Assembly (NCBI RefSeq): GCF_000169175.1
Contig: NZ_AAWS01000018.1
Span: 1-64,000 of the forward strand
Length of the DNA stretch: 64,000 nt
Direction of reading: 5' to 3'
DNA from: Microscilla marina ATCC 23134
GTDB lineage: Bacteria > Bacteroidota > Bacteroidia > Cytophagales > Microscillaceae
Below the pieces are notes generated by a model that worked only from the letters and a program-made list of their open reading frames with translations, was not told the DNA's origin and made no database searches. Below are positions 1 to 64,000 of the stretch, one piece after another (the first letter of the stretch is position 1; each line of letters starts with the position of its first letter). The translations under genes were made by a program, and so were the position numbers.

Positions 1-449
1 TGGTATACCAGAAAAACCACCGTAACCCGGTAGATGCTATATTGGCTGCCCTGGAGATGACACGTTTTATAGACGCCAAACGCACCGAAAAGGACGCCAA
101 GGGAGAACCTTACTGGAAAGTAAGAATAGGCATCAATACAGGGTATGTAACCGCAGGAGTGGTGGGGCAAAAACGCTTTGCTTACGATGTATGGGGCGAA
201 ACTGTAAATACGGCAAAGCTGATAGAGATCAAGAGTGAGTCGGGGCAGGTAGCGGTATCACGCAATACTTATGATCTGGTCAAAGATTTGTTTGATGTAA
301 GAGGCGGGGGAGAAGTAGAAATGAAACACAAAGAAGCTGTAGAGCGATATGTCATTACTGGCATAAAAGCTGAGTTGTCAGAAAACAACGAAGGTATCGT
401 ACCCAACGAAGTGTTTAAAGGCAAAGTAGGTGATATGGACCTTGGCTGA
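1..449 (+). CDS. Class III adenylate/guanylate cyclase, C-terminal part (5' end outside window)
   Basis: The frame is open from base 3 with no start, so this is the 3' end of a longer gene. The visible residues include RIGINTGYVTAGVVG, then FAYDVWGETVNTA, which match the core of the class III nucleotidyl cyclase catalytic domain (the G-x-V-x-A-G-V-G type turn and the W-G-x-x-V-N-x-A segment that contacts the nucleotide). Such domains make cAMP or cGMP from ATP or GTP and in Cytophagales usually sit behind sensor or adenylate-cyclase-associated membrane domains. The substrate cannot be decided because the region carrying the specificity residues is only partly visible. An intrinsic terminator follows the stop codon by about 90 bases. 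Confidence 0.9.
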   Translation, partial: VYQKNHRNPVDAILAALEMTRFIDAKRTEKDAKGEPYWKVRIGINTGYVTAGVVGQKRFAYDVWGETVNTAKLIEIKSESGQVAVSRNTYDLVKDLFDVRGGGEVEMKHKEAVERYVITGIKAELSENNEGIVPNEVFKGKVGDMDLG

Positions 450-535
450 TATAAGGTAGCAAGCTTCAAGCAACAAGTCGCAAGTCCTGAGATACCGGTG
501 AATATCGGTGTTACACTCTTGAGCTCATCATTTAT

Positions 536-572
536 AAAGCCCTGTTCGTTCATTCGGACAGGGCTTTTTTTT
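536..572 (+). terminator. Intrinsic terminator after cyclase gene
   Basis: AAAGCCCTGT pairs with ACAGGGCTTT around a short loop and is followed by a T run, about 90 bases after the cyclase stop codon. Confidence 0.85.
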
Positions 573-1204
573 GGGAGTGTTTTTGTTATATTTTCCAGTG
601 GTACTGAGGGATTTTACCTAGGTTTATATGGCATAAAAAAAATAAAAACAATTGACATGTATTGTTAGTTATTCTTTATGTTTTGTGAATATATCTTATT
701 TTTATTACATTTGAGAAAATTAATAAAAGTATTACTATCAAAAACAATGATCTTACTATTACCGCAGTTATTAATTATTTACAAATATATTTTTCAATAA
801 AAATACAAGTTTAGTAATGGGTTTTTAATTGTATTTCAGTATAAAATATGGATATTTATAAGTAAACAATATAAAATTTTATATTGTTTAGCGTGAGACT
901 TTATATTGTTTGTTTTGTGTGTTTCTGATACGGTAAGCTAATATTTGCGCTAATAAATTAAAATGTTATTTTTTAACATGAAGGTTACAAAGCACTATTA
1001 CTATATTTATAGTTAAATAATTATTAAACTGCATAAAAAATTACATAAACACTCGACTATCTCCTTTGTTTACTTTTTGTATACTTAATATTTGTTCAAA
1101 ACGGTCAGGTGTATACTTTAAGCTTACCCCTCAAACATTGTATTTTCCCTCTTTTTACTCACCTTTGAGCCATACCTAATTTTATAACACAATTATATTA
1201 CACG
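573..1204. other. AT-rich intergenic region upstream of the M4 protease
   Basis: No credible gene is seen in this very AT-rich stretch. A possible Bacteroidota-type promoter lies at 1065-1094: TTTG at 1065-1068, then 17 bases, then TAATATTTG at 1086-1094, which is one base longer than the usual TAnnTTTG -7 box. It would place the transcript start about 100 bases before the protease gene. The promoter call is weak. Confidence 0.35.
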
Positions 1205-4117
1205 ATGACTAAAAAGATACATTTTTGGCTGGCAGCCATGGTTTTGCTGCTGGTTGCACCAATAGGCAATCAAGCCTATGCACAAAAGAACGAACAGCCT
1301 CCCAAGTTCAAAACTTTTAACCAACAGGCGTACCGCTCAAGTGGTGGTCAGGTCAAAACTTTGCTAAAAAGCGAGTTACGCATGACCAACAATGACCAGT
1401 TGATAAAAACCAACGCCTGGACAGACAACATTGGTTTTCAGCACATCAAATATCAGCAAGCGTACAAAGGCATCAGGGTAGCTAAATCTACTTATGCAGT
1501 ACACTCGCAGAATGGCTATGTAAAGGTAATCAATGGTGATTTTTTGAAAATAGGAGACCTCAACATCACGCCATCAGTCAACAAAGGCACCGCTTTGCAA
1601 AAAGCAGTAGCAGCTACCGGGGTAAAAAACTATACCCAACTGGGCAAAGAAGAATTGGTAGTTTGCCGCGACTATATTGGCAAAGATGGCAAGGCACACT
1701 TGGCTTACCGTTTTGTGATCATCGCGCCTGAGTCTCATACTGAGGTATTTGTAGATGCGCACACAGGTAAAACATTGTTGAAAAACCCATTGCTTCGTTC
1801 TTGTTTTATCAAAGGACACAAGCACCATAAGAAGCACGCCCACCAAGTAAAAAAGTCGTTGGCTGCTCAGGGTTCTTCTATTACTTTGTATGACGGCAAT
1901 CAAACCATCTTTACTCAAGCGTATAACAATGGGTATAGATTGTATGACGATGCCCGTGGCAATGGTATTCACGTAAAGAACTCTAACAATAACCAAAACT
2001 GGGATTTTAACGGGGCTACCGAGTTTGTTGACAATGACAATAACTGGACAGCGGGCGAGTGGGACAATGCCGCTAAAGATGCCGCAGGTATGTCAGCTTT
2101 TTGGGCGTATGAAAAAACTTACGACTATTTTAAAAACAACCACAACCGTAACAGTATTGACGACAATGGGCGACTATTGCGTGCCTTGGTTCATTCTGGC
2201 AACAACTGGTTCAATGCCCAATACAGCTCGGCGTATGTAATGATGCGATTTGGCGATGGCAATGGTTCTCCACTGACCACCATTGATATTACCGCCCACG
2301 AGCTTGCTCATGGGTTGACTGATTTTACTGCCGACTTGGTTTATTCTTACGAGTCGGGCGCTTTAAATGAATCGTTCAGCGATATTTTTGGGGCAGCAGT
2401 AGAGGCGGAGGCGTCTCCGAACAAAAGCCGTTGGTTGATGGGGGAAGACATTGGACACATCCGCGATATGGCGAATCCTAATGCCAAAAATCACCCTGAT
2501 ACTTACAAAGGTACTCATTGGTATACAGGGGCTGGCGACAATGGCGGCGTACACTATAACAGTGGTGTACTAAATCACTGGTTTCATATTTTGTCTGAGG
2601 GTAAGTCGGGTACCAACGACAACGGTGACAGCTTTGACGTAAGTGGTATTACCATTGAAAAAGCGGGTAAAGTGGCTTATCGTATGCTTTCTACTTACCT
2701 AAGTGCCAACTCTCAATATGCTGATGCCCGTGTTGCTGGTATACAGGCAGTAAAAGATTTGTACGGTGACGGCTCTAACGAAGAAATTCAAGTAACCAAC
2801 GCTTTTTATGCCGTAGGTGTAGGGGCAGCTTATGACGATGGAACTCCCCCTCCTCCGGCTACTTGTGTAACGGTGTTTCCTTACGGCGAAAGCTTTGAGG
2901 CGGGTTTAGGCAAATGGACTCAGGCTACCTCTGACGACCTTAACTGGACGCGTGACAGTGGTGGAACTCCTTCAAGCAATACTGGCCCCAGTGCTGGCAG
3001 CGATGGAGACTTTTATATGTTCGTGGAGGCATCCAGCCCTAATTTTCCAAGTAAAACAGCTACTTTGGTGAGTCCTTGCTTTGACATTGCCGCACTCAAC
3101 AATCCTACTTTTAGTTTCGACTACCACATGTATGGCACTCAGGTAAACAACCTAAAGTTGGAAGTAAGCACCGATGGCACCACCTGGACACAGGTTTTTA
3201 CTAAGTCGGGCGACCAGGGCGACAATTGGTTGAGCGAATCAATTGACCTGACAGCTTATAAAGGAAGCAGTGTATCGCTTCGTTTTACGGCTACTACCGG
3301 TGCAGGTACTGGCAATGGATGGCAAAGCGATATTGCTATAGACAATATCAAAGTAGATGGTGACACTACAACCCCTCCGGCTACTTATTGCGTGTCCAAG
3401 GCAAACAGTGTACATTACGAACATATTGGTCAAGTAGTCTTTGGTACTATCAACAACACCTCAGATGGAGGCGATGGTTATTCTGATTTTACTGCTATGA
3501 GCACTGGTGTGGCGCTTAACTCAACCACTACCATTACTATTACACCTGCCTGGCCAAATAACATCACCTATAACGAGTCTTATGGAGTATGGATTGACTT
3601 GAACCAAGATGGTGATTTTGATGATGCAGGTGAGCAGGTATTTGCTAAGTTATCTACTAAAGATACTCCTGTATCTGGTACGATTACTATTCCAGCTTCG
3701 GCCAAACTAGGGGCAACCCGTATGAGGATATCTATGAAATACAATACTGCCCCTTCTGCTTGTGGAGAGTTTCCTTACGGCGAAACCGAAGACTACACCA
3801 TCAACATTGGCGGGTCTTCTTCGGTAAGTGGTTTTACTAACGTTGCTGCCAAAAGCCTTGAGTTGAACAACGCCACGGTAGTATTTCCTAGTCCTGCTAC
3901 TGAGTTTACCAACGTAAAAATAACGTTGAACCACCAGACTAAAGTGAGCATAAGTATTGTGAATGCTCAAGGTAGAGAAGTGGCTCGTCGGACTGTGGAA
4001 GGACAAGCAGGAGCAATGAATCAAAAGTTTGATGTAAAGCGCTTACCTGCGGGTATTTACCTGATGCGTGTAACCAAAGACGGAATAACAACTACCAAAC
4101 GATTTATTGTTAAATAA
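1205..4117 (+). CDS. Secreted M4 (thermolysin-like) metalloprotease with T9SS sorting tail
   Basis: A 970-residue preproprotein. A signal peptide (about residues 1-26, ending AYAQ) is followed by an FTP/PepSY-type propeptide (about 35-190). The catalytic domain follows, with HELAH at 365-369 and GALNESFSD with its glutamate at 389. The 24-residue spacing from the first His to that Glu is the one found in thermolysin, so the zinc site (two His, one Glu) is intact. After the catalytic part (about residue 550) come a MAM-like/jelly-roll region (about 560-720) and a GEVED-type module (GVWIDLNQDGDFDDAGE). The end is a T9SS type A sorting domain with the expected final basic residues. It should cross the outer membrane through the Por secretion system and degrade proteins outside the cell. 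An intrinsic terminator follows. Confidence 0.96.
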   Translation: MTKKIHFWLAAMVLLLVAPIGNQAYAQKNEQPPKFKTFNQQAYRSSGGQVKTLLKSELRMTNNDQLIKTNAWTDNIGFQHIKYQQAYKGIRVAKSTYAVHSQNGYVKVINGDFLKIGDLNITPSVNKGTALQKAVAATGVKNYTQLGKEELVVCRDYIGKDGKAHLAYRFVIIAPESHTEVFVDAHTGKTLLKNPLLRSCFIKGHKHHKKHAHQVKKSLAAQGSSITLYDGNQTIFTQAYNNGYRLYDDARGNGIHVKNSNNNQNWDFNGATEFVDNDNNWTAGEWDNAAKDAAGMSAFWAYEKTYDYFKNNHNRNSIDDNGRLLRALVHSGNNWFNAQYSSAYVMMRFGDGNGSPLTTIDITAHELAHGLTDFTADLVYSYESGALNESFSDIFGAAVEAEASPNKSRWLMGEDIGHIRDMANPNAKNHPDTYKGTHWYTGAGDNGGVHYNSGVLNHWFHILSEGKSGTNDNGDSFDVSGITIEKAGKVAYRMLSTYLSANSQYADARVAGIQAVKDLYGDGSNEEIQVTNAFYAVGVGAAYDDGTPPPPATCVTVFPYGESFEAGLGKWTQATSDDLNWTRDSGGTPSSNTGPSAGSDGDFYMFVEASSPNFPSKTATLVSPCFDIAALNNPTFSFDYHMYGTQVNNLKLEVSTDGTTWTQVFTKSGDQGDNWLSESIDLTAYKGSSVSLRFTATTGAGTGNGWQSDIAIDNIKVDGDTTTPPATYCVSKANSVHYEHIGQVVFGTINNTSDGGDGYSDFTAMSTGVALNSTTTITITPAWPNNITYNESYGVWIDLNQDGDFDDAGEQVFAKLSTKDTPVSGTITIPASAKLGATRMRISMKYNTAPSACGEFPYGETEDYTINIGGSSSVSGFTNVAAKSLELNNATVVFPSPATEFTNVKITLNHQTKVSISIVNAQGREVARRTVEGQAGAMNQKFDVKRLPAGIYLMRVTKDGITTTKRFIVK

Positions 4118-4149
4118 GGTACAACTACTGAATAACTCTCAGTATTGAT

Positions 4150-4184
4150 CAGGTCAGTGGCATTGTCGCTGGCCTGTTTTTTTT
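4150..4184 (+). terminator. Intrinsic terminator after M4 protease gene
   Basis: CAGGTCAG pairs with CTGGCCTG and is followed by eight T residues. It lies between convergent genes; the T run serves only the plus strand. Confidence 0.75.
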
Positions 4185-4211
4185 GTAATAAAAGTAGCGT
4201 ACTTACCTTGC

Positions 4212-5120
4212 TTACCCCTCTTGCCAAAAAGCAAACAGTTCCATCATATACGCCACCCCCAAATGCAAAATGATACCCCCGTAGATAGAGCGGCTATAGT
4301 AGCTAAATATGCCTAGCAACATGCCTCCAAAAAATGAACTGGCGGTTTCGGCTACTGGCTTACCTAAATGAAAAAGACAATACAGGCTGGCGGCAAGAAT
4401 GATGGCTCGAGGCCCTAAATACCTGCCAATAAGAATGATGAGAAAACCCCGAAAAAACACTTCTACAAAGACGAAATCGATGCCGTATAATGCCTCAAAA
4501 GACAACATCGGAATCCAAGCATTTATTTTGAGGTAGGCAGCCGCAAAATTAGATTTGTACATAGGGTATTGCAGCAAAAAGCCAGGAGTAGTAGATGCCC
4601 AATAAATGAACGGAGCAAAGCTTAACAGCAGTAGTAAGTAGGGCAGGGGACTAAAGTTTTTGGTAGAGAACCCGTATAAACGAGGTTCATTTTTGCGGTC
4701 GAAAAAGTACCAAATAAGGCAAACTGGCAGGGCAAAGGTGAGCACACGAAAACTGTAAACTGTCAATTGTTCGGCGATGTACTGCAGGCTAAAGGGCACT
4801 TGGGTTTTGATCCATACCCGGTGGTACACAAAGCCTTTACGAATGAGTAACATGGCCAGGGCAAGGGTGATCCAGCGCCAGAATAAATATCTTTGTTGGA
4901 TGGCTTGGGCGTAAAAAAAACGTTGCCCCCAGGCTGCCAATACGATAGTGATAAAGTAGGCAGTGGCCTGAAAAATAAGCCCTTGTTGGCGCGACATATG
5001 ACCAAAAGGTAGGTGAAATGCCCACATAACAAAAGCCAGCCAACTGCCCATCATCAAAAGGTAGGGCAGGTTGCCAGCTTCTTGCCAAAATTGCTTGAGA
5101 TATAAAAACAGCTTTTTCAT
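4212..5120 (-). CDS. CPBP-family (Abi/CAAX-like) membrane protein
   Basis: 302 residues with about eight hydrophobic segments. The C-terminal third carries the CPBP (CAAX protease and bacteriocin-processing, also called Abi) signature: VEVFFRGF, then LFHLGKP, then ILHLGVAYM. The family motif is normally EExxxR, but here the first Glu is Val while the second Glu and the Arg remain, and both later His motifs are present, so activity is uncertain. It is the last gene of the ilv operon strand, 41 bases behind ilvA, and is probably co-transcribed with it. A link to amino acid synthesis is not known. The substrate cannot be inferred. Confidence 0.85.
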   Translation of the reverse strand: MKKLFLYLKQFWQEAGNLPYLLMMGSWLAFVMWAFHLPFGHMSRQQGLIFQATAYFITIVLAAWGQRFFYAQAIQQRYLFWRWITLALAMLLIRKGFVYHRVWIKTQVPFSLQYIAEQLTVYSFRVLTFALPVCLIWYFFDRKNEPRLYGFSTKNFSPLPYLLLLLSFAPFIYWASTTPGFLLQYPMYKSNFAAAYLKINAWIPMLSFEALYGIDFVFVEVFFRGFLIILIGRYLGPRAIILAASLYCLFHLGKPVAETASSFFGGMLLGIFSYYSRSIYGGIILHLGVAYMMELFAFWQEG

Positions 5121-5161
5121 GAAAAGGTAAAAGTAGAAAAAGCGTTGGTTTGTTCCCTGTT

Positions 5162-6430
5162 TTACACCGCAAAACTCAATAATTCGGGTTGTTGATTGAG
5201 CAATTGGTATTGCACCTTGTTTTTTTCAAAGCGTTTGATGAGTGCAGCATAGTCTTGAGCAGTGGGTACCTCAATGCCTACCACTGCAGCGCCTTTTTCT
5301 TTGTTGTGTTTCTTGATGTATTCAAAGTGGGTAATATCGTCTTTTTCGCCCAGGGCATTGAGCAAAAATTCGCGCAAAGCGCCCGCCCGCTGAGGAAAAT
5401 TGATCAGAAAATAATGTTTGAGCCCTTCGTGTAGTAATGACTTCTCCTTGATTTCTTCCATGCGGGTAATGTCGTTGTTGCTACCACTTACCACACATAC
5501 CACGGTTTTGCCCTTGATCTGGTCTTTGAGCTGCTCAAGGCTGGCTATAGTGAGTGCGCCAGCAGGTTCTACTACTATAGCTTGTTGGTTATACAGCTCT
5601 AGTATGGTGGTGCATACTTTGCCTTCGGGCACCGTTTCTACCCTATCGAGCACTTGCTGGCATATTTCAAAAGTAAGCTTGCCTACTTTTTGCACCGCTG
5701 CCCCGTCTACAAACTTGTCTATGTCTGCCAGGGTTACAGGGGCGCCTTGTTCTAGCGAGCGTTGCATGGCAGGAGCACCAGCGGGCTCAATGCCCAGCAA
5801 TTGGGTGTCAGGGTTGATTTGTTTGATATAACTGCCCACCCCTGAGGCAAGCCCTCCGCCACCTACGGGCATAATTACAAAATCGGGTTTTTCTGGAATA
5901 TCGGCGAGTATTTCGAGTCCTACTGTGCCTTGTCCAGCTATTACCTTGGGGTCGTCAAAAGGGTGGATAAATACTTGTTTGTTTTGTTCGCAAAACGCGA
6001 CCGATTCTTGGTAAGCATCATCAAATGTATCGCCACAAAGACGTACTTCTACCCATTCTTTGCCAAACATTTTTACTTGATCTATTTTTTGGCGAGGAGT
6101 AGGTGAAGGCATAAAAATAGTGCCTTTTACCTTCAGTTTTTGGCAGGCATAGGCTACTCCCTGGGCGTGATTGCCTGCACTGGCACATACAATTCCCTGC
6201 TTAAGTTCTTCTTTGCTCAGGCTACTTATTTTGTGGTAAGCCCCCCTGATTTTATAAGAGCGAACACTTTGTAAATCTTCCCTTTTCAGGTAAATTTTTG
6301 CCTGATAACGTTCCGACAGCAAATGGTTAAACATCAGTGGAGTATGGTATACCACCTCTTTGAGTACCTGATGGGCTTTTTGTATGTTTACGACCGATAC
6401 CATGACATCGGTCGGATTGTCCAGTTCCAT
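5162..6430 (-). CDS. ilvA: Threonine ammonia-lyase (threonine deaminase)
   Basis: A PLP enzyme that turns L-threonine into 2-oxobutanoate and ammonia, the first committed step to isoleucine. The PLP lysine is K60 in SYKIRGAYHK. A glycine-rich phosphate-binding loop (GGGGLASG) follows, and a single ACT-like regulatory domain fills about residues 335-422. At 422 residues it is the shorter form with one ACT-like domain rather than the two seen in the roughly 514-residue Escherichia coli enzyme. The ATG at 6430 is used, although an ATG nine codons later (MVSVVN) is possible. It lies about 100 bases downstream of ilvC in the same operon. Confidence 0.96.
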   Translation of the reverse strand: MELDNPTDVMVSVVNIQKAHQVLKEVVYHTPLMFNHLLSERYQAKIYLKREDLQSVRSYKIRGAYHKISSLSKEELKQGIVCASAGNHAQGVAYACQKLKVKGTIFMPSPTPRQKIDQVKMFGKEWVEVRLCGDTFDDAYQESVAFCEQNKQVFIHPFDDPKVIAGQGTVGLEILADIPEKPDFVIMPVGGGGLASGVGSYIKQINPDTQLLGIEPAGAPAMQRSLEQGAPVTLADIDKFVDGAAVQKVGKLTFEICQQVLDRVETVPEGKVCTTILELYNQQAIVVEPAGALTIASLEQLKDQIKGKTVVCVVSGSNNDITRMEEIKEKSLLHEGLKHYFLINFPQRAGALREFLLNALGEKDDITHFEYIKKHNKEKGAAVVGIEVPTAQDYAALIKRFEKNKVQYQLLNQQPELLSFAV

Positions 6431-6488
6431 AATGGGTAGGTGTTTTTTGTTGATAGTTGATCGCCTTTTTTAAGAGTCAGGGAGGAAT

Positions 6489-6523
6489 TACACCTGCCAG
6501 ATTTCAAGCATCTGGCAGGTGTA
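6489..6523. repeat. Dispersed palindrome (CCTGCCAG type), copy 1
   Basis: Arms 6489-6501 and 6511-6523 are perfect reverse complements around a 9-base loop. It sits between ilvC and ilvA. The core (acctgccag/ctggcaggt) recurs at 33817, 34961 and 45704. It has no T run on the side expected for a minus-strand terminator, so it is called a repeat. Confidence 0.75.
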
Positions 6524-6528
6524 AAAAA

Positions 6529-7599
6529 TTACGCCTCTGTTTCTTCTTTTACCGGCTGATTTTCGGGGCGTAGTTGGCGTACTACTGCACCAGTTTTCCA
6601 CATTTCCGACTCGTGAATTACAGAAAGTTCTTCTTCCAGTTTTTCTCTATAGTCAGGCTTGCTGTTGGCTTCAATCGTGATCTTTGCCTCATTGCCCGAT
6701 GCCACACTTTCGTATAATTCTTCGTATACGGGTTCTACTGCTGCTTTGAATTTATCTTTCCAGTCGAGCGCACCACGTTGAGCGGTAGTAGAGCAGTTGG
6801 CATACATCCAATCCATGCCGTTTTCGGCCACCAAACGGATCAAACTTTGGGTCAATTCTTCCACTGTTTCGTTAAATGCCTCAGAAGGAGAGTGTCCCTT
6901 GCGACGCAATAGCTCGTATTGGGCTTCCATTACACCAGCAAGTGCTCCCATCAATACCCCTCTTTCTCCAGTAAGGTCGCTATATACTTCTTTCTCGAAA
7001 GTAGTTTCGAACAAGTAGCCAGAACCAATGCCTATACCCAAAGCCACTACTCTTTCTTTAGCCTTTCCGGTGGCATCCTGGTATATGGCGTAGCTTGAGT
7101 TTAAGCCTTTACCTTCTACAAACATGCGACGCAAACTGGTGCCAGAACCTTTAGGTGCCACCAACACAACATCTATATCTTTAGGAGGTACTATGCCCGT
7201 TTGTTCATGATAAGTTACCCCAAAGCCGTGCGAAAAGTACAAGGTTTTGCCAGTAGTCAAATACTTTTTAACTGTAGGCCACAAGTCAATTTGCCCGGCG
7301 TCTGACAATAAATACTGGATCACTGTACCGCGCTCAAGAGCTTCTTCTATAGAAAATAAATTTACTCCCTCTTCCCAGCCATCGGCCACGGCTTTGTCAA
7401 ACGACTTAGAAGGCTTGCGTTGTCCTACAATCACATTAAAACCATTGTCGCGCAGGTTCAATGCTTGTCCTGGTCCTTGCACTCCATAGCCTATGATGGC
7501 TATAGTGTCATTTTTAAGAGTTTCTACTGCTTTAGATAATGGAAATTCTTCACGGGTAGCTACTGTTTCGTCTACACCGCCAAAATTGATTGTTGCCAT
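6529..7599 (-). CDS. ilvC: Ketol-acid reductoisomerase
   Basis: 356 residues. It isomerises and reduces 2-acetolactate or 2-aceto-2-hydroxybutyrate to the dihydroxy acid with NAD(P)H and Mg2+. The nucleotide-binding loop GYGVQG is at 37-42, followed by NVIVGQRKPSKS; Arg, Lys and Ser in this loop are the usual signs of NADPH preference. The KARI C-terminal knotted domain follows, with conserved acidic metal ligands in the DLTGERGVLMGALAG segment. The length fits the short class I enzymes. Start ATG at 7599. It lies 537 bases downstream of ilvH in the ilv operon, the longest gap in the operon, filled with repeats. Confidence 0.97.
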   Translation of the reverse strand: MATINFGGVDETVATREEFPLSKAVETLKNDTIAIIGYGVQGPGQALNLRDNGFNVIVGQRKPSKSFDKAVADGWEEGVNLFSIEEALERGTVIQYLLSDAGQIDLWPTVKKYLTTGKTLYFSHGFGVTYHEQTGIVPPKDIDVVLVAPKGSGTSLRRMFVEGKGLNSSYAIYQDATGKAKERVVALGIGIGSGYLFETTFEKEVYSDLTGERGVLMGALAGVMEAQYELLRRKGHSPSEAFNETVEELTQSLIRLVAENGMDWMYANCSTTAQRGALDWKDKFKAAVEPVYEELYESVASGNEAKITIEANSKPDYREKLEEELSVIHESEMWKTGAVVRQLRPENQPVKEETEA

Positions 7600-7655
7600 A
7601 ACTTTTGTACTTTATTTAGGAACTTGACAAGCCCCTTAGTTCTAAAAAATAATTT

Positions 7656-7683
7656 AGTTGATAGTTGATAGTTGATAGTTGAT
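7656..7683. repeat. Tandem 7-bp repeat (AGTTGAT x4)
   Basis: Four perfect head-to-tail copies of AGTTGAT just upstream of ilvC. A degenerate relative (tagttgatagtcagtagttag) lies upstream of ilvB near 10680. This is a low-complexity intergenic repeat with no known role. Confidence 0.85.
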
Positions 7684-7767
7684 GGTTCGTAGCACCCACA
7701 GGGGCAAGTCCTTAGATACCGATGCATATCGGTGCTTCAAGTTGCGCCCTGTTTAACTGCGTTGATC

Positions 7768-7875
7768 TCATCACAGCAAGCTGCTGCCCCGATAAATTAG
7801 AAATATATTCGGTTCACAGGCAACTAACAAATTCATAGTGTGCTTATTTTCAGGGTTTTATGGATTTGTTAGTTA
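7768..7875. repeat. Dispersed intergenic repeat S, copy 1
   Basis: Two joined blocks found again elsewhere. The first (catcacagcaagctgctgcc and what follows) recurs at 53181. The second has inverted arms (aactaacaaattcata against a close reverse complement) and recurs at 54749. It lies inside the ilvH-ilvC gap. Confidence 0.7.
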
Positions 7876-8047
7876 AAAAGACCATAGTTTACCGTTGTTT
7901 TCTTAATTTTTACCTAGCCGAAGGTTGAGAATGAATGTGTTGTCAATTTTGCAAATATGATAAAAAAGTCCAAGGTCCGTAGACCGTAGTTTTTAACGCC
8001 ACTTGCGCTCATTCTTCATTAGCTTCGCAGAGCTCCCTCCGGTCGGT

Positions 8048-8125
8048 TCGTAATTTAGTCCGGAGTTGGTAGTCCGTAGACTATAGTTGTTTAGTGTCGC
8101 TTCGCGCTAATTCGTAATTCTCAAA
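8048..8125. repeat. Dispersed intergenic repeat (TCGTAATTTAGTC type), copy 1
   Basis: The stretch beginning ttcgtaatttagtccggagt is closely matched by 43205-43270, just after the stray CRISPR repeat. It lies directly downstream of ilvH. The function is unknown. Confidence 0.55.
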
Positions 8126-8136
8126 TTCGTAATTCT

Positions 8137-8667
8137 CTAAAGCGTCTGCCCCAACTCAGCAAGGTAAGAGCTTAGCCGTTTCATGGGCTTGGCTATAGCC
8201 ACCCTGCCTGAGCGTACAAAGCTCAAAATACCGTAAGGCTTTAGTTGCTCAAACAAATCTTGAGTTTCCGATTCGTGCCCGGTTTTCTCTATTACCATAA
8301 ACTCTGGCTCTACGGTGAGGATACGGGCATAATTGGCGCGGATGATTTTTTCTACTGCTTTGCTTTGCGCCAATGCCTGGGTAGATATTTTGTATAAGGC
8401 TACCTCCTGGAAAATAATATCCTCTTCATCGTAGTAAAAAGCTTTTAATACCTCTACCTGCTTTTCCAATTGTTTTACAATGCGTTTTACATTGGCCAAC
8501 GTGGTGGATATTACTACCGTAAACCTAAAGATTCCTTCGGTTTCCGAAGCAGAAGTTGTCAGGCTGTCTATGTTTATTTTTCGCCTGGTAAATATGTCAG
8601 TGATTCGGTTGAGTAAACCTATATTGTCTTCGGAAAAAACCGTTACAGTAAATTGTTCTTGTTCCAT
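8137..8667 (-). CDS. ilvH: Acetolactate synthase small (regulatory) subunit
   Basis: 176 residues. An N-terminal ACT domain (about 5-80, opening FTVTVFSEDNIGLLNRITDIFTRR in essence) is followed by the ALS small-subunit C-terminal domain. It binds IlvB, raises its activity and gives feedback inhibition, typically by valine. The length is normal for the family (about 160-190). It sits 246 bases downstream of ilvB in the same operon. The start ATG at 8667 is the first in frame. Confidence 0.96.
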   Translation of the reverse strand: MEQEQFTVTVFSEDNIGLLNRITDIFTRRKINIDSLTTSASETEGIFRFTVVISTTLANVKRIVKQLEKQVEVLKAFYYDEEDIIFQEVALYKISTQALAQSKAVEKIIRANYARILTVEPEFMVIEKTGHESETQDLFEQLKPYGILSFVRSGRVAIAKPMKRLSSYLAELGQTL

Positions 8668-8913
8668 TATTCATATTTAATCTTCTGAAAATCAATGAGT
8701 TAATTTTTAGAGATGAATCATTGGTTAAATAGTAGCTTGTCCTTTTACATCTGCTTATGAGCAGTATTTAAATAAATAATATTAAAATGTGCTTGCTTTG
8801 AAACAGCTGGATAACAGGAGTAATTCTACATGCTAATTTACAGCTTTTCTGTGTACACAACTGATACAAAATTAACCGTTCATCGTTATAAGTTGAGTGT
8901 TTTAAGCAAGCAT

Positions 8914-10659
8914 TTATTCCAAACGAATATTAGATATGCTTTCTCCGGTGGGAACCATCGGAAAAACATTGGTTTCTTTTTCTACCACTACCTCCAGCAA
9001 AAATGAGCCTTGGTGCGCCAGCATATTTTGCAAACCATCTGCTAGTTGGTCTCTTTGTTCTACCCGTTGGGCGCCAATGTGAAACGATTTGGCAAGTGCC
9101 ACAAAATCGGGGTTGACCATTTCGGTAAACGAATATCTTTTGTCGAAAAACAACTCTTGCCACTGGCGAACCATTCCTAAAAAACTATTATTCAGAATGA
9201 TTATCTTTACGGGTATTTGGTATTGCATCAGCGTACCCAACTCTTGGGCAGTCATCTGAAACCCCCCATCGCCTATAATTGCCACTACCTCACGGTCGGA
9301 ACGAGCAATTTTAGCACCCATTGCTGCAGGCAGGGCAAACCCCATGGTACCCAAACCCCCCGAAGTAATGTTGCTGTTGGGTTGGTCAAACTGGTAATAG
9401 CGACTGGCAATCATCTGATGTTGCCCTACATCGGTTACTATCACAGCTTTGCCTTTAGTTTGGTCAGACAAAGCCTGTACTACTTCCGCCATTTTTAGCT
9501 TAGGCGTGCTGGGCTGCATGGTTTTGCTTACCACTTTTTCATTTTCTACCTTTTGGCAATTATCAAACTCTTTGAGCCAATCTTGGTGAGCACGTGTTTT
9601 CACCAAAGGTAACAAGGCTTGCAAAGCTTCTTTGGCATCGCCTATGACAGGTACATCTGCTTTTACATTTTTGTCTATTTCGGCAGGGTCTATCTCTATA
9701 TGTATCACCTTGGCTTGTTGGGCGTAGCGGCTTAAATCACCAGTTACCCGATCGTCAAACCTCATGCCTACAGCAATGAGTAAATCAGCCTCATTGGTCT
9801 TTACGTTGGGTCCATAGTTGCCGTGCATGCCCAAAAAGCCCACATACAGAGGATGATGGGTAGAAAACGACGACAGCCCAAGCAAGGTACTGGCTACCGG
9901 AATCCCGGTTTTTTCTACAAAAGTTTGCAAATCCTGTTCTGCTTCGGCAAGTGACACTCCCTGACCCATCAATATCATTGGCTTTTGCGCTTGATTGATG
10001 AGTTGAGCAGCTTGCAAAATCTGTCCCTGGTTAAGCTGAGGAATGGGGCGGTAGCTCCTTATTTTTTCGCATTTTTTATACTCAAAATCAAGTACACCAA
10101 ACTGCGCATCTTTGGTAATGTCAATCAATACTGGTCCAGGTCGTCCGTTTTGAGCGATGTAAAATGCCTTGGCTATAGTGGCAGGTATTTCTTCGGCACG
10201 AGTCACCTGAAAATTCCACTTAGTCACTGGGTTAGAGATACCTATGATGTCGGTTTCCTGAAAAGCATCACTGCCCAGCAAGTGGCTTGCCACCTGCCCG
10301 GTGATACATACCAAAGGTGTGGAGTCTATTTGTGCATCGGCAATACCTGTGATGAGGTTAGTAGCACCTGGGCCAGAGGTAGCAAAGCAAACTCCGGCTT
10401 TTTTTGCCAAACGAGCATACCCTTGAGCCGCATGGGTAGCTCCCTGTTCATGGCGGGTCAGTATATGGTTTACCTGGTCGGTATAATGATACAAAGAATC
10501 GTATACTGGCATAATGGCGCCTCCCGGATAACCAAAAATGGTATCTACACCTTCGGCAAGCAGCGATAATATGAGCGCTTCGGCTCCGCTTACCTTTCGG
10601 GGGCTGGTATGGGATTTTTCTCCTGCTGGAGTAGCTACTTTTTGAGCTTGTGCATTCAT
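8914..10659 (-). CDS. ilvB: Acetolactate synthase large (catalytic) subunit
   Basis: 581 residues. This ThDP-, FAD- and Mg-dependent enzyme condenses two pyruvates, or pyruvate with 2-oxobutanoate, at the first shared step of the branched-chain pathway. The catalytic ThDP glutamate is E71 in RHEQGATHAAQGYAR. The middle FAD-binding domain and the C-terminal ThDP/Mg motif (IIGDGGFQMTAQE through NNSFLGMVRQW) are complete. A 25-residue N-terminal extension is low-complexity. It lies 127 bases downstream of ilvD. Confidence 0.97.
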   Translation of the reverse strand: MNAQAQKVATPAGEKSHTSPRKVSGAEALILSLLAEGVDTIFGYPGGAIMPVYDSLYHYTDQVNHILTRHEQGATHAAQGYARLAKKAGVCFATSGPGATNLITGIADAQIDSTPLVCITGQVASHLLGSDAFQETDIIGISNPVTKWNFQVTRAEEIPATIAKAFYIAQNGRPGPVLIDITKDAQFGVLDFEYKKCEKIRSYRPIPQLNQGQILQAAQLINQAQKPMILMGQGVSLAEAEQDLQTFVEKTGIPVASTLLGLSSFSTHHPLYVGFLGMHGNYGPNVKTNEADLLIAVGMRFDDRVTGDLSRYAQQAKVIHIEIDPAEIDKNVKADVPVIGDAKEALQALLPLVKTRAHQDWLKEFDNCQKVENEKVVSKTMQPSTPKLKMAEVVQALSDQTKGKAVIVTDVGQHQMIASRYYQFDQPNSNITSGGLGTMGFALPAAMGAKIARSDREVVAIIGDGGFQMTAQELGTLMQYQIPVKIIILNNSFLGMVRQWQELFFDKRYSFTEMVNPDFVALAKSFHIGAQRVEQRDQLADGLQNMLAHQGSFLLEVVVEKETNVFPMVPTGESISNIRLE

Positions 10660-10785
10660 GGGGTTTGTTGTTTTAAATTAGTTGATAGTCAGTAGTTAGT
10701 AGTCAGGAGCCTCTGAAGTCAAGAGCTATTTCTTCATTCTTAAGTAAACCAGCTCCCGACTACAGGTTATCTACTCCCGACTAGC

Positions 10786-12462
10786 CTATTCATCCGTTAC
10801 ACAGCCCTCCGAGGCCGACGAAACAGTACGGGCATATTTGCCTAAAATTCCACGGGTAAAGCGCGATTCTGGTGCTTGCCATTGGGCGCGTCGTTGGGCT
10901 ATTTCTTCCTCTGATAAGTGCGCCACCATTTGGTTGTCTACCGCATCAATCGTGATTCGATCGCCATCCTTAAGCAAGGCAATCAAGCCACCTTCCTGTG
11001 CTTCAGGGCACACGTGTCCCACTACAAAACCGTGTGAACCACCCGAAAACCTACCATCTGTAATCAATGCCACGCTATTGCCCAGCCCGGCACCCATTAT
11101 TGCAGAGGTAGGCTTGAGCATTTCAGGCATTCCCGGACCACCCTTGGGGCCTTCGTACCTAATGACTACCACGTGCCCAGCTTTTACTTCTCCGTCCTGA
11201 ATACCTTTGATAGCCTCAAACTCTCCGTCGTACACCTTGGCAGTACCTTCAAATTTTTCTCCCTCTTTGCCCGTAATTTTAGCTACTGCCCCTTGTGTGG
11301 CCAGGTTGCCAAATAACACTTGTAAATGTCCCTGAGGTTTTAGAGGTTGGCTTATTGGGAACAGCACGTCCTGATCGTCTTTTACCGGAGCAATGTTAGC
11401 AAGATTCTCAGCAAGCGTTTTGCCCGTTACCGTCAAACAATCACCGTGTAGCAATCCCTCGTCCAGCAATAGCTTCATTACAGCAGGGGTGCCACCAATG
11501 GTGTGCAAGTCTTCCATCAAGTACTTTCCACTAGGCTTGAGATTTGCCAAATAAGGAGTTTTGTCGCTGATACGTTGAAAATCTTCCAGGCTTAGATCCA
11601 CCTCAGCAGCTTTGGCAATGGCAATCATGTGCAGCACCGCATTGGTAGAGCCTCCCATGACCATGATCATTGTCAAGGCATTTTCAAAAGCTTTTTTGGT
11701 CAATATGTCGAGGGGTTTGATGTCCTCTTCGAGCAGCTTTCTCATAGCTTTGCCCGCATCTATACATTCTTGTTGTTTTTCAGGGCTTTGGGCGGGATTA
11801 GAGGCTCCATAAGGTAAGCCCAATCCAATAGCTTCTATCACTGTTGCCATCGTGTTGGCAGTATACATACCGCCACAAGCTCCTGCACCAGGGCAAGAGT
11901 TTTGGATAATTCCTTGATAATCTTCTTCATTCAAACTTCCGTTAAAACGCTGTCCGAGTGCTTCAAAGGCAGACACAATATTGAGTTTTTGACCTTTGTG
12001 ACAGCCTGACCTGATGCTTCCGCCGTAAACAAGCAGTCCAGGACGGTTCAAACGCGCCAGAGCCATCATAGCTCCCGGCATGTTTTTGTCGCAACCCACT
12101 ACAGCAAGTATCCCATCGTACCATTGAGCCTGCACTACAGTCTCTATCGAGTCGGCGATAATGTCGCGTGAAGGCAACGAAAAACGCATTCCTTCGGTAC
12201 CGTTAGATATTCCGTCGCTTACGCCTATAGTATGGAATACCAACCCTACCAAGTCTGCTTCTTTAGTACCTTTTTTGGTTTCCAAGGCCAGATCATTGAG
12301 GTGCATGTTGCAGGTATTGCCCTCATAACCAGTACTTACTATGCCTATTTGAGGCTTGCTCATATCCTCTTTAGTAAGCCCTATGCCATACAGCATTGCT
12401 TGAGAGGCTGGTTGGGTTACATCCTGAGTAATTCGTCGGCTGTATTTGTTCAAAACTGTCAT
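10786..12462 (-). CDS. ilvD: Dihydroxy-acid dehydratase
   Basis: 558 residues from the ATG at 12462 ([10 protein letters not shown]). A longer frame runs back to 12660, but it would overlap ilvE and add 66 residues unlike the family, and GAAGAG sits just before 12462, so the shorter start is preferred. The enzyme dehydrates dihydroxy acids to the 2-oxo acids of Val, Leu and Ile synthesis with an Fe-S cluster. Cluster and metal ligands are visible in [12 protein letters not shown] and [16 protein letters not shown], and the C-terminal [19 protein letters not shown] segment is intact. It lies 110 bases behind ilvE. Confidence 0.96.
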
Positions 12463-12572
12463 AACTCTTCGTTTGAAACTATCTGTTAGCGTGTGTTTTT
12501 TGTTAGCTGCAAGGAGCGAGCTACTGGGCATCACAGAGCCCCGGTAGCTTGAAACTTGTCCCTTGTAGCCTT

Positions 12573-13460
12573 TTATATAATCGTATAAGTTTGGAAGTTT
12601 TCTTTTCTTACGTGTTGTTGGTATTCTTGCTGTAGTTGATAGCCCAGCGAATCTTCCCAATGTACTGGAAAGTGATAGTCATCGATAGACTTGATGCCAG
12701 CTACTTCGCTTGCGGTTCCTGTAAAAAATGCGCTATCGGCTTGTTGGAGTGTTTCAGGTTTGCAGTGTTGTTCGAAAACTTCTATGCCGTTTTCGCGGGC
12801 AAGGTCTATGATGGTGGCGCGGGTGATGCCAGGTAAAATATTGCCCAAAGGAGGAGTGTATAATTTGCCGTCTTTTTCGTAGAAGAAATTTTGCCCTGAC
12901 CCTTCGGCAACAAAACCGTTCATATCACAAAGCAAGGCTTCATCAAACCCTTTTTGTTTGGCTTCCTGGGTGGCAAGTATTGAGTTGGCGTACATTCCGC
13001 TCAATTTTACTTCCATCGGAAAAGCTTTGGGGTTGGGGCGTTGATACGACGATAACATTACGCGGCAGGTATCATCTCCAAGGTACTTTTCCCAAGCCCA
13101 AGCCATCATTACCAAGTGAGAGGTTTTGGCAGGAGCCAATGACATTTCGTCGCCCATAAATACCAGTGGACGTATATAAGCATCTTTTAACTCGTTTTTT
13201 TCTAACAAAAGATAAGCAATGTTAGTAAGCTCTTCTGTAGAATAATTGAAAGGCATGTGCATGCGTTCGGCAGATCGCTTGAGGCGCTCAAAGTGAGCTT
13301 TTGCCTTAAATATGGCGGTGCTACCTTCCAGGGTTTTATAAGCCCTTATGCCTTCGAAAACTCCATTGCCATAATGCAATGTTTGACTCTTGATACTACA
13401 TTGACTATTACGGGAATTGATAAACTCACCATCGTGGAATATTATTTTGTGCCTGTTCAT
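12573..13460 (-). CDS. ilvE: Branched-chain amino acid aminotransferase
   Basis: 295 residues of the class IV PLP aminotransferase fold. The PLP lysine is K152 in [24 protein letters not shown] near residue 30 and the phosphate-binding GNILPGITR segment are typical of BCAT. It interconverts Leu, Ile and Val with their 2-oxo acids using glutamate. It is the first enzyme gene of the operon. Its leader region carries two attenuator-like terminators with Leu/Ile/Val-rich leader peptides, so its expression is probably tied to branched-chain aminoacyl-tRNA supply. Confidence 0.96.
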
Positions 13461-13501
13461 TTTTACGGTATTTTGTAGTGTATTATTTCTGACTTACTTA
13501 T

Positions 13502-13534
13502 AAAAAAAAGCCTTTCTCTTCGTGAGAAAGGCTT
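13502..13534 (-). terminator. Attenuator terminator 2, directly before ilvE
   Basis: On the minus strand GCCTTTCTC pairs perfectly with GAGAAAGGC around a 5-base loop and is followed by eight T residues, 42 bases before the ilvE start. The stem's 5' arm (CTTTCTCA) can instead pair over 8 bp with TGAGGAAG, which overlaps the stop codon of leader peptide 2. A small hairpin (13534-13550) lies between. Position and structure fit an attenuator. Confidence 0.85.
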
Positions 13535-13561
13535 CGTATTTTATATACGAATGCTGCTTCC

Positions 13562-13627
13562 TCAATTAAAGTAGAGAATAATAATAATGACTAGAATTAG
13601 TAGAGAAATACAGACGCAGTGTATCAT
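13562..13627 (-). CDS. Leader peptide 2 of the ilv operon (21 aa)
   Basis: ATG at 13627, TGA at 13562-13564. The 21-residue product has residues 9-18 LLILVIIIIL and 13 Leu, Ile or Val residues in all, with four consecutive ATT isoleucine codons. It ends 28 bases before the terminator stem that precedes ilvE. Such density of the pathway's end products in a short frame right before a terminator is the hallmark of ribosome-mediated attenuation: starved ribosomes stall in the run and let the RNA fold the antiterminator. The region before the start is extremely AT-rich with no clear Shine-Dalgarno, as is usual in this phylum. Recognised from sequence alone. Confidence 0.8.
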   Translation of the reverse strand: MIHCVCISLLILVIIIILYFN

Positions 13628-13671
13628 TATATTATAATATTTTTAATATATAGTTTAAATCTATGTGATAT

Positions 13672-13705
13672 AAAAAAAGCTGTTTTTACGTGGGTAAAAA
13701 CAGCT
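13672..13705 (-). terminator. Attenuator terminator 1 of the ilv operon
   Basis: On the minus strand a 12-bp perfect stem (AGCTGTTTTTAC with GTAAAAACAGCT) around a CCAC loop is followed by seven T residues. It comes 22 bases after the stop of leader peptide 1 and before leader peptide 2. Its 5' arm and loop (TTTTACCC) can pair with GGGTGAAA inside leader 1, a possible antiterminator. Confidence 0.85.
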
Positions 13706-13726
13706 CTTTGTTAATTTTTTGTATGT

Positions 13727-13813
13727 TTACAATTGACAAAGCCATTTCACCCCTGGTCGGTTAATAATGACCAGGATAATAATCAGGTTAACAATGACTA
13801 AGTAATTTTGCAT
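13727..13813 (-). CDS. Leader peptide 1 of the ilv operon (28 aa)
   Basis: ATG at 13813, TAA at 13727-13729. Residues 5-17 read LVIVNLIIILVII, giving 12 Leu, Ile or Val in 13 positions. Codons 14-15 (CTGGTC, with the preceding C) can pair with GACCAGG at codons 19-21, forming a hairpin that a stalled ribosome would block. The freed GGGTGAAA could then pair with the 5' side of terminator 1. This gives the classic 1:2, 2:3, 3:4 arrangement. No significant gene product is expected other than the act of translation. It starts about 115 bases downstream of the amine oxidase gene on the same strand. A possible -7 box (TAAAGTTTG) lies near 13872-13880 on the minus strand. Confidence 0.8.
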   Translation of the reverse strand: MQNYLVIVNLIIILVIINRPGVKWLCQL

Positions 13814-13928
13814 TTTTCTTTGTTTGTTAAAATTTGATAGTTCTAATAACAGGGAAAAGATTCCAAGGATCAAACTTTAGTCGTAATTTTTTTTGAGAAT
13901 ATCAATATAGTGCAAGCGTGTGTTAATA

Positions 13929-15263
13929 TCATTCAAAAAGTTCTATCGATTCTACGACTTCCTTCACGGCACGGTAGCCGGTTTCTAATGCCCCATGAAC
14001 AGTCCCTAAATGCCCCCAGGCGTTGGTAGCTTCTCCGGCAAAGAATATTTTATCATCTATGGGTTCTGCCAAACTAATACGTTCAGGTTCGGAGTTGAGG
14101 GCAGGATAGGAGTAAGCCCCTTTAATGTATGGTTCTTTGCTCCAGTCCATAATATAGCTATCCACCAGGTTGTCGGTGGCTTTGCGTTCACCATAAAACT
14201 CGTCCAGTTCGTGCAGTGCTACATATACCGCTTGTTCGCCCAGACTACTTAGGTATTCGGCATTTTCGCCGTTGACAAAAGCAGTCAATACGTGGTCTTG
14301 TGTGTCTTTGCCTATGCCAGTAGCCCAAAACTCAGGCACTTGCCCTCCCGGAAATATAGAAACCATATCTTCTTGCCAAAACCTTTCTTTAAACTTTAGA
14401 ATAATTTTCATCCCTGCATCCATGCCTATAGTATCTATAGCTTTTTGTTTTTCTTTGTCGAAGGCGGGCAAAAAAGCAATATCACCTGCCTTGAGCACGC
14501 TTAGAGGCACTGTTACAATTACTTTATTGGCTGTATACTGTCCTTTCTTGGTGTCTATCTCTATGAGTTCTTTGGTAGTATCTACCATTACCACCGGGCT
14601 ATTGAGCTGCACCTTGGGCAGTACATCGGCAAAAGTGGCTTTGAGTACTTCGTTGTAACAACCATTCTTCATGGCAAAATTAGACTCACCCGAAGACCAC
14701 TTTCTGTCGGCCTGTGCCATACTTAGTACTCCCAGGCGTTGGTTAGAGGTGCCATATTCGTTGCCATACCAGGCGTTGATTACGTGGTGGTATTGTTCGG
14801 GTACTTTGAGGCGTTTTATATAATCAGCCACTGACACTTCTTCGTGGTCGTACTCTTCCCAGTTTAGAGTAAATTTATCTACCCTTTCGTAGCTCTCGGC
14901 GTTTTGCATTTCTTTGAGACTAAGTACTTTATCTTCTATCTTGTAGAAGGTAGTACCGTATTTGATGGGGCTAATTACTTCTTTTTGCTGGGCTTGTATT
15001 AGTTCGTACCAGGCAGATTTTCGCCCGTGAATTTCTTCTGCCCCCAGTTCTATCGGAAAGTCTGCAAAACCCTCAAGGGCTCTTATTCGTCCGCCTATCA
15101 CCTGCGAAGCTTCCAATATGGTGTATTCAATGCCGCTTTTTCCTAAGATATGCCCGGCAGTAAGTCCTGCTATTCCGGCGCCAATAATAATCACGCGTCC
15201 ATCCCAGGGTTTTTCCAGTGAGAACCCGTTTTTGATGGCAGGCAAAATTTCATTTCTGTACAT
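13929..15263 (-). CDS. Flavin-containing amine oxidase (monoamine oxidase-like)
   Basis: 444 residues from the ATG at 15263; a TTG start nine codons earlier is less likely. The FAD dinucleotide fold is clear: GAGIAG at 28-33, then LEASQVIGGR, the usual E-x(5-6)-GGR ribose-contacting segment. The C-terminal FAD motif KIFFAGEATNAWGHLGTVHGA is also present. The family (plant polyamine oxidase, MAO, LSD1 type) oxidises primary, secondary or polyamines to aldehydes with release of H2O2. No signal peptide is evident, so it is probably cytoplasmic. The substrate is not determinable. It lies upstream of the ilv leader on the same strand without a visible terminator between. Confidence 0.88.
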   Translation of the reverse strand: MYRNEILPAIKNGFSLEKPWDGRVIIIGAGIAGLTAGHILGKSGIEYTILEASQVIGGRIRALEGFADFPIELGAEEIHGRKSAWYELIQAQQKEVISPIKYGTTFYKIEDKVLSLKEMQNAESYERVDKFTLNWEEYDHEEVSVADYIKRLKVPEQYHHVINAWYGNEYGTSNQRLGVLSMAQADRKWSSGESNFAMKNGCYNEVLKATFADVLPKVQLNSPVVMVDTTKELIEIDTKKGQYTANKVIVTVPLSVLKAGDIAFLPAFDKEKQKAIDTIGMDAGMKIILKFKERFWQEDMVSIFPGGQVPEFWATGIGKDTQDHVLTAFVNGENAEYLSSLGEQAVYVALHELDEFYGERKATDNLVDSYIMDWSKEPYIKGAYSYPALNSEPERISLAEPIDDKIFFAGEATNAWGHLGTVHGALETGYRAVKEVVESIELFE

Positions 15264-15650
15264 ATATGAGTTTTTGATTACTGTTCCCAAGCTTGCCCTG
15301 AGTGCATGGATTAACCAATGACAAATGGTGACAAGCCTTGGTATTTCAATTTAAAAAATGATCATCAAAATCATAAATTATATAACAAAAACATCCTGCT
15401 GACCAGACAAGAGAGAAATCTGGTGATGTTTACTTTTCATATAAAAGATGGATGTTACGCTGCCTTAAAGTTTGGTGAGGGTGGTTAAAAAAAACATATT
15501 ATATTGAATTCTTTGCTCGATCAGGAGTGGTTTGATAATTTTTTAAGGCATATTTGTTTAGAAATCGAGTCATTTTTTTTATTTTAGGAGCAACAGATAC
15601 TTTCAGCTAGTTTTTTATTTACCTTAACTTTCAAGAGATACATCATACTC
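15264..15650. other. Intergenic region between divergent genes
   Basis: It separates the amine oxidase gene (minus) from the SiaB-like gene (plus) and must hold promoters for both. No repeat, hairpin or small gene stands out. Confidence 0.4.
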
Positions 15651-16217
15651 ATGAGTTCAGAACAGGTTAAACAATACAACGAAGACCAGGATTTTGATTT
15701 TTTTGCTTATCAGGCGCAGCTTGAGCGGGAGAACCTAATGCTTTCTTACAAAGGACCTTTAACAGATGTGTTGTTGGCAGAGCTAAGCCGCGATATTAGA
15801 GAAAAACTCAAGGATAGCCGCAGGGTAGGAAAAAAAGTGTTTTCTGTTTTTATGGAGTTGACCCAAAACGTACTATATTATTCTAAAGAAGTCAACCACT
15901 TTGGCGATCGTGATAGAGTAGGTACAGTGGTTATTTTGCAATATGATGATCACTATCAGGTGATTACCGGAAACATGGTGAGGCGTGAGGCAGCTCCTTT
16001 GTTGCTCGATAAATGGAAAACAGTAACTTCTCTTGATCGTGAAGCGTTGCGTGAGTATAAACGCAAATTACGCGATGCCCCCTCAGAGGGAGAAAGCAAA
16101 GGTGCAGGTATTGGGTTGGTTCAAGTAGCGCTCACCTCCGATGATCTGGAAATGAAAATAAAACACTTAAGCAATGAGTATTCGTTTTTTGCCTTGTTTG
16201 TAAATATAAAGAAATAG
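15651..16217 (+). CDS. SiaB-family (DUF6272) kinase-like protein
   Basis: 188 residues with a degenerate GHKL-type ATPase fold. An N-box-like segment (FMELTQNVLYYSKE) is at about 66-79 and a G-box-like segment (SKGAGIGLVQVAL) at about 149-161. This pattern matches the SiaB family, whose Pseudomonas member acts with the SiaA phosphatase and the SiaC phosphoacceptor to control a diguanylate cyclase. No siaC or cyclase gene adjoins it here. A SpoIIE-type phosphatase is encoded 40 kb away (56857). It is a soluble, stand-alone signalling protein; kinase activity is inferred from the family only. Confidence 0.75.
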   Translation: MSSEQVKQYNEDQDFDFFAYQAQLERENLMLSYKGPLTDVLLAELSRDIREKLKDSRRVGKKVFSVFMELTQNVLYYSKEVNHFGDRDRVGTVVILQYDDHYQVITGNMVRREAAPLLLDKWKTVTSLDREALREYKRKLRDAPSEGESKGAGIGLVQVALTSDDLEMKIKHLSNEYSFFALFVNIKK

Positions 16218-16235
16218 ATGCGTTGAATGTACTTA

Positions 16236-16527
16236 GGAACATGTTCGCCCCGTAAACGGGATTTCGGGCATAGCCCTCAACAATAACCCCGATAAGAAAT
16301 CGGGACTTTGAAGCTGTCCGGTTTAGAATAAATTAGCTTCGCAGAGCTTGAACTTCGTTCTGCGGTTCTCATTACTGCCTTTTGTTATTTTTATTGCCCA
16401 TAGCGATGCTATGGACGCAAAAATCGATGGCTAAAGCTTCGCTTTGCCGAGCTCTGCCAAAGGCTAAATGCCGCAGTCAGCTTTGAGCCTTTAACCAAAA
16501 TCTGGACACCTATTTTGAACACGTTCC
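16236..16527. repeat. Inverted-end element R, copy 1
   Basis: It begins GGAACATGTTC and ends with the near reverse complement GAACACGTTCC, and is flanked by TTA (16233-16235) and TTA (16528-16530). An internal block (tagcgatgctatgg ... gccgagctctgcc) matches R copy 3 at 49955-50025. It contains no gene. The right TTA is shared with the adjoining MITE copy A. Confidence 0.65.
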
Positions 16528-16530
16528 TTA

Positions 16531-16690
16531 GTGATCTTTCATAAATAATTTGAGCCATTAAAGTGTATCTATTGCCCTCATTCTTCTCAAAAAAAAAAGC
16601 TTCATAGCTTTGGCTATGCACCGTTTTTTTTGAATCGTCTGAGAACAATATATTTTCTTGAATTGGCACATCTTATTTTTTCCAGATCAC
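16531..16690 (-). mobile_element. MITE-like element, copy A (160 bp)
   Basis: Ends GTGATCT/AGATCAC, with TTA direct repeats at 16528-16530 and 16691-16693. The whole element is an imperfect palindrome with an inner CATAGC/GCTATG hairpin and A/T runs. Five more copies lie in this window. It carries no transposase. Orientation is opposite to copies C-F. Confidence 0.85.
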
Positions 16691-16755
16691 TTATATAAAA
16701 GCAGGTGATGGTGTCAAAAGACTCTTTCACCTACTTTTGTATCTTTTAGTCATTT

Positions 16756-17061
16756 CTAAGCGTTTGTTTGTTCAGCAGGCACCAACACTTCTGTCAGTTC
16801 GCTGATATCAATCTCTTCCAACATTTCTTCTTCGTCAAATATACCTAAAGAAATAGCAAAACGGCTCAGCCTAAAATATTGGTAAGGCGCCAGGTCGTCA
16901 TTGTCTATTTCGGCAAGCTTACAACCATATACTCCCCCTTGAGCCATCATTTTGGCAATTTCTACAATATGGTATTTTTTTCCCTTTTTAACCCAACGGC
17001 TGGTAGGAACTTCGTTTGGTCGGTTAGTATCATCTATACAAACCACTTCAATATTGGTCAT
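16756..17061 (-). CDS. Conserved small protein of unknown function
   Basis: 101 residues, acidic (an EEEMLEEID run near residue 75), with no signal or membrane segment. It opens MTNIEVVCIDDTNRP, followed by a segment resembling a short beta-barrel (VKKGKKYHIVEIAKM). Its coding quality and its position 36 bases downstream of the CobW-type gene on the same strand suggest a real, co-transcribed gene. I do not recognise the family. Confidence 0.7.
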   Translation of the reverse strand: MTNIEVVCIDDTNRPNEVPTSRWVKKGKKYHIVEIAKMMAQGGVYGCKLAEIDNDDLAPYQYFRLSRFAISLGIFDEEEMLEEIDISELTEVLVPAEQTNA

Positions 17062-17097
17062 AGCGTATGTATTATTTTTTTGCGAAACTATCTATAA

Positions 17098-18093
17098 TTA
17101 AATTTTTGCAAAATACGACTTATCTAAGCAAGAATTGAGTCTTCGCTGCAGAATTTTTTCGTTCAAACTATTTCCTATAAAGACTATTTTACTTGTAGGT
17201 GTTTGGTTTTCATCCCAAGTGCTCCCTTCCTCAAAAACAAATTGGTTCTTCACCGATTGAAACACTACTTTTTTCTCCTTGTTGGCAAAGTGCAACACTC
17301 CCTTGATGCGATAAATACCTTTGCTTTGTACGTGCAGTAATTGATAAATCCACATTTTAAACTTGTCTTCATCAAAGGGGGCATCAAAAGAAAAACTATG
17401 TGACACCAACTGGGCATGGTGGTGCAAAAGAGGGCGTATTTGTTGGGTTTTTTGTTCTATGGTAGCAGTTTGGTGTGCTTTGATTGTCAGTAGGTCAATG
17501 CCCTCAAATTGGGCAAAAGCCCCCGCTACTACTTGGGCATACGGGTTAATTTGATTGGCAGTTTGTTGTATTTGGCTCAGCTGAGTTTCTGAGACCTGGT
17601 CTGCCTTGTTGAGCAATAATACATCAGCAAAAGCAATTTGTTGAGCGGCTACGTCATCATTACTTGCCAGGGTTGCTTCAAGGTGAGCCGCATCTACCAA
17701 ACAAAGGGTGCTATCGAGCTCAAAGCGGTTTTGTACTTTCATGTCAGACACAAAAGCGGCCGCTACCCCGGCAGGATCAGCCACGCCAGTGGTCTCGATA
17801 ATTAAATGGTCAAAGTCCTGAAATTTGTCTACCAAATGGCGCAACACTTTGCCTAGTTCTACATTGAGCGTACAACAAATACAACCATTGGCGAGTTCAA
17901 AAATACCGTCTCCGGCACCCACCACCAACTCATGGTCTATAGGTACTTTTCCAAACTCATTTTCTATAATAGCAAATTTGGTTTGGGGGTGTTGGGCTAT
18001 CAAACGGTTGAGCAAGGTGGTTTTACCCGCTCCCAAAAATCCGGTAATAATGGTGACAGGTGTTTTGGCGTGTGTATGGTCTTTTGTAGTCAT
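17098..18093 (-). CDS. CobW/COG0523 GTPase (metallochaperone family)
   Basis: 331 residues from ATG 18093; another in-frame ATG at 18144 would add 17 residues. G3E GTPase features are clear: Walker A GFLGAGKT at 18-25, the metal-binding CxCC in ANGCICCTLN, and the guanine motif LLNKAD. The C-terminal CobW_C domain ends RRLNSCLDKSYF. Family members deliver Zn, Co or other metals to client enzymes using GTP. The His-containing start (DHTHAK) is typical of Zn-linked members. The metal is not certain. A decayed copy of its last codons lies between the two giant genes (24488-24556). Confidence 0.92.
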   Translation of the reverse strand: MTTKDHTHAKTPVTIITGFLGAGKTTLLNRLIAQHPQTKFAIIENEFGKVPIDHELVVGAGDGIFELANGCICCTLNVELGKVLRHLVDKFQDFDHLIIETTGVADPAGVAAAFVSDMKVQNRFELDSTLCLVDAAHLEATLASNDDVAAQQIAFADVLLLNKADQVSETQLSQIQQTANQINPYAQVVAGAFAQFEGIDLLTIKAHQTATIEQKTQQIRPLLHHHAQLVSHSFSFDAPFDEDKFKMWIYQLLHVQSKGIYRIKGVLHFANKEKKVVFQSVKNQFVFEEGSTWDENQTPTSKIVFIGNSLNEKILQRRLNSCLDKSYFAKI

Positions 18094-18514
18094 GTTTTTT
18101 GTTGTTGGTGAGTGTAAAACTACATAAACACGAGAATAGTTCATTCAATGCATTGGTTGATATAAAATGTAAGCATTGCATTAATAAGGGCTAATACTCT
18201 ACTGGTTTTTGCAGGTTTTACTGTTATATTCTATTGTAAATATTACATGGTACTATTTTGTGTTATGCTTTTTCTGTGTTTAGATAAGGAAATGCTTGGT
18301 CAAAGCAGTGATTTTGGGCTTTAGTCACACCTACTTTTGTTGATTATTTATTGAATAATGAAAAAATAAATTGAATATGTAATGTGTTGATAGATAGTTT
18401 TTTATGGCTTGGATATGCCTTGGTTTTAAAATTTGTTTTCCGTTCAGAAAACCAAAGAAGTATGTATAACCAGAAGGTTTGAATAATTACATCCATTCAT
18501 AACAAAACAAGAGT
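18094..18514. other. Intergenic region between cobW-type gene and giant gene 1
   Basis: It contains the palindrome CAATGCATTG at 18146-18155 within AATGCATTGGTT. The latter is repeated at 24637-24648 upstream of giant gene 2, which supports a shared origin of the two upstream regions. It must carry divergent promoters; none is clear enough to call. Confidence 0.5.
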
Positions 18515-21500
18515 ATGACTCAACTACAATACAATAATTCTAAGATAAGGCACAAGCATCTTTGGTTAATGCTTGCTTTTTCTTTATTTTTTGCTGCCAA
18601 TACCTTTGGTCAAGTTACCTACCGCTGGACAGGAGCAGGTGATGATACGAGGTGGCATAATAAAAACAACTGGGAGGTTGTAGGACAACCAGGTTTACCT
18701 ACTACCATACCCAAAGGCGATGATGATGTGATATTTGATGCCTTGCCCGGTGATGTAACCGTTTACTTTGATGAGGTAGCCACTTGTAAGACGCTCAATA
18801 CACAAAACCTGGATCCGGCAAAGAAGCTGTCTTTTGCTTTTACGAGTTCATCTCCTAAAAAGATTATCATCAACGGTTCGCTGTTGTTGAATGATAACAC
18901 GGTGTTTATTGACAATAATGGCACAGGTTTAGGAACAGTAGAGTTTTCTTCACAAAGCAGTGGCAACCAAATTTATTTAGGGGCAAACACCCACCATGAG
19001 GTCTCTCTTAATTTTGTTGACATAGGTACCTGGACAGTGATCAGTAATGTTCACACTACTGCTAACATTAAGGTAACCCAGGGGACTTTGAATATAGAGA
19101 GTAAAAATATTCAATGTAATGATTTTAGGTCATACTATGGAGACTCTCGTACCATCAATATGAAGAACTCGACCGTTGTTGTGAACTATTGGGTGGTGGG
19201 AAATACCCCTCAGTTGACACTGGATACTGAAGGGTCTGATCTTCATATCTTGAAGGGAGACGTTGTCAGGGTTTATATGGGGAACCATAATTATGATAAG
19301 GTCACTTTTGGAACCACACCTGATCACACGCTCCTTATTGAGATAAATTATCCTAACTTGGGGTCTGCTAAAATTAAGCAGGCAATTATGAAGTCTACGA
19401 TTACTCATAGACCAGCCATCGAGTACGAAAACCTTACCCTTGAGCCAGGCGTGAGCCTTTTCCTGACTAGTAAAGCTACTTGTACCAATAGTTTTACTGC
19501 CAATGGTACTTGCGACCAACCAATCAAAGTGTACACCTATCAAGGAACCGCAGCTATTAGCACCAATGGGTTGTTTTTAAACTTGCCTAATAGTGCGGCT
19601 TTCCAGAGCAACTATATGCAAGTAGAAAAAGTAGTAGCAAGGAGCACCACCCCAGGACTGTTACCCTTTACTTTACAAAACGGGTTGAACCTTGATGAGC
19701 CTGCCAATACAGGTGCCAACGGCTGGACTTTTGTACCTCCCGTGAACAGGGACTTGCTATGGGTTGGTGGTCGAGGAAGCTCTGCAACCTATAATTGGTC
19801 GGATGTAAATAACTGGGTCTTGAAAAATAATCCTTCGCAAGCGGCGGGATGCTTACCCGGACCTACTGATCGGGTTCACTTTGATCAATCTTCTTTTGTA
19901 AATGGAGGAGATGTAGTAGTTGATTTAAACAATGCTTACTGTAGCGATATGTTATGGGACGCCAATGTAGCCAGTGCTGTCCACCGTCCAGTGTTGACAC
20001 AAAGCATTAAAGACAAGAATTTATATATCTATGGGTCGTTGCAATTGGCAGCTGCTATGGATGTAGCCTTTACCAATATCATAGAGTTAAAGGGAGGAGT
20101 AGGGGCGCATACCCTTACTACCGCAGGGCTTGCCCTGAAATGTCCCATAAGAATTCATGCCGAAGGAGTGTATACTTTGCAAGACAACCTTACTTCAGAA
20201 AGCACTTTGTATTTCCGACAGGGAACCTTAAACGCGATTAATAAAACGATCAGTGTAGAAAGCATTTCGGACGGGGGAGCACAGGATCGTTTTTTGATTT
20301 CAGGTCCTCGTGCTTTCAATTTTTCGGGCTCGACCTTGAACATTAAAGATTTTCTGATTCTAGGTGGAGCAGTGAGTCCTACTACAGTAAATGCAGCTAA
20401 CTCTACAATCAATATGTTCGCAACAACTGGCGCAGCAGTAGTGGGATCAGCAGTAGATGCTTTTCACGATATAATATTTCATAGCACTACCGATATTAAT
20501 GCAAGTATACATGCCAAAAATACCACCACGTTTCATGACGTAACCATTCACTCTGCTAAAACTGAAATTACTGGTACCGGGTCCTATAATATCCTTGACC
20601 TTAAGGGTTCGGTAGAATTTGGTCAGAATGATGATCGTACCTATGGTGATCTGATGTTGACCAAGGGAAAGGCTTATCAGTTTGACAATACCAAAGGCAA
20701 TTATAAGATTATGTCTACACACACGATCCAACGAAAGTTGACCGCTGTGGGTACTTGTGGCAGTCCTATCATTCTTGAGTCGTTGACTGATGGTACACCG
20801 ATAAATTTACACTTTGCTACAGGCAGTACTTATGATGCCAGTTATTTGTCTATCAACGAAATAAATGCTACCGGCGATCAGGCTGGTTTTTTAGTGGCCA
20901 CTGAAGGCTCGCTGGATGCAGATAATACTTACCCTTCTACTGGTTGGGATTTTACTAACAGCCAACCCGCCCGTACCCTGTATTGGGTAGGCGATGGAGG
21001 GAATTGGGGCGACGAGAGCCACTGGGTCACCCGCGATGCCAATGGTGCTATTAAAACCACCAATGAGTGTACACCTACGCCAAAAGATATTGTGATATTT
21101 GATGCGAACTCGTTTACAACTGCGGATCAAAAAGTAAATATGGACTTGGTGGTGGCTACTTGTCACTCCATTATTTGGAAAGATGACGTAAAGTTTCAAC
21201 CTGAATGGGCAGGCGAAAATCATAACCACATCCTGAGAGTGTATGGTTCTTTTACTACTGCCGATGCCAGCAAAATGAGTGTGTCTTATACAGGATATGT
21301 ATACATGTTAGGCAATGGTAGCATAGACACCAAAGGCAACGAGTTAATGATGGGCAGGTGGGTTTTTGAAAACGAACAAGCTACCTGGAATCTAAACAGT
21401 GATTGGCATGCAACCCATGTGTATTTAAATGGGGGTAGCCTCAAATCTAACAATTATGCTATGAATTTAGGGGTTTTTACTGCTGTTAGTGAAAAAAATG

Positions 21501-24307
21501 TGTCGTTTGACTTAGGTACATCTATGGTGACAATAAGAGGGAACTCTGGGAGCCATAGTTGGAAAATTAACAATACACAAAATAAGTTTACCCTCAAGGC
21601 TGCTCAATCTACAATAGAGCTTGCCGAAGGTGCTATAGAGATGCATGCAGGTACTGGCTTGGTGTACAACAACCTTACCTTTAGTAATAATAGAAACAAC
21701 GGTGTTAAGCTATCGGCTAATCAGTCAAGTTTTAATGATGTATTATTTAAAAGCAGCACCATAACCGTTGCGGGCAATAACAATACGTTTAGATCATTGA
21801 CATTGATGAAAGGTGGAACTATTGAAGGCGAGAATATATTTGACTATTTGACCCTGATAGTACAAGCAAACAGTTACTTTTTAGAAGGGGGTAAAACTCA
21901 CACTGTGAACAAACGCTTGATGGTAAGAGGAAATAATTGTACGCCCATTCATTGGGAGTCTACTAGTGCTTCGCAGGCTGCATCAATCGTAATGGGTACC
22001 GATGCCATTGCCATTGTAAGGTATGTAAACATGCAAGGCTTGCATATTACCGAAAAGACCCCAAAGTTTGAGGCAATACAATGCGCCGATAATGGAATGA
22101 ATGCGGGTTGGAACTTTGTGCCTTTGAGTCAGGCGATAGGTCATGGATTTGCCGACTCACAAACGATTAACCCTGGTGAAGAGGTGTGTTTATCGGTAGA
22201 AAATTTTGCCGTCATGGAAGGCGATGATTTTGTCTGGTTAAAAGATGGGGTAGAAATCAATAGTACTTCTCGCACCCTTTGTATCACCGAAGCGGGCACC
22301 TATGCTTTAAAAATAACTTATGACAATGGTTGTGAAACACAAGACGAAATTGTTATAAGTTACCCAGTAAGCCAATGCCCTTACCAAATTGGCAACGCTA
22401 CTTTTAGTTGTGTAGGCGACACAGTATGTGTGTGGCTCAAGGCAAAAACCAAGGTAACTGCGGGCATCATTGGCATGGACTATTGCTTGCAATATGATGC
22501 CAGCGTAGTAGAACCCATCACCGATTTGAACTTGCCCAAAGATCGCCGTTATGAATTTGGTGAAGTGGTGACCACCAACGGTCAAGGTTTTGAGCGGGTA
22601 TATATCAACTATGAAGCTGGGCAAAACCGCGTATATAGTAGTATTTATTACGAAGATATCCAAAGTTCTACTACTTCCCGTTATTTTACTGGTTCAGGCA
22701 ATGTATTTTGTATCAAGTTCCGGCTAAAAACAGCGGTGACTGGACAGTTCCCGATCACAGCCTGTCAGGTGTCAGAGTCTTACGCCTTGGGCGAAGAAGA
22801 TAAATGTGCCGACCCTGGAATGGTAGAAGTAACCCCAGATGTCAACAAGTTAAAAGCCCGTATTATTTACTGGAACCAGGAAGGCGGTATTCGCCCATTG
22901 GCTTACGACAACAGCGGCAACCACCTGATTACCAACATTCAAGGCAATGTAGCTACTTGTGATGCTTTATCGGTTACTGCGGTAAACACAGATATTCAAG
23001 GGTATTTTGTCTACGATAAAACTCAAGGAAGTCATGTGACGATTAAGCGAGATATTCCTGGAGATTATAATGGCCAAACTGGTACTGCCCCTGATATGAT
23101 GAATATAGTGAATGGGATGGATTGTTATTATGCTGGGCTGATCACTACGTTTGACCAAAATAACACGAAAAATGGCAATAGTAATTGGACGCCAAATGCT
23201 TTCCAGATGTTGGCAGCCGATGTAAACATGAACGACAAGGTAAGAGCCAATGACATTACTTTGATTCAAAACCGCATTGTGTTGAAAATGCAGGAATACC
23301 CTCAGGTATGGAACTATGCCTATACTGCAGGCAACACTGAACAACAACCTACGCAAGCTGGGGTGTATTCGTTAGACTGGCGTTTTGTAGACGAGGCAAC
23401 AGTAAATACTGCGACCGACTTTAATGCCACAGCAAACTATCCAGTATATGTAGGTAATATGGCAAGCGATGCTGGTTTTTGGCGCGACAATGCCCCTGAC
23501 TTGACTACTTGCCGCCCGGTACAAGAGGGCTCAGTATGTGATGCTGGCAATACCAACAACTTGTTTTATGGCATTATGTTAGGTGATGTAGACGGAAGTT
23601 GGACTACTGGGGTGAGCAACCATTTGCGTACTACCAAAAGCGAAGGAACGCTTGCCATTGACTTGTTCAATGCTGAGGACATGGGCGATGGTGGGTATCG
23701 TATTCCGGTATATTACCGTGGAGAAGGTAAATTGCACGCGATTGACTTTAGCTTTGAGTATGATCATAGCAAAGTGCAGGTTCAGAAGGCAGATTATGCC
23801 ACAGCTGGTACTAGCGCAGAGCTAAATATGCGATGGAATGCTTACCAAAACCAAAAGTTTTTGCTTACTTCTTATACTATGAAAGGGGTAAATACCCAAG
23901 ATAAAGTATACTATATAGAGGTGAAAACCACTGATGGTAACTTAGACGCAAGCGCTTTCCAAAATGTAAAAGCTTACTTAAACGGTAAAGCAAGCCAAAG
24001 CAAGGTGATCGCTACGGCAGCACAACAAAATGCGTTTGCGATGGCAAACAATACCACTGTAGTTACTATGTACCCCAACCCGGCAAGCAATGTGGTTACT
24101 TTAAGCTATAGCCACCTCAGTCAAGGCATACCTCAGGTAGTGTTGAGCGACTTGAACGGGCAAAAGGTAAACATACAACCTACGGTAGACCAAAGTGGTA
24201 AAATTCAGTTTGGAGTGTCGCACGTAGTAAGAGGCCTGTACCTGGTAACGCTTTATGATGAGGCAGGTGGGGTGATTTCACGCCAGAAGCTGATGATTAA
24301 ACGATAA
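18515..24307 (+). CDS. Giant T9SS surface protein 1 (1930 aa)
   Basis: A signal peptide (ending NTFGQ, about residue 33) is followed by three copies of a module that opens with a Trp-rich line: YRWTGAGDDTRWHNKNNW at about 36, LLWVGGRGSSATYNWSDVNNW at about 412 (quoted in part), and LYWVGDGGNWGDESHW at about 820. Each is followed by a CxPxPxD-V-xFD segment and a long beta-rich stretch, probably a right-handed beta-helix. An Ig-like domain (about 1205-1285) precedes a Cys-containing cohesin-like domain beginning CPYQIGNATFSC at 1288. Dockerin-like Ca-binding lines (ADVNMNDKVRANDITLIQNR; LGDVDGSW) and a T9SS type A sorting tail (MYPNPASN) complete it. A role as adhesin or matrix protein is inferred; no catalytic motif is seen. 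From residue 1288 on it is nearly identical to giant protein 2. Confidence 0.88.
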   Translation: MTQLQYNNSKIRHKHLWLMLAFSLFFAANTFGQVTYRWTGAGDDTRWHNKNNWEVVGQPGLPTTIPKGDDDVIFDALPGDVTVYFDEVATCKTLNTQNLDPAKKLSFAFTSSSPKKIIINGSLLLNDNTVFIDNNGTGLGTVEFSSQSSGNQIYLGANTHHEVSLNFVDIGTWTVISNVHTTANIKVTQGTLNIESKNIQCNDFRSYYGDSRTINMKNSTVVVNYWVVGNTPQLTLDTEGSDLHILKGDVVRVYMGNHNYDKVTFGTTPDHTLLIEINYPNLGSAKIKQAIMKSTITHRPAIEYENLTLEPGVSLFLTSKATCTNSFTANGTCDQPIKVYTYQGTAAISTNGLFLNLPNSAAFQSNYMQVEKVVARSTTPGLLPFTLQNGLNLDEPANTGANGWTFVPPVNRDLLWVGGRGSSATYNWSDVNNWVLKNNPSQAAGCLPGPTDRVHFDQSSFVNGGDVVVDLNNAYCSDMLWDANVASAVHRPVLTQSIKDKNLYIYGSLQLAAAMDVAFTNIIELKGGVGAHTLTTAGLALKCPIRIHAEGVYTLQDNLTSESTLYFRQGTLNAINKTISVESISDGGAQDRFLISGPRAFNFSGSTLNIKDFLILGGAVSPTTVNAANSTINMFATTGAAVVGSAVDAFHDIIFHSTTDINASIHAKNTTTFHDVTIHSAKTEITGTGSYNILDLKGSVEFGQNDDRTYGDLMLTKGKAYQFDNTKGNYKIMSTHTIQRKLTAVGTCGSPIILESLTDGTPINLHFATGSTYDASYLSINEINATGDQAGFLVATEGSLDADNTYPSTGWDFTNSQPARTLYWVGDGGNWGDESHWVTRDANGAIKTTNECTPTPKDIVIFDANSFTTADQKVNMDLVVATCHSIIWKDDVKFQPEWAGENHNHILRVYGSFTTADASKMSVSYTGYVYMLGNGSIDTKGNELMMGRWVFENEQATWNLNSDWHATHVYLNGGSLKSNNYAMNLGVFTAVSEKNVSFDLGTSMVTIRGNSGSHSWKINNTQNKFTLKAAQSTIELAEGAIEMHAGTGLVYNNLTFSNNRNNGVKLSANQSSFNDVLFKSSTITVAGNNNTFRSLTLMKGGTIEGENIFDYLTLIVQANSYFLEGGKTHTVNKRLMVRGNNCTPIHWESTSASQAASIVMGTDAIAIVRYVNMQGLHITEKTPKFEAIQCADNGMNAGWNFVPLSQAIGHGFADSQTINPGEEVCLSVENFAVMEGDDFVWLKDGVEINSTSRTLCITEAGTYALKITYDNGCETQDEIVISYPVSQCPYQIGNATFSCVGDTVCVWLKAKTKVTAGIIGMDYCLQYDASVVEPITDLNLPKDRRYEFGEVVTTNGQGFERVYINYEAGQNRVYSSIYYEDIQSSTTSRYFTGSGNVFCIKFRLKTAVTGQFPITACQVSESYALGEEDKCADPGMVEVTPDVNKLKARIIYWNQEGGIRPLAYDNSGNHLITNIQGNVATCDALSVTAVNTDIQGYFVYDKTQGSHVTIKRDIPGDYNGQTGTAPDMMNIVNGMDCYYAGLITTFDQNNTKNGNSNWTPNAFQMLAADVNMNDKVRANDITLIQNRIVLKMQEYPQVWNYAYTAGNTEQQPTQAGVYSLDWRFVDEATVNTATDFNATANYPVYVGNMASDAGFWRDNAPDLTTCRPVQEGSVCDAGNTNNLFYGIMLGDVDGSWTTGVSNHLRTTKSEGTLAIDLFNAEDMGDGGYRIPVYYRGEGKLHAIDFSFEYDHSKVQVQKADYATAGTSAELNMRWNAYQNQKFLLTSYTMKGVNTQDKVYYIEVKTTDGNLDASAFQNVKAYLNGKASQSKVIATAAQQNAFAMANNTTVVTMYPNPASNVVTLSYSHLSQGIPQVVLSDLNGQKVNIQPTVDQSGKIQFGVSHVVRGLYLVTLYDEAGGVISRQKLMIKR
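22376..24307 (+). repeat. Duplicated 1932-bp C-terminal cassette, copy 1
   Basis: From TGC CCT TAC to the stop codon this matches 28657-30588 with the same length and no net indel. By eye about 37 of 643 residues differ. Upstream of this boundary the two genes share only module style. Confidence 0.9.
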
Positions 24308-24351
24308 TTTACTTTGGGTAAAGAGTAATGCCAGATAAAGGCATTGATAAA

Positions 24352-24387
24352 AAAGGTCAGGAACTTTATGTTGCTGACCTTTTTTTG
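24352..24387 (+). terminator. Intrinsic terminator after giant gene 1
   Basis: AGGTCAG pairs with CTGACCT around a 13-base loop, preceded by As and followed by seven Ts. Confidence 0.8.
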
Positions 24388-24487
24388 TTGACTTTTCTCT
24401 GAAAACTCCCCTTTCAACAAAAGCAATTATTTTCGCAAACATTCAAAAAGGCGAGTTCTAGGAAGAAGTTGGGGGCTTAGCAATCAA

Positions 24488-24556
24488 CTTATTTGCAAAA
24501 TACGATTTATCAAGGCAACTGTTGAGCCTTCTTCTGAGTATTTTTTTTTCCTGAAT
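24488..24556 (-). pseudogene. Remnant of a cobW-type gene 3' end
   Basis: Translating the minus strand gives KILRRRLNSCLDKSYFA, almost the same as the C-terminus of the intact CobW-type protein at 17098 (KILQRRLNSCLDKSYFA). The DNA matches at roughly 80 percent over about 60 bases. No further CobW sequence is recognisable upstream, so it is a relic. It sits before giant gene 2 in the same divergent arrangement as the intact gene before giant gene 1. Confidence 0.75.
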
Positions 24557-24789
24557 ACTTTGGGGTAAGAATGGCTACCTGTGTTGTTAGCTTGAGCTTA
24601 TAAGGTAAATTTAGAAGGGTAATACGGCACCTTTAAAATGCATTGGTTAGTTGTAGTAATGATTTATTATGCTGTAAATCAGTTACTTATGTTTTTGTAT
24701 GTAATTTTGTCCATCGAAGAGGCAAAGAGCGGTACTATAGCTACTGAGAATACTTCTCAAGTTTTACAACAATAAAAGCTAGATTTTAT

Positions 24790-27700
24790 ATGATGCAAAC
24801 TTCTAAGATTAAATTTAGGCAAAGTATAGTAATTATACTAAGCCTTGTTTGTTTTACTGTGTTCCAGGCAAACGCTCAAAGTGTCTTTTATTGGACAGGT
24901 GCTGGCAGTAATACAGCGTGGTCAAACAATCAGAACTGGTTGGAAGATGCCGATGGAGGTGGTGCTCCACAGGCAACCGCTAACGTTCCTTCACCTTTAA
25001 CAGATGTAGTTTTTGATGCTGCTTATATGGTGAATAACTCTGTTGCTATTGTTAGTGGGGATATTTGTAATAGTTTAACAGCATCAGCTAATGTTAGCCT
25101 AAATATAGCTTATGCAAATTCATTGGTGATTTATGGTGATTTGATCTTAAGTGACCAGGCCATTGCTGGTGGGCAAGGAACTTTTGAGCTAAACGGCTCA
25201 GGTACTCAAGTTATCAACTTAGGTACTATCTCTCGGTCTAATCTCAATTTACAGTTAAAGAACATTGGTATAAGGCAAGTAGTTAGTGATCTTGATGTTG
25301 GGTTCATTACGCTTACAGGAGGCGCATTTATTGCGAAAAATAAAAATATCCAGTGTCGTCGCTTTTCAATATCTGGTGCAGATGGTGACATTGCCAAAAC
25401 ATTGAACATTGAAAATTCAAATATTACATTAAGTAATTTACACCCTGATAAAAATGCTTGGTTGGTGGGGAGCTCTAATGTGACTTTTACTTCTACTGGC
25501 TCTGTTATTACTATTGATGCTGCAACTGCTGGTGTAGGCGTAGGTAACTTGACTTACAATGAATTGGTATTGGGTAATCCAGCCAAAACAGGGGGAGTAG
25601 TAAATATAGGTGGTAATGCGACTATTAATAAAACCACTTTCAATACAAATGGGTATTTTGCTGATGGAGGTACCAATACTTTTACAAATCTTATTTTAAC
25701 AGCAGGCAAAAAGTATGAAATGGCTTACTACATCAGTGGTGTGGTTATAGATAACCTTACCGCCAATGGAGTTTGTGGTGCGCCTATTAGTTGGTTAGGA
25801 CAGAACAAAACAATTACTATCAATAATATTGTTTCGGCAGATTATTTTGAAGTATATAACCTGAAAGTAGATGGTACCGCAAATTTTGCTGCTATCCCTA
25901 ATGTAGCGAGCCTTAATGATATTACTTTTACAGGCACTGATGTAGCTAAATATGGAAGTTGGGTATTTTCTCCCAATGCCTCTAAAAATTACCGTTGGCA
26001 AAATGCCGGGGTAAACAACCTTTGGTCAAACTCGGCTAACTGGGTTAATGTAGCCAGTGGATCATCTGACGGTTGCATACCTGATTATAATGATGTGGTT
26101 GTTTTTGATGCAACCAGTTTTCCTGGGGGTAACAATCAGGTAGAAATGGATTTGTCTGCTGCCAGTATTGGAAGCATGACCTGGAACGACAATATTACAG
26201 CCAATCCTGTATTTACAAATCCTTTGACTGAAAAGCTATTTATTAATGGCTCTTTGAAGTTTACTTCGAATATGACCATGAGTTATGGTGGAGAGATATA
26301 TTTTAGTGGTGACAATACCCATACTATTGATATGGCAGGCAAGGCTTTTGACAATAGGGTATATTTTATAGGAGGAGGAACATATACATTAGAAAGTGAT
26401 TTTAGTGTGGGCAATGCCAGCATTAAAAACCAAATCTATTTTAACAATGGCACCTTGAATACCAATACTGCTGGAAACTATAGCATAACTGCTTATCAGT
26501 TTTCAAGCGGTTCTTACGATTACCCACGTAACCTTTACTTAAATAATTCTCATGTGTATGTACGTAACTGGAGTGTATATGGTGGTGAAGCTAATTTACC
26601 TGCCAAGTTAACTATATACCCAGGCAATTCAACAATTCATGTAGTGAGCATGAATGCGAGTGGATCGCTTACTCGCAGGCTTGACTATCACGATGTAATA
26701 CTCGAAAACTATAGCCCAGCAGATTTAACTGGCTACTCTAATTTCAATAATATTACTTCTACTGTTGAACTGGCTAAAATTTCAGGGCAAAATATCATTA
26801 ATGGTACCGCTCATTTTCAACATTCAGGTGAGTTGAATGGAAGCCAAGAATTTAATCATTTGATTGTTACTAAAGGCAAAACCTATACTTTTACTAATGC
26901 TACCAGTCAAAAAATTACTGGAACATTTTCAGCATTGGGCGATTGTAGTAATCCCATTACTTTTCAATCAACAGGCACTGCTGAGATAGACTTTCAAAGC
27001 AGTACCATAAATGTTGATTATCTGCAAATTAGCCAGGTAAACGCTACCAATACGGCAAATACTGATATAGTAGTAAATAATGGGCAAAACTTAAGCGGGA
27101 GCACAGGTTGGGCATTTGCTGCTGCTACAACACGTACTTTGTATTGGGTAGGAGGCACTGGTAATTGGGGAGACAAAGACCACTGGTCATTAACTTCTGG
27201 TGGTACTTTTGGTGAATGTATTCCTACCCCTTTTGATAATGTAATATTCGATAACAACTCGTTTAGTGCTGCAGGACAGGTAGTTACACTTGACCAATCT
27301 GTGGCAAGTGTTCGTGATATTACTTGGGCTAACACAGTTACTAATCAACCTGATTGGGCAGGGGTAGCAGGTAACCAACTTACTATTTATGGGTCACTAC
27401 ATTTGCCAAGTCAAACTTTGATGACCTCTTCTTTTGAAAGTAAACTTATCTTTAGGGCAAGAACTGAGAACGGAGGTTTTACTCCTTCTACCATTGATAT
27501 TGCTGACCAAATATTAGAAAGCAGGTTTGTAGAGTTTGAAGATGTAAATGGTGTTTGGAATTTACAAAGCGATTTTAGATTGAGCACAGCATTTCGTGCT
27601 AATACCATCATTGGTTTGTATGCAGGTGAACTCAACGTAAATACTCATACCATTAGTGCTTTTTATTTGTGGTTGTCTGAGAAAACAGTAAGTGAGCCCA

Positions 27701-30588
27701 AAAAATTAGACATTACCAATTCACAGGTAGAGTTAGCAGGAGTAATCAATGGGTTTTTAAGAACTCTAATTATTGCACCTAGTAATGTTACTTTAGTTAC
27801 TACAGGCTCTACCATCACTTTTACAAGTGATGGAGCGGCTATGTCGCCTCGAAATCATACTTATAATATTGTTCATTTTAAAGGTAGTGGAAGCATTATT
27901 GAGAATGAGAATTCATTAATTAATGAGTTAATATTTGATGGAGGAGGCAATTTAACGGGGAAAGGTACTATTAATAAAGCTACATTTAATGGACCTGGTG
28001 CATTCACTAATCTGGCTGCACCAATACTTTATCCTGTTGATAAATATACTATTGGTGATTTGATTTTCACACCAGGCAATGATTACACATTTCAGGTGAA
28101 GTCGGGTTCCCCTGTATCTGTTACTAATAGCTGGATAGTAGCAGGATTTCCTTGTAAACGCATTATTTTGCGTTCTACTGCTACTGGGCAGCAGGCAAGC
28201 ATAGAAACTGTACCCAACGTAGCAATAGTGGATGGGGAATATCTAAATATCCAAGACATTGCCGTTACTGGAAGCGCTACTTATTATGCAGGTAATTTTA
28301 GCCAGAGTGCTTTTGACCCTGCCAAAAATAACACTGGCTGGACGCAAGGCAATAGCACCAATACTAATAACAGTAATGGTGGCCTCGTTACTGGCTTGGG
28401 AGATGACCTTTTACTCAAAGCTGGTGAATTTCCTCGATGTTTAGATGCTACCTTGGCTTTTCCTCAGTTGGCAAACCAAAATATTAGTGTAAACTACCAG
28501 TGGCAAAAAGATGGGGTGGACATTGTTGCTCCTGGGGGCACTGCCTCTGCTTATTGTGTTACCGAAGCTGGGACTTACAATGTAGTAGTTACTTATACTT
28601 ACAATGGTGACGAGTGTGTGGTAAATGATGAAATTGTAATTACTCTCGATGATTCTTGCCCTTACCAAATTGGCAACGCTACTTTTAGTTGTGTAGGCGA
28701 CACAGTATGTGTGTGGCTCAAGGCCAAAACCAATGTAACTGCGGGTATCATTGGCATGGACTATTGCTTGCAGTACGATGCCAGCGTAGTAGAACCTATC
28801 ACCGATTTGAACTTGCCCAAAGATCGCCGTTATGAATTTGGTGAAGTGGTGACTACCAACGGTCAAGGTTTTGAAGATGTATATATCAACTATGAAGCCG
28901 GGCAAAATAGAGTATACAGCAGTATTTTTTATAGAGATGCTCAAAACGCCACCAACCCCCGTTACTTTACTGGTTCGGGTAATGTCATTTGTATCAAGTT
29001 CCGACTAAAAACAGCGGTGACTGGACAGTTCCCGATTACAGCCTGTCAGGTGTCAGAGTCTTACGCCTTGGGCGAAGAAGATAAATGTGCCGACCCCGGA
29101 ATGGTAGAAGTAACCCCAGATGTCAATAAGTTAAAAGCCCGTATTATTTACTGGAACCAGGAAGGCGGCATTCGTCCATTGGCTTACGACAACAGCGGCA
29201 ACCACTTGATTACCAATATTCACGGCAATGTAGCCACTTGTGATACTTTATCAGCTACTACAGTAAATACCGATGCGAACGGATATTTTGTGTATGACAA
29301 AACTCAGGGAAGCCACGTGACTATCAAACGAGATATTCCGGGAGATTATAATGGCCAAACTGGTACCGCTCCTGATATGATGAATGTGGTAAATGGGATG
29401 GATTGTTATTATGCCGGGCTGATTACCACCTTTGATCAGAACAATACTGGCAATGGAAACAGCAACTGGACACCGAATGCTTTCCAGATGTTGGCAGCAG
29501 ATGTAAATATGAACGACAAGGTAAGAGCCAATGACATTACTTTGATTCAAAACCGCATTGTGTTGAAAATGCAGGAATACCCTCAGGTATGGAATTATGC
29601 CTATACTGCGGGTAACACTGGGCAGCAACCCACCCAAGCCGGAGTGTATTCGTTAGACTGGCGCTTTGTAGACCAAACAACGGTAAATACGGCTGTAGAT
29701 TTTAATGCCACAAATAATTATCCGGTGTATGTAGGCAATACGGCAAGTGATGCTGGTTTTTGGCGCGACAATGCCCCTGACTTGACTACTTGCCGCCCGG
29801 TACAAGAGGGTTCAGTATGTGATACTGGCAATACCAATAATTTGTTTTATGGTATTATGTTAGGCGATGTAGACGGAAGCTGGATTACCGGGGTGAGCAA
29901 CCATTTGCGCACCACTAAAAGCGAAGGAACGCTTGCCATTGACTTGTTCAATTCTGAGGACATGGGTGATGGTGGGTATCGTATTCCGGTATATTACCGG
30001 GGAGAAGGTAAACTACATGCCATTGATTTTAGCTTTGAGTATGACCACCGCAAGGTGCAGGTGCAGAAAGCAGACTATGCGACCGCTGGTACCAATGCCG
30101 AAATGAAAATGCGTTGGAATGCTTACCAAAACCAAAAGTTTTTGCTTACTTCTTATACTATGAAAGGGGTAAATACCCAAGATAAAGTATACTACATAGA
30201 AGTAAAAACTACTGATGGTGACTTAGACGCAAGCGCTTTCCAAAATGTAAAAGCTTACTTAAACGGTAAAGCAAGCCAAAGCAGGGTGATCGCTACGGCA
30301 GCACAACAAAATGCGTTTGCGATGGCAAACAATACCACTGTAGTTACTATGTACCCCAACCCGGCAAGCAATGTGGTTACTTTAAGCTATAGCCACATCA
30401 GTCAAGGCACACCTCAGGTAGTGTTGAGCGACTTGAACGGGCAAAAGGTAAACATACAACCTACGGTAGACCAAAGTGGTAAAATTCAGTTTGGAGTGTC
30501 GCACATAGTAAGAGGCCTGTACCTGGTAACGCTTTATGACGGAGCAGGTGGGGTCATTTCACGTCAAAAGCTGATGATTAAGCGATAA
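24790..30588 (+). CDS. Giant T9SS surface protein 2 (1932 aa)
   Basis: A paralogue of the neighbouring giant protein 1 with the same plan: signal peptide (to about residue 30, ending ANAQ) and three Trp-rich modules (YWTGAGSNTAWSNNQNW at about 34, YRWQNAGVNNLWSNSANW at about 400, LYWVGGTGNWGDKDHW at about 783), each followed by a C-x-P ... VxFD segment. An Ig-like domain, then cohesin-like and dockerin-like parts and a T9SS tail starting at CPYQIG (residue 1290) follow. The N-terminal 1289 residues are clearly diverged from protein 1, while the last 643 are about 94 percent the same. Function as a surface adhesin or scaffold is inferred. Its TAA stop codon doubles as the target-site copy of MITE B. 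Confidence 0.88.
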   Translation: MMQTSKIKFRQSIVIILSLVCFTVFQANAQSVFYWTGAGSNTAWSNNQNWLEDADGGGAPQATANVPSPLTDVVFDAAYMVNNSVAIVSGDICNSLTASANVSLNIAYANSLVIYGDLILSDQAIAGGQGTFELNGSGTQVINLGTISRSNLNLQLKNIGIRQVVSDLDVGFITLTGGAFIAKNKNIQCRRFSISGADGDIAKTLNIENSNITLSNLHPDKNAWLVGSSNVTFTSTGSVITIDAATAGVGVGNLTYNELVLGNPAKTGGVVNIGGNATINKTTFNTNGYFADGGTNTFTNLILTAGKKYEMAYYISGVVIDNLTANGVCGAPISWLGQNKTITINNIVSADYFEVYNLKVDGTANFAAIPNVASLNDITFTGTDVAKYGSWVFSPNASKNYRWQNAGVNNLWSNSANWVNVASGSSDGCIPDYNDVVVFDATSFPGGNNQVEMDLSAASIGSMTWNDNITANPVFTNPLTEKLFINGSLKFTSNMTMSYGGEIYFSGDNTHTIDMAGKAFDNRVYFIGGGTYTLESDFSVGNASIKNQIYFNNGTLNTNTAGNYSITAYQFSSGSYDYPRNLYLNNSHVYVRNWSVYGGEANLPAKLTIYPGNSTIHVVSMNASGSLTRRLDYHDVILENYSPADLTGYSNFNNITSTVELAKISGQNIINGTAHFQHSGELNGSQEFNHLIVTKGKTYTFTNATSQKITGTFSALGDCSNPITFQSTGTAEIDFQSSTINVDYLQISQVNATNTANTDIVVNNGQNLSGSTGWAFAAATTRTLYWVGGTGNWGDKDHWSLTSGGTFGECIPTPFDNVIFDNNSFSAAGQVVTLDQSVASVRDITWANTVTNQPDWAGVAGNQLTIYGSLHLPSQTLMTSSFESKLIFRARTENGGFTPSTIDIADQILESRFVEFEDVNGVWNLQSDFRLSTAFRANTIIGLYAGELNVNTHTISAFYLWLSEKTVSEPKKLDITNSQVELAGVINGFLRTLIIAPSNVTLVTTGSTITFTSDGAAMSPRNHTYNIVHFKGSGSIIENENSLINELIFDGGGNLTGKGTINKATFNGPGAFTNLAAPILYPVDKYTIGDLIFTPGNDYTFQVKSGSPVSVTNSWIVAGFPCKRIILRSTATGQQASIETVPNVAIVDGEYLNIQDIAVTGSATYYAGNFSQSAFDPAKNNTGWTQGNSTNTNNSNGGLVTGLGDDLLLKAGEFPRCLDATLAFPQLANQNISVNYQWQKDGVDIVAPGGTASAYCVTEAGTYNVVVTYTYNGDECVVNDEIVITLDDSCPYQIGNATFSCVGDTVCVWLKAKTNVTAGIIGMDYCLQYDASVVEPITDLNLPKDRRYEFGEVVTTNGQGFEDVYINYEAGQNRVYSSIFYRDAQNATNPRYFTGSGNVICIKFRLKTAVTGQFPITACQVSESYALGEEDKCADPGMVEVTPDVNKLKARIIYWNQEGGIRPLAYDNSGNHLITNIHGNVATCDTLSATTVNTDANGYFVYDKTQGSHVTIKRDIPGDYNGQTGTAPDMMNVVNGMDCYYAGLITTFDQNNTGNGNSNWTPNAFQMLAADVNMNDKVRANDITLIQNRIVLKMQEYPQVWNYAYTAGNTGQQPTQAGVYSLDWRFVDQTTVNTAVDFNATNNYPVYVGNTASDAGFWRDNAPDLTTCRPVQEGSVCDTGNTNNLFYGIMLGDVDGSWITGVSNHLRTTKSEGTLAIDLFNSEDMGDGGYRIPVYYRGEGKLHAIDFSFEYDHRKVQVQKADYATAGTNAEMKMRWNAYQNQKFLLTSYTMKGVNTQDKVYYIEVKTTDGDLDASAFQNVKAYLNGKASQSRVIATAAQQNAFAMANNTTVVTMYPNPASNVVTLSYSHISQGTPQVVLSDLNGQKVNIQPTVDQSGKIQFGVSHIVRGLYLVTLYDGAGGVISRQKLMIKR
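28657..30588 (+). repeat. Duplicated 1932-bp C-terminal cassette, copy 2
   Basis: Partner of 22376-24307, of equal length. The last about 300 bases are almost unchanged at DNA level, including synonymous sites. Confidence 0.9.
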
Positions 30589-30746
30589 GTGATCTTTCAT
30601 AAATAATTTGAGCCATTAAAGTGTATCTATAGCCCTCATTCTTCTCAAAAAAAAGTTTCATAGCTTTGGCTATGCACCGTTTTTTTTGAATCGCCTGAGA
30701 ACAATATATTTTCTTGAATTGGCACACCTTATTTTTTCCAGATCAC
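30589..30746 (-). mobile_element. MITE-like element, copy B (158 bp)
   Basis: Same GTGATCT/AGATCAC ends as copy A and same orientation. Flanking TAA repeats are at 30586-30588 (the stop codon of giant gene 2) and 30747-30749. Confidence 0.85.
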
Positions 30747-30780
30747 TAATCAGCTGATTATTTAATTGTAGAGTCAAAAC

Positions 30781-30816
30781 AAAAAAAGTCGGGCACTGTC
30801 AGTGTCCGACTTTTTT
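30781..30816. terminator. Bidirectional intrinsic terminator
   Basis: AAAGTCGG(G)CACTG pairs with CAGTGTCCGACTTT, with A and T runs on both sides, between convergent genes at 24790-30588 and 30838-33423. Confidence 0.85.
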
Positions 30817-30837
30817 GCTTTTGAGATCTTGCACATT

Positions 30838-33423
30838 TTATTGAATACCTGGTTCATTGCCCAGGTTGTCCAGTATTTTTATTTGTTCTTCGAGTTCTTG
30901 AATGCGTTTTTCATAATTTACAATGCGCTTTTGCATATCGTTTTCGTGCCTTCTTAGTTTTTCTTCCGACTCTAACGACTCCAGCAACAATTGTCTTACT
31001 TTTCTTTCTGAGCTTCGAGCTTCGCTCACATCGCGCGAAAATATAGATACTCCAGTTACTTCTTGTCCTTCATCATAAATAGGGTTAAACCAGTACTCTA
31101 AATAACGGGGTTTAAAACCAAAGATCGTTTCATCTCGCAGCTCCATAAAGCTTTCGCCACCCAATGCCCTCTCATAGTACACTTTCCATTCTTCTTCGTG
31201 GCCTTTTTCTAAAAAATCGAGTATATGGGCTCCGGCTTCCAGCCTTAGTGGATGGTCTTTAAACTTTTCTTTGTATTTATCATTTACCACCAGTATTTCA
31301 TAGTCTTGATTAAAAGCTACAATGGCATCTTCAGTGTTGTTAATCAGTGATTTAAGGTTACGCTCGGTTTCTTTCAACGACATTTGTGCCCGTTGTTGCT
31401 GTGAAATATCTTCTATAAAGAGCGAGGCGCCTATCACCTTGCCTTTGTGATCTTTGATAGGGTTGTAATTGAGCAAATAGAAAAACTCTTGGTTGTTCTT
31501 GATAGATTGATGCATCACCACAAATTTTTCACCCGATAACACCCGTTTGTATTCGTGCTGGTGTTTTTCAATTTCTTCTTTAGCCATGGCATCCAGCATA
31601 TTGTTGCCAATATCGAGGTTTACCCCGGTTTCTATGTAGCGTTGCCGCATAGACTTGTTAATAGCGGTTACCCGGTAGCTTAGGTCAAAGGCAATCATGG
31701 CGTGGGGCGTACTATTGATGAGGGCATCGAGGTTGGCTTCTTTAGTAGCAAGCTCTTTTTGCGCTTGACGCATCACGTTTTGAGTGTCTTGCAGTTGTCG
31801 CACATTTTTACGCATAATCTCCTCTTGACGCTCCATCGTCTCTGTTTTTTCTTGCGATTCGGTCAGCAACAAACGAGTTTGTTCGTTGGCACGGGTGGCA
31901 GCAATAGAGGAGGCTATATCCTTGGCTATTTTTTCTATAAACTCTACTTTATAAGGTGCAATATCATGAAAAGCGCCTAACTCTATAACCCCCAGCACCA
32001 TTCCGTTTACATGCAATGGCACAATTACGATACAGGTAGGCGTAGCTTCGCCCATTCCAGAGGTGATAATGGCATAGTCTTTAGGAATATCTTTCAGGTA
32101 AATGGTGTTTTTTTCTACCCAGGCTTGTCCTATGAGCCCTTGTCCTCTCAGTACCTTTTTTTCAAGGTATTTTTGGCTATTGTAAGCATACGAAGCAGTA
32201 AGCTGCAAATACTCTTCTTTGCCTTCCGGGTCGTGCTCTACCGTGAAAAAGCCACCTTGATTGATTTCAAGGTACTTCACCAGGTTCGATATCAGGTCAT
32301 TCCCCATGTTCAACAAGTTGTCAACATTAGAGCGTAATATATCACTGAATTTGGCAATTCCGGCATTGCTCCAGTAGCGTTCCTTGTTTTCGTCAGATAC
32401 TTGCTTGAGTCCATCCCGCATTTTTGCCAGGGCTGCACCTAAATCTCCCGAGTCTTTAAACAGCGCTTCGTCATTGTCAAACTTGTTATCATTCACTCTT
32501 AATGCAAATCTTCTGAGGCTTACCAAATCTTTGATTAAAGCATTGAGGTGGTGTGCCAAGGTCATGAACTCATGGCTTTTGGTGAAGGGGCGTTTGGGAA
32601 TTTCGCCATTCAAAAGCTTTTTTATGTAGAGAACGATCACCTCTAGGTCGTTGTTGAGGTATTTCATGAGCAACTGGATGGCAAAAAATATAATAATACA
32701 GAGAATAGCCACCATTAAAAACTCCATGATCAATAACATGTGCAGGTTGTCGTTGAGCAGGTGGTTGGTTTCTTTGATCACAATGTTATTTTTAAAAATA
32801 AACTCTTTGACCAGGCTATGGAGCTCTGCTTCCAGTGGCACGAGTTTTACTTCTAGCAAGTTGGCAAGCTCTTCGTTATGCAGCAGAAGAATGGTGTCTT
32901 GAGTTGTGGGAGCAGTGAGGTGTTGGTATCGCCAAATTTTTTGATTGATTTTCTCAGAGTTACGTACAACAAAGCGACATTTGTCAATCTCAGCGTTGAT
33001 TTTTTTTAAGTTACCTTGAATATTCTGAAAAATATCTTTGAGTTCTGTTCGGTTGTATTGGGCAAACACTGCATTGAGTTTTTCTAAATGCTTGACTTGC
33101 GCCCTTTTTAGTTTGTTAATTGTCCGGAGGTCTCGGTACAAATTTTTGATAAACTCTTCCTGGGAATCATAATAAACATTTACTCGTTTTTGAATGGCTC
33201 TGATGGTTTGGCTAATGTCGATTTGTAATGCCTGAACCGATTGATTGGTGGGCTGATAAATCGACATTACCTGATCGTTTTGCCGAATGGTGCTGCTGGT
33301 AGCAAGGTAGGCTACTAGTATAATAAGCAGTACAAACAAGCCAATCAGTGCAAAACTCGCGATCAACCGGGTTTTGATTGCACCAAAATTTAGATTAATT
33401 TCTTTACCAAAGAGTTTTGCCAT
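30838..33423 (-). CDS. Membrane GAF/PAS sensor protein without kinase domain
   Basis: 861 residues from ATG 33423; a TTG 12 codons upstream is less likely. Transmembrane helix 1 is at about 20-41, a helical periplasmic sensor region follows, helix 2 is at about 228-258, and a HAMP-like linker comes next. A GAF domain (about 360-510), a coiled coil and two PAS domains (about 565-690 and 690-815, each with an N-x-x-x-D-x-x-G type PAC end) precede a C-terminal coiled coil (RIQELEEQIKILDN). No histidine kinase, cyclase or GGDEF domain follows, so any output must go through a partner or through the coiled coil. This plan is common in Cytophagales. The ligand is unknown. Confidence 0.85.
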   Translation of the reverse strand: MAKLFGKEINLNFGAIKTRLIASFALIGLFVLLIILVAYLATSSTIRQNDQVMSIYQPTNQSVQALQIDISQTIRAIQKRVNVYYDSQEEFIKNLYRDLRTINKLKRAQVKHLEKLNAVFAQYNRTELKDIFQNIQGNLKKINAEIDKCRFVVRNSEKINQKIWRYQHLTAPTTQDTILLLHNEELANLLEVKLVPLEAELHSLVKEFIFKNNIVIKETNHLLNDNLHMLLIMEFLMVAILCIIIFFAIQLLMKYLNNDLEVIVLYIKKLLNGEIPKRPFTKSHEFMTLAHHLNALIKDLVSLRRFALRVNDNKFDNDEALFKDSGDLGAALAKMRDGLKQVSDENKERYWSNAGIAKFSDILRSNVDNLLNMGNDLISNLVKYLEINQGGFFTVEHDPEGKEEYLQLTASYAYNSQKYLEKKVLRGQGLIGQAWVEKNTIYLKDIPKDYAIITSGMGEATPTCIVIVPLHVNGMVLGVIELGAFHDIAPYKVEFIEKIAKDIASSIAATRANEQTRLLLTESQEKTETMERQEEIMRKNVRQLQDTQNVMRQAQKELATKEANLDALINSTPHAMIAFDLSYRVTAINKSMRQRYIETGVNLDIGNNMLDAMAKEEIEKHQHEYKRVLSGEKFVVMHQSIKNNQEFFYLLNYNPIKDHKGKVIGASLFIEDISQQQRAQMSLKETERNLKSLINNTEDAIVAFNQDYEILVVNDKYKEKFKDHPLRLEAGAHILDFLEKGHEEEWKVYYERALGGESFMELRDETIFGFKPRYLEYWFNPIYDEGQEVTGVSIFSRDVSEARSSERKVRQLLLESLESEEKLRRHENDMQKRIVNYEKRIQELEEQIKILDNLGNEPGIQ

Positions 33424-33816
33424 TTTTTTTGGGTGAATATTTTCAGCAGGAATGCTCAATAATTACTTCAAACTGCTTCGTATAATAATATTTTAGACAT
33501 AGCGATTTAATCAAAAACAAGATAGTGATTAATTGGAACGAAGCCTTTTAAATTATTATATTTTACAATTTTGATGCCTTAAGAAAAACGTGGTACAGTA
33601 CCAATATACGAAGAAGCAACAGTTTGGTGGCTACTTATCTATTTCAAAAGTTGGCATTACTTGTTCCTTAAAGAGCCGTTACATAGTCAGCAATCTTCCA
33701 GTAAACCTGATGGTTATGCCAATAAAAGGTGCTACTCTTGAAAGCAAAGTAGGGGTTGTCACACCATTCAAAGATTATCAAATTTTATTAGGGAAAACCG
33801 ATTTTTTTGAGAAATA
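33424..33816. other. Intergenic region upstream of the sensor gene
   Basis: No convincing gene. A short GTG-initiated frame crosses it but reads through the palindrome at 33817 and has no support. Confidence 0.4.
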
Positions 33817-33853
33817 TCCTACCTGCCAGGTTTTCAAAACCTGGCAGGTAGGA
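33817..33853. repeat. Dispersed palindrome (CCTGCCAG type), copy 2
   Basis: An 18-bp perfect inverted repeat, arms 33817-33834 and 33836-33853 around one central base. Core cctgccaggtttt/aaaacctggcagg. It lies downstream of hemC on its strand without a terminator T run. Confidence 0.85.
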
Positions 33854-33901
33854 TTAATGTTTGGGAAATAACCTTGGTATTCTAAGTTTTGTAGCAAAGG
33901 C

Positions 33902-34828
33902 CTAAAGGTTCGCTTTGATTTCACTTAAAATCTCCTCGCCACCATCTTGCAAAATACGTTCAGCCAATTGTTTTCCAATACTAACGCCGTCATCTAGTAC
34001 TCCTTTAGCTTGCTGTTTTACCAGGTCTTGCCCGTTGAGGCTTATAATGCCTCCTTTGAGCTCTATTTGGTTTTTTTTGATGCGGGCAAGCCCAAATACT
34101 GGAATACTACAGCCACCTTCGAGGGTTTTCAGAAACGATCTTTCGGCACGCAGGCACTGCTCGGTTTTTTTGTCGTTTACACATTGCCTGATCATAGCCA
34201 CTTTATCGTTATTGAGGTCTTTGGCAGCTTCTATAGCCACGCAGCCTTGCCCTACTGCAGGTATAAACTTGTTGGGAGAGAGGTCTTCTACAATGTATTT
34301 TGAGAAGCCCATGCGGTGAACCCCGGCATACGCCAAAATCAACGCATCATAATTGCCCTTTTCCAGCTTTTTCATCCGGGTTTGCAGGTTGCCCCTTACG
34401 TCAGCGGTGCGAATTTTGGGGTAATAATGCTTGAGTTGAGCTACTCGTCGGGTAGAAGATGTGCCTATAATGTAGGAACTGTTGAAGGTGTCGAGGCGGG
34501 CATCGGTATTAAAGCTGATTAAAACATCGTGCACCTCCTCCCGTTCAGAAAAAGCAATCAGTTCCAGGTCGTCAGGCAAGGTCGATTGAACATCTTTGGC
34601 ACTGTGCACGGCAATGTCTACCTCTTTTTGACGCAAATGCTCTTCCAGCTCTTCGGTAAAAACCCCCTTGCTGCCTATTTTAGAGAGTGCCTTATTCAGA
34701 ATCTTATCTCCCTTTGTTTCAACCATTACCAACTCTGTGGTAGCTCCTCCTTTTTGTAATAAATCGGCTACGTAATTTGCCTGCCAAAGAGCCAGTTTGC
34801 TGCCCCTGGTTCCAATTCTGATGTGCAT
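33902..34828 (-). CDS. hemC: Hydroxymethylbilane synthase (porphobilinogen deaminase)
   Basis: 308 residues, a normal length. It joins four porphobilinogens into hydroxymethylbilane on the way to haem. It opens IRIGTRGSKLALWQA, and the dipyrromethane cofactor is attached to C240 in LEGGCSIPVFG. Conserved arginines in GTSSTRRVAQL and DVRGNLQTRM hold the acidic substrate. The gene stands alone on the minus strand with no other hem gene next to it. Confidence 0.97.
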   Translation of the reverse strand: MHIRIGTRGSKLALWQANYVADLLQKGGATTELVMVETKGDKILNKALSKIGSKGVFTEELEEHLRQKEVDIAVHSAKDVQSTLPDDLELIAFSEREEVHDVLISFNTDARLDTFNSSYIIGTSSTRRVAQLKHYYPKIRTADVRGNLQTRMKKLEKGNYDALILAYAGVHRMGFSKYIVEDLSPNKFIPAVGQGCVAIEAAKDLNNDKVAMIRQCVNDKKTEQCLRAERSFLKTLEGGCSIPVFGLARIKKNQIELKGGIISLNGQDLVKQQAKGVLDDGVSIGKQLAERILQDGGEEILSEIKANL

Positions 34829-34960
34829 GGAAACAATCCTTTCTTTTTGTTGAGATTATATGAAACACAAAAGGATCATAGTGTAGGTGGTTGACAGTAT
34901 AATATTTCATCAAGTGTTTTAAAGCCTGTAAATCAAGGAAAAATCAGGGTTTTCTATCTA

Positions 34961-34991
34961 TGCCTGACAGGTTTTTAAAACCTGTCAGGCA
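34961..34991. repeat. Dispersed palindrome (CCTGACAG variant), copy 3
   Basis: 15-bp perfect arms around one base: tgcctgacaggtttt and its reverse complement. Same design as the copies at 33817 and 45704, with A replacing C in the core. It lies between hemC and the delta' gene. Confidence 0.85.
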
Positions 34992-35088
34992 TTAAACACT
35001 TTATTTTATTAAAAAACTACCAACTGCACTAATGCCGTTTTTGTGATAATTAACTAGCAAATATGTGAATAATTTTACTCAAAATCAA

Positions 35089-36219
35089 TTATTTACGAGT
35101 GGGGTTGATGATTTGAATGATATGGAGCGAGGTATCCATAAATACAATTTTTGGGCTGGCGTTGCGCTCCAGATGAAAAATGGCGTCGTTGAACTGTTCG
35201 TACAATAAACTACTATTGTGTATTTGCAGTACTCTTGAGAAGTTTTGCACAAACTGATATTCTTTGCCTGCCAAGCGCACTAGCTGCTCGTCGCCTTGTT
35301 TCCATACCAATGCTTCGCGGCAGATGTGTAGCCCGTATTGAAACAAGTTTTTTTGTTGGTCTTTGCTCAACTTGGCAAAAGTATCGGTGAGACTTACCAA
35401 TGCTTCCATGTCTTTTTTAAAACAAGTACGCATCCACTCTACAAAAAGCTCGTGTTGAGTGTGGTGGGTATTGTCGAGTAAGTGAATGGCGGCATTGATG
35501 CTACCATCTGCCATATAAGCTACTTGTTGGGCTTTTTCGGGGGGGAGTTGTTGATGAGCCACGAGGTAGTTGGCTACTTCTTCGTCGGTAATAGGGGCGG
35601 TTTGCACAGCCTGCACCCGTGATATAATAGTGGCAAGTAGCTGGTTAGGGTTTTGGCTTACCAACAAAAACAGCGTCTTGGGCGAAGGCTCTTCCAGTAT
35701 TTTCAATATGGCGTTGGCAGCACTGATGTTCATAAATTCGGGCAACCAAAGCAGTAAAATTTTATATTCGCTTTCAAATGGTTTTAGTGAAAGCTGTTGA
35801 ATAATATGACGGCTCTCGTCTACCGAAATATTGGCTTGTTTGCTTTCGGCATCAATAAAACTCAACCAATCGCTGAGGCTTACATAGGGGTGCTTGGTCA
35901 AAAACTGCCGCCATTCTTCCATAAAATCTTTGCTGACAGGTTTGGAACTTATTTTTTTGGTAGTAGCCACCGGAAACACAAACGAAAGATCAGGATGAAT
36001 AAGCTTTTGGCTTTTGATACAGGCAGCACAAGTACCACAAGCGTCAGTGGCTTGTTTGTTTTCGCAATGTATGTATTGGGCATAAGCCAAAGCCAACGGC
36101 AGAGCAGCTCCTCCTTCGGCCCCCCAAAACATTTGGGCGTGTGCCACGTGGTTGCTCTGAATGGCATGAATAAGTTGTTGTTTGATTTCAGTTTGTCCTA
36201 TGATATCTTTAAAGAGCAT
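35089..36219 (-). CDS. holB: DNA polymerase III subunit delta' (clamp-loader type)
   Basis: 376 residues of the AAA+ clamp-loader family. It opens MLFKDIIGQTEIKQQLIHAI with HVAHAQMFWG, the standard start of DnaX/delta' proteins. A zinc-finger set (CENKQATDACGTCAAC) is present at about 53-68. The P-loop is degenerate (GAEGGAALPLAL, no GKT/S), which points to the non-hydrolysing delta' subunit rather than gamma/tau. The sensor region ILEEPSPKTLFLLVSQNP and the SRVQ arginine-finger motif are visible. It loads the sliding clamp with DnaX and HolA. Confidence 0.88.
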   Translation of the reverse strand: MLFKDIIGQTEIKQQLIHAIQSNHVAHAQMFWGAEGGAALPLALAYAQYIHCENKQATDACGTCAACIKSQKLIHPDLSFVFPVATTKKISSKPVSKDFMEEWRQFLTKHPYVSLSDWLSFIDAESKQANISVDESRHIIQQLSLKPFESEYKILLLWLPEFMNISAANAILKILEEPSPKTLFLLVSQNPNQLLATIISRVQAVQTAPITDEEVANYLVAHQQLPPEKAQQVAYMADGSINAAIHLLDNTHHTQHELFVEWMRTCFKKDMEALVSLTDTFAKLSKDQQKNLFQYGLHICREALVWKQGDEQLVRLAGKEYQFVQNFSRVLQIHNSSLLYEQFNDAIFHLERNASPKIVFMDTSLHIIQIINPTRK

Positions 36220-36412
36220 ATATTTGCTTGATTTTATTGTTTGGTGACTCTTTTGGTTTTTAAAGTTAAGGATATTTCATGATAAGTAGTAGCAAGCGAT
36301 AAGCTATGAGCTACAAGTCGATGTAAATTGCTTATAATCAGTATGTTATTTGGTTGAAACTCCTTGAGTCTGTACTAACAGGGTCAAACAAAAAAAACAC
36401 ACTGTGCATCAT

Positions 36413-36443
36413 AAAAAAAGACAACCCCAAAAGAGGTTGTCTT
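36413..36443 (-). terminator. Intrinsic terminator after the alanine symporter gene
   Basis: On the minus strand AAGACAACC pairs with GGTTGTCTT, followed by seven Ts. Confidence 0.85.
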
Positions 36444-36475
36444 CTATATATGTTTACAGGTTTTAAGAACCTAAC

Positions 36476-37981
36476 TTATGCTTTTCTCATTGTTTTTATT
36501 TTACCCATATAGGTAGCAAGGTCTTTCTTGATTTCGGGTGCCAGCAAGTAAAGCCCCAATATATTGGGAAAGCTCATAGCAAAGATCATAGCATCGCCAA
36601 AATCAAACACACTTTGTGCACTTACGGCTGAACCAACTACAATAAAAGAACAAAACAATACTTTGTAGCTAATGCTTGCCACTTGTCCTTCGCCAAACAG
36701 GTAAGCCCAGGATTTGGTACCATAATAAGACCAAGAGAGCATGGTAGACAAAGCAAACAGGATAACTGCAATAGACAACACCGTAGGGAAGAAAGGCATC
36801 ACCGAACCAAAGGCCTTAGAGGTAAGCGCAATGGCTTCAGAGTTGTTGCTGGTGGGCACCGAGTAAGATTGAGTGATAATGATGACCAGGGCAGTCATTG
36901 TACAAATTACTACAGTATCGATAAAAGGCTCAAGCAAAGCTACTATTCCTTCGCTTACTGGTTCGTCGGTTTTGGCTGCCGAGTGCGCAATAGATGCCGA
37001 GCCAATACCGGCTTCGTTGGAGAATGCCGCACGTTTGAAACCCATAATCAACACCCCAATAAAACCACCGTAGGCAGCTTTTGCTGAAAACGCTCCGTTG
37101 ACGATGATACCAAATGCTTTGGGGATTTCTGAGAAGTGGCTCAAGATGACAAACAAGGCGGCAGCTACATAAATACCTACCATAAAAGGCACCACTTTGT
37201 CGGTTACATTGGCAATACTCTTGATTCCTCCAATAATGATAATGGCTACTACAATTGCCATAGCTACCCCAAAAATCCATCCTTGACCATACAGGTAACT
37301 ATCGGTGCCTCCAGTGGCAATGATGAGTTGTTGGGTAGCCTGGTTGATTTGTACCATATTGCCACCACCAAAGGAACCTCCTACGCAGAACACGGCAAAA
37401 ATGATAGCAAGTATTTTTCCTAGTTTCTTTTTGTTTTGCAATGCCAATCCTTTGCTTAGGTAGTACATAGGACCACCCGACACCGAGCCATCGGCGTGCT
37501 TGTCGCGGTATTTTACCCCCAGGGTACATTCTACAAACTTGGATGACATCCCTAGGAATCCGGCAAGAATCATCCAAAAAGTAGCGCCAGGTCCTCCCAG
37601 CGAAATGGCTACGGCTACCCCGGCAATGTTACCTACCCCCACAGTGCCCGAAAGAGCTGCAGTAAGTGCTTGAAAGTGAGATACTTCTCCTACATCATTT
37701 GGGTCATCATATTTACCTCTTACCACATCAATGGCGTGTTTGAATCCGGTGAGGTTGATAAACTTCATGTAAAAGGTGAAAAATATGGCTCCAGCCAGCA
37801 GCCACATCAATACTACGGGTATTTTGGCACCACCAATGTTGATGCTGAAAAAAACAGCGTTGCTTATTTCATTGAGTATATTGTCCATGGTGGAGGGCTT
37901 AGGGGTGGGTGCTTTGCCCTGTGCTAAAACTTGAGTAATGCTAAATAAAGCGAGCCCCAGCAGGCTAATGATCTTTTTCAT
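36476..37981 (-). CDS. Sodium:alanine symporter, AGCS family
   Basis: 501 residues with about ten membrane helices. The AGCS signature is clear in [20 protein letters not shown] and [22 protein letters not shown], then [11 protein letters not shown], and [22 protein letters not shown]. Proteins of this family take up alanine or glycine with Na+. The first 20 residues resemble a cleavable signal (ending VLAQ) before the first conserved helix, an arrangement seen in several Bacteroidota members. It is transcribed alone with its own terminator. Confidence 0.94.
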
Positions 37982-38460
37982 TCTTTGTTTATGGTCTGTC
38001 TATGATTATAAGGAGTGCTTGAAAATAAGTTATTTCTCTGGAGTCAGAGACTTTATGTTGGCACGAGGCATTTTTGTATACCCTGGCTAAAGCCAGAAAA
38101 AATCATCAACCTATCAACATAAAGTATCACCTCGGAAACGAAAAGTTATTTTTGCCCATTCCTAAAGAGGGCGCAATTATAAAAAAATGATTGCACTTCA
38201 GCATTAAAAAACAGAAGATATCTTTGAAAAAACCAGTATTTATAGGTGAGTTGCTATGTGTTGGGGCAAAATACTATGTATGAAAGCTAAAAAAAGTTGT
38301 ATTCGTTTGGTAACAGTATTTGTCTTCTCTTGAGGGCTTTTTTTTAATAAATCATCTTTATTTAACATAATTAAATGTTATAAAACTTGCAAGCAAAAAA
38401 CAACTTCCGGCGAGCAAAGTACACAAGTGGGAGGGGAACCATCAGGAGTATACCCAAACC
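37982..38460. other. Intergenic region with weak inverted sequences
   Basis: No gene is seen. Arms reading actttatgttg (near 38050) and caacataaagt (near 38116) are inverted copies about 55 bases apart, with a small CTGGCT/AGCCAG hairpin between. It may be another decayed small element. Confidence 0.4.
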
Positions 38461-39762
38461 TCATGACTTAATATTGGCAAATCCTTCTTTGAACCCCTTC
38501 CAGTCTACTTCAAGCCCCATAGGTTGGGCAATGAGTCGGGCAAGGCGCATACTTCGCTGGTAGGTACTGTCACGCACCAATGGAGTATCTAGTTTTTCTG
38601 AACGACCAGAGTCTACAATTAATAAAATAATAGGTTGAGGGGCACTTTCGTGATTGACTACCAGGCTTAGCCTCCCCATGACTGTGGTATACCTGCCTTG
38701 GCTAATAATGCCTTGTAATCTCAAACCTTGTATTTGATGGGCAGGGTAGCGCTGTTCTTTTTTTCTTTTTTTTATGTAAAACTCCTCAGGGCTTACCCTC
38801 AGGCAAAATGCTTCGGTGGCATTGCTGTAAAATAACGCCACAAATATGATCCAAAGTAGCCCTATACAGCCTAAAAAAACATATACTCCTCCGTCGTTTT
38901 TGCCAGGGTGGTATACAAGCATATAAATAAGCCCAAAAATGATGACTGCGCCAATGACGAGACTTAGCCAAAAGCCCCACCACATTTTTTTTGTGTAGTT
39001 TTTTGGTCGACTTACCTGCAATGTTTCTCCTTGTTGTTGTACCAGGTACTTAACCACTACTTCGGGTGCATTACCTATTTTGAGTTGGTGCTCTTTAGAG
39101 GCTTGTTGTAGTGCTGTCAGTGACAAATTGGGGGCAAAAGTAGTTTTGCCAGCGCGTTGAAAAACCCAACTGCCTGATTGGGCGGAGCTTTGAGCGGGAA
39201 TGTCAATATGGCTAAAACCCCAGGCGATAAAATAAGGTTTAAGTTGCTCGAACAAGTCGTGGGCATTGCTGGCAAAGTGACTCAGGTAAGCGTTGACAAA
39301 ATAGACTTTGCGATGGTTGCTCCATAACTGTATTTGTACTACCTCTGCCTGGCTAAAATCATAGCGTAGGGTAAAAGCTTTGAGTTTATGAGCATAGAGG
39401 GTGTGTTTGATGCCCACACTATTGATCGTTTGCAGGTAGTTGGGGGTAAAGGTGAGTTGATTTTTGTGTAGCCAAAAAGGTTGATAAGCCATGGTAATAA
39501 CGCCTAAGCAAAAGGCAATAAATCCTGCCAGTAACAAAATAATAGCAGTGATCACCAGTAGAGGATGTCTGTTTTCCAGCCAAACCATAGGCACAGTAGG
39601 CAGTGAAATGGCCGCCAAAGATAAGGTGCTGTTGAGCACCAGTCGTTGAAAAGCCCGGCTTTTGCCTTTAAACGTGAGTTGTTGGTTAGCAACCCCGGAG
39701 TGATAACTGAGCAGGTTTCCCTGAAACAACCATTGGATGTATTGTTTGAGTTTTTTGAGCAT
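38461..39762 (-). CDS. Membrane protein with two TM-pair/PH-like units, unknown function
   Basis: 433 residues from ATG 39762, one base after the TGA of the upstream gene. A longer frame to 39879 would overlap that gene. Two helix pairs are visible (about 45-100 and about 258-320, the second holding WLSLVIGAVIIFGLIYMLV), each followed by a beta-rich stretch (LTFTPNYL...; FCLRVSPEEFYIKKRKKE...) resembling bacterial PH-like domains. The last 40 residues (RDSTYQRSMRLARLIAQP) resemble the end of the upstream protein (RESAYQRGKEVCEKLQEL), so the two are probably related by duplication. No function is known. Confidence 0.75.
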   Translation of the reverse strand: MLKKLKQYIQWLFQGNLLSYHSGVANQQLTFKGKSRAFQRLVLNSTLSLAAISLPTVPMVWLENRHPLLVITAIILLLAGFIAFCLGVITMAYQPFWLHKNQLTFTPNYLQTINSVGIKHTLYAHKLKAFTLRYDFSQAEVVQIQLWSNHRKVYFVNAYLSHFASNAHDLFEQLKPYFIAWGFSHIDIPAQSSAQSGSWVFQRAGKTTFAPNLSLTALQQASKEHQLKIGNAPEVVVKYLVQQQGETLQVSRPKNYTKKMWWGFWLSLVIGAVIIFGLIYMLVYHPGKNDGGVYVFLGCIGLLWIIFVALFYSNATEAFCLRVSPEEFYIKKRKKEQRYPAHQIQGLRLQGIISQGRYTTVMGRLSLVVNHESAPQPIILLIVDSGRSEKLDTPLVRDSTYQRSMRLARLIAQPMGLEVDWKGFKEGFANIKS

Positions 39763-39763
39763 A

Positions 39764-40396
39764 TCATCGTATTTTTTGGTAATCGTACCATTTCCACGGG
39801 ATTTGGGTGAGCTCTTGTAGCTTTTCGCATACCTCTTTGCCTCTTTGGTAAGCACTCTCACGGGTTTTGGGGCTATCATTCATTCCCAGGCCACTGGGCA
39901 AAAACGTAAATAAAGTAAGGTATTGTTTGCCCGCTACCTGGGCTTGAGGGCTGGCAAGTATCAAATACAACTTGGCGTGGACATACTTACCTCTGGAGTG
40001 TTGGTAAATTTCACCCCTGAGTTGCCATTGGGTCACCTCGGCAAATGAAAAGTGATAGCGTTTTTTTCTGCCAAACCTGAAACCCACTGTTTTTTGGGCA
40101 AGGTCGAGAGTCAATACTTCTTTACTGAAAATATAGTTGCGTAAAAGAAAAAACATGCTGATGTCAATGATCAGAAACAACGCTACTCCTCCAAGGTAAG
40201 CCGGACGACCTTCGGCAAAAGCTAGGTAAGCAATCATTAAAGTAAAAAAGATCAGGGTAATGGACATTATCCCCAACACGCTTACATAAAGCCAGCGGTA
40301 TTTGTACAGACGTTGTATGCTGACCGTCTTCTTGTCTTGCAACAGGCGCAAGTTGCGGGAGAGAGAGAAAGTACCAATAGTTGGGGTTGTCATCAT
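39764..40396 (-). CDS. Membrane protein with one TM-pair/PH-like unit, unknown function
   Basis: About 210 residues from the double ATG at 40396/40393; the frame is open to 40582, but the extra part is poor. One helix pair (YVSVLGIMSITLIFFTLMIA and GVALFLIIDISMFFLL) is followed by a beta-rich PH-like part (LTLDLAQKTVGFRFGRKKRYHFSF). Its stop codon is one base from the start of the next gene, so translation is probably coupled. The family is not recognised. Confidence 0.7.
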   Translation of the reverse strand: MMTTPTIGTFSLSRNLRLLQDKKTVSIQRLYKYRWLYVSVLGIMSITLIFFTLMIAYLAFAEGRPAYLGGVALFLIIDISMFFLLRNYIFSKEVLTLDLAQKTVGFRFGRKKRYHFSFAEVTQWQLRGEIYQHSRGKYVHAKLYLILASPQAQVAGKQYLTLFTFLPSGLGMNDSPKTRESAYQRGKEVCEKLQELTQIPWKWYDYQKIR

Positions 40397-40582
40397 GCTG
40401 AGTGAGTTGCGGCAAAATTCCAAAATAAACATTTTTTGGTGAAAGTACTTGCCCGTAATCAAATAGTTTTTGTGTACTGCTTTGCCTTTCAGAAAAAGTA
40501 GGTGAGGTGCTCCCTCATTGAATAAAAAAAATTGCACAATGCTACTAAATCTAAAAAAAGATGTGCATCTTGTACGCATCAA

Positions 40583-40800
40583 AGCGGATGCCTTCCCTCA
40601 ACAAAAACCTTTGCCGGAGGGTAATTTATTTGGGATAGTCCCAAATACACCTTTAACAAGCTGACTATAAGTAGGTTACCTGTTCGGAAAACTTGCTAAA
40701 ATGGGCTTAAAAAGCTCTTTGACTTATTGATTTTTTTGATTTTGGGCTATAGTAAATTTGCTATAACACATTGTAAATCAGTGAGAAACATCAAAAGACA
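40583..40800 (+). promoter_or_regulatory. Probable CRISPR leader
   Basis: An AT-rich, gene-free stretch directly before the first repeat. Leader side is inferred from the repeat orientation (3' end ATTGAAAC) and because the degenerate repeat lies at the far end. Confidence 0.55.
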
Positions 40801-42824
40801 CTTTAAGAGCTACTTCCACTAAAACAAGGATTGAAACGCCGGAATGTTTTTGTAGATGAGGCGAATGTTTCAGCCTTTAAGAGCTACTTCCACTAAAACA
40901 AGGATTGAAACGAAGTTGAATTATCCAATGCAAAAACAGTAGTTGGCTTTAAGAGCTACTTCCACTAAAACAAGGATTGAAACCTTTTAAGGGTCATACA
41001 ACAACACCTGCTCCGGTTATCTTTAAGAGCTACTTCCACTAAAACAAGGATTGAAACTTTCTGCTCGATCTGCAAATGCCTCAAAGCTGGCTTTCTTTAA
41101 GAGCTACTTCCACTAAAACAAGGATTGAAACAAGTAAGATGGGACCTGGTAGAGAAGTGGAGCTTTGACTTTAAGAGCTACTTCCACTAAAACAAGGATT
41201 GAAACTCTGATGGCACCTATTACCTACACACCCGCAAATACAACTTTAAGAGCTACTTCCACTAAAACAAGGATTGAAACCACGACTGTTAGCACTAAGT
41301 GCACTATTAAGATTGCGCCTTTAAGAGCTACTTCCATTAAAACAAGGATTGAAACCGGGTGCCACTTTGACCTATCCACCTCATACCCTTATCCTTTAAG
41401 AGCTACTTCCATTAAAACAAGGATTGAAACCCCTTACATCAGGATAAACTGATGAAAAACTGTAGGCTTTAAGAGCTACTTCCATTAAAACAAGGATTGA
41501 AACAAAATCTCATTCCATTGAAACTCATTTTCTTTTTCAGCACCCTTTAAGAGCTACTTCCATTAAAACAAGGATTGAAACAGGTTACTTAAGTTACCTA
41601 TACTTTCTGGTAAAGTAGCTTTAAGAGCTACTTCCATTAAAACAAGGATTGAAACATTCTCCATTTGCTCTGGACAGATGACCAATTAAAATCTTTAAGA
41701 GCTACTTCCATTAAAACAAGGATTGAAACCAGGCAGATTCAGCGATTGTCTCGCCAAAAGACTTCTTTAAGAGCTACTTCCATTAAAACAAGGATTGAAA
41801 CCAGCTTCTATATGTCTGTTTCTCTTGTCTGCTATAGCTTTAAGAGCTACTTCCATTAAAACAAGGATTGAAACTATCGAAGCTAACGTTGTGCCCGATT
41901 ATAAACGACTTCTTTAAGAGCTACTTCCATTAAAACAAGGATTGAAACTAAAGCAATCAATACGCCTTATTAATTCCTTTATGCTTTAAGAGCTACTTCC
42001 ATTAAAACAAGGATTGAAACCAGTCTACCTTCTACATATACTTGGTTCCCTTTCTTCTTTAAGAGCTACTTCCATTAAAACAAGGATTGAAACCAGTATC
42101 AGAGAAAGGGTTAAATTCGAACACTTTACACTTTAAGAGCTACTTCCATTAAAACAAGGATTGAAACATAAGTACATAACTGACAACGAAAAAGAGGCAA
42201 AAGCTTTAAGAGCTACTTCCATTAAAACAAGGATTGAAACACTTAACAAGAACAACTTCACCAACAAAAAGACTCTCTTTAAGAGCTACTTCCATTAAAA
42301 CAAGGATTGAAACTCGTCGTAATAAGTAGCGTGTGCGGGGTATTTATACTTTAAGAGCTACTTCCATTAAAACAAGGATTGAAACTTTGCACCTATAAAC
42401 TGACGCTTAGGCATTGTTGCCTTTAAGAGCTACTTCCATTAAAACAAGGATTGAAACCAGTTTGCCCGCCTAATGTTCTAGTGAACACCACACTTTAAGA
42501 GCTACTTCCATTAAAACAAGGATTGAAACTTTATATTTTCGTCGCTTCCCCATATCCTATTACTCTTTAAGAGCTACTTCCATTAAAACAAGGATTGAAA
42601 CACTCCGAAAGCGCCTCTTCTGCTCTTTCCCCATACACTTTAAGAGCTACTTCCATTAAAACAAGGATTGAAACTTTCACTATTGACGACCCTAATCGCT
42701 TCCTTATAAATCTCTTTAAGAGCTACTTCCATTAAAACAAGGATTGAAACAGATTAGTATTGAAATGGCACACCCTGAAAGCAGTAACTTTAAGAGCTAC
42801 TTCCACTAAAACAAGGATTGAAAC
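40801..42824 (+). CRISPR. CRISPR array, 28 repeats and 27 spacers
   Basis: The 37-bp repeat begins CTTTAAGAGC and ends AAGGATTGAAAC. Repeat starts: 40801, 40875, 40947, 41021, 41095, 41169, 41244, 41319, 41394, 41467, 41545, 41619, 41693, 41765, 41838, 41912, 41984, 42057, 42131, 42204, 42277, 42349, 42421, 42493, 42565, 42638, 42714, 42788. Spacers are 35-41 bp and all differ. Repeat position 19 is C in repeats 1-7 and 28 but T in 8-27. The ATTGAAAC end is typical of type I and III systems. No cas gene is in the window, so the array must be served from elsewhere or be idle. Confidence 0.98.
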
Positions 42825-43167
42825 ATGAGGGTAGGTATCTTTCCGCCGTCGCTTGTGTCTTCACAAGAGACCAGACTGTCTTTGGGCGCTTTTTTTTAGA
42901 GGCTCAATCAGCGAGTGGAGACACTCGCTGAGGCGGTGGCGGTATTTTTAGGGTGAATTTTCTACACTTGTTTGCTTAGCCTGACGGCTATGGTGTCTTT
43001 ACCAACCGATCGAAACCCTAAAATAAGTTATTTTTTAGGTACCGATATGTATCGGCATCTAAGGATTTGTGGGTGGTTTGATTTAGCTGCGCAGAGCTCG
43101 TAAACTCGGTTGTGGAGACACAAATCAGGGCGAAAAATAGTAGGGTAGAGTAGGAATGGACAGCCCG
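42825..43167. other. CRISPR trailer side with hairpin and repeat-like DNA
   Basis: It holds a strong hairpin, TCAGCGAGTG with CACTCGCTGA at 42908-42931, lacking a T run. It also holds a stretch (42992-43152) matching the inverted element at 54994-55211. No gene. Confidence 0.55.
42992..43152. repeat. Dispersed element Q, copy 1
   Basis: It shares with 55042-55211 the blocks gatcgaaaccctaaaataag and, at the right end, acacaaatcagggcgaaaaa followed by TAGTAGGGTAGAGTA. It also carries inverted GTGTCTT/GAGACAC motifs. Confidence 0.7.
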
Positions 43168-43204
43168 CTTTAAGAGCTATTTCCACTAAAACAAGGGTTT
43201 AAAC
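43168..43204 (+). repeat. Isolated degenerate CRISPR repeat
   Basis: 37 bases matching the array repeat except for three changes (T for C in the TACTTC part, and changes in GGATTGAAAC to GGGTTTAAAC). It is 343 bp beyond the last intact repeat and 15 bp beyond element Q. Confidence 0.85.
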
Positions 43205-43270
43205 TCGTAATTTAGTCTGGAGTCCTTAGACCATAGTTTTTAGCCTCACTTGGCGAACATTCGTAATTGA
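43205..43270. repeat. Dispersed intergenic repeat (TCGTAATTTAGTC type), copy 2
   Basis: Related to 8048-8125; both run tcgtaatttagtc then a variable part, then tagac-atagttgttt-like sequence and attcgtaatt. Confidence 0.55.
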
Positions 43271-43374
43271 CTATATAGTGTTGTTAAGATGAGTTGGCCA
43301 ATATGCACATTGACCAACTTATATTGGGGGATAATCAAGTAGCCTTTCTCAAAAAAACGGTGTATCATCCATCA

Positions 43375-43755
43375 TTATTTACTTGACTTTTTGCCACCAA
43401 ACAAACGTTTGATGCCTTTGCCCATTTTTTTCATCTTTGCCCAGAAGAAATCAAACTGACCAAAAATAAAAGCATATATCAACAGTAAAGCTTGGTAGGC
43501 AGGAAAAATAAATAATAGATAGGTCACCGTTTTTATCCAACCTGGCGTGGCGGCATCAAACCCTATGATTTGGAAAAAAAAGCCTTTGACATATACTACG
43601 GTAGATCCAGTAAGGCCAAATACTACAAAAATCAAAAATACTTGAAAATCACTGCTTACTCCCCATCTTTCTTTTAGCTTAAGGTACCAATGTTTTTTCT
43701 CAGTAGAGTTGTTGTTTGCGTCTGTTTTTTTAGCCTCGGCTACATTGTGCTCCAT
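43375..43755 (-). CDS. Small membrane protein, DUF6787-like
   Basis: 126 residues. A charged N-terminus is followed by KLKERWGVSSDFQVFLIFVVFGLTGSTVVYVKGF, quoted as its two halves: the RWGVSS motif and a first helix. A second helix pair (VTYLLFIFPAYQALLLIYAFIFG) and a very basic tail (KRLFGGKKSSK) follow. The RWGV(S/N)... opening and two to three helices match a Bacteroidota family I know as DUF6787. Role unknown; inner membrane with a cytoplasmic basic tail is likely. Confidence 0.7.
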   Translation of the reverse strand: MEHNVAEAKKTDANNNSTEKKHWYLKLKERWGVSSDFQVFLIFVVFGLTGSTVVYVKGFFFQIIGFDAATPGWIKTVTYLLFIFPAYQALLLIYAFIFGQFDFFWAKMKKMGKGIKRLFGGKKSSK

Positions 43756-44055
43756 TATGCTTACTCTTTTTAATATTATATTAATCAGTCCCCAAAATTA
43801 CTCGATAAATATGAATATACTTTATGATTGGGCAAAAACTCTGAGGAAGTATTGTACAACCTTTCTTTTTTTAAGTTTAAGTATAACAATTTAAGGTTTT
43901 GTAGAAGCCTCTTTACTGTGGTGTCTGCCAATTTGTAAAAATATGCCTGCCGTATAGTTATTCATTGCCTTTTGATGATATATTTGTGCCCTACCTGGTA
44001 GTGTGTCTATTGGGTTGTAACTCAATTAATTAAGCGACAATAGCATTTTTTTACT

Positions 44056-44823
44056 ATGAACTTTAAAGATAATTTTTCAAAACAAGCCAGCATCTATGCC
44101 AAGTATCGCCCCAGTTACCCTGAAGGTCTATACGATTTTTTATTACAGCAAGTACCCAATAAAACTCAAGCCTGGGATTGTGCTACAGGCAACGGACAAG
44201 TGGCCAAAGCATTGGCAAGTCATTTTGACCAGGTAATGGCCACTGATGCCAGCAAAGCACAAATAGACCACGCCGTACAAATGCCCAATATTCACTATCA
44301 TGTGGCTACTGCCGAAGATTCAGGGCTTGCCAACGACTCGGTCGATTTTATTGCGGTAGGGCAGGCGGCTCATTGGTTTAGGATGGAACGTTTTTATGAA
44401 GAAGTGCAACGAGTGGCGCGTCCGGGAGCTATGCTGGCGCTTTGGGGTTATGGTTTGGGGTATTTTGAAGCGCAAATAGCCAATGCTTCGGCACTTAATA
44501 CCCTTATTCGTCATTTTTATACTCAGGTAGTGGGCAAATACTGGGATGCTGAACGCAAACACATTGACAATGCCTACGAAAGCATTGTGTTTCCTTATGA
44601 GCCTATAGCCACCCCTGATTTTAAAATGAAATTGAACTGGAGTCTCGACGATTTATTGGGTTACCTGAAAACCTGGTCGAGTGTGCAAAAATACATTGTA
44701 CAAAACGGGGTGAACCCAGTAGAAACACTCCGCCCTGAACTTACCAAAGTCTGGGGCGAAGAAGTTCGTCAGCGTACCATTACCTGGGATATATACCTGA
44801 AGTTTGGAAAGGTGCAGCTCTAA
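44056..44823 (+). CDS. Class I SAM-dependent methyltransferase
   Basis: 255 residues. SAM-binding motif I is WDCATGNGQVAKAL (from about 40), motif II MATDAS, and motif IV VDFIAVGQAAHWF followed by RPGAMLALWGYG. The N-terminal SKQASIYAKYRPSYP and the AAHWF segment are typical of the group containing yeast trans-aconitate methyltransferase-like and related small-molecule methyltransferases. The substrate is not predictable. Its TAA stop is directly followed by inverted-end element R copy 2. Confidence 0.88.
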   Translation: MNFKDNFSKQASIYAKYRPSYPEGLYDFLLQQVPNKTQAWDCATGNGQVAKALASHFDQVMATDASKAQIDHAVQMPNIHYHVATAEDSGLANDSVDFIAVGQAAHWFRMERFYEEVQRVARPGAMLALWGYGLGYFEAQIANASALNTLIRHFYTQVVGKYWDAERKHIDNAYESIVFPYEPIATPDFKMKLNWSLDDLLGYLKTWSSVQKYIVQNGVNPVETLRPELTKVWGEEVRQRTITWDIYLKFGKVQL

Positions 44824-44996
44824 GGAATGGTGAGCAATTAAATTTCTATAGTAACACCAAAATATTTTGTTGGCAGGAGAGGCAGGGCAATATCCTGTGG
44901 ATGTTGAGCCAGCCCTGCGGGACGGCAAGTTTTTTTAACGAATTCTGTCAGCGAAAGATGACGTTAAAAATGTAAATTTATTTTGGTACTATTCCT
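44824..44996. repeat. Inverted-end element R, copy 2
   Basis: It begins GGAATGGTGAGCAATTAAATTT and ends in a near reverse complement (AAATTTATTTTGGTACTATTCC). The flanking triplets are TAA (stop codon of the methyltransferase) and TGA. No gene inside. Confidence 0.65.
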
Positions 44997-45197
44997 GAGT
45001 ACACTGTAAATTAAGTAAGTTGTCATTTAGTTCGAGTTTATTTTGTTTGCTGGCGATCTTTACAAATAGAGCATAGCCAAAGCTACGCGATTTTTGTAAA
45101 GAGAAGTCAGAGGGCAAAAGAAGCCGAAAAAAGCATAAGATATTTATTTTACAGTGTACTAAGCCACAGGTGGGTAAATGATGCTGAAAAAAGTCAT

Positions 45198-45674
45198 TTA
45201 TTGCTCCTGTATCGATGATTTTACTACCTCCCATTTGCCTTGAGAATTGCTCAGGCTTACCTGTCCGTCAATGCCCTCAATGGGGTAGGTAAATTCTACT
45301 GTAGCTTTTTTTGTTTGAGCATCTATATCCAATTTGGTAATGACAAGGTAGGCTTTTGTGTTTTGTGCCACAATACCGGCTCTGTCTAAGAAAACCACAG
45401 GCTGGTCAAATTTCTTGAGCGATGACTTGGCTAACACATACTGGTTTTTTTCTACCACCAGGGGCACCCTTTCGGGCAAATTGCTATGATAGTAGGGCTG
45501 TAGTTTGGGCAGGTCAATCACTTGCCGAAGCATTTGCGTAGTGTCGTTGCTTGTGCTGCTGGTATTATGAGAAGTTTTGTTAGCTGTTGGCATATTTGAT
45601 TCTGTAGGTTTTTTGCTTGAACTTTGGCATTGTGCAAACAGTAAAAGGGTGAATAGCAGGTATATATATTTCAT
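45198..45674 (-). CDS. Small lipoprotein downstream of eCIS-core gene 1
   Basis: 158 residues. A lipoprotein signal with lipobox LFAQC puts the mature Cys at about residue 16, followed by a Ser/Thr/Asn-rich linker (to about 48) and a compact beta-rich domain ending in WEVVKSSIQEQ. The family is not recognised. It is the next gene on the same strand after the eCIS-core protein 45748-46899, 73 bases away, which makes an accessory or immunity role possible but unproven. Confidence 0.75.
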   Translation of the reverse strand: MKYIYLLFTLLLFAQCQSSSKKPTESNMPTANKTSHNTSSTSNDTTQMLRQVIDLPKLQPYYHSNLPERVPLVVEKNQYVLAKSSLKKFDQPVVFLDRAGIVAQNTKAYLVITKLDIDAQTKKATVEFTYPIEGIDGQVSLSNSQGKWEVVKSSIQEQ

Positions 45675-45703
45675 CAGGGTAAATATTTAAAGTCATTGGT
45701 TTT

Positions 45704-45738
45704 TTTATACCTGGCAGGCTGCAAAACCTGCCAGGGTA
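45704..45738. repeat. Dispersed palindrome (CCTGCCAG type), copy 4
   Basis: TATACCTGGCAGG pairs with CCTGCCAGGGTATA with one bulge, around CTGCAAAA. It lies between the eCIS-core gene and the lipoprotein gene. Confidence 0.8.
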
Positions 45739-45747
45739 TAAGAAATA

Positions 45748-46899
45748 TTAGTTTTGTTTTTTCTTTTTATAGGCTTCCACTACTTTTTTGGCCGAATCAT
45801 AGCCACTAATGTCTTGCCCGTAAACCTCTTTCTCGAACAAGTCTCCTTCCTCACCAGGATAATCGACTCCATCCTGATCGTCTCCATAGTGGATGTACTC
45901 GTGCAAAATAGTTTCTCCTACGAGAAAAAGGTAAATATCCCGGTCGTTTCCTTTAGCATTTTCCAGCTCTTTTACTGTATCTTCGTCAATATTCAGCACT
46001 TGTGAGCCTATTCCAGGCGAAAATGATCCAATGGCGCCTGCCAAAGGTTTGATGACGAGCGACGGTCCTTTGCCCCACGTAAGCCCTTCTTCAAGGTTGG
46101 CTTTGGTAAGTTGCCCATACTTTTTCATCGCTTTTACAATTGCAGGAACATTTAACACGTCCTTAATGCCATGCTTCAAATAATGAGTAAGTCTGGGGTA
46201 GAGTTTGGCATACTTGGCATCAGAGTATTTAAAACGTTGTACCACCGCATTTTTCATTTGTACAGTAGACGGTGTATTACTATTTGTTTGTCCAGTTTTG
46301 GCAACATCTTGTGTTCCCTGCTTGGCTTTTTCTCCCATTACATCGGCTTCGTGCTCCAATGCTTGGTTGTCATTGATGCCTACTTTGCCATCACTGTTTT
46401 TCATTTGGGTAGTGGCTTGCACCCGTCCTTGCTTTTGCTGTACTACGTGCCAGGCTTCGTGGGGCAAGTGTTTGTCTTGTCCAGGGGCAAGGTGAATGTC
46501 AGAGCCTTGAGCATAGGCATGTGCGTTGAGTTGCACTGGTTTGTCAGAGTTTTTGTGTACTTTCACATCCGACAAATCCACTCCACCCATATTTTCCATA
46601 TTGCTTTGTAGCTGATGGGGCAGCCCATGAGGGTTACTTTTGCGTTGTATGGGTTGTTGTTTTGCCTGAATGGGTGATTGACTCGCCTGTTTGGTGGGTA
46701 TGGGTTGCAATGGTTTTCCGTCAAACCCTTTTGCCTGAATCGGAGGCTGACCCTTTTGTTTGGTTTGTATAGGCTGTAGTGGTTTGCCACCAAAACTTTT
46801 TGCTTGAATAGCAGCTTTCTTTTTGTTTGATTTGCTTTCTTTTCTTTGTGCAACTTCAGGTTGCTGAGCAGCTTCTTCGTTTTTGATTTTCTTTTGCAT
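45748..46899 (-). CDS. eCIS-core (DUF4157) protein with metallopeptidase-like C-terminus
   Basis: 383 residues. Residues 1-95 are a Lys/Gln-rich low-complexity head with repeated PIQAK and GKPLQPI motifs. The eCIS-core domain follows (about 90-190) with HEAWH at 147-151 in LPHEAWHVVQQKQGRVQ and a second acidic/His segment LEHEADVMGEKA. After a linker, residues from about 223 form a distinct C-terminal domain containing HEYIHYGDDQDG, an HExxH zinc-peptidase-like motif, with an acidic GEEGDLFEKEVYG downstream. DUF4157 proteins are known companions and cargo of extracellular contractile injection systems; no such apparatus gene is in this window. Residues 1-222 are nearly identical to the neighbour at 47766. 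Confidence 0.85.
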   Translation of the reverse strand: MQKKIKNEEAAQQPEVAQRKESKSNKKKAAIQAKSFGGKPLQPIQTKQKGQPPIQAKGFDGKPLQPIPTKQASQSPIQAKQQPIQRKSNPHGLPHQLQSNMENMGGVDLSDVKVHKNSDKPVQLNAHAYAQGSDIHLAPGQDKHLPHEAWHVVQQKQGRVQATTQMKNSDGKVGINDNQALEHEADVMGEKAKQGTQDVAKTGQTNSNTPSTVQMKNAVVQRFKYSDAKYAKLYPRLTHYLKHGIKDVLNVPAIVKAMKKYGQLTKANLEEGLTWGKGPSLVIKPLAGAIGSFSPGIGSQVLNIDEDTVKELENAKGNDRDIYLFLVGETILHEYIHYGDDQDGVDYPGEEGDLFEKEVYGQDISGYDSAKKVVEAYKKKKQN

Positions 46900-47059
46900 A
46901 ATGTTGTATTTGTGGGTAATTATGTTAGGTATTTTTTACATAAAAATTCATCTCGTTCCTTTTAAATTTAAAAATCGAGACACGTTCCTTAATCTATTAA
47001 AAACTTACAGGGTTAACCAGTGGGGAAAAATTACTCGCTAAGATTTGTCAGTACTTGGC

Positions 47060-47773
47060 TTAGTTTTTTGCCAACTCCTTTTTAAATCGTTCAATTTCAG
47101 CATCGCGTTTGGCCATATCTTGATAAAAAGTAATGGGAGTAAGGGTGATTTTAGACAAATAAAAAGCGGCAAAATCTTTGACCCGGTATTGGTAGGCATT
47201 GCCTATGGTGGCTTCTTTGCTGCCAGCATATAGCAAGGTACGCTGATTGTTGTCGAGCAAAGCCTCTAAATAGGGCACACTGCTTTTGCCTATCATCGAA
47301 AAACGAATGCCAGTAGGCCCGGCATCGTCTTGTTCATACAAAAAACCCCACGAGTTGGCTACTCCAGTCTGGTTGTTTACCAGCGCATCGGCGTATATTT
47401 TAGCTACCAATGCCCCTCCTACATCAGCTACAAATATAAAATGTTTTTCAAACAGTACTTCACAGGCTAAAAAACGAGCCTTAAGTGGCAGGCTTGGGTC
47501 GCTTACTATGTTTTTGAGCTTTTTTAAGCTATTAGATTCACCCCAAGCCCTATTGACGGCTTGGTCTCGCTCTAGATAGTTAAAAAAGTCGCCATAAGCA
47601 TTGTTCATCAACTTATGAACCATAGGGTTTTGAGGTGATTGAGCCATGGTATGAGTGATTTTGTTTGTTGTAGTTTGGGATTGGCACGCCATAGAAGGCA
47701 GCAAGCAAGTGCTGCCTATCATGAGCATAATAATATATTTGACCCAATAGCTTTGTGCGGAATAATTATTCAT
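47060..47773 (-). CDS. Lipoprotein overlapping eCIS-core gene 2
   Basis: 237 residues from ATG 47773, which overlaps the 3' end of the upstream eCIS-core gene by 8 bases, so the pair is translationally coupled; a longer frame to 47824 is unlikely. The signal has a lipobox ending SMAC, placing the protein in a membrane facing the periplasm or outside. The mature part is helical and resembles HEAT/armadillo-like repeats (LKARFLACEVLFEKHF; YRVKDFAAFYLSKI). The tight coupling to a toxin-like gene suggests an immunity or accessory protein (inference). Confidence 0.8.
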   Translation of the reverse strand: MNNYSAQSYWVKYIIMLMIGSTCLLPSMACQSQTTTNKITHTMAQSPQNPMVHKLMNNAYGDFFNYLERDQAVNRAWGESNSLKKLKNIVSDPSLPLKARFLACEVLFEKHFIFVADVGGALVAKIYADALVNNQTGVANSWGFLYEQDDAGPTGIRFSMIGKSSVPYLEALLDNNQRTLLYAGSKEATIGNAYQYRVKDFAAFYLSKITLTPITFYQDMAKRDAEIERFKKELAKN

Positions 47774-49469
47774 CTTTGATTTTATTTTTTTCCAAATAAC
47801 CAGTTTTGGTGGTATTCGTTCCATCTACAATTTCTACCTTATGCAGCCCTTTTTCCTCCCCTGTTACTTTAAGCCTGGTATTGATAGGCAAGTCCATGGC
47901 TTTATTTTTTTTATCAGCGTCAACATACAGAGGAACATTGGCTTCTTTGGTGAGTTTTACTGCTACCAACGGTAAGTCAATGGTGTTTTTACCATCTCCC
48001 TTATCTTTCAGGTCGCTTGACTTAATGTACCCTTTTTTGGTGTTTTGGGTACCACTGGTTACTTTGCCATACGTGTAAATGATTCCACCAGCTTCAGCAG
48101 CTTTTTCTTGAATAAAAGTGTCATCCTTTTTTAGTTTGCCCAATTCTTTGAGTGTGCCATCATATAAAGGGGTATTATCTGCCTTGGCTGCGTAAGTGCC
48201 GCGGGTTGTACCATCATTCCACGCTTTAACGGCTTTTAGAAAGTTTTTGGAAGGAGTGCCCTTAGATACAGCATCAAAAGTAGTTTTGGTCACTTTTCCA
48301 GCGCCATCTTTTTTCCATCCCCACTTTATCGATCCATAATATGTTCCCTTATCGTTGCCTTCTAAGGCAATGGCCGCCGTTTCAAACTCTGTGCTTGAGT
48401 TATTGCTGGTGCTTACAGTAGGCGTATCTTTTAATATGGCATCTGTCCATACCTTGGTATGTGGGTCTTTGTCTCCATGTTGCCCCCAACTTGCGCTGGT
48501 AGAATAACTTTCAAGTTTATCTTTATTTGTCACGGGTTCGCTACCAGTAGCATAGAGAGGGTTTCTATACTTGGAATGCTGGTCTATTCTATGTCCATCG
48601 GGAGCCATTTTGGTGCTGGCATTGGGGTCAATGGTGGCTTTTTTTCCTGCTTTTATGGCTTTTACAGTTTGGGTGAGCCCTACTTTAGTAGAATCAGCAT
48701 TGGCATTTGGTTTAAAATTGAGCACCATACGAAGTTTTGTGTCTCCTGACTGTAGGGCATAGGTAGTGTCAGTAAATGTACCATAGTGGCTATTTTTGGG
48801 TACACGTTGTATTACCGCGTTTTTCATCTGTACAGTAGATGATGTATTGCCGTTGGTTTGCTCAGTTTTGGTAGTTCCTTGGGTTCCTTGCCGGGCTTTT
48901 TCTCCCATGACATCGGCTTCGCGTTCCAGGGCTGGATTGTCGTTAACGCCTACCTTGCCATTGCTGTTTTTCATTTGGGTAGTGGCTTGCACCCGTCCTT
49001 GCTTTTGCTGTACTACGTGCCAGGCTTCATGGGGCAAGTGTTTGTCTTGTCCAGGGGCAAGGTGAATGTCAGAGCCTTGAGCATAGGCGTGTGCGTTGAG
49101 TTGCACTGGTTTGTCAGAGTTTTTGTGTACTTTCACATCCGACAAATCCACTCCACCCATATTTTCCATATTGCTTTGTAGCTGATGGGGCAGCCCATGA
49201 GGGTTACTTTTGCGTTGTATGGGTTGTTGTTTTACCTGAATGGGTGATTGACTCGCCTGTTTGGTGGGTATGGGTTGCAATGGTTTTCCGTCAAATCCTT
49301 TTGCCTGAATCGGAGGCTGACCCTTTTGTTTGGTTTGTATAGGCTGTAGTGGTTTGCCACCAAAACTTTTTGCTTGAATAGCAGCTTTCTTTTTGTTTGA
49401 TTTGCTTTCTTTTCTTTGTGCAACTTCAGGTTGCTGAGCAGCTTCTTCGTTTTTGATTTTCTTTTGCAT
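47766..49469 (-). CDS. eCIS-core (DUF4157) protein with SH3-like C-terminus
   Basis: 567 residues from ATG 49469 (MQKKIKNEEA), the same start as the sister gene; the frame upstream to 49523 is not conserved there. Residues 1-222 (Lys/Gln-rich repeats and the eCIS-core domain with LPHEAWHVVQQ) almost equal those of the neighbour at 45748. From about 223 the sequence is unrelated to it: a 190-residue domain of unknown type with His/Trp-containing lines (GHRIDQHSKYRNPLYATGS; SASWGQHGDKDPHTKVW), then two SH3-like stretches (DNTPLYDGTLKELGKLKKDD; EANVPLYVDADKKN). It looks like a constant delivery part joined to a variable cargo part. Confidence 0.85.
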   Translation of the reverse strand: MQKKIKNEEAAQQPEVAQRKESKSNKKKAAIQAKSFGGKPLQPIQTKQKGQPPIQAKGFDGKPLQPIPTKQASQSPIQVKQQPIQRKSNPHGLPHQLQSNMENMGGVDLSDVKVHKNSDKPVQLNAHAYAQGSDIHLAPGQDKHLPHEAWHVVQQKQGRVQATTQMKNSNGKVGVNDNPALEREADVMGEKARQGTQGTTKTEQTNGNTSSTVQMKNAVIQRVPKNSHYGTFTDTTYALQSGDTKLRMVLNFKPNANADSTKVGLTQTVKAIKAGKKATIDPNASTKMAPDGHRIDQHSKYRNPLYATGSEPVTNKDKLESYSTSASWGQHGDKDPHTKVWTDAILKDTPTVSTSNNSSTEFETAAIALEGNDKGTYYGSIKWGWKKDGAGKVTKTTFDAVSKGTPSKNFLKAVKAWNDGTTRGTYAAKADNTPLYDGTLKELGKLKKDDTFIQEKAAEAGGIIYTYGKVTSGTQNTKKGYIKSSDLKDKGDGKNTIDLPLVAVKLTKEANVPLYVDADKKNKAMDLPINTRLKVTGEEKGLHKVEIVDGTNTTKTGYLEKNKIKDE

Positions 49470-49748
49470 GATGTTGTATTTGTGGGTAATTATGTTAGGT
49501 TTCTTGTGTAAGAAATGATGCAAAAATTTATCTCAATGCTTTTAAGTAAAATGGAAAAATAAAATAATTCCACTTGTGAAGTTTTTGATTGAACGATGAA
49601 AAACCTATTCCAAAGGGAGTTTATGTAGCCTAAGCCTAAAAGGCGAGATACATTTCTAAACCTTAATCTAATAAAATCTTATAAGGTTAACTAACAGGAA
49701 AAATTAATTATTAATTAGAGGTAAGATATGTTACAACTTGGTTAATTA

Positions 49749-49884
49749 GTGATCTGGAAAAAATAAGATGTGCCAATTCAAGAAAATATATTGTTCTCAG
49801 AGCCGAAGCTATGAAGCTTTTTTTTTGAGAAGAATGAGGGCAATAGATACACTTTAATGGCTCAAATTATTTATGAAAGATCAC
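49749..49884 (+). mobile_element. MITE-like element, copy C (136 bp, internally deleted)
   Basis: Ends GTGATCT/AGATCAC, TTA repeats at 49746-49748 and 49885-49887. It is shorter because the inner ACGATTC/A-run/CGGTGCATAG part is missing. The right TTA is also the left flank of element R copy 3. Confidence 0.85.
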
Positions 49885-49887
49885 TTA

Positions 49888-50090
49888 GGAATGGTGAGCA
49901 ATTAAATTGCTATTCTTGAGGTAGAGGTTTTGTTTTGAGACGAGGCTATTTTTTGCGCCCATAGCAGCGCTACGGGCAAAAACCGATGGCTACAGCTACG
50001 CTGTGCCGAGCTCTGCCAACGGCTAAAAATAACGAAGTATCAAGGCGAAAAATCACCTCTCAGAGTGTAAATTTATTTTTGAACAATTCC
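49888..50090. repeat. Inverted-end element R, copy 3
   Basis: It begins GGAATGGTGAGCAATTAAATT and ends AAATTTATTTTTGAACAATTCC, flanked by TTA at 49885-49887 and TTA at 50091-50093. It shares its left end with copy 2 and its middle (gccgagctctgcc part) with copy 1. Confidence 0.7.
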
Positions 50091-50104
50091 TTAGAGATAG
50101 ATAA

Positions 50105-50476
50105 ATGACTTATTTATACATTTTTATCGGAGGAGGTTTAGGAGCCTTGAGTAGGTTTGCGGTAAGCAACCTGGTCAATAAATTATCGCAGGTTTCTTTT
50201 CCTTATGGCACCCTTACTGCCAACGTACTAGGCTCGTTTTTGATTGGGCTGGTCGTCGCTTGGTTTGAGTCAAAAACCCAGACCTTTACCCATTGGAAAC
50301 CCTTGTTGGTTACAGGTTTTTTGGGCGGCTTTACTACCTTTTCGTCCTTTAGCTACGAAACCATGCAGTTGTTCAAAACCCAAGGCATAGCCCAGGGGTT
50401 GGCAAATGCTGGAGGCAATGTAGTGCTATGCATTGTATGTGTGTACTTGGGGTATAGCCTTGCAAAGGCGGCCTAG
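50105..50476 (+). CDS. crcB: Fluoride ion channel CrcB/Fluc
   Basis: 123 residues, four membrane helices. The family motifs GGGLGALSRF (7-16), TANVLGSFLIG (about 38-48) and TGFLGGFTTFSSFSYE (about 77-92) are all intact. The central helix-break phenylalanines and the Asn that line the fluoride pore are present. It exports fluoride as a dual-topology dimer. No fluoride riboswitch is recognised upstream; element R copy 3 ends 14 bases before the start. Its stop codon directly abuts that of the convergent gene at 50477. Confidence 0.95.
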   Translation: MTYLYIFIGGGLGALSRFAVSNLVNKLSQVSFPYGTLTANVLGSFLIGLVVAWFESKTQTFTHWKPLLVTGFLGGFTTFSSFSYETMQLFKTQGIAQGLANAGGNVVLCIVCVYLGYSLAKAA

Positions 50477-51763
50477 TCAGTGTTTGGGCAAGGCATCGAG
50501 CTGAAGCATAGGGCGATGGTGTGTAGCAGCTCTTTTCAATAGCACATTGGGGGCTTTGTCAGGATTGAAAAAACCACAGTTTTTGAGGTAAAAATAACCT
50601 CCACTTACTCCACCTGTGTAATCTTTCCGGGCGTTTTTGCGTGCGGTGGCATCTACCGTAAATTTGGCCTGAGTCAGTTCGTGCCAATTTCCTGCGGTAT
50701 CACCTATCCACTGATTGCCAAAATATACCTGACGGCTTTGGGCACCAGTATCTTCTATAAAATTTTCTAAAAATGAATAATAGCCCTTGAGGTAGGTATT
50801 GGTTTTGGGGCGTTGAAATGAAGCAATCAAATGCCAATGTTTTTTTACTGGATCAAAGAAATAAGCGGTAAAGATAGTAGTCTGATTGCCAGAAGGTTCG
50901 CCCTTTAGTAAAAACCTGTACTTGATACCTGCCTGCCAGTCGAACACCTTGTAGCTTTGCCCACCCGAACCTTCATTGCCAAATTTGCCCGTGTGCACTC
51001 CTTTACCTTTGTTCAATAGCTTGACCCGGTATTCAGGAGGAATGGTTTGAGGGTTGTCAGTTTTATAAGGGCTCCATACCGAAAATAATACCCTGCGTTC
51101 AGTGGGCGAATTTACCTGAATGCCAAAATACCCTTGTTGAAACCCTATAGCCATAAAATAAGATCCTTGCACGTCCTGTGTACGGGGCACCAGAATTTCG
51201 TTGTAAAACCAGCGAATGTTTTTTTGGGGAGGCAGGGTGTAAGCCAGGTGTACCGAAGGACCCCTGCGGCCGAAGTGAAAATCGTTTTTGACGTGTAACA
51301 CCGACAAAGGTTGAGTAGGGTTGACAAACTGTAACACCAGGTGGCTAATTTGGGCATAGCTCGAAGATGCTTTGCTTAAACCCTTGATAGTGAGTTTTTG
51401 GTAACCTTTTTTTATCAATTCATATTCGCCAACGAACACCTCTTGAAAAGAGGAGCCAGAGAGTTTGATGGTGTGGTAATGCCCCTCAAAAATGGTGGCA
51501 ATGGTAGAGCTGCCATTGTTTACCTTGCTGGTCAGCCAAAGCTTAATCTTCCCCGTTTTTGGGGCATAAAAATAAAAATCAATGGTTTGATCAGGTTTTT
51601 GCCATTGGGTAATTCCTTGACGGCTAATGACTTGATGAGAGTCAAAAACATTGGGCGAAACCCAAGCATTGCCCGCGGCCGGAATGCGCACTTTGGGTTG
51701 GGCAACTGCCTGCAGCGAAAGCAGACAAAATACGCTTATAATGAGTCTTATTTTTGTATACAT
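50477..51763 (-). CDS. Secreted DUF5077/DUF3472-type protein
   Basis: 428 residues from ATG 51763; another ATG at 51778 would add five residues. A signal peptide (to about residue 22, ending AVAQ) is followed by a beta-sandwich about 23-150 (VRIPAAGNAWVSPNV...), a DUF5077-like region, and a DUF3472-like domain (about 165-370) with conserved Trp/Tyr lines (RWFYNEILVPRTQDVQGSYFMAIGF quoted in part). A short C-terminal stretch (SGGYFYLKNCGFFNPDKAP) ends it. Such proteins occur in Bacteroidota and may bind glycans, but no function is established. Exported to the periplasm or surface. Confidence 0.75.
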   Translation of the reverse strand: MYTKIRLIISVFCLLSLQAVAQPKVRIPAAGNAWVSPNVFDSHQVISRQGITQWQKPDQTIDFYFYAPKTGKIKLWLTSKVNNGSSTIATIFEGHYHTIKLSGSSFQEVFVGEYELIKKGYQKLTIKGLSKASSSYAQISHLVLQFVNPTQPLSVLHVKNDFHFGRRGPSVHLAYTLPPQKNIRWFYNEILVPRTQDVQGSYFMAIGFQQGYFGIQVNSPTERRVLFSVWSPYKTDNPQTIPPEYRVKLLNKGKGVHTGKFGNEGSGGQSYKVFDWQAGIKYRFLLKGEPSGNQTTIFTAYFFDPVKKHWHLIASFQRPKTNTYLKGYYSFLENFIEDTGAQSRQVYFGNQWIGDTAGNWHELTQAKFTVDATARKNARKDYTGGVSGGYFYLKNCGFFNPDKAPNVLLKRAATHHRPMLQLDALPKH

Positions 51764-51846
51764 TGTGATCTTGGGCATAATATTTTAATCAAATAGCCTG
51801 TGGCAGATGGCTCACCCGCCTGTTTTTTTTAATGCTCAATCCAAGT

Positions 51847-53076
51847 CTATGCCTTTGGGCGTCCACTGTTTGTTAAAGGCATAATGACTGCATAACGAAT
51901 GGTTTGTCCCAATTCATCGCTTTTTACCTGCTCGTTTTTGTTAGTAAAATCCATTTCGTCTTCATACAACAACGCCACCTTGCAAAAAAGCTGTACCCGT
52001 TCTTCGGCATTGAGCGCAGGGGTAAAAGGATATTGCCAGATAAAGTCAAATAAATTTTGTTTGCTTTCTACAAACTTTTGCTTGACCTGAGCATAATTAA
52101 TGCGCTTTTCCTGAATGGGTTGCGTATTTACCTGACCCGCCTTAAGCGTGCGTGCTTCCAGTATTTCTTTTTGCTTGGTTTTGTGTTGACGCTTGCGTAC
52201 CAGTTTGCTTATCAAGTCGTAGCCATGGTCGGTTTGCAGCCATTCCAGCGAGGGGCGGGCAGGAAAAGTAAGGCGATTTTGGAAAAACAAGTCTTGGTTT
52301 TCGGCAAACAAATCCAACACATTGGTCTTTTTTTCCAGTTCATAATGGTCTTTGAGTCTTTTGATTGCCTGGAGCTTCTTAAATACCTGTACCTGGTTTT
52401 CTACCCGGTTAAGGCAATTGACAATTTCCTGGTGTAGCTCTATCAGGTTTATTTTAGTGTCGCGTAAGTCATATTTTAGCTCAATGCGGTAACGGCGGAG
52501 CAGTTCGTCGTTGGCAAGCATAAAAAACGCATCATTGGCAAGAATACCCTCTACCACTGCTACTAATTGCGATAGGCGCTGACTTTTTTGGTTATGTTGC
52601 TCAATTTTGAGAATCTTATTGGTAAAATTAGTCTCCGTCTTATAATCATGCTGAATTTGTTTACCTAAGTCAATCACATTACGGCGAATGATCTTGCCGA
52701 GCCCCTGTAGGTTTTGTTTGATCTTGTGCAGGTATTCCTCACGTTGACGGGTGTTTTTCTCATTCTGGAAATACTCCATGTTGCTTTTCAGCAAGGTAAT
52801 TCGCTCGTCTATTTTATAATTTTGAACCTCCTCGTTTACCTCCAGAAAGTCCTCTAAAAAGCCCAGGATACGTTCATCCAAAAAGACTGTTTCGCCATCG
52901 CGTACCAAAATATTTTTAGCCACCAGGCTCTGAATCAGCCGTTCATCGCCGTTTACCAGCGTCAAAGCCATCTCCAGGGTGGTTTCGCCCATTCGGTTCA
53001 AAAACAAATTGTGAAGTAAGCCCCGGTGCCGACTCAAGGTAGTCATCAGTTCTTGTACAGATCGAAATGCAGACAT
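51847..53076 (-). CDS. Helical protein with winged-helix-like N-terminus, unknown function
   Basis: 409 residues, no signal or membrane helix. The first 75 residues (SVQELMTTLSRHRGLLHNLF ... LVAKNILVRDGETVFLDERI) look like a winged-helix fold. The rest is strongly helical, with coiled-coil runs (about 85-250) and a final helical domain (about 330-400). The overall plan, winged helix plus long helices, recalls kleisin/MukF-like or Wadjet JetA-like proteins, but no SMC-like partner gene adjoins it, so no claim is made. It may be transcribed with the DUF3472-type gene (83-base gap). Confidence 0.65.
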   Translation of the reverse strand: MSAFRSVQELMTTLSRHRGLLHNLFLNRMGETTLEMALTLVNGDERLIQSLVAKNILVRDGETVFLDERILGFLEDFLEVNEEVQNYKIDERITLLKSNMEYFQNEKNTRQREEYLHKIKQNLQGLGKIIRRNVIDLGKQIQHDYKTETNFTNKILKIEQHNQKSQRLSQLVAVVEGILANDAFFMLANDELLRRYRIELKYDLRDTKINLIELHQEIVNCLNRVENQVQVFKKLQAIKRLKDHYELEKKTNVLDLFAENQDLFFQNRLTFPARPSLEWLQTDHGYDLISKLVRKRQHKTKQKEILEARTLKAGQVNTQPIQEKRINYAQVKQKFVESKQNLFDFIWQYPFTPALNAEERVQLFCKVALLYEDEMDFTNKNEQVKSDELGQTIRYAVIMPLTNSGRPKA

Positions 53077-53180
53077 AAATTGTAGTTTGTAGTAAATAGA
53101 GCAAAGTCAGAAATTGGCAGTCCTGAAAGGGGCAAGGTTTAAGCGATAAACCTCAAGTTTGCCCTTCACTGTGTTGAGCC

Positions 53181-53226
53181 CATCACAGCAAGCTGCTGCC
53201 CCGATAAATTAGAAATAGATTCAGTT
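53181..53226. repeat. Dispersed intergenic repeat S, copy 2 (first block)
   Basis: The catcacagcaagctgctgcc ... aaattagaaata block repeats 7768-7820 nearly exactly. It lies upstream of the helical protein gene. Confidence 0.7.
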
Positions 53227-53486
53227 GATGTTACGCAGTAATTTCCAAGTCTGCTTATTTATATTGTTTGATAGCTTTATTGTTTTATGGTTGCGCGATG
53301 CGTAGCCCAATCATTTAGCAATAAAGCCATATAACCATTAAAATAAGTAGGTCTGCGTAACTTCAGTTAGTAAGTGATGAATTTGTTGGTTGAAATATTT
53401 TTTATATTTATCTTCAGCGGCTGCCAATCAACTTACAAGTATACGACCTTCAGGATTTTAATCGAAAATTAAGAATTAAAAATTGC
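53227..53486. other. Intergenic stretch before MITE copy D
   Basis: It has loosely inverted sequences (gttacgcagtaatt ... gcgtaacttcag; gctttattg ... caataaagc) suggesting another decayed palindromic element of about 140 bp. No gene. Confidence 0.4.
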
Positions 53487-53489
53487 TAA

Positions 53490-53648
53490 GTGATCTGGAA
53501 AAAATAAGATGTGCCAATTTAAGAAAATATATTGTTCTCAGACAATTCAAAAAAAACGGTGCATAGCCAAAGCTATGAGGCTTTTTTTTTGAGAAGAATG
53601 AGGGCAATAGATACACTTTAATGGCTCAAATTATTTATGAAAGATCAC
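53490..53648 (+). mobile_element. MITE-like element, copy D (159 bp)
   Basis: Ends GTGATCT/AGATCAC, TAA repeats at 53487-53489 and 53649-53651. Orientation as C, E and F. Confidence 0.85.
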
Positions 53649-53814
53649 TAATTGTTAAAAACCGTGGGGTGCTGCCTGATTGTGGCAAAAAAAACAAAAA
53701 ATGATCAATGTCATTGTTTGACTGTAACCCCCGTCCTACCTTTACTTATACATTCTCAGACAATGTGCAAACAAGTGAGCAAAAATTGAACATACAAAAC
53801 CTTGGAACAATATT

Positions 53815-54552
53815 ATGGATAAAATAAACACAAAAATCACTGATTTGGTGAGCAATAACCCCGAATCAGCCTCGGTACTACACTTTCTAGGAATTCACTT
53901 CTTTAACTATACCGAAAAAACCCTGGGCGAAGTATGCCAAGAACACGACGTAGATGCAGCTTTGGTTATTCGCCGTTTAAACGAAAGTGCCCTTGTCAAA
54001 GACAAAGCCCAAATCAATCTGGAAGAGTACCCTATAGAGCTTATTGTAGAATACCTCAAGCACAGCCATTATGTGTTTATCAAACAACGTTTGTCTTATA
54101 TTGCCAGTTTGCTCGAAAGCTACCAAGACTCTTCGGGAGTAGTAAAAGACCTTAAGCTGATATTTCCTCATTTTTTCAAAGACTTCATTGAGCATATTTA
54201 CGAGGAAGAAGACACCTTGTTTGCGTACATTCTCACCCTTAATAAAGTAAAAAAACACGCAGGAGGTAAGCCTGTCAGCAAAGAGATTATAGAAAAGCTT
54301 CAGCAAAAATCGCAGGGCAAGACTGTGGCCGATTATGAAAAAGAACACCGAGAAGAGGACAACGAAATGAGCGGCATGCGTGAGCTTACCAATCAATACG
54401 CTCAGGCTTCGTCAGAAGATTTGCACGCTAAAGTAATTTTAGATGCATTGAAATCGTTTGAAGGTGAATTGAAGATTCATGCAAAAATAGAAAACGATAT
54501 TTTGTTTCCTAAAGCTATTCAGTTAGAAACAGAGGTGTTGGCAGTATCATAG
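53815..54552 (+). CDS. Hemerythrin-domain protein of the RIC/ScdA type, cysteines missing
   Basis: 245 residues. The N-terminal 60 residues align with the ScdA_N (DUF542) domain of iron-sulfur cluster repair proteins (LGIHFF ... TLGEVCQEHDVD), but the usual Cys-Cys pair after GI(D/H)F is Phe30-Asn31. A hemerythrin-like four-helix domain follows, with candidate di-iron ligands H85, H119, H127 with E130-E132, H178 with E181, and H222 with E226. Family members (YtfE, ScdA) repair Fe-S centres after nitrosative or oxidative stress. Loss of the cysteines suggests a changed role. It is monocistronic, with a terminator at 54628. Confidence 0.82.
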   Translation: MDKINTKITDLVSNNPESASVLHFLGIHFFNYTEKTLGEVCQEHDVDAALVIRRLNESALVKDKAQINLEEYPIELIVEYLKHSHYVFIKQRLSYIASLLESYQDSSGVVKDLKLIFPHFFKDFIEHIYEEEDTLFAYILTLNKVKKHAGGKPVSKEIIEKLQQKSQGKTVADYEKEHREEDNEMSGMRELTNQYAQASSEDLHAKVILDALKSFEGELKIHAKIENDILFPKAIQLETEVLAVS

Positions 54553-54627
54553 CCAAGACCTAGTGCATTAGGGACTAAGTAGTTTATACACGCATAGCCT
54601 ACTAGTAAAAGACAGTGATTTTTTATA

Positions 54628-54666
54628 AACCCGTGGGAATGAATTGACATATCCACGGGTTTTTTG
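54628..54666 (+). terminator. Intrinsic terminator after hemerythrin-domain gene
   Basis: ACCCGTGG pairs with CCACGGGT, followed by a T run. Confidence 0.85.
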
Positions 54667-54748
54667 TTTCTAAATGTGAAACATATATCTGATTTATGCC
54701 ATAAATCTATAACTTTGGAAGTTTAAGTACAAATAGTCCATAGCGCCC

Positions 54749-54810
54749 ACAGGCAACTAACAAATTCATAGTATACTTATTTTCAGCGGTTTATGAATTT
54801 GTTAGTTAGA
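54749..54810. repeat. Dispersed intergenic repeat S, copy 3 (second block)
   Basis: The arms aactaacaaattcata and tatgaatttgttagtt are perfect inverted repeats about 20 bases apart. The sequence closely matches 7813-7875. Confidence 0.75.
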
Positions 54811-54993
54811 AGTGATTTTGTTTACTAAATTCTCTTTTAAAGTGTTTGTACCACAAACACTCCTATAAATAGAGTTTAAATGTTTAACTGGCTGATTATC
54901 TGTAAGTACACTACGGAGTATTTCAAGTACTTACTCATAATAAATCAATACTGTTGTAGGTACAATTGATTATTATGAGTAAATTAATTTTAC

Positions 54994-55211
54994 TACTCTA
55001 CCCAGCTTTTTTTTAAAAGTACCTTCCTCGCCTTGGTTGTGTGTCTTCACCAATTGATAAATCCCGCCATTCGGGGGCGATCGAAACCCTAAAATAAGCC
55101 GTTTTTTAAGCTTGTGGGTGAGGTGATTTAGCTTTGCTGAGCACCGATTTAAGGACTCGTAAACTCGGTTGTGAAGACACAAATCAGGGCGAAAAATAGT
55201 AGGGTAGAGTA
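54994..55211. repeat. Dispersed element Q, copy 2
   Basis: Ends TACTCTACCC and GGGTAGAGTA are perfect inverted repeats. Inner inverted GTGTCTTCACC/TGTGAAGACAC arms are also present. The right two thirds match 42992-43152. It lies 55 bases before the M28 peptidase gene. No gene inside. Confidence 0.75.
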
Positions 55212-55266
55212 TAATTTTACTTGTAGCCTATGGCTACTTATAGGTATACAACCAACCTTAATTTAA

Positions 55267-56769
55267 ATGATAACTATGAGAAATTTCACCCTTATCTTAC
55301 TGGCGTGTTTTGTAAGTGCTACCGTATGGAGCCAGAAAAAAGACGAAACTGCCGTAAAATATGCTAAAACTGTTACCAAAAAAGACCTTAAAAAGCATTT
55401 GACCGTGATAGCGTCTGACGAAATGGAAGGACGTGACACTGGGTCGCCAGGGCAAAAAAAAGCGGCTAAATACATTGCCGATCATTTCAAAACATTGGGT
55501 TTGTTGCCTCCAGTAAAAACTGCCAAGGGCAAAAGCTATTTTCAAAAGTTTGATTTGGTAAAATCTAAATGGAAAGATGTGAGTATTACCACCAAAAAAG
55601 GAGGTAAAACTACTTACTTGACCGACGTATACGCCCTGGGGTCTATCAACGCAAAAGTTAAAAAATCCTACAAAATAGTTTACATGGGCGATGGCAACAA
55701 AGCCAACTATGAAAAGGTAAAGGTAAAAGGCAAACCAGTAGCGTTTTTTATAGATGGGGTAAGTGAACTAAGAAAAAAACGCAGCATTGCCCAGAATGCC
55801 GGGGCCAGTCAGGTTTTTATGATTGTGGGCACCAACCAAAAAAAGTACGATGAAGTTCTCAAATACCTATCTTACTATGTAAAACGCTGGACAAGAGGCG
55901 AACTAAAAAGTAAAAAAGATAAATTTATTGTGATGCTGTCGCCTAAAACAGCTGCCAATATATTTAAAACTACCCAAGAGCAGTTTGTAAAAAAAGAGAC
56001 CAAGATAGGAACTAAATCAATTAAATTTAAACTGACTGCCGAGCAAGAAGTAAAAACCGGCGTTTCGTCTGAAAACGTTTTGGGGTTTTTGGAAGGTCGC
56101 GACAAAAAGAAAGAAGTATTGGTGATTACAGCACACTACGACCATATTGGCAAACGTGGCGATGAAATATACAATGGGGCAGACGATGATGGTTCGGGTA
56201 CGGTAACGGTACTGGAGCTTGCGGAGGCTTTTGCTAAAGCCAAAAAAGAGGGAAAGACTCCCCTCCGTAGTATTTTGTTTATGACGGTTTCGGGCGAAGA
56301 AAAAGGTTTGCTGGGTTCTAGTTATTATACCGACTTTGACCCTGTATTTCCATTAAAAAACACTGTAGCCAACCTCAACATTGACATGGTAGGGCGCATA
56401 GACAATCGTTATAAAGACAACCCCGATTATGTATATGTAATTGGTTCTGATAAGCTCTCTTCTGAATTGCACAACCTCAACGAAGAAGCCAATAAACAAT
56501 ACACGAACATTAAGCTTGACTACAAATACAACGACGAAAAAGACCCTAACCGTTTTTACTATCGCTCAGATCATTACAACTTTGCCAAGAATAATATTCC
56601 TATTATATTTTACTTCAATGGTACCCACGCCGATTACCACAAGCCTACCGATACTATTGAGAAAATACACTTTGGTAAGATGCAAAAAATCGGACGTTTG
56701 GTGTTTCATACTGCCTGGAAGATTGCCAACCGCGAAAATCGCCTTAAGGTAGATAAAGCCAATAAATGA
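55267..56769 (+). CDS. Secreted M28-family zinc aminopeptidase
   Basis: 500 residues; an alternative ATG at 55276 gives the same signal peptide (ending WSQ). The mature part has an N-terminal lid segment with a PA-like insert (about 90-265). The M28 catalytic domain follows, with all five usual metal-binding motifs: AHYDHIG, GADDDGSG, SGEEKGLLGS (catalytic Glu-Glu), NIDMVGR and THADYHKPTD. It removes N-terminal amino acids from peptides outside the cytoplasm, dinuclear zinc assumed. No T9SS tail is evident, so it probably stays periplasmic or is anchored otherwise. It is transcribed alone, towards a shared terminator. Confidence 0.95.
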   Translation: MITMRNFTLILLACFVSATVWSQKKDETAVKYAKTVTKKDLKKHLTVIASDEMEGRDTGSPGQKKAAKYIADHFKTLGLLPPVKTAKGKSYFQKFDLVKSKWKDVSITTKKGGKTTYLTDVYALGSINAKVKKSYKIVYMGDGNKANYEKVKVKGKPVAFFIDGVSELRKKRSIAQNAGASQVFMIVGTNQKKYDEVLKYLSYYVKRWTRGELKSKKDKFIVMLSPKTAANIFKTTQEQFVKKETKIGTKSIKFKLTAEQEVKTGVSSENVLGFLEGRDKKKEVLVITAHYDHIGKRGDEIYNGADDDGSGTVTVLELAEAFAKAKKEGKTPLRSILFMTVSGEEKGLLGSSYYTDFDPVFPLKNTVANLNIDMVGRIDNRYKDNPDYVYVIGSDKLSSELHNLNEEANKQYTNIKLDYKYNDEKDPNRFYYRSDHYNFAKNNIPIIFYFNGTHADYHKPTDTIEKIHFGKMQKIGRLVFHTAWKIANRENRLKVDKANK

Positions 56770-56800
56770 TTTTGCGAAAGAAAGGTACATTTAATTTTTA

Positions 56801-56840
56801 AACCAAAAAGGCAAGCGATTTACCGCTTGCCTTTTTGGTT
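56801..56840. terminator. Bidirectional intrinsic terminator
   Basis: A 17-bp perfect stem (aaccaaaaaggcaagcg with its reverse complement, loop atttac) lies between convergent genes. A and T runs serve both strands. Confidence 0.92.
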
Positions 56841-56856
56841 GTGTACCAGGTAAAAC

Positions 56857-59800
56857 TCACAACTTTAGTCCCAGCAACAAAATGTCGTCTCTTTGTTTGG
56901 CATCTTCCTGAAAAGCAGCCTTTGCCGCCAGTAGCCTTTCTTTTTGGGTGTTTAACTCCAGTGGCATTATTTCTTCCAGGGTATCTAACAATCGTTTTTC
57001 ACCAAACGACCTCCTCTTAGGGTTGGGAGTATCAGCAAAACCATCGCTGCTTAGGTAAAGTATGTCCCCTTTTTCAAGCAACAACTTGTAATTGACAGGG
57101 TGGGCTACATCAGCGTTGTATGTTATGCCACCTATCATTACACTGTCTCGTTTTATTTTGTTGAGTTGTTGTTGATGTGTATAATACAGGGGACGTTTGG
57201 CATTGGAGTATACCACTTCTACTGTGTCATTGTCCATATACTTGATGCGGCACAAGCCCATGTCCATTCCATCTTTATTTTCTGACTCTTCCTGACGCAA
57301 AGCTTTCCAGATGTTTTGTTGAATCTCCGCAATGATCTGTTCTGGGTCAAAAATTTGTTTTTCGTTCACTATTTCATTCAACAAACGACTGCCTACCATA
57401 CTCATAAATGCCCCTGGAACCCCGTGCCCGGTACAGTCTACCCCTGCCACAAAAATATAATCTTCTACCTGACTTAGCCAATAAAAATCACCCGAAACAA
57501 TGTCTTTGGGTTCATAAATTACAAAGTGATCAGCAAAAATGCGTTCAAACGATTTATTGCTGGGCAATATGGCGTTTTGAATAGTTTGTGCATAACGAAT
57601 ACTGGCGTTAATGTTTTTGTTTTGCGTTTCTATCTGTGATTTTTGATGCTGTATTTGGTTATAACTCTCGGTATTTACCAAAGCAATGGTGATGTATACC
57701 GCCAGGTTACGGAGCAAGTTAAGGTGGTAAGGTTTGTATGCGTGCCTTTCGGCGCTTTGTATGCTAATCAAGCCAATGACATCATCTACTACTTTGAGTG
57801 GAATACAAATAAAAGAGTTCAACAGTTCATTTTCTCCATAACCATCCAAAGAGTCAATATATTTTGAGTACTCTTGTTGTACATCACCTACCACAATTTC
57901 TGTTGGCCCGGTAATACACAATACCGTAAATCGATTTCTATCTTCAGCGGAGATAGTTATTTTAGGCATTTTTTTACCCTGATAAATGTAGTCTTCATAA
58001 GTAATTTGTTGTTTAGCAGGGTTGTATAAGCCAATGCCAAACTCACTCACAGGCATCAGCTCTGCCACATTTTGGTATACTACCTCTACTATTTGATCCA
58101 CCGACAGTTTAGACGTTACATTTTGCCCTATTTCACTCAATAACTTTATGTTTTCGTAGGCAGTTTCTATTTGTTTACCCTTGTCTACCAAATCGTTGTT
58201 AATAGCCCTCAACTCTTCGGCTTGTGCCGATATTTCTTCTTTTTGTTGTACAATAGAGATGTTGGCTTCGCGTAAGTTTTCGGCTTGTACAATAATTTCC
58301 TCTTTTTGGTTTATCAGTTCAGCGTTTTTTAACATTACTTCTTCGGTACGCTCTTTTACTGTTTCTTCCAGTTTTTCTTTTTGCCTACGCAAACGTCTGG
58401 TATACAGGTGAATAGTAATCAACACTAAGAGTAAACCTATCACTACATACCCTATATACGCCCACACTGAACGGTACCAGGGTGGTTGTATCTCAAAACG
58501 GTACACCACTTCGGGGCTGGTGCTCAAGTACAAGTTGCGGGTTTGTATACGTAGTTTGTATTTGCCTTCTCTAAGGTTGGGGTATTCTTTAAAGGTTTCT
58601 TTAGTCCAGACAGACCAACCTTTGTCGCTACCTTCCAGGTAATACCTGAATTCGTTTTGTTCTATATCGGTATAGTTGGTACTTCCTACCCTAAACCTTA
58701 GGCTGTTGTGTTGGTAAGACAACGTAGGAAACACATAGTGAGCAGCGGGTGTAGCTTGCATTTCTCCCTGGGGGCTCAAAAAAGTACCTCCAAAAATCAC
58801 TGAGTCTTTGGTGCCCGTAAGCGCTACCTCGCGCAGTAGTACTTGAAAAACAGGTGGTTTTACCGCTTGAGTTGGATCATAGTGTATGATCCCTTCTTTG
58901 GCCGTAATCAATACATTACGATCATCTACCAGGTTAAACTGCCCATTGCCATCATTGGTCACCGAAGCCCTGAGTTTTCTTAATGGTTGCACTATTTTTT
59001 TATAACTTCCGTTGGCTTGTTTTTGCAAAATCCCCACCTCGGCATACTTATCTTCTATGTCGTTTACCACCTTGCGGCAAGCATACCAAATATTTTGTTT
59101 GGCATCTGCTTTCAACAACCAAATTTGTTTATTGTACCCAATCAAAGCATTGAGCTTTTGCTCCCTTACAAATTGATCCTGGGTAGCATTGTACTCATAT
59201 ACGCCATTTTCGGTCAGGCATAGCATCTTTTTATGCAAGGTGATCACTTGATTACCCGCATTAGAGGGCAACCCTCCCTTGGCTTTATCATAATGTGTTA
59301 CTTTCACCACACTGTCGAGTATACTATTTAACTGCACCTTAAAAACGCCTTGGATACCATTGCTTACCCAGTAGGTGTTTTTTGACTTGCCCTGTATCAC
59401 ACGCCTTGAGTCTCTGGAAAATCCTTTGATTTGATGCTTGACCTGCCAATGGTTATTTTGCCACTCTAGCAGGTACAACCCCGATTTTCGCCCAGCCATG
59501 AGCAAGTCAGGGTTATCTTTCAAAGCAGTAATTCTCCATACACTGCCCGACCCTTCAAAGGCTTTTAGTTTGGCGGTCTTTATTCCCCCAGGCGTATTTT
59601 CTAAGCGTAAAATAGTAGGGTTAATGGCTGCCAGAAGTTCTCCCCTAAATTTGTTAATTTCCCATATTTGATGGTCTTTGGTTTCGGGCAGCAGCTTAAA
59701 AAACCTTTGCTTATCCATTGGGTTTTCGTAAGGCTTCCAGGGTTTGTAATAAATGCCCACCGAAGTGCCCGCCAATAGTTGGTTTTGATGAATAAAAGTA

Positions 59801-60849
59801 TTTTGCATAGAGCCTTCTATGCGGTAAGATTCGTTCCAGAGGGTAAAAGGAGAGTTGAGTTCGATAAAGGCAATGCCTCGCGACAAACCCACCCAAAGGT
59901 TGTTGTTTTGATCGGGGTGTAAAAAATAAACCTGGTTGTCGGGCAAGCCATTGCCCTTGTGGATGTGTTGAATAATTTTGCCTTGCCTGTCGGTAATTAA
60001 AACCCCCTTGTTTTTGGTGCCAAACCCCAGGTATTTTTTGCCAATGGGGGCAGCGTGGTATAGCCCGGTTTCACTGAGCACTTTTTCTAGCTGAGGGCTA
60101 AAAGGCTTCAGTGTTTTGCCATCGTATACTCTCAGCTCTTCGGCAAGGTTAGAGAAAAGGTATTTGTTGTTGCCCAGCGGGTGCACAAAGTTGACCCTCA
60201 TTTTGCCAAAAGTAGGTTCAGGAATGAGCTTCCCTTTCTCTATTCTAAAGCTTCCCTTCTTGCGTTGGTATACATACGCTTTGCCTTGAAGGCTGATCAG
60301 GTAAAAAGTAAAAGCGGTTTCGGGGCGGATGATGTGCTGTATTTTTTTGTCTTTGGCTACAAACAAGGCTTCTTTGGTTTGCATGACCACTCCTTCGTCG
60401 GTTACGGTCGACTCCCACACGTCTTTAAACTGAATGTCTTTGGGTATTTGATCCATCAAAGATGCCAGGTAGGTGTGCCCGGTCGAGTCGGTGGCTACAT
60501 AACCAACAAAACTTTTACACCCCACATATATTACTCCGTCTACACCTCGTCTCAATGAGCGTACCGTAGATTTGTTGGGTACTGAAATCAATCTCCAGCG
60601 TACCCCGTCAAACTCAAGTAGTCCCTTAGAGTTGGCCACATAAAGTACCCCACGCTTGTCTTGAGCCATCCACCAATTTTGATTTTGTGCCCCATACTCG
60701 TCAGCAGTGTAGGTTTTTATAAATGGAATGCCTTTGTTTTTAATGATAACGGTGGGTTTTTGAGAGGCATTGGTTAAAGTTTGAGCATACGAAAAATAAG
60801 AAGCATAAATGGTAAAAAAGAATACACATATCGAAATATGTAATTTCAT
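56857..60849 (-). CDS. Propeller-Y_Y_Y membrane sensor with GAF and SpoIIE phosphatase
   Basis: 1330 residues. A signal peptide (to about 22, ending SYAQ) is followed by a large periplasmic beta-propeller of two-component-regulator type (about 40-700; repeats such as NNLWVGLSRGIAFIE). A Y_Y_Y domain (about 715-785) and one transmembrane helix (about 790-815) come next. A long coiled coil with NLREANISIVQQKEEISAQ-type heptads (about 820-900), a GAF domain (about 905-1060) and a C-terminal SpoIIE/PP2C phosphatase (about 1105-1330) follow. The phosphatase shows SGDFYW and GVDCTGHGVPGAFMS (Mg/Mn-binding Asp) and LYLSSDGFADTPN. It probably senses an extracellular polymer or nutrient and dephosphorylates a partner-switch protein. 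It resembles hybrid two-component sensors in which the kinase is replaced by a phosphatase. Confidence 0.93.
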   Translation of the reverse strand: MKLHISICVFFFTIYASYFSYAQTLTNASQKPTVIIKNKGIPFIKTYTADEYGAQNQNWWMAQDKRGVLYVANSKGLLEFDGVRWRLISVPNKSTVRSLRRGVDGVIYVGCKSFVGYVATDSTGHTYLASLMDQIPKDIQFKDVWESTVTDEGVVMQTKEALFVAKDKKIQHIIRPETAFTFYLISLQGKAYVYQRKKGSFRIEKGKLIPEPTFGKMRVNFVHPLGNNKYLFSNLAEELRVYDGKTLKPFSPQLEKVLSETGLYHAAPIGKKYLGFGTKNKGVLITDRQGKIIQHIHKGNGLPDNQVYFLHPDQNNNLWVGLSRGIAFIELNSPFTLWNESYRIEGSMQNTFIHQNQLLAGTSVGIYYKPWKPYENPMDKQRFFKLLPETKDHQIWEINKFRGELLAAINPTILRLENTPGGIKTAKLKAFEGSGSVWRITALKDNPDLLMAGRKSGLYLLEWQNNHWQVKHQIKGFSRDSRRVIQGKSKNTYWVSNGIQGVFKVQLNSILDSVVKVTHYDKAKGGLPSNAGNQVITLHKKMLCLTENGVYEYNATQDQFVREQKLNALIGYNKQIWLLKADAKQNIWYACRKVVNDIEDKYAEVGILQKQANGSYKKIVQPLRKLRASVTNDGNGQFNLVDDRNVLITAKEGIIHYDPTQAVKPPVFQVLLREVALTGTKDSVIFGGTFLSPQGEMQATPAAHYVFPTLSYQHNSLRFRVGSTNYTDIEQNEFRYYLEGSDKGWSVWTKETFKEYPNLREGKYKLRIQTRNLYLSTSPEVVYRFEIQPPWYRSVWAYIGYVVIGLLLVLITIHLYTRRLRRQKEKLEETVKERTEEVMLKNAELINQKEEIIVQAENLREANISIVQQKEEISAQAEELRAINNDLVDKGKQIETAYENIKLLSEIGQNVTSKLSVDQIVEVVYQNVAELMPVSEFGIGLYNPAKQQITYEDYIYQGKKMPKITISAEDRNRFTVLCITGPTEIVVGDVQQEYSKYIDSLDGYGENELLNSFICIPLKVVDDVIGLISIQSAERHAYKPYHLNLLRNLAVYITIALVNTESYNQIQHQKSQIETQNKNINASIRYAQTIQNAILPSNKSFERIFADHFVIYEPKDIVSGDFYWLSQVEDYIFVAGVDCTGHGVPGAFMSMVGSRLLNEIVNEKQIFDPEQIIAEIQQNIWKALRQEESENKDGMDMGLCRIKYMDNDTVEVVYSNAKRPLYYTHQQQLNKIKRDSVMIGGITYNADVAHPVNYKLLLEKGDILYLSSDGFADTPNPKRRSFGEKRLLDTLEEIMPLELNTQKERLLAAKAAFQEDAKQRDDILLLGLKL

Positions 60850-61060
60850 AGAAGTAACAGTTTTGGTATAAATGATGATGCTGATTGCTTATTATGTATT
60901 ATGTGATATATACAAACTTTGACAAGTCAGGTAGTGATTAGGGCAAGGCCAGGCAAAGGGAATAGGGTAGATAATAAAGAAGGCTGTAAGGTAGTTTTTA
61001 TACGTAAATGAGTCGTTGAGGTAAAGAAATACCCATATTTTTATTCTTTTATTTTTATAA
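60850..61060. other. Intergenic region upstream of the propeller sensor
   Basis: Promoter side of the 56857 gene; AT-rich, with no repeat apart from the MITE that follows. Confidence 0.35.
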
Positions 61061-61217
61061 GTGATCTGGAAAAAATAAGATGTGCCAATTCAAGAAAATA
61101 TATTGTTCTCAGACGATTCAAAAAAAACGGTGCATAGCGCAGCTATGAAGCTTTTTTTTGAGAAGAATGAGGGAAATAGATACACTTTAATGGCTCAAAT
61201 TATTTATGAAAGATCAC
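61061..61217 (+). mobile_element. MITE-like element, copy E (157 bp)
   Basis: Ends GTGATCT/AGATCAC, TAA repeats at 61058-61060 and 61218-61220. Confidence 0.85.
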
Positions 61218-61369
61218 TAAGTAACCCTTTTCAGAATAAACATACAACAGGTTCATTATCTGTGATGTGTGGTTACAAAACTTGTTCCATAAAATCAAAT
61301 AAGTGACCACTTTGAGTGGTTTAGTAGCTCTGCTTGAAGGGATATCATCAAAAATAGAAAAAGTAAAGA

Positions 61370-61396
61370 GATACAGACAAAAGTTTTGTCTGTATC
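61370..61396 (-). terminator. Palindrome, possible terminator of the OB-fold gene
   Basis: GATACAGACAAAA and its perfect reverse complement around one base, 15 bases after the stop of the minus-strand gene. The T richness after it is modest, so the terminator call is tentative. Confidence 0.5.
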
Positions 61397-61410
61397 GGCA
61401 TCAGCATTCA

Positions 61411-61878
61411 TTATTTTTTTGCGGGTTTTAGTGCACAATCTCTCATAGTGGCATCTGTGGGCAAATCTGGGTCAAAGTCGGGGCCTGAGGCAATGGCTCC
61501 CTTGACCGTCACCATATCACCTACTTTGAGTTTTTGGGTAGCCGGATCTTTCGAGGCTTCTGCGGTAAAGGTGCAGGCAACCCCAATCTCCTTACCTTCT
61601 TCTCGTAAGGTAACCACTTTTTCTTTGTTGCTGTTTTCGGTGATTTCTGCAATTTTTCCTGAAACCGCAAAAATCTTTGATTCTCCATTGGCTGCCAGAT
61701 ACTTGGCATTGGCAGAGTCGGCACTTGCTTTATACTCGGCCACCAAGCCTTTGACTGTAATCACCACGTCTACTTTAGATGCTTGTACATCGCGGTGGGG
61801 TTGAAAATACAAATAAGCCACGTAAGCACCTGCAGCTGCACCTATAATCACAATAATGATTAAAATCTTTTTTAACAT
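61411..61878 (-). CDS. OB-fold (tRNA_anti-like) exported protein
   Basis: 155 residues. One N-terminal membrane anchor or signal (ILIIIVIIGAAAGAYVAYLYF) is followed by a region with the pattern of tRNA_anti-like OB-fold proteins: VDVVITVKGLVAEYKAS, then IFAVSGKIAEITENSNKEKVVTL, GVACTFT and LKVGDMVTVKGAIA. The two cysteines (in VACTF and RDCAL) may form a disulfide in the periplasm. The ligand is unknown; the family is not shown to bind tRNA. It stands alone. Confidence 0.78.
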   Translation of the reverse strand: MLKKILIIIVIIGAAAGAYVAYLYFQPHRDVQASKVDVVITVKGLVAEYKASADSANAKYLAANGESKIFAVSGKIAEITENSNKEKVVTLREEGKEIGVACTFTAEASKDPATQKLKVGDMVTVKGAIASGPDFDPDLPTDATMRDCALKPAKK

Positions 61879-62308
61879 AATTTGCTTTGGTTTAGAGTTG
61901 AGTATAAATAAGAAGTAGTGACCTATAAAACAAAAAAGATGTTGATTATCAGATGTTTGAATGAATCTTGAATTTGAACAACACCCACTCGTTGTTTATT
62001 GCTCACCACGTAAATAATTGAATATAATTTAAATATTAGAGAATAATTTCCTGATTGTCAAACAAACTTTTAATTTCTTCAGTTCACACCATTTTCTTAA
62101 AAAATTGTTATCAAACAAGGCAAAAGAAATTCTTTGTTAAATACCTGTTAAACGTGAACTTATTGTTTGTTTTTGAGGTATTTGTAACCGAAACAGACAA
62201 GGCAATCATCAATACTTCATCGCTTATGTATTTTGGTCATTAATTGTTTGATTCACCATTGATTTTTAATAATTTAAACAATAGTCTTAGCTAAACTAAA
62301 TAAAAACA
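61879..62308. other. Intergenic region between divergent genes
   Basis: AT-rich; must hold the promoters for the OB-fold gene (minus) and the YceI-like gene (plus). A 62-codon frame at 62055 has no support as a gene. Confidence 0.4.
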
Positions 62309-62863
62309 ATGAAAAAATTTTCACTCATAATTTTAGCCGTCTTGTTTGCATTCTCGGCGGTACAAGCGCAAAAGAAAAAAGCCAAAAATGGTAAATCTAC
62401 CTTATTTTCTCACACTGCCGCTGAAGACATCAAGGCAGAAAGCAACAGTGTCACGAGCTTGCTAAACACTGCTACTGGAGACTTGATCTTTGTAGTACCT
62501 GTACAAACCTACAAGTTTAAAAAGTCATTGATGCAAAAGCACTTCAATCAATCACGTTTTATGGACTCTAAAAACCACCCTAAGATCAAGTTCAAAGGTA
62601 AAATAACCAACCTAAGCGCAGTAAACTTTAGCAAGGATGGCAAGTACAATGTCAATGTATCGGGTAACATCACCATTCGTGGCACTACCAAGCCACAAAA
62701 TACCACCGCTACTTTGACTGTGAAAGGAGGTACCGTCAAAGGTTATTCTTCCTTTACTGTAAAAAATATTGGACAGTTTGGTGTAGGTAAACCCAAAAAC
62801 AGGAAGAAAAAGGGCAACGTTGCCGATAATATAGATTGTAAAGTTTGGGTAACTTATAAATAA
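62309..62863 (+). CDS. YceI-like exported protein
   Basis: 184 residues. A signal peptide (ending VQAQ, about residue 21) is followed by a lipocalin-like beta-barrel of the YceI family: TLFSHTAAEDIKAES, DLIFVVPVQTYKFKKSLMQKHF, SKNHPKIKFKGKI and the closing GNITIRGTTKPQNTTATLTVKGG. YceI proteins bind isoprenoid or other lipids in the periplasm. Very basic patches (KKKAKNGK; KPKNRKKKG) are notable. The ligand is unknown. MITE copy F begins 25 bases after the stop codon. Confidence 0.88.
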   Translation: MKKFSLIILAVLFAFSAVQAQKKKAKNGKSTLFSHTAAEDIKAESNSVTSLLNTATGDLIFVVPVQTYKFKKSLMQKHFNQSRFMDSKNHPKIKFKGKITNLSAVNFSKDGKYNVNVSGNITIRGTTKPQNTTATLTVKGGTVKGYSSFTVKNIGQFGVGKPKNRKKKGNVADNIDCKVWVTYK

Positions 62864-62888
62864 TTACCTGCTTAACCTTCCCCCCTAA

Positions 62889-63047
62889 GTGATCTGGAAA
62901 AAATAAGATGTGCCAATTTAAGAAAATATATTGTTCTCAGACGATTCAAAAAAAACGGTGCATAGCCAAAGCTATGAGGCTTTTTTTTTGAGAAGAATGA
63001 GGGCAATAGATACACTTTAATGGCTCAAATTATTTATGAAAGATCAC
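62889..63047 (+). mobile_element. MITE-like element, copy F (159 bp)
   Basis: Ends GTGATCT/AGATCAC, TAA repeats at 62886-62888 and 63048-63050. Confidence 0.85.
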
Positions 63048-63074
63048 TAAAAAAAGAGTTTTAAAAACGTCTTT

Positions 63075-63115
63075 AAAAAGCCTTGTGTTGCTTCATTGTT
63101 ACACAGGGCTTTTTT
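63075..63115 (+). terminator. Intrinsic terminator downstream of YceI-like gene
   Basis: AAAAAGCCTTGTGT pairs (one wobble) with ACACAGGGCTTTTT, then Ts. MITE F lies between it and the gene. Confidence 0.8.
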
Positions 63116-63336
63116 ATGTATTTACTCAAAGCAGGTATTGATTAATGCTGCACGTTTCAGGAGTTATTTAATCGCTCCCAATCTCTTGGTATTTCGTCAA
63201 TATTTGGGTTATTTAGCATATTAAGTAGCAGCTAAGAGTAATGTGTTCATAATATGACAGTTACACCTACTCATTAGACATATTGAATTCCGCTTTGGTA
63301 TTTACAATCAATTATACAACATCAGAAAATCAAACA

Positions 63337-64000
63337 ATGAAGAGTGATATAGAAATTGCCCGCGAAATAGCTTTAAAACCCATTGGCAAAATAGCCCAAC
63401 ATATAGGCTTGCCCGAAGACGAATTGATGCCTTATGGCAAGTATAAAGCAAAAGTTCCTTACCAGCTGATCAATGCCGATGACTCAAAAGCCTGCCTGAT
63501 ATTGGTTACTGCAATTACCCCCACCAAAGCCGGTATTGGTAAAACTACCACCTCGGTAGGTTTGGCATTGGGGCTCGAAAAATTAGGCAAAAAAACGGTG
63601 GTTGCTTTGCGCGAACCTTCACTGGGTCCTTGTTTTGGAATGAAAGGGGGCGCTGCCGGAGGAGGATACGCCCAGGTATTGCCTATGGAAGACATCAACC
63701 TGCACTTTACGGGCGATTTTCACGCCATTACTTCTGCCCATAATATGATTTCGGCATTGTTGGACAACTACCAGTTTCAGCACCGCAACACCGATCAGCA
63801 ACTCAAGCAAATTTTATGGAAACGGGTGTTAGACGTAAACGACCGTTCGCTGCGCCAGATTACCACCGGGTTGGGTGGTTCGGGCAATGGAGTAGTGGCA
63901 GAGTCGGGTTTTGACATTACGCCTGCCTCAGAGATTATGGCTATTTTGTGCCTTGCCAACGACTTAGACGACTTGAGGGCACGCCTGGAGCGCATTATTC
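63337..64000 (+). CDS. fhs: Formate--tetrahydrofolate ligase, N-terminal part (3' end outside window)
   Basis: About 221 residues are visible from ATG 63337 ([11 protein letters not shown]) and the frame is still open at the window end; full-length family members have about 555 residues. The P-loop is [12 protein letters not shown] (about 61-72). [40 protein letters not shown], quoted as its two known family motifs ([16 protein letters not shown] and [11 protein letters not shown]), is decisive. The enzyme makes 10-formyl-THF from formate, THF and ATP for one-carbon metabolism. The gap of about 220 bases after the previous terminator should carry its promoter. Confidence 0.97.

Follow-up and report, generated by a model that had tools for sequence, protein, structure and literature searches.

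Two ribosome-mediated transcription attenuators probably act one after the other on a single ilv leader transcript of Microscilla marina, and two complete units in series appear to be the best-supported reading of the region in front of its branched-chain amino acid operon. Ribosome-mediated transcription attenuation has long been known for ilv, trp, his and thr operons and is the textbook coupling of translation to transcription, usually drawn as one decision. In the arrangement proposed here, a shortage of charged tRNA for Ile (and Leu, Val) would make the ribosome stall in an Ile/Leu/Val run, the downstream RNA at or shortly before the leader stop codon would then pair with the 5′ arm of the terminator, and the polymerase would go on. 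With plentiful amino acids, the ribosome at the stop codon would cover the pairing segment, or would have passed it, and the terminator would form. RNA polymerase would have to clear both checks, so that the basal read-through expected is roughly one small leak multiplied by another, with a steeper response than one unit would give. We infer that such stalling takes place in cells and that the output is multiplicative and sharper.

Leaders, antiterminators and terminators upstream of ilvE

The window, that is, the whole stretch of 64,000 nucleotides that was analysed, carries on its minus strand two Leu/Ile/Val-rich leader ORFs between a flavin amine oxidase gene, which ends at 13929, and ilvE, which starts at 13460. 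Behind the leaders the genes follow in the order ilvE, ilvD, ilvB, ilvN, ilvC and ilvA, as judged from their Pfam domains, the names being inferred from domains and order. The window also holds a CRISPR array of 28 repeats on the plus strand (40801-42824), with an Rfam CRISPR-DR7 match. The parts of the two units and of the presumed operon are the following.

13871..13878, minus strand: weak candidate for a Bacteroidota −7 element, AAAGTTTG (5/6), upstream of leader 1; shuffle p 0.39
13727..13813, minus strand: leader peptide 1, predicted ORF MQNYLVIVNLIIILVIINRPGVKWLCQL, 28 codons plus TAA, with the run L-V-I-V-N-L-I-I-I-L-V-I-I (sequence)
13752..13775, minus strand: CCTGGTC/GACCAGG hairpin within leader 1, at the control codons (folding)
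13692..13752, minus strand: antiterminator 1, in which GGGTGAAATGGCTTTGT (13752-13736, ending 7 nt before the TAA) pairs with ACAAAGAGCTGTTTTTACCC (13711-13692) (folding)
13674..13709, minus strand: intrinsic terminator 1, AAAGAGCTGTTTTTAC-ccac-GTAAAAACAGCTTTTT, followed by a T-rich tail (sequence and folding)
13562..13627, minus strand: leader peptide 2, predicted ORF MIHCVCISLLILVIIIILYFN, 21 codons plus TGA, with the run L-L-I-L-V-I-I-I-I-L (sequence)
13524..13563, minus strand: antiterminator 2, in which GAGGAAG..GCaTTCGTAT (GAGGAAG..GCATTCGTAT) pairs with ATACGAAGC-CTTTCTC (folding)
13507..13535, minus strand: intrinsic terminator 2, GAAGCCTTTCTC-acgaa-GAGAAAGGCTTT, with a T tail to about 13502 (sequence and folding)
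12573..13460, minus strand: ilvE, branched-chain aminotransferase (aminotransferase class IV), first gene of the presumed operon (Pfam)
5162..12540, minus strand: ilvD, ilvB, ilvN, ilvC and ilvA, the remainder of the presumed operon (Pfam)

The original prediction had named these two reading frames, at 13813-13727 and 13627-13562, and a strong terminator after each; both frames are present in the sequence, and the terminators lie within a few bases of where they had been placed (13709-13674; 13535-13507). Its central claim, two complete attenuation units, is borne out by sequence and folding model to the extent that a leader ORF, control codons, an antiterminator and a terminator can be assigned to each. 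Terminator 1 has a folding z-score of −5.64 and terminator 2 one of −3.89, and in both cases 0 of 200 shuffles fold as well. The layouts are not identical: antiterminator 2 starts inside the TGA stop codon of leader 2, whereas in unit 1 the paired segment ends ahead of a later stop codon. In the fold, the CCTGGTC/GACCAGG hairpin of leader 1 sits beside antiterminator 1 without competing with it and is possibly a pause hairpin. Searches with Rfam gave scores of 26.1 bits (Thr_leader, RF00506) and 24.3 bits (Phe_leader, RF01859) for unit 2 (13501-13607, minus strand), below the gathering threshold of 55 in both, and no match to the T-box riboswitch, either at the gathering score or with E up to 5.

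Switching in a ribosome-position folding model

The gain in the model is the sequestering of the terminator 5′ arm with the ribosome stalled at Ile/Leu/Val codons compared with the ribosome at the stop codon; the footprint is fixed (first base of the A-site codon plus 12 nt), and kinetics are ignored. In unit 1, the 5′ arm is predicted to be sequestered by 15.9 kcal/mol when the ribosome stalls at I16/I17, against 1.1 at the stop codon, and in unit 2 by 14.4 kcal/mol (stall at I14-L18) against 4.4. Gains of this size were reached by 1 of 1000 spacer shuffles for unit 1 and by 4 of 1000 for unit 2. With the ribosome at I17 of leader 1, antiterminator 1 is predicted to form at −17.1 kcal/mol, and with the ribosome at L18 of leader 2, antiterminator 2 at −16.0 kcal/mol, each using up the 5′ arm of its terminator. 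Each antiterminator is mutually exclusive with its terminator and starts at or shortly before the leader stop codon. In the model, then, stalling in the Ile/Leu/Val run would leave the antiterminator free in both units.

Both units, as computed, combine an Ile/Leu/Val-rich ORF, an intrinsic terminator before the first gene and an antiterminator on the terminator's 5′ arm, the features expected of an attenuator. A stalled ribosome frees the antiterminator in the folding model and a ribosome at the stop codon blocks it, incompletely in unit 2, where 4.4 kcal/mol of sequestering is left at that position and the off state may be leaky. Once the 3′ arms are present, the terminators (−20.5 kcal/mol for unit 1 and −20.3 for unit 2) are more stable than the antiterminators, and the outcome should therefore rest on timing, as in known attenuators.

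A 1:2 protector hairpin, which in attenuators of the E. coli trp kind favours termination without translation, was not found in either Microscilla unit when folded without a ribosome. Folded with no ribosome and as yet no 3′ arm, each unit adopts its antiterminator in the model (8.6 for unit 1 and 12.6 for unit 2), which therefore predicts read-through when the leaders are untranslated. Relatives vary in this respect: across 66 units of the order, the no-ribosome value averages 5.4 against 1.4 at the stop codon, and values of 0.9-1.7 are found in the first units of loci L029, L087 and L088 and in both units of L222.

Chance was assessed by scanning 464,000 bases of the 9.77 Mb Microscilla genome (the window and another 20 stretches of 20 kb each, on both strands) for an Ile/Leu/Val-rich ORF followed by a terminator. 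The scan returned 31 rows, one candidate appearing twice, hence 30 distinct candidates, among which units 1 and 2 have the two largest stall-dependent gains (14.8 and 10.0 kcal/mol; the next has 7.3). That only these two reach at least 10 kcal/mol speaks against the view that terminator 1 simply belongs to the amine oxidase gene upstream and that leader 1 is an ORF by chance. That gene does share the strand of the leaders, and no further terminator came up in the scan of the interval up to leader 1; however, terminator 1 lies about 220 nt past the amine oxidase stop codon, with an Ile/Leu/Val run and an antiterminator fitted between, and this explanation is very unlikely.

The same genome has a trpE-like gene preceded by one Trp-rich leader, MNEKSLHITRCWWWHKRELSSVNSPVVYV (CWWWH), with a strong terminator (L257, reverse complement, 1182-1329). 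Its gain in the same model is small (6 vs 3), so the stall model is not a sure yardstick.

Single and tandem units in related genomes

A second genome of the genus Microscilla, G007, has the same locus. Between the two genomes, the region 13928-13500 shows 4 differences in 429 nt against 140 in 3403 in the flanking genes (p 0.0002), and 6 in 468 (p 0.0007) when the last 39 nt before ilvE are added. The four comprise one V-to-I and one synonymous change in leader 1, whose frame is kept, an N-to-K change behind the run of leader 2, which is kept as well, and a change in the length of a T tract.

Relatives were sampled at 30 of 44 ilvE matches, at 74 of 278 ilvD matches in the order and at 45 of 48 ilvD matches outside it, with cut-offs of −9 for the terminator and 10 codons for the leader in a first survey and of −8 and 8 codons in a second. 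The first 90 loci (275 kb) yielded 65 ATG-started units on the sense strand, 2 of which were dropped later as lying in or at genes, compared with 1 on the reverse strand. The set of 66 units of the order submitted to the stall model excludes L030:2759 and L092:854, which fall within genes or at a gene end, and the TTG frames L113:1715 and L136:1675. Their stall-dependent gain averages 12.24, compared with 1.89 in shuffles, and 63 of the 66 exceed all of their own 20 shuffles. Stalling has its greatest effect at an I, L or V codon in 58 units (32.5 expected) and at some other codon in 8.

The terminators of these relatives vary widely, with AAGCCTTTCTC, GCCATTGTC, GCGCCAATCC and ACCGCCTCGA types, and the segment behind the control codons tracks the terminator. 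Among 64 units (L133 and L090 also dropped), it pairs with its own arm at a mean of −16.5 kcal/mol and with unlike arms at −9.3; in 51 of the 64, its own arm is equalled by fewer than 5% of the unlike arms. The Ile/Leu/Val-rich frames are thus kept while the terminators differ, and the arm-pairing segment changes with the terminator, which is a form of the covariation that had been proposed as a check together with the original prediction. In the arm-swap test, Microscilla unit 2 stands at 0.00, unit 1 at 0.05 and the first unit of L088 at 0.12; region 2 of Microscilla unit 1 does not clearly stand out.

In the final survey, units were accepted at a stalled value of at least 7 and a gain of at least 5 kcal/mol. 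The ilvE and ilvD loci of the order comprised 57 with a single unit, 7 with a double and 38 with none out of 102, and those elsewhere in the class 12, 4 and 29 out of 45. No unit was accepted on the reverse strand of the 147 loci (428 kb). Locus L030 was counted as single, its second sense-strand unit falling inside a gene; L109 and L138, second loci of genomes already counted, were left out, and L228 (117 nt) and the short L118 and L190 were retained in the denominators. Family f5 (L043, L045, L099, L100) was not counted as tandem despite a second terminator before the first gene, because the short frames ahead of it show no notable stall-dependent gain (0-3 kcal/mol at every codon in L043 and L045, 1-5 in L099 and L100). 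This second terminator-like hairpin of f5, between the Ile/Leu/Val attenuator and the first ilv gene, is preceded by short frames that are not Ile/Leu/Val-rich and that contain Cys-Cys in L043 and L045.

The search for paired leaders before ilvE or ilvD of relatives, also suggested at the outset, yielded double units in 11 genomes from 6 genera and 5 families of the class among the 147 sampled loci. They comprise the 2 Microscilla genomes, 5 of the 8 sampled genomes of genus g75 (family f19), and one genome each of g216 and g185 (both f74), g148 (f41) and g143 (f36). The other 3 sampled g75 genomes have no leader before ilvD. In the g75 locus L087, about 590 nt separate the pair from ilvD, and that genome yielded no close ilvE. 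A recent duplication of one unit was rejected for Microscilla, where the likeness of units 1 and 2 does not exceed that between units from different genera (0.94 of the between-genus pairs have an equal or higher score). Four tandem loci outside the order lean towards likeness in this test (0.03-0.11), and the five g75 loci do not (0.30-0.90).

It is rather unlikely that the two leaders sense different things, for instance different Leu isoacceptors, or Val against Ile in g75, and form a two-input AND gate. The Leu codons of the Microscilla leaders do differ (CTG/TTA in unit 1, CTA/CTC in unit 2), and in g75 the peak stall spans Val codons in first units and lies on or includes two Ile codons in second units. 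Against this, all 11 tandem loci have at least 4 Ile codons in each of their two units and the peak stall is at Ile in both Microscilla units, so that Ile starvation should open both.

A further alternative, somewhat less probable still, is that only unit 2 regulates the operon from a promoter within 13670-13630, unit 1 being a separate short RNA or a relic of a former attenuator. The 46-nt gap between terminator 1 and the ATG of leader 2 in Microscilla leaves space for a second promoter, and sigma70-like matches occur between the units (13674-13631), where a Bacteroidota-type element is no better than chance; unit 1 also has the deviating layout described above, and terminator 2 is of the AAGCCTTTCTC type common to many single units of relatives. 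However, unit 1 has a switching potential that shuffles seldom reach (1/1000), and the leader as a whole is kept in the second species with the 4 differences in 429 nt. The spacers of the tandem loci bear on the same question: they measure 14, 15 and 17 nt in L193, L210 and L222 (15 nt with the start of leader 2 of L210 set at the inner ATG, 1617) and 51-177 nt in the remaining loci other than Microscilla, and a second promoter in the three short cases would have to fall inside unit 1, a stretch in which the scan showed no good element. A −7 promoter element matching at 6/6 precedes 3 of the 11 first units but none of the 11 second units, with median shuffle p of 0.07 and 0.81, respectively; single units, with 26 of 80 at 6/6 and a median p of 0.24, are only moderately better than chance. 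The Bacteroidota −7 consensus used for this scoring is general background. Both Microscilla units are likely transcribed from one upstream promoter, as action in series would require.

Two observations concern the surroundings of these leaders. In L028, L029, L087, L088, L193, L210, L221 and L222, a −7-like element (5-6/6) begins 14-26 nt before the ATG of leader 1, so near that translation of those leader peptides may start on RNA that is leaderless or almost so. In L028 and L087, g75 loci with long spacers, palindrome-like stretches can be seen by eye between terminator 1 and leader 2.

Relation to known attenuators and tandem switches

Known leader-peptide attenuators, which have been surveyed in Actinobacteria (PMC1262725), share with the Microscilla units an ORF rich in codons for the product, an antiterminator and a terminator with a common 5′ arm, and a decision set by the position of the ribosome; the Microscilla locus differs in its two units in series and, in the model, in having no evident 1:2 protector. 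The original prediction regarded such attenuation as mainly proteobacterial. This view does not agree with at least one unit in 64 of the 102 sampled loci of the order, nor with Flavobacterium psychrophilum of the same phylum, for which the same mechanism has been inferred upstream of amino-acid operons, with no tandem case in the passages that describe it (PMC9723704).

The mgtCBR leader of Salmonella contains two leader ORFs, sensing ATP and proline with an additive effect, and the pertinent passages call it a singular example and set it apart from the metE tandem riboswitches, which have two terminator sites (PMC3641672). It resembles the Microscilla leader in that two leader ORFs in one leader both act by attenuation. 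The Microscilla units, in contrast to the mgtCBR ORFs as described in those passages, hold the same kinds of codons and have a terminator each, so that passage should need both.

Tandem homologous riboswitches are described, in the relevant part of one review, as making successive termination decisions with a steeper, 'digital' and pseudo-cooperative output (PMC9481103). There, too, two like switches stand in series, with an aptamer as the sensor instead of the translating ribosome; series action in Microscilla would be expected to sharpen the response likewise. Tandemly arranged riboswitches are also enriched at branched-chain genes of Bacillota, and tandem T-boxes occur at other genes, according to the passages concerned (PMC12452182). 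The class found at the branched-chain genes is likely the T-box, which also reads tRNA charging. The likeness lies in doubled RNA switches before branched-chain genes, whereas the Bacillota switches, as far as those passages go, work without a leader peptide and belong to another phylum, and Microscilla gave no T-box match.

No report of two same-amino-acid leader-peptide attenuators in series was found in the accessible parts of the open-access literature; subscription journals lie mostly outside it, and an earlier description is possible. That literature already covers single attenuation, which has been inferred in Bacteroidota too, as well as tandem riboswitches and tandem attenuators that respond to different signals. 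Probably, the loci described here represent homotypic tandem leader-peptide attenuation: two checks read by ribosomes, alike in the amino acids to which they respond and each ending in a terminator of its own, would form a series gate before ilv genes. This gate would have arisen or been retained independently in five or more families of Bacteroidia, as the ribosome-based counterpart of tandem riboswitches and T-boxes. Two same-signal decisions in series would lower the leak and steepen the response without a regulatory protein, and such attenuators would directly test the extent of transcription-translation coupling in Bacteroidota. Related genomes that naturally have either one unit or two ahead of the same genes allow the benefit of the second check to be measured.

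Elsewhere in the Microscilla genome, leuA has no Ile/Leu/Val leader with a terminator upstream. The hisG gene is preceded by a TTG-started frame with three His codons (THRHTKQFH; L256, reverse complement, 1158-1302) and a weak hairpin (−9.1), which may or may not be a his leader.
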